From an uncultured Propioniciclava sp. (GTDB lineage Bacteria; Actinomycetota; Actinomycetes; Propionibacteriales; Propionibacteriaceae), in the NCBI GenBank assembly GCA_937872005.1, contig CALMPQ010000105.1:1-11511 (forward strand): a DNA stretch of 11,511 nucleotides. The letters run 5' to 3'. A model generated the notes under the pieces. That model worked only from the letters and a program-made list of their open reading frames with translations, was not told the DNA's origin and searched no databases. Every line of letters begins with the position of its first letter. Within the stretch, counting starts at the first letter, position 1. The position numbers were made by a program, and so were the translations under genes. Positions 1 to 11,511 of this stretch are shown one piece after another.

Positions 1-27
1 GGCTTGGGTTGTTGTCCAACCCAAGCC
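1..27. terminator. Perfect 11-bp hairpin at window edge, possible terminator
   Basis: Bases 1-11 (GGCTTGGGTTG) pair perfectly with 17-27 (CAACCCAAGCC) around a 5-base loop. No T-run follows on the + strand, so this is not a canonical intrinsic terminator in that direction. The minus-strand continuation lies outside the window. It stands just upstream of the SDR gene and could end an upstream transcript on either strand, or be part of a dispersed repeat. The structure is seen directly; the role is inferred. Confidence 0.5.
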
Positions 28-53
28 CTCGGCGCTTCACGTAGGTTGGGCCC

Positions 54-818
54 ATGACCACCGCCCTCGTCACCGGCGCAACCTCCGGGATCGGCGCCGA
101 GTTCGCCCGCCAGCTCGCCGCCCGCGGCGAGAACCTCGTGCTGGTCGCCCGCAATCGGGAACGCCTCGAGCAGACGGCCGCCGAACTCACCGCGGCCCAC
201 AAGATCCACGTCGAGGTGCTGGACGCCGACCTCGCCGACCGCGCCGCCCTCGCCCGGGTGGCGGAACGCCTCGCCGACCAGGCCCGGCCCATCGACACCC
301 TCGTCAGCAACGCCGGCTTCGGCTACCCCAACGGGCTGGACGCCGACACCGCAGTCCACGAGCAGGCCATCGACGTCATGGCCACCGCCGTGCTCGTGCT
401 CGGCAACACCGCCGCCGCGGCGATGACCCGGCGGGGGCACGGTCGCATCATCACGGTCGCCTCCCTCAGCGCCTGGATCGCGCAGGGCAGCTACTCGGCC
501 GTGAAGGCGTTCGCGAAGGTCTACTCCGAGGGCCTCTCGGTCGAGCTGCACGGCACCGGCGTCACCGCCACGGCGCTGTGCCCGGGCTGGGTGCGCACCG
601 AGTTCCACGAGCGCGGCGACATCGACGCCAGCGGCATCCCCGCCTGGGTGTGGGTGGACGCCGAACGGTGCGTCCGCGAATCCCTGGCCCACGCCGACGT
701 CGGCAGGGCGATCTCGTTGCCCACCAAGCGGTGGAAGGCCGCCGCCTTCGCCCTGCAGCACCTCCCCCGTTCCACGGTGCGCGCGATCACGAGGGCCGTG
801 GGCCGCGTGCGGCAGTGA
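54..818 (+). CDS. SDR-family NAD(P)-dependent oxidoreductase
   Basis: A 254-residue classical short-chain dehydrogenase/reductase, expected to be a soluble NAD(P)(H)-dependent oxidoreductase. The Rossmann cofactor motif TGATSGIG is at residues 7-14, the NAG motif at 86-88, and the catalytic YxxxK at Y147/K151 within GSYSAVKAF. The likely catalytic serine is S137 in VASLSA; its spacing to Y147 (10) is shorter than the common 13. The substrate-loop motif CPGWVRTEF follows near 176-184. Length is normal for the family. The basic residue after the first strand (V-A-R-N-R, 31-35) may favour NADP, which is inference. The ATG at 54 is preceded by a modest AGGTTGG ribosome binding site. The acyltransferase gene starts within about 50 bp downstream, so the two are probably co-transcribed and may share a lipid-related job. 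The substrate cannot be told from sequence. Confidence 0.93.
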   Translation: MTTALVTGATSGIGAEFARQLAARGENLVLVARNRERLEQTAAELTAAHKIHVEVLDADLADRAALARVAERLADQARPIDTLVSNAGFGYPNGLDADTAVHEQAIDVMATAVLVLGNTAAAAMTRRGHGRIITVASLSAWIAQGSYSAVKAFAKVYSEGLSVELHGTGVTATALCPGWVRTEFHERGDIDASGIPAWVWVDAERCVRESLAHADVGRAISLPTKRWKAAAFALQHLPRSTVRAITRAVGRVRQ

Positions 819-864
819 CCACGTGGTGCAGAATGGTCGGGTGACCACCGACCGGGGCGACGCC

Positions 865-1680
865 ATGGCGCAGGACGACAAGGCGAAGGAGCTCGCCAAG
901 TACTCCGACACGCCGCAGGCGATTGCACGCTTCGTGGCCCAGCAGCTGATCATGAAGCCCTATGTGTGGTCGGCGGTGTCCGTGCACGTCCACGGTGAGC
1001 GCCACCTCAAGGACCTCAACGCCCCCTTCATCGCGATCGCGAACCACTCCAGCCACGTCGACACGACTGTGATCTACGGCGCACTCCCCCGTCGCCTGTC
1101 GCGCAACCTGGCCGCCGGTGCGGCCGCCGACTACTTCTTCAAGAAGAAGACCTCGGCCCTGGGCACCCGCCTCTTCTTCAACGCCTACCCCGTCGACCGC
1201 GGCGGCATGCGCGGCCACGCGGGCCTGTCGGGGCGGCTGCTGGACGACGGCGTCCCGCTGCTGATCTTCCCCGAGGGCACCCGCTCGCGGACCGGAGCCA
1301 TGGCCAAGTTCAAGATGGGCGTCGCGGCGCTCGCGATCCAGCACGCGGTGCCGGTCCTGCCGATCGCGCTCGTCGGCGCCTATGCCGCGATGCCGTACGG
1401 CCAGAAGCTGCCGGTGCCGGGGCGTCCGCGGGTGCACATCGTGTTCGGTCCGCCGATGCGTCCGCTGCCCGGCGAGACCGTGCCGCGCCTCAACGAGCGC
1501 CTCTACAACCAGGTGATCGAGCTGCACGACACCACCGCGCGCGCCTACGGCATGCCGACCCAGTCCGACTTCTGGCGGTCGGTGGCCCTCAAGGAGGCCG
1601 CCAAGAAGGCGCAGGCCAAGGCTGAGGCGGACGCCGCCGGTGCGGCCGAGCAGCCGCCGGCGGAGCCCACCGACTCCTGA
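865..1680 (+). CDS. PlsC-like 1-acyl-sn-glycerol-3-phosphate acyltransferase
   Basis: A 271-residue lysophospholipid acyltransferase (PlsC/LPLAT family), expected to transfer an acyl chain to lysophosphatidic acid or a related acceptor at the inner membrane face. The catalytic HX4D box is NHSSHVD (H61, D66). The second acyl-acceptor motif FPEGTRSRTG is at 135-144, and the V-P-V-L-P-I block at 162-167 is also typical. No clear transmembrane helix is visible, so membrane association is probably peripheral. The last ~30 residues are an Ala/Lys- then Glu/Pro-rich tail beyond the fold. The start is uncertain: ATG 865 has GGGG about 9 bases upstream and gives a natural N-terminus (MAQDDKAKEL), while GTG 841 or GTG 823/826 would add 8 to 14 residues. 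It follows the SDR gene on the same strand and converges with the YhgE-like gene 33 bp downstream. The exact acyl acceptor is unknown. Confidence 0.9.
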   Translation: MAQDDKAKELAKYSDTPQAIARFVAQQLIMKPYVWSAVSVHVHGERHLKDLNAPFIAIANHSSHVDTTVIYGALPRRLSRNLAAGAAADYFFKKKTSALGTRLFFNAYPVDRGGMRGHAGLSGRLLDDGVPLLIFPEGTRSRTGAMAKFKMGVAALAIQHAVPVLPIALVGAYAAMPYGQKLPVPGRPRVHIVFGPPMRPLPGETVPRLNERLYNQVIELHDTTARAYGMPTQSDFWRSVALKEAAKKAQAKAEADAAGAAEQPPAEPTDS

Positions 1681-1713
1681 CGGAATCGTCGGGGGCGCCT
1701 GACAGCCCAGCGC

Positions 1714-4266
1714 TCAGCGTCGACCCACCACCGCGGCCAGCGGCACGGTGCGCGTGCGGGCCACCGACATCGCGGACGCCCCCGCCGCCACCAGGCCCCA
1801 ACCCACGAGCACGAACACCGGGATCGTCACGCCCGTGCCGGTGACGACCGCACGGATGGCGTCCAGCGCCGGCGAGACGGGCGAGAGCGACCGCAACGCC
1901 GAGAACACCCCGGGCGCCGTCGCCGTGGTCGCCGTCACCGCGGTCACCAACGCCATCACCAGCGCGGCGATCCGCCCGCCGTTGCCGAACCACGCGGCCA
2001 GGGCGTGGTTGACGGCCGCGAAGGGGATCCCGGCCGCGAGCAGCACCAGGCCCAGCAGGACGCCCTCGCCCACCGTCAGCTTCAACGCCACCGCGCCGAG
2101 CACCGACAGCAGCACTGCTTGGGCCGCGACGATCCCGACCCCGGGCAGCAGCGAGCGCCCCAGCAGCGAGCCGGTGCCCGCCGTCGACAGCGCCGCCCGA
2201 CGCGAGACCCCCGGCAACGCGGCGAACGTCGCCAGCGCGCCCACCCACAGGGTGGTGGCGAGCAGCAGGCTCACCCACGCGAGGTTGGGCCGGACGAGCC
2301 CCGACAGGCCCTCGGTCGAGACCGGCGAGGCCACGACCCCGGCGAGGTTGTCGCGCTCGGCGTCGGAGTAGGTCGGGATCTGGCCCGCACCCTCGGCGAC
2401 CCCGTCGGCCAGCTCCTTCGTTCCCTCCGCGAGCTGGCCCGCGCCGCCGGCGAGCTGGTCGAGCCCGCCCGCCAACCGGGACGCCCCGTCCGCGGTCTGC
2501 TCGACGCCCCCGGTGTACTGGGAGACTCCCGAGCTGAGCTGCCCGAGGCCGTCGGCGAGCTGCCGGGCACCCCCGGCGACCTGGTCGACCCCGCCCGTGT
2601 ACTGGTCCACGCCGGCGGAGAGTTGGTCGAGGCCCGTCGCGAACGCCCCGATGCCCTCGGCGAACTGGTCGGTGCCGACCGCCAGACCCGTCGCGCCGTC
2701 GGCGAGCTGGCGCGCTCCGCCGGCGAGCTTGTCGGCGCCCGCGGCCAGCTCCTGGCCGCCCTCGCCGAGCTGGGTCCCGCCGTCGATGAACTGGTTGAGC
2801 AGGGCCATCAGCTGGGCCTTGGTGGTCGGGGTGCCCTCGGGCATCGAGCCCAGCAGCTTCTCGAGCTCGGCCTGCACCCGGGGCGCCCAGGCGACCATCG
2901 CGGTCGAGGCCTTCGACACCTCGTCGAGCAGGCGCAGGATCGCCTCGCCGGTGTCCTGCAGCGCCGCGGCGTCGGTCGCCACGCCGCGTGCGTCGTCGGC
3001 GACCGGGGCCAGCGCCGCAGCCACCTGCTTGCCCGCGGCGATGGCGCCGGCACGGTAGGCCGCGCACGCGTCCTCGGCCAGGTCCTCGGGGCACGTCACC
3101 GTCCCGGACGCCAGCCCTTCGGCCTTCTTCGCCGCCGCCGTCACCCCGTCGCGGACCGCGAGCGTGTCGGGGACCAGGCCCATGGCCTCCTTGACCCAGG
3201 CCCGCGCCCGGTCGACGAACGCCTGGACCTGCTTGTCGAACGCGATCGCGCGGTCGGTCAGCTCGGTCACCGAGTCGATGACGTCGGCCAGCCAGCCGCC
3301 CCATTCCGGGAGCTGGTCGAGCCCGTCGCGGATCGGCGTCACCAGGGAGTTCACGCCCTCGGTGTACTGGGAGATCCCGTCGGCGTACTGCTGCGCCCCC
3401 GCGGCGAAGGTGCCCACGCCGTCGGCGTAGGTGCCCGCGCCCGCGGCCCACTGCCGCGTGCCGTCGGCGAGCTGCTTGGCCCCCGTCACGAGCTGGTCGG
3501 CCCCACCGGCGGCCGCCCGCGCCCCGGAGCGCAGCTGGGGCGAGCCACCCGCGATCTGGCCGAGGCCATCGGCGAGTGCGTCCGCGCCCGAGGCGGACTG
3601 CGCCGCGCCCGATCGCAGCTGCGGGGAGCCGGCCGCGAGCAGGTCGAGGCCGTTCGCCAGCTGCCAGCTGCCATCGGCGGACTGGCGCGCCCCGTCGGCG
3701 AGTTGGCCCGCGCCGTCGGCGAGCTTGGCGGTGCCGTCGACCATCTCCAGCATCTGGGCGGCCATCTGGTTGAAGCCGACGTAGATGTTCTTCAGGTATT
3801 CCCCGGTCAGGAACCGGTTGAGCGCGTTGGCGGCGGCGTCGGCGATCGTCTGGCCGAGCGCGGTCTCATCGAGCCCGGCGACCGGCGACGTCTCCACGTG
3901 GATGGTCGCCTGACGCGCCTTGGAGGCGTCCCCACCGAACGAGGTCGCGGCGGCCGAGAACTCCTGGGGGATCGTCACCACCGCCGCATAGCGCCCGGAC
4001 GCCAGCCCCTCGGCCGCCTTGTCGGCGGTCGCGAGCACCCAGTCCAGGTTCTGCTCGCGGTCGGAGTCGACGAGCTCGGCCGTCAGCTGGCGCCCGAGCG
4101 GCATCATCTGGCCGTTGACCGTGACCATCTCGTCGTTGTTGACGATGGCGGCCTGCACACCGCGCAGGCCGGTGTCGGCCTGCGCCGTGCCCCAGAGGAA
4201 GCCGCCCGCGACGAGCAGCGGCACGAGGAGCAGGGCGACCAGGGTGGTCCAGCGGGAGCGGTTCAT
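1714..4266 (-). CDS. YhgE/Pip-family membrane protein with two heptad-repeat arrays
   Basis: An 850-residue protein of the YhgE/Pip (phage infection protein) type, which combines an N-terminal membrane anchor, a large exported region and a C-terminal ABC-2-like multi-helix membrane domain. Visible parts in order: a membrane helix at about 8-26; the family-typical AIVNND segment at 40-45; array 1 of about 19 heptads (174-305); a non-repeat region with a Cys pair (C392, C401); array 2 of about 18 heptads (498-623); and C-terminal hydrophobic segments near 662-684, 705-729, 735-757, 764-782 and 814-834. The ATG at 4266 has a strong GGAGGT site and overlaps the stop of the upstream MMPL gene as ATGA, so translation is coupled and the two products probably work together. 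Relatives include Lactococcus Pip (phage receptor) and proteins tied to type VII secretion or envelope export; the substrate here is unknown. Repeat copy number may vary between strains. Confidence 0.88.
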   Translation of the reverse strand: MNRSRWTTLVALLLVPLLVAGGFLWGTAQADTGLRGVQAAIVNNDEMVTVNGQMMPLGRQLTAELVDSDREQNLDWVLATADKAAEGLASGRYAAVVTIPQEFSAAATSFGGDASKARQATIHVETSPVAGLDETALGQTIADAAANALNRFLTGEYLKNIYVGFNQMAAQMLEMVDGTAKLADGAGQLADGARQSADGSWQLANGLDLLAAGSPQLRSGAAQSASGADALADGLGQIAGGSPQLRSGARAAAGGADQLVTGAKQLADGTRQWAAGAGTYADGVGTFAAGAQQYADGISQYTEGVNSLVTPIRDGLDQLPEWGGWLADVIDSVTELTDRAIAFDKQVQAFVDRARAWVKEAMGLVPDTLAVRDGVTAAAKKAEGLASGTVTCPEDLAEDACAAYRAGAIAAGKQVAAALAPVADDARGVATDAAALQDTGEAILRLLDEVSKASTAMVAWAPRVQAELEKLLGSMPEGTPTTKAQLMALLNQFIDGGTQLGEGGQELAAGADKLAGGARQLADGATGLAVGTDQFAEGIGAFATGLDQLSAGVDQYTGGVDQVAGGARQLADGLGQLSSGVSQYTGGVEQTADGASRLAGGLDQLAGGAGQLAEGTKELADGVAEGAGQIPTYSDAERDNLAGVVASPVSTEGLSGLVRPNLAWVSLLLATTLWVGALATFAALPGVSRRAALSTAGTGSLLGRSLLPGVGIVAAQAVLLSVLGAVALKLTVGEGVLLGLVLLAAGIPFAAVNHALAAWFGNGGRIAALVMALVTAVTATTATAPGVFSALRSLSPVSPALDAIRAVVTGTGVTIPVFVLVGWGLVAAGASAMSVARTRTVPLAAVVGRR
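2398..2775 (-). repeat. Coding heptad-repeat array 2 (about 18 x 7 residues)
   Basis: Residues 498-623 of the YhgE-like protein form a second run of 7-residue units, such as RQLADGA, DQLSAGV, DQYTGGV, RQLADGL, SQYTGGV, GQLAEGT and KELADGV. The register and consensus match array 1. A near-repeat of DQYTGGV and SQYTGGV, 28 residues apart, again hints at duplication of four-unit blocks. The array ends just before the C-terminal membrane domain. Confidence 0.9.
3352..3747 (-). repeat. Coding heptad-repeat array 1 (about 19 x 7 residues)
   Basis: Residues 174-305 of the YhgE-like protein form consecutive 7-residue units with an almost invariant Gly at position 6 and often Gln at position 2. Examples are AKLADGA, GQLADGA, RQWAAGA, QQYADGI and SQYTEGV. 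At the DNA level this is a 21-bp periodicity with degenerate copies. Two units read PQLRSGA identically, 28 residues apart (215-221 and 243-249), which suggests internal duplication of a four-unit block. Confidence 0.9.
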
Positions 4267-6920
4267 CGGGTACCTCCAACGAGGGCGGGGGTGCGGTCGG
4301 GGTCGAGCGCGGCGAGGGCCTCGCCGTCGGACCCGGCGAGCACGAGGGTGATGTCGGGGTCGGACGCCAGCCGCGCGACCACCTCGCGGGCCGGGGCGCT
4401 GAGCCGGTCGGCATCGTCGATGGCGACCAGCTTCACGGGGGCTGGGCCTGTCGAAGCCCGCTCCAGCTGACGCACGGCGTCGGGGTCGGTGCCGTCGAGC
4501 CACAGTGCGATCCGGCGCAGCTCGCCGGACTGCTGCGGCTGCACCAGGCCGAGCACCTTGAGCTCGCCGGAGGTGAGCGCGAGGCGTCCGGTCAGGGCGA
4601 GGGTGAGTGCGCGCCGAGACGCCGTGGGCCCGTCGAGCACCAGCGTGCGGCCGGGCGCGACCGACAGGTCGACGCCGCCGAACAGTGTCGTGGACGCGGT
4701 GGCCGCGCCGAGCCCCTCGCCGTAGATGGCGTGGTCGGCGCCGGGATGCGGCCACTCGGCCAGGGCGAGCTGGTGGGTGATGGCCTCACCTTCGGCGTCC
4801 ATGGAGGGCAGGCGGCGGTCGAGCCAGGTCGGCAGCCACCACGCCTTGCCGCGGAGCAGCTTCATGATGGCGGGACCCAGCGTCATGCGGACCAGGAACG
4901 CGTCGATCGCCACGCCCACGGCCAAGCCGAACGCGATCGGCTTGATGACGCCCGAGCCCGCGGGAACGAAGAACGCGAAGACCGACACCATGATGAGCGC
5001 CGCCGCGACGACCACCTTGGCGGAGTGCACGAAGCCCTCCTCGGTCGGGTTGGTGCGGTTGCCGTGCACGAACTCCTCGCGCATGCGGGAGGTGAGGAAC
5101 ACCTCGTAGTCCATGGCCAGGCCGAACAGGATGCCCATCAGGATGATCGGCAGGAACGAGATCACCGGCAGCGCCTCGGGCAGGTTGATGACCTCCTTGA
5201 ACCAGCCGAGGTTGAACACCAGCGCGGTCAGGCCGAACGCCGCGCCGACACTGAGCAGGTAGCCGAGCGCCGCCTTGACCGGCACCACCAGCGACCGGAA
5301 CACGATCGTCAGCAGCACCAGCGACAGGCCCACCACGAAGAGGCCGAACGGGAGCAGGGCGCCCGCGAGCTGGGCGGACACATCCAGCGCGACCGCGGTG
5401 TAGCCCGTGATCGACATCTCGATGCCGCGGGTCTGCGCCCACTGATCGGTCAGGTCGTTGAGCCGGTGGACGAGCTGGCTCGTCTCGGGGTCGTCGGGAC
5501 CGGTGGTCGGGATGACCTGGATGAGTCCGGTGTCGGCGTTCTGATTCGGCACCGCCATGGCGACGAGCTTCACGCCGGGCACCTGCTCGACCTCGTCGGC
5601 CAGCTCGGTGACCAGGCCCATCGGGTCGTTGGACTCGACGATGGTGCCGGTGATGACCAGCGGGCCGTTGTAGCCGGGGCCGAACCGGTCGCTGATGAGG
5701 TCGAACGTGACACGGTCGGGGGCGCCGGGCGGGTTCTGCCCCGAGTTGGGCAGCGCGAGCTGCAGGTGCTGGGTGGGCAACGCGACCACACCGAGACCGA
5801 CCACGACCAGGGCGATCGTCAGCACGGGCACCTTCGTGACCACCCGCACCCACCAGCGGCTCGGGTTGAAGCGGGGCTTCGCGTCGGGCTTGGCGGGCTT
5901 GGGGCGGAGCCGCTCGCCGGCGAAGCCCAGCATCGCGGGCAGCAGGGTCAGGGCGAGGGCGACCTCGATGGCCACGGCGACGGCCGAGAAGACGCCCATG
6001 ATCGCGAGGAACGGCATGCCGGCGATGCTGAGGCCGACCAGGGCCACGATGACCGTGGCACCGGCCACGACCACGGCCGACCCGGCGGTCGCGGTGGCCC
6101 GAGCGGCGGACTCCTCGGCGTCCATGCCCGTCGCGAGCTGGTCGCGGTGGCGGGAGACGATGAAGAGCGAGTAGTCGATGCCGACCGCGAGGGCGAGCAT
6201 CAGGGCGAGCAGCAGCGTGGTCGACATGATCGGCACGATCCCGGCGGCGATCACGATGAGCAGGATCGCCGCGCCCGCGCCGATCAGCGCGTTGACGACG
6301 GGCATGATGGCGGCCCACACCGAGCCGAGCACGACGATCAGGACGATGATCGCGATGCCGACGCCGATGGCCTCGATCGCCGAGACGTGCGGCATCTGGA
6401 ACGAGAAGAGGTCGCCGCCGACGTGCACCTCACCACCGGGGATGGCCGCCTGCAGCCGCTCCCCCGCGTCGACCAGCAGCTCGCGCTGGGCGTCGGTGAA
6501 GGTGCTCATCGAGTAGCCGTCGACGCGCACGTTGATGAGGGCGGCCGTGCCGTCGTCGCTGACCAGTCCGTCCACATACTCGTTGAACGGCGACTGGGCC
6601 ATCGCGACCCACTCGATCTTCTCGAGCTCCACGATCTCGTCCTCGATCGCGGTGCGCACCAGGTCGTCGCGCACGCTCGCCCCCGGCGGGGCCAGCACCA
6701 CGATGGACGCCGAACTCATCGCCGCCTCGGGGAAGGTCATCTTCAACTGGTCGAGCGCGACCTGCGAGCGGGCGCCCGGGATGTCGAACTCGTCGTCGAA
6801 GCTGCCCCCGATGGCTGCGGCGAGCCCGCCCAGCACGACGAGGATGACCAGCCAGGTCGCGACGACACGGCGGCGGGCACGCCAAGATGCGCGGGCCAGT
6901 CGATAGATCCACGTGGACAC
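4263..6920 (-). CDS. MMPL/RND-family transporter with C-terminal degenerate ABC-ATPase-like domain
   Basis: An 885-residue MMPL-type RND transporter, expected to use the proton gradient to export lipids or hydrophobic compounds. A membrane helix near 20-40 is followed by a first extracytoplasmic domain (about 41-180), a helix bundle (181-335), a basic loop, a second extracytoplasmic domain (about 382-515) and a second bundle (516-690). The two proton-relay motifs are intact: GIDYSLFIVSR (D249-Y250) and AMDYEVFLTSR (D604-Y605), corresponding to the paired Asp-Tyr of MmpL3. Residues from about 724 to the end form an ABC-ATPase-like domain lacking key residues (separate entry). The GTG start at 6920 has GAGAGG nine bases upstream; no ATG lies nearby, and the longer frame upstream would run through the operator region. 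The stop overlaps the YhgE-like start as ATGA. A divergent TetR gene and a tandem operator suggest inducible control. Confidence 0.92.
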   Translation of the reverse strand: MSTWIYRLARASWRARRRVVATWLVILVVLGGLAAAIGGSFDDEFDIPGARSQVALDQLKMTFPEAAMSSASIVVLAPPGASVRDDLVRTAIEDEIVELEKIEWVAMAQSPFNEYVDGLVSDDGTAALINVRVDGYSMSTFTDAQRELLVDAGERLQAAIPGGEVHVGGDLFSFQMPHVSAIEAIGVGIAIIVLIVVLGSVWAAIMPVVNALIGAGAAILLIVIAAGIVPIMSTTLLLALMLALAVGIDYSLFIVSRHRDQLATGMDAEESAARATATAGSAVVVAGATVIVALVGLSIAGMPFLAIMGVFSAVAVAIEVALALTLLPAMLGFAGERLRPKPAKPDAKPRFNPSRWWVRVVTKVPVLTIALVVVGLGVVALPTQHLQLALPNSGQNPPGAPDRVTFDLISDRFGPGYNGPLVITGTIVESNDPMGLVTELADEVEQVPGVKLVAMAVPNQNADTGLIQVIPTTGPDDPETSQLVHRLNDLTDQWAQTRGIEMSITGYTAVALDVSAQLAGALLPFGLFVVGLSLVLLTIVFRSLVVPVKAALGYLLSVGAAFGLTALVFNLGWFKEVINLPEALPVISFLPIILMGILFGLAMDYEVFLTSRMREEFVHGNRTNPTEEGFVHSAKVVVAAALIMVSVFAFFVPAGSGVIKPIAFGLAVGVAIDAFLVRMTLGPAIMKLLRGKAWWLPTWLDRRLPSMDAEGEAITHQLALAEWPHPGADHAIYGEGLGAATASTTLFGGVDLSVAPGRTLVLDGPTASRRALTLALTGRLALTSGELKVLGLVQPQQSGELRRIALWLDGTDPDAVRQLERASTGPAPVKLVAIDDADRLSAPAREVVARLASDPDITLVLAGSDGEALAALDPDRTPALVGGTR
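4266..4751 (-). other. Degenerate ABC-ATPase-like domain fused to MMPL
   Basis: Residues ~724-885 of the MMPL protein continue in frame after the membrane domain. The order resembles an ABC nucleotide-binding domain: a strand with LFGGVDLSVAPGRTLVLDG, a P-loop position reading GPTASRRAL (764-772), then LTSGELKVLGL, a Walker B-like KLVAIDDADRLS (830-841), and a final strand DITLVLAGS. The Walker A Gly-Lys-Ser/Thr is replaced by Ser-Arg-Arg, no LSGGQ signature exists, and only about 70 residues separate the P-loop from Walker B, against well over 100 in a normal ABC ATPase. The helical subdomain is therefore largely missing. It is probably a pseudo-ATPase with a structural or docking role. The family assignment rests on pattern and order only. 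Confidence 0.68.
4439..4459. repeat. Embedded short palindromic repeat-like sequence in the fusion domain
   Basis: The minus strand reads GGGCTTCGACAGG followed by CCCAGCCC, with 5-base arms GGGCT/AGCCC at the ends. It closely resembles, with one difference as I recall it, a short dispersed sequence common in actinobacterial genomes (GGGCTTCGACAGGCTCAGCC-type). It encodes RASTGPAP (residues 821-828), just before the Walker B-like strand. Its identity as a dispersed repeat is recollection; only one copy is visible in this window. Confidence 0.5.
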
Positions 6921-6935
6921 GGTGGGACACCTCTC

Positions 6936-6968
6936 GATACAAATCTGTATCCGATACGGTACTGTATC
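6936..6968. promoter_or_regulatory. Tandem GATAC-N6-GTATC operators, likely TetR binding sites
   Basis: Two 16-bp imperfect palindromes lie side by side: GATACAAATCTGTATC (6936-6951) and GATACGGTACTGTATC (6953-6968). They share GATAC-N6-GTATC and their centres are 17 bp apart. The flanks extend the outer symmetry to TCGATAC...GTATCGA. Site 1 directly abuts the MMPL ribosome binding site, so binding would block MMPL-YhgE expression. Such sites are typical of TetR-family operators, and a TetR gene is divergent next door. The pairing of protein and site is inference. Confidence 0.72.
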
Positions 6969-7000
6969 GAAGGCGGGGATCCCAACCCGCCCAGCTAGGG

Positions 7001-7028
7001 GCAAAACTCTGGTAAGCCGGAGTTGTGC
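7001..7028. promoter_or_regulatory. 28-bp inverted repeat IR1
   Basis: The arms GCAAAACTCTGG and CCGGAGTTGTGC flank the 4-base spacer TAAG. The pairing continues outward by three more G-C pairs (6998-7000 with 7029-7031), giving a 34-bp hairpin with 13 of 15 Watson-Crick pairs. It shares its arm sequence with IR2 and lies in the tetR leader or promoter. It could be an operator distinct from the GATAC pair, an RNA hairpin, or a dispersed repeat. Confidence 0.6.
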
Positions 7029-7052
7029 CCCGTTCCGGAGCCGACCAACCCG

Positions 7053-7080
7053 TCGAAACTCCGGGATACCGGACTTTTGC
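7053..7080. promoter_or_regulatory. 28-bp inverted repeat IR2
   Basis: The arms TCGAAACTCCGG and CCGGACTTTTGC flank the 4-base spacer GATA. The arms match those of IR1 (shared ideal arm GCAAAACTCCGG). The centre is 52 bp from that of IR1, close to five helical turns, so both would face the same side of the DNA. It ends about 11 bp before the tetR ribosome binding site, a position suited to autoregulation. Confidence 0.55.
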
Positions 7081-7101
7081 CATCGAGGCCCAGGAGACGA
7101 C

Positions 7102-7734
7102 GTGACCGAGCTCACCGCACGACGGGCAGCGACGCGCGAGAAGTTGGTGGACGCCGCGATCACCGTGTTCGCCGAGAAGGGCGTGCTCGGGGCGTCGGTG
7201 GAGGAGATCTGCGAGGCCGCCGGGTTCACGCGCGGGGCCTTCTACTCGAACTTCTCCACCAAGGACGACCTGTGCGTCGCCGTCCTGCACCGCCAGGTGG
7301 ACGCGCAGATGGCGGCCCTCGACAAGGCCCTGGCCACGGTCGACATCGCGGGCCACGCCGACCTCGACCACGTGCTGCCCGCGGCATTGGAGGTCTTCTT
7401 CGCCTCGCGGCCGACCGACCGGGACTGGGTGCTCACCGGCCAGGAGCTGCGCCTGCACGCCGCCCGCTCCCCCGAACTCGCCGAGGCCTACCGCGACTGC
7501 AACCGGCGCGGGACGGAGGCGGTGGCGTCCGCGATCGGCCAGGCGCTGGCCGCCCTGGGGTACGAGCTGGCCACGACCGGGCCCGAGGCCGTGGGAGCCC
7601 TCCATGCGGTCCACGACCACACGATGGTCGGGCAGTTGATCGGCACGGGCGCCGATGAGGTGAGTGCTCCTCTCCTGGCGAGCCTGCTGCGCGCACTCAT
7701 CCGAAGGTCGGGGTCGTCTCAGCCCCAGGTGTGA
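7102..7734 (+). CDS. TetR/AcrR-family transcriptional regulator
   Basis: A 210-residue TetR-type repressor. The N-terminal DNA-binding domain shows TREKLVDAAITVFAEKG (11-27) and the helix-turn-helix region ASVEEICEAAGFTRGAFYSNFSTKDDL (about 31-57), with the family-typical G-A-F-Y-S-N-F-S-T-K recognition segment. The C-terminal ligand/dimer domain (60-210) is all-helical by sequence, and its ligand is unknown. The GTG start at 7102 is chosen because AGGAG lies five bases upstream and the fold begins right after it; longer in-frame extensions would run through the operator repeats. It is divergent from the MMPL-YhgE operon across a 181-bp region with two pairs of inverted repeats, and about 60 bp upstream of the adaptor-ABC cassette on its own strand. 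It probably represses the MMPL operon and itself, and possibly the cassette. C-terminal residues RRSGSSQPQV look disordered. Confidence 0.94.
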   Translation: MTELTARRAATREKLVDAAITVFAEKGVLGASVEEICEAAGFTRGAFYSNFSTKDDLCVAVLHRQVDAQMAALDKALATVDIAGHADLDHVLPAALEVFFASRPTDRDWVLTGQELRLHAARSPELAEAYRDCNRRGTEAVASAIGQALAALGYELATTGPEAVGALHAVHDHTMVGQLIGTGADEVSAPLLASLLRALIRRSGSSQPQV

Positions 7735-7795
7735 CGCCCGGGGGTCGCCGATGCGAGAGGATGCGCTTGACCATCCCCAACCGATCGGATGCCCC

Positions 7796-8997
7796 GTGTC
7801 AGACACCCTGGCCCCGCCGGACTTCGCGGCCCCGCCACCGCCACCGCCCCCCGCTCCGAAGCCGAAGGGCCGCCGCACCGTCCTCGTCATGGTCCTCGCT
7901 GTCGTGCTCGTCGTGCTGCTGGCGCTGGCCTGGATGGTGACCTCCTTCCTCAACAGCCTGACCACGATGGGCCAGATGGGGCCGCAGGAGTCTGAGGTCC
8001 CCGTGATGCGGGTCGACCTCGCCCCGCGGGTGACCCTGGCCGGCACGATCGCCCCCACCCAGCGCCTGGACCTGTCGTTCACGAGCGACGGCGAGGTCAC
8101 GGCCGTCCCGGTCGCCGTCGGTGACGCGGTGGCCAAGGGCGCGCCGCTGGCGTCCATCGACGACACCGAGTTGCTCGCCACGGTGTCGGACGCCACCGCC
8201 GAGGCCAACGCCGCCCGACAGGACTACAACAGCGCCCGACGGACCGGGCCCGCCGCCGCGGTCACGGCGGCCCGCTCCGCACTCACCATGAAGGAGCAGG
8301 CGCTCAAGGACGCGCGCGCGGCCCTCGACAAGGCCACCCTCACCTCGACCATCGACGGCGTCGTCGCCGCGGTGAACGTCAAGGTCGGCGACCGGGTCGG
8401 CTCCGGCGCGGCGCCCTCCGGTGACGGCGCCCCCGGCGGCGGCAGCACGGCCGCCGTGGTGGTGATCTCGAAGACCTTCCAGGTCGACGCCACCGTCGGC
8501 AGCGCCGACCGCCCCCGGGTCGCCAAGGGCATGAAGGCCACCGTGGTCACGCCGTCCTCACCCACGCCCCTCCCGGGCACCGTCACGGCCGTGGGCGTCA
8601 TCGCCACGTCGGCCGGCGGGGACCGGCCCACCGCCGCCACCTTCCCCGTCACGATCACCCTCGACGGCCAGCCCACCACCGTGTTCACCGGCGGCTCGGC
8701 CACGGTCGACCTGGTCGGCGAGGGCCGCACCGGCGTCCTGGCCATTCCCCGAGCCGCCCTGCTCGACGGCGCCGAGGGCCCGACCGGCACCGTCCTCGCC
8801 CGGCGGGGCGGTGCCGAGCCCCAGCCCGTCGAGGTCACCCTCGGCGCGGCGCAGGACGACATGGTCGAGGTCGTCTCCGGTCTCGACGAGGGCGACCTGG
8901 TCGTGGTGATGGGGGGCATGGCCGGGCCCGGCATGGCCGGCCCGGGCGGCTTCGGCGGCGGCAACGCCGGCCCCGTCGTGGTGGAGGAGAAGCCGCG

Positions 8998-9001
<4 letters not shown>
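7796..9001 (+). CDS. Membrane-fusion/HlyD-like adaptor of an ABC exporter (adaptor 1)
   Basis: A 401-residue periplasmic-adaptor-like protein of the MacA/YknX type, expected to be membrane-anchored outside the cell and to pair with the downstream ABC ATPase and permease. A Pro-rich cytoplasmic start (13-24, including a run of seven prolines) precedes a membrane helix at ~28-50. Half-lipoyl segments (LSFTSDGEVTAVPVAVGDAV, 93-112; TIDGVVAAVNVKVGDRV, 185-201) flank a short helical hairpin (~127-180), followed by a beta-barrel region with IPRAALL (317-323) and a Gly/Met-rich tail (373-391). The start is ambiguous: GTG 7796 gives the compact N-terminus VSDTLAPP but has a weak ribosome binding site, while in-frame ATG 7751, preceded by GGGGGT, would add 15 residues. 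The stop overlaps the next start as ATGA, so translation is coupled. It may be read through from tetR, whose stop is only 61 bp before. Confidence 0.88.
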
Positions 9002-9719
<718 letters not shown>

Positions 9720-9720
<1 letters not shown>

Positions 9721-10955
9721 TGACTTGGTGGGAGACCTTCCGCATCGCGCTGGACGCCATCATCTCGCACCGCGTCCGGTCGATCCTGACGACGCTGGGC
9801 ATCACGATCGGCATCGCCGCGGTGACCCTGTCGGTCGGGCTCGCCCAAGGGGCGTCCTCGCAGGTGACGAGCCAGATCGACAGCCTCGGCTCGAACCTGC
9901 TGACGGTCATGGGTGGGTACGCCCAGCCGGTCGACGGGGCGAGCGGTGCGACCGCCACCGACCCCAAGCCGATCAGCATGGCCGACGCGGACGCCCTGGC
10001 CGACCGCGACGTGGCCCCCGACATCGCCGGGGTCGCGCCACTCATCAACACGGGGTTCGAGCTGTCGGCCGGCGACAAGGTCGTGGGTACCAGCGCCGAG
10101 GCCACCACGCCGGCGTGGCTGGGCGTCCGGTCCCGCACGCTGGCGGCGGGCCGCTTCTTCACCGACGAGGAGCAGGCTGACTCCGCTCCCGTCATCGTGC
10201 TCGGCGACGGGGTCGCGTCCCAGCTCTTCGGGGACCCCCACGCGTCCATCGGCCGCATGGTGTCGGCCAGCGGGAACACCCTCCAGGTCGTCGGCGTGCT
10301 GGCCTCGGCCGGCGGCGGGGGCGGCATGATGAACGCCGACGACGTCGCCGTCCTGCCCCTGTCGACCTACCTGGAGCGCCTGTCCTGGGGCGACGAGTCC
10401 CTGTCGGGCATCTACGTGCAGGCGGCCTCGACCGAGAAGCTGACCCAGGCCTACCAGGAGACCGAGGCGCTGCTGCTGGCCCGCCGGGGGGCGTCCACCG
10501 CCGAGGAAGCCGGGATCATGATCATGTCCCAGCAGTCGCTGGTCGAGGCCATGCAGGGCGTGACGAACGCCCTCACCCTGCTGCTGGGCGGCATCGCGGC
10601 GATCTCGCTGGTCGTCGGTGGCATCGGTGTCATGAACATCATGCTGGTGTCGGTCTCCGAGCGGGTGCGCGAGATCGGTCTGCGCAAGGCGCTCGGGGCC
10701 CGCCGCCGCACCATCCTGCTCCAGTTCCTCACCGAGGCCGCGCTGCTGGCGCTCGTCGGGGGCGTCTTCGGGCTGCTGCTCAGCGGTGGCGTCGCGGCCC
10801 TGATCACGGCGCTCACCCAGTTCCCCATCCCGGTGTCGGTCCCGACGGTGCTGATGGCGCTCGGCGTCTCGGCCACCATCGGCATCATCGCCGGCGTCTA
10901 CCCCGCCTCCCGGGCCGCGCGCATGGCCCCCATCGACGCGCTGCGCCGCGAGTGA
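9720..10955 (+). CDS. MacB-like FtsX-fold ABC transporter permease
   Basis: A 411-residue permease of the MacB/YknZ type with the expected four membrane helices. The first is at ~23-43, followed by an extracytoplasmic MacB core (~48-275). Three C-terminal helices follow at ~283-312, ~333-362 and ~373-397. The coupling segment VSERVREIGLRKALGARRRTI (312-332) and the terminal P-A-S-R-A-A-R-M-A-P-I-D-A-L-R motif are classic for the family. Such systems work by mechanotransmission, extracting substrates from the outer membrane leaflet or periplasm-like space rather than through a channel. The ATG at 9720 shares one base with the ATPase stop; GTG 9717 (GTGA overlap) would add one residue. The substrate may be an antimicrobial peptide, lipid or lipoprotein, and cannot be decided from sequence. 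Confidence 0.95.
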
Positions 10956-10967
10956 AGGATCCTGACG

Positions 10968-11511
10968 ATGACCACACCCCCCGTCCCCCCACCCCCCGGC
11001 GGCCTGCCTCCGGCGCGGGTCACCACGCCGGCGTCCGGCACCCGGCGCGCCAAGGCCCGCACCCGACAGCAGAAGGTGCTCGCCGTGGCACTCGCCCTGC
11101 TGCTGGTCGCCGGCATCGGGTGGGCGCTCATGCAGTCCGGGAGCCGCGGCCCGACGGGTGCGGCCCGCTACACCACCGTGGCCGTCACCCGCGGTTCCGT
11201 CGACCAGCGGATCGTCACCTCCGGCACCGTCGCCAAGGTGAACGAGATGGCGATGCGTTTCCCGGCGTCCGGGACCGTCACCGAACTGCGCGCCACCGTC
11301 GGTGACACCGTGGCCGCCGGCGACGTCATCGCGGTCATGGACGACACCTCCCTGCGCACCAAGGTGCTCGGCGCGCAGGCGGCCGTGGACGCCGCCGTGC
11401 TCTCCCTGCAGCAGGTCAAGGAGGCCGACCGCCAGTCGCGCGCCCAGCCGTCGCAACCCCGGCAGCCGTCCCAGCCCCGCCAGCCCGCCAACCCCGGCCC
11501 GCCCGGGGGTG
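10968..11511 (+). CDS. Second HlyD-like adaptor protein (adaptor 2), 3' truncated by window edge
   Basis: An open frame starts at ATG 10968, with GAAGGA about eight bases upstream and only 12 bp after the permease stop. It remains open to the window end (181 codons), so the gene is partial. The product starts with a Pro-rich cytoplasmic segment (MTTPPVPPPPGG) and a basic stretch, then a membrane helix at ~36-54. A half-lipoyl motif (YTTVAVTRGSVDQRIVTSG; FPASGTVTELRATVGDTV, 98-115) leads to DTSLRTKVLGAQAAVDAAVLSL, the start of a helical hairpin. From ~159 it turns into Pro/Gln-rich repeats (QPSQPRQPSQPRQP). It resembles adaptor 1 in layout, so the cassette has two adaptors around one ATPase-permease pair. 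The second lipoyl half and barrel should lie beyond the edge. Confidence 0.85.
   Translation, partial: MTTPPVPPPPGGLPPARVTTPASGTRRAKARTRQQKVLAVALALLLVAGIGWALMQSGSRGPTGAARYTTVAVTRGSVDQRIVTSGTVAKVNEMAMRFPASGTVTELRATVGDTVAAGDVIAVMDDTSLRTKVLGAQAAVDAAVLSLQQVKEADRQSRAQPSQPRQPSQPRQPANPGPPGG

Follow-up and report, generated by a model that had tools for sequence, protein, structure and literature searches.

Transporters of the MmpL3/MMPL family (PF03176, TIGR00833) carry two MMPL repeats and Asp-Tyr pairs. ABC transporters are defined by their nucleotide-binding domain (NBD; PF00005), for example in MlaF, FtsE and MacB, and in heterodimeric ABC exporters a degenerate NBD works beside an active partner. 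In one open-access library, covered by titles and the beginnings of abstracts, none of the papers listed named an MMPL-NBD fusion or an MMPL-YhgE pair. According to Table 2 of a study on Saccharopolyspora hirsuta, cholesterol induces a YhgE/Pip gene (F1721_04135) 3.82-fold and an MMPL gene (F1721_04140) 3.33-fold (PMC9782250), and the consulted part of PMC12584985 merely names a YhgE/Pip gene.

The locus analysed here lies in 11,511 nucleotides of DNA from an uncultured Propioniciclava sp.; this whole stretch is referred to as the window. It encodes an MMPL transporter of the RND superfamily (885 aa, GTG start, 4263..6920, minus strand) that matches PF03176 in two stretches with 272.7 bits (cut-off 20.5). 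The two MMPL repeats and the Asp-Tyr pairs (GIDYSLF and AMDYEVF), which we take to act in proton relay, are shared with MmpL3. In contrast to this family the window protein has an NBD tail, and it reaches 174.9 bits with TIGR00833 (cut-off 874.7). The next gene encodes a YhgE/Pip-like protein (850 aa, 1714..4266, minus strand) consisting of a first transmembrane helix (TM1), a long ectodomain and a C-terminal ABC-2/ABCG-type TM domain. The latter is similar to that of ABCG/ABCA-type exporters, but the ectodomain with its heptad repeats is very long and the chain has no NBD of its own.

The same plan of MMPL, linker, NBD and YhgE is found in the Aeromicrobium-type loci (L049-L054), whose fused NBD differs from the window domain in having an intact Walker A and the full helical region. 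These proteins are annotated as MMPL family transporter, transporter or RND superfamily exporter, and once as ABC transporter ATP-binding protein. The closest sequence relatives of the window domain that we found are NBD-like genes linked to YhgE (L130-L149). They have an LxGR...G...LP region in common with it, but they are separate genes without an MMPL and have a longer span from Walker A to Walker B.

The MMPL frame and its C-terminal domain

The frame of the MMPL gene runs from a GTG at 6920 (VSTWIY..., picked via homology to P0002) to the TGA at 4263-4265 on the minus strand. As the original prediction had stated, it enters the C-terminal domain without interruption; there are no internal stops, and about 190 residues follow the last MMPL helix. 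A frameshift or read-through artefact as the source of the domain is ruled out by in-frame homologues in several family codes, and a chance ORF by conservation and dN/dS. Frame irregularities around the domain or the MMPL were seen in single loci (L012, L037, L111, L107 and P0104). Among plasmids, 228 records contain MMPL relatives, none of which covers 80% of the query.

Between the last TM helix and the NBD lies a conserved linker (WWLPTWLDRRLPSMDAEGEAITHQLALAEWP; 4749..4841, minus strand). It is the most conserved part: six of the eight columns that are invariant across 60 sequences fall here, as do 16 of the 43 invariant columns in an alignment of 12 sequences.

The domain itself (4266..4739, minus strand) is an ABC nucleotide-binding fold without the helical subdomain. 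At the Walker A position the sequence, as listed in our motif table, reads GPTASRRAL (4605..4631, minus strand) and does not fit GxxGxGK[ST]; the Walker A Lys of NBDs such as those of MlaF, FtsE and MacB is missing. The Walker B position reads LVAIDDADRL (4401..4430, minus strand), in which the Walker B Asp is kept and the catalytic Glu is replaced by Asp (IDDAD). A position-by-position motif comparison found neither an LSGGQ signature nor a helical subdomain, and the tail below 4731 contains no His that could form an H-loop. All 15 ordinary ABC NBDs from the same loci have a Walker A K-S/T, and 14 of them have DE at Walker B. The degenerate Walker A and the absence of LSGGQ had both been described correctly beforehand. 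The stretch between Walker A and Walker B is indeed short, but it amounts to about 58-60 residues and not to the roughly 70 that were claimed; in the 15 ordinary NBDs it comprises 109-120. Lacking the catalytic motifs, the window domain is presumably nucleotide-blind.

The signal of the single window sequence is weak (best NCBIfam E 0.039, best PDB E 0.11; no match to Pfam ABC_tran, PF00005, at E 0.1, and its curated cut-off is not reached); the relation to ABC proteins becomes clear only with profile and fold. A profile of the domain (A1) matched the ABC NBDs MlaF, HmuV, MacB and CcmA over the P-loop region with E 8e-4 to 6e-3. Structure prediction of the C-terminus and a fold search, which had been proposed as a check, yielded the ABC NBD fold; the underlying alignment (A3) included full-length NBD relatives and may push AF2 toward this fold. 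Judged from the profile matches and the predicted structure, the window domain is derived from an ABC NBD. The anatomy proposed by the earlier reader was correct, as was the origin assigned to the domain, and the question it posed was the right one.

A graded series of fused domains

With the domain as the query, all 20 proteins found were MMPL proteins (PF03176, precomputed). In the family code of the window (f1), 105 of 125 genomes matched the domain profile with E 2.4e-28 or better, 14 matched more weakly and six did not match; weak matches outside f1 in the order-level table of 293 genomes may be ordinary ABC proteins. Genome G000, whose assembly is 72% complete, has only one match. Named carriers include Propioniciclava, Nigerium, Microlunatus, Micropruina, Klugiella and Xylanimicrobium. 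In a class-level search of 394 genomes, with the C-terminal half of the MMPL plus the linker as the query, 35 loci (L094-L128) were picked from the top of the list; 26 carry the domain, in L111 with a break in the frame, and nine lack it. The architecture is thus retained in many relatives from several actinobacterial families, as the search suggested by the original prediction was meant to find out. Two MMPL-domain-YhgE loci per genome were seen in G012 (L067/L068), G402 (L101/L108), G430 (L095/L109) and G481 (L107/L113).

We compared 87 fused domains (a set that leaves out L001, L002, L022, L028, L029-L048, L037, L050, L070, L111 and tails of less than 120 residues). Seven are full-length with an intact Walker A and an A-to-B span of 123-127 residues. 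Overall, the Walker A K followed by S/T is present in 14 and absent in 73, and LSGGQ occurs in none. In L049-L054 and L102/L105 the NBD is full-length, Walker A is intact and the signature is degenerate (for example LSRLERK or VTPLERK); the tail of L054 is the same as that of P0087, named Aeromicrobium marinum. In L016, L065, L066, L068, L086 and L087, and in L088 with an otherwise poor P-loop, K-S/T is kept and the helical part is gone. In L057-L063, L067, L112-L115 and L119, Walker A is gone and a longer remnant is left. The window and most other fused domains have neither Walker A nor the helical part. Pfam ABC_tran is matched above its cut-off by L049 (60.5 bits), L053 (49.4), L068 (29.9) and L065 (27.5), and below it by L086. 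The 83 listed relatives of the L049 fused NBD (P0022-P0104), of which 20 are named Aeromicrobium, all have PF03176, and 71 of them show the Walker A pattern.

A quick tree was built from the MMPL core alone, with the domain left out (96 rows). On it the K state requires at least four changes, three of them forced by starred branches, and the nine domainless rows all fall to the same side of one branch (support 99). As the root of this tree was not inferred, the direction of decay rests on taking the working P-loop as the older state.

Among 20 close pairs of our own selection, dN/dS in the domain ranged from 0.18 to 0.80 (median 0.37) and was below one in every pair. It exceeded the value of the MMPL core (median 0.21) in 19 of the 20. 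By this sequence measure, the pseudo-NBD remnant is under weak purifying selection.

NBD-like genes beside YhgE

A search with TIGR03061 at E 0.001 detected YhgE genes in 153 of 394 genomes, and from these we chose 20 loci away from MMPL for their spread. In 17 of them an NBD-like ORF lies directly upstream of YhgE on the same strand; none was seen at L135, L139 and L146. The weak members of the 17 are L136, L148, L144 and L147, which do not reach the Pfam ABC_tran cut-off or do not match this model at all, and L137, which has no NCBIfam match. The question whether related loci keep a separate ATPase gene therefore has a divided answer: such a gene is absent between MMPL and YhgE in the loci read and present in most of the operons without MMPL that were read. 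The solo genes are themselves often degenerate, with a Walker A K-S/T in two of 17, DD at Walker B in six of 17 and an A-to-B span of 108-185 residues.

With the short-domain profile A1 the 17 solo genes scored 12.6-48.4 bits and the 15 ordinary ABC NBDs 2.7-19.8 bits. The scores overlap, four solo genes being below the best ordinary NBD, and they are partly selected because the solo set was chosen through the domain or an ABC profile. Profile-profile comparison gave E 1.7e-15 for the solo genes versus 9.8e-9 for the ordinary ABC NBDs. In a FastTree of 119 domains, a branch with support 0.83 separates the 17 solo and 87 fused domains from the 15 ordinary ABC rows; the window belongs to a clade that comprises 62 fused domains but no full-length one (support 0.98), and the other deep branches are weak. 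The best NCBIfam models for the solo and full-length fused NBDs are of FtsE, DrrA, CcmA, NodI or F420-0 type, none near its cut-off.

One solo gene, L132, has 120 listed relatives of Streptomyces type (P0126-P0245), which go under the name 'ATP-binding cassette domain-containing protein'. By pattern count, the Walker A Lys is replaced by Arg in 119 and by His in one, LSGG occurs in none and DD[AV][DE] in 31. The L132-type Streptomyces protein is probably a widespread dead ABC ATPase annotated as ATP-binding.

YhgE and its linkage to the fused domain

The window YhgE matches the N-terminal model TIGR03061 above its cut-off (112.5 versus 96.15 bits) and the C-terminal model TIGR03062 below it (51.2 versus 102.2). 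PF12698 is matched below its cut-off (27.9 versus 31.6 bits), and above it by all six related YhgE proteins scanned. The TM domain has the ABC-2/ABCG-type fold and resembles ABCG1, ABCG2, ABCG16, ABCG5/8 and ABCA4; the ABC-2-type membrane domain that had been proposed for this protein is supported by these matches together with PF12698 in the relatives. The whole YhgE model gave no Foldseek match at E 0.001, and coiled coils are among the matches listed for the YhgE profile against PDB chains. TIGR03057 marks 12 X-X-X-Leu-X-X-Gly heptad stretches in the ectodomain; the region around them is predicted to form very long helices, which in the model could reach far across the envelope.

The MMPL stop and the yhgE start overlap as ATGA at 4263-4266, and the last MMPL codons, which encode a C-terminal Gly-Gly, contain GGAGGT (4272..4277, minus strand), which reads as a Shine-Dalgarno sequence for YhgE. 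The two features agree with the predicted translational coupling. In 78 of 106 domain-bearing loci the final codons contain a Shine-Dalgarno-like stretch, and in 78 the two genes overlap as ATGA or GTGA. The Shine-Dalgarno-like stretch is present in 23 of 24 tails with Gly-Gly, so this C-terminus is in part a signal at the nucleotide level.

The domain was paired with YhgE in every locus with room for it, as the original prediction implied: of 113 domain-bearing MMPL ORFs, three lie too close to the end of the fetched stretch for a downstream gene, and in all other 110 YhgE homology starts within 117 bases past the MMPL stop or, at three loci, inside the MMPL ORF itself. Conversely, YhgE followed none of the 10 domainless MMPLs (L028 and nine from L094-L128; score limit 60 bits; L107, a piece of a split MMPL gene, is excluded), so that an MMPL without the domain yet with YhgE was not seen among these loci. 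These figures describe the loci read and are no census, because the loci were partly chosen via the domain and some were fetched more than once (for example L002/L030/window, L004/L031, L006/L032, L012/L037 and L016/L070). The single ORFs comprising MMPL, NBD and YhgE (L012/L037, L111, P0104) were considered as proof of contact and rejected; they look like frame changes and not like clean fusions. We give them no weight because the intervening stretch is Arg-rich, like an out-of-frame join. L012 and L037, one of which is Nigerium massiliense, are identical where compared; both, and L111, are counted as YhgE-positive above.

A motif preceding TM1 of YhgE, E[LFIM]xR[FLMV], is present in all seven loci with a full-length NBD and in 14 of 17 with a separate NBD gene, and absent from all 78 remnant (0/13) and short-domain (0/65) loci. 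The pattern was defined after viewing the sequences, and by kinship these counts represent only a few events; its presence in two of three YhgE proteins without an NBD gene counts against a link to the NBD. In the loci with short or remnant domains, an ordinary NBD-TMD interface may thus have been lost from both partners at once, and the missing motif argues against ordinary NBD-TMD docking there. In 60 loci, the partial distance correlation between domain and YhgE given MMPL was 0.298 and that of the domain-TetR control 0.278, i. e. there was no excess.

Neighbouring genes

A divergent gene for a TetR-family regulator (7102..7734, plus strand; GTG start chosen by eye; PF00440 50.4 bits) precedes the MMPL gene, and a single-sequence search found an opposite-strand TetR gene anywhere in the stretch in 66 of 88 domain-bearing loci of at least 7 kb. 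Between tetR and MMPL lie inverted repeats (6934-6970 and 6998-7031, spanning 6934..7031), TCGATACAAATCTGTATC/GATACGGTACTGTATCGA and GGGGCAAAACTCTGG/CCGGAGTTGTGCCCC, which are candidate TetR operators. Genes for an SDR and a PlsC-like acyltransferase (54-1680) converge on yhgE; at E 1e-15 relatives occur in other fetched loci (10 for SDR, one of them weak, and 12 for PlsC; position partly checked). On the other side of tetR are MacAB-like export genes (7754-11510): an ABC ATPase at 8998-9720 (PF00005 115.8 bits) and, named by eye, an adaptor, a permease and a further adaptor that is cut off by the end of the window.

Origin and role of the fused domain

The origin of the domain is now largely explained. 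YhgE, an ABCG-like protein with an ABC-2-type membrane domain and a long ectodomain, often appears directly behind a small dedicated NBD-like gene, which may once have powered it. In one operon type, this NBD would have become the C-terminal tail of a proton-driven MMPL transporter, putting two engines on one machine, and the proton engine may have made the ATP engine dispensable. Aeromicrobium, with its fused NBD still full-length and Walker A intact, could represent an early state; in the lineage of the window the helical/signature subdomain and the P-loop would have been lost, leaving a compact remnant. Our preferred interpretation, in line with the tether that the original prediction had inferred, is that this decayed NBD of YhgE now serves as a scaffold that holds MMPL and YhgE, made by coupled translation, in one export complex. 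Its energy would come from the proton gradient through MMPL, and its substrate is probably lipid-like. We rate the chances of this interpretation as about even. It is not placed higher because the pre-TM1 motif is missing in the short and remnant loci and specific co-evolution was not found, which leaves a smaller but appreciable share to the idea that the domain is merely folded.

According to that idea, which we regard as rather unlikely, a leftover NBD fusion is being lost, and its frame is kept partly for the yhgE ribosome-binding site in its end. The elevated dN/dS relative to the core and the repeated changes of the Walker A state fit this idea, as do the missing motif and the lack of domain-YhgE-specific co-evolution, and the Gly-Gly tails are accounted for by the Shine-Dalgarno-like GGAGG. 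However, dN/dS is below one in all pairs, invariant columns abound, 16 of them in the linker, and YhgE was never seen with a domainless MMPL. It is less probable still that the domain acts on MMPL alone, in gating, as an oligomer contact or by binding a cytoplasmic partner, with YhgE being a co-regulated separate transporter. The linker is the most conserved part, and MmpL5-AcpM complexes, judging by titles, are an example of an MMPL with a cytoplasmic partner; yet domain and YhgE were never apart in the MMPL loci read, and the domain is closest to NBDs encoded beside YhgE. Very improbable, despite the established precedent in ABC exporters, is a degenerate half which, paired with a catalytic NBD encoded in another part of the genome, keeps YhgE ATP-driven: the short form lacks the signature and helical subdomain needed for the NBD sandwich, the loci read have no NBD gene between MMPL and YhgE, and the 72% complete assembly G000 has a single match to the domain profile.

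The scaffold interpretation can be extended to a change of fuel, which we put forward tentatively: an ABCG-like exporter would have been welded to MMPL via its own NBD, the ATP chemistry would have decayed after the proton motive force had taken over the drive, perhaps several times independently, and the remnant would be the joint. If true, this would be a hybrid RND/ABC machine, and Aeromicrobium would possibly be a dual-energy form. The fusion brings together two transporter superfamilies that otherwise count as distinct classes by energy source. The names of the listed homologues, for the most part MMPL family transporter or RND superfamily exporter, conceal the fused domain, and the actinobacterial YhgE proteins studied here are likely ABCG-like exporters with an own, often degenerate, NBD. 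Because living relatives grade from a full NBD to a remnant, the question whether a proton pump can take over an ABC exporter becomes testable.
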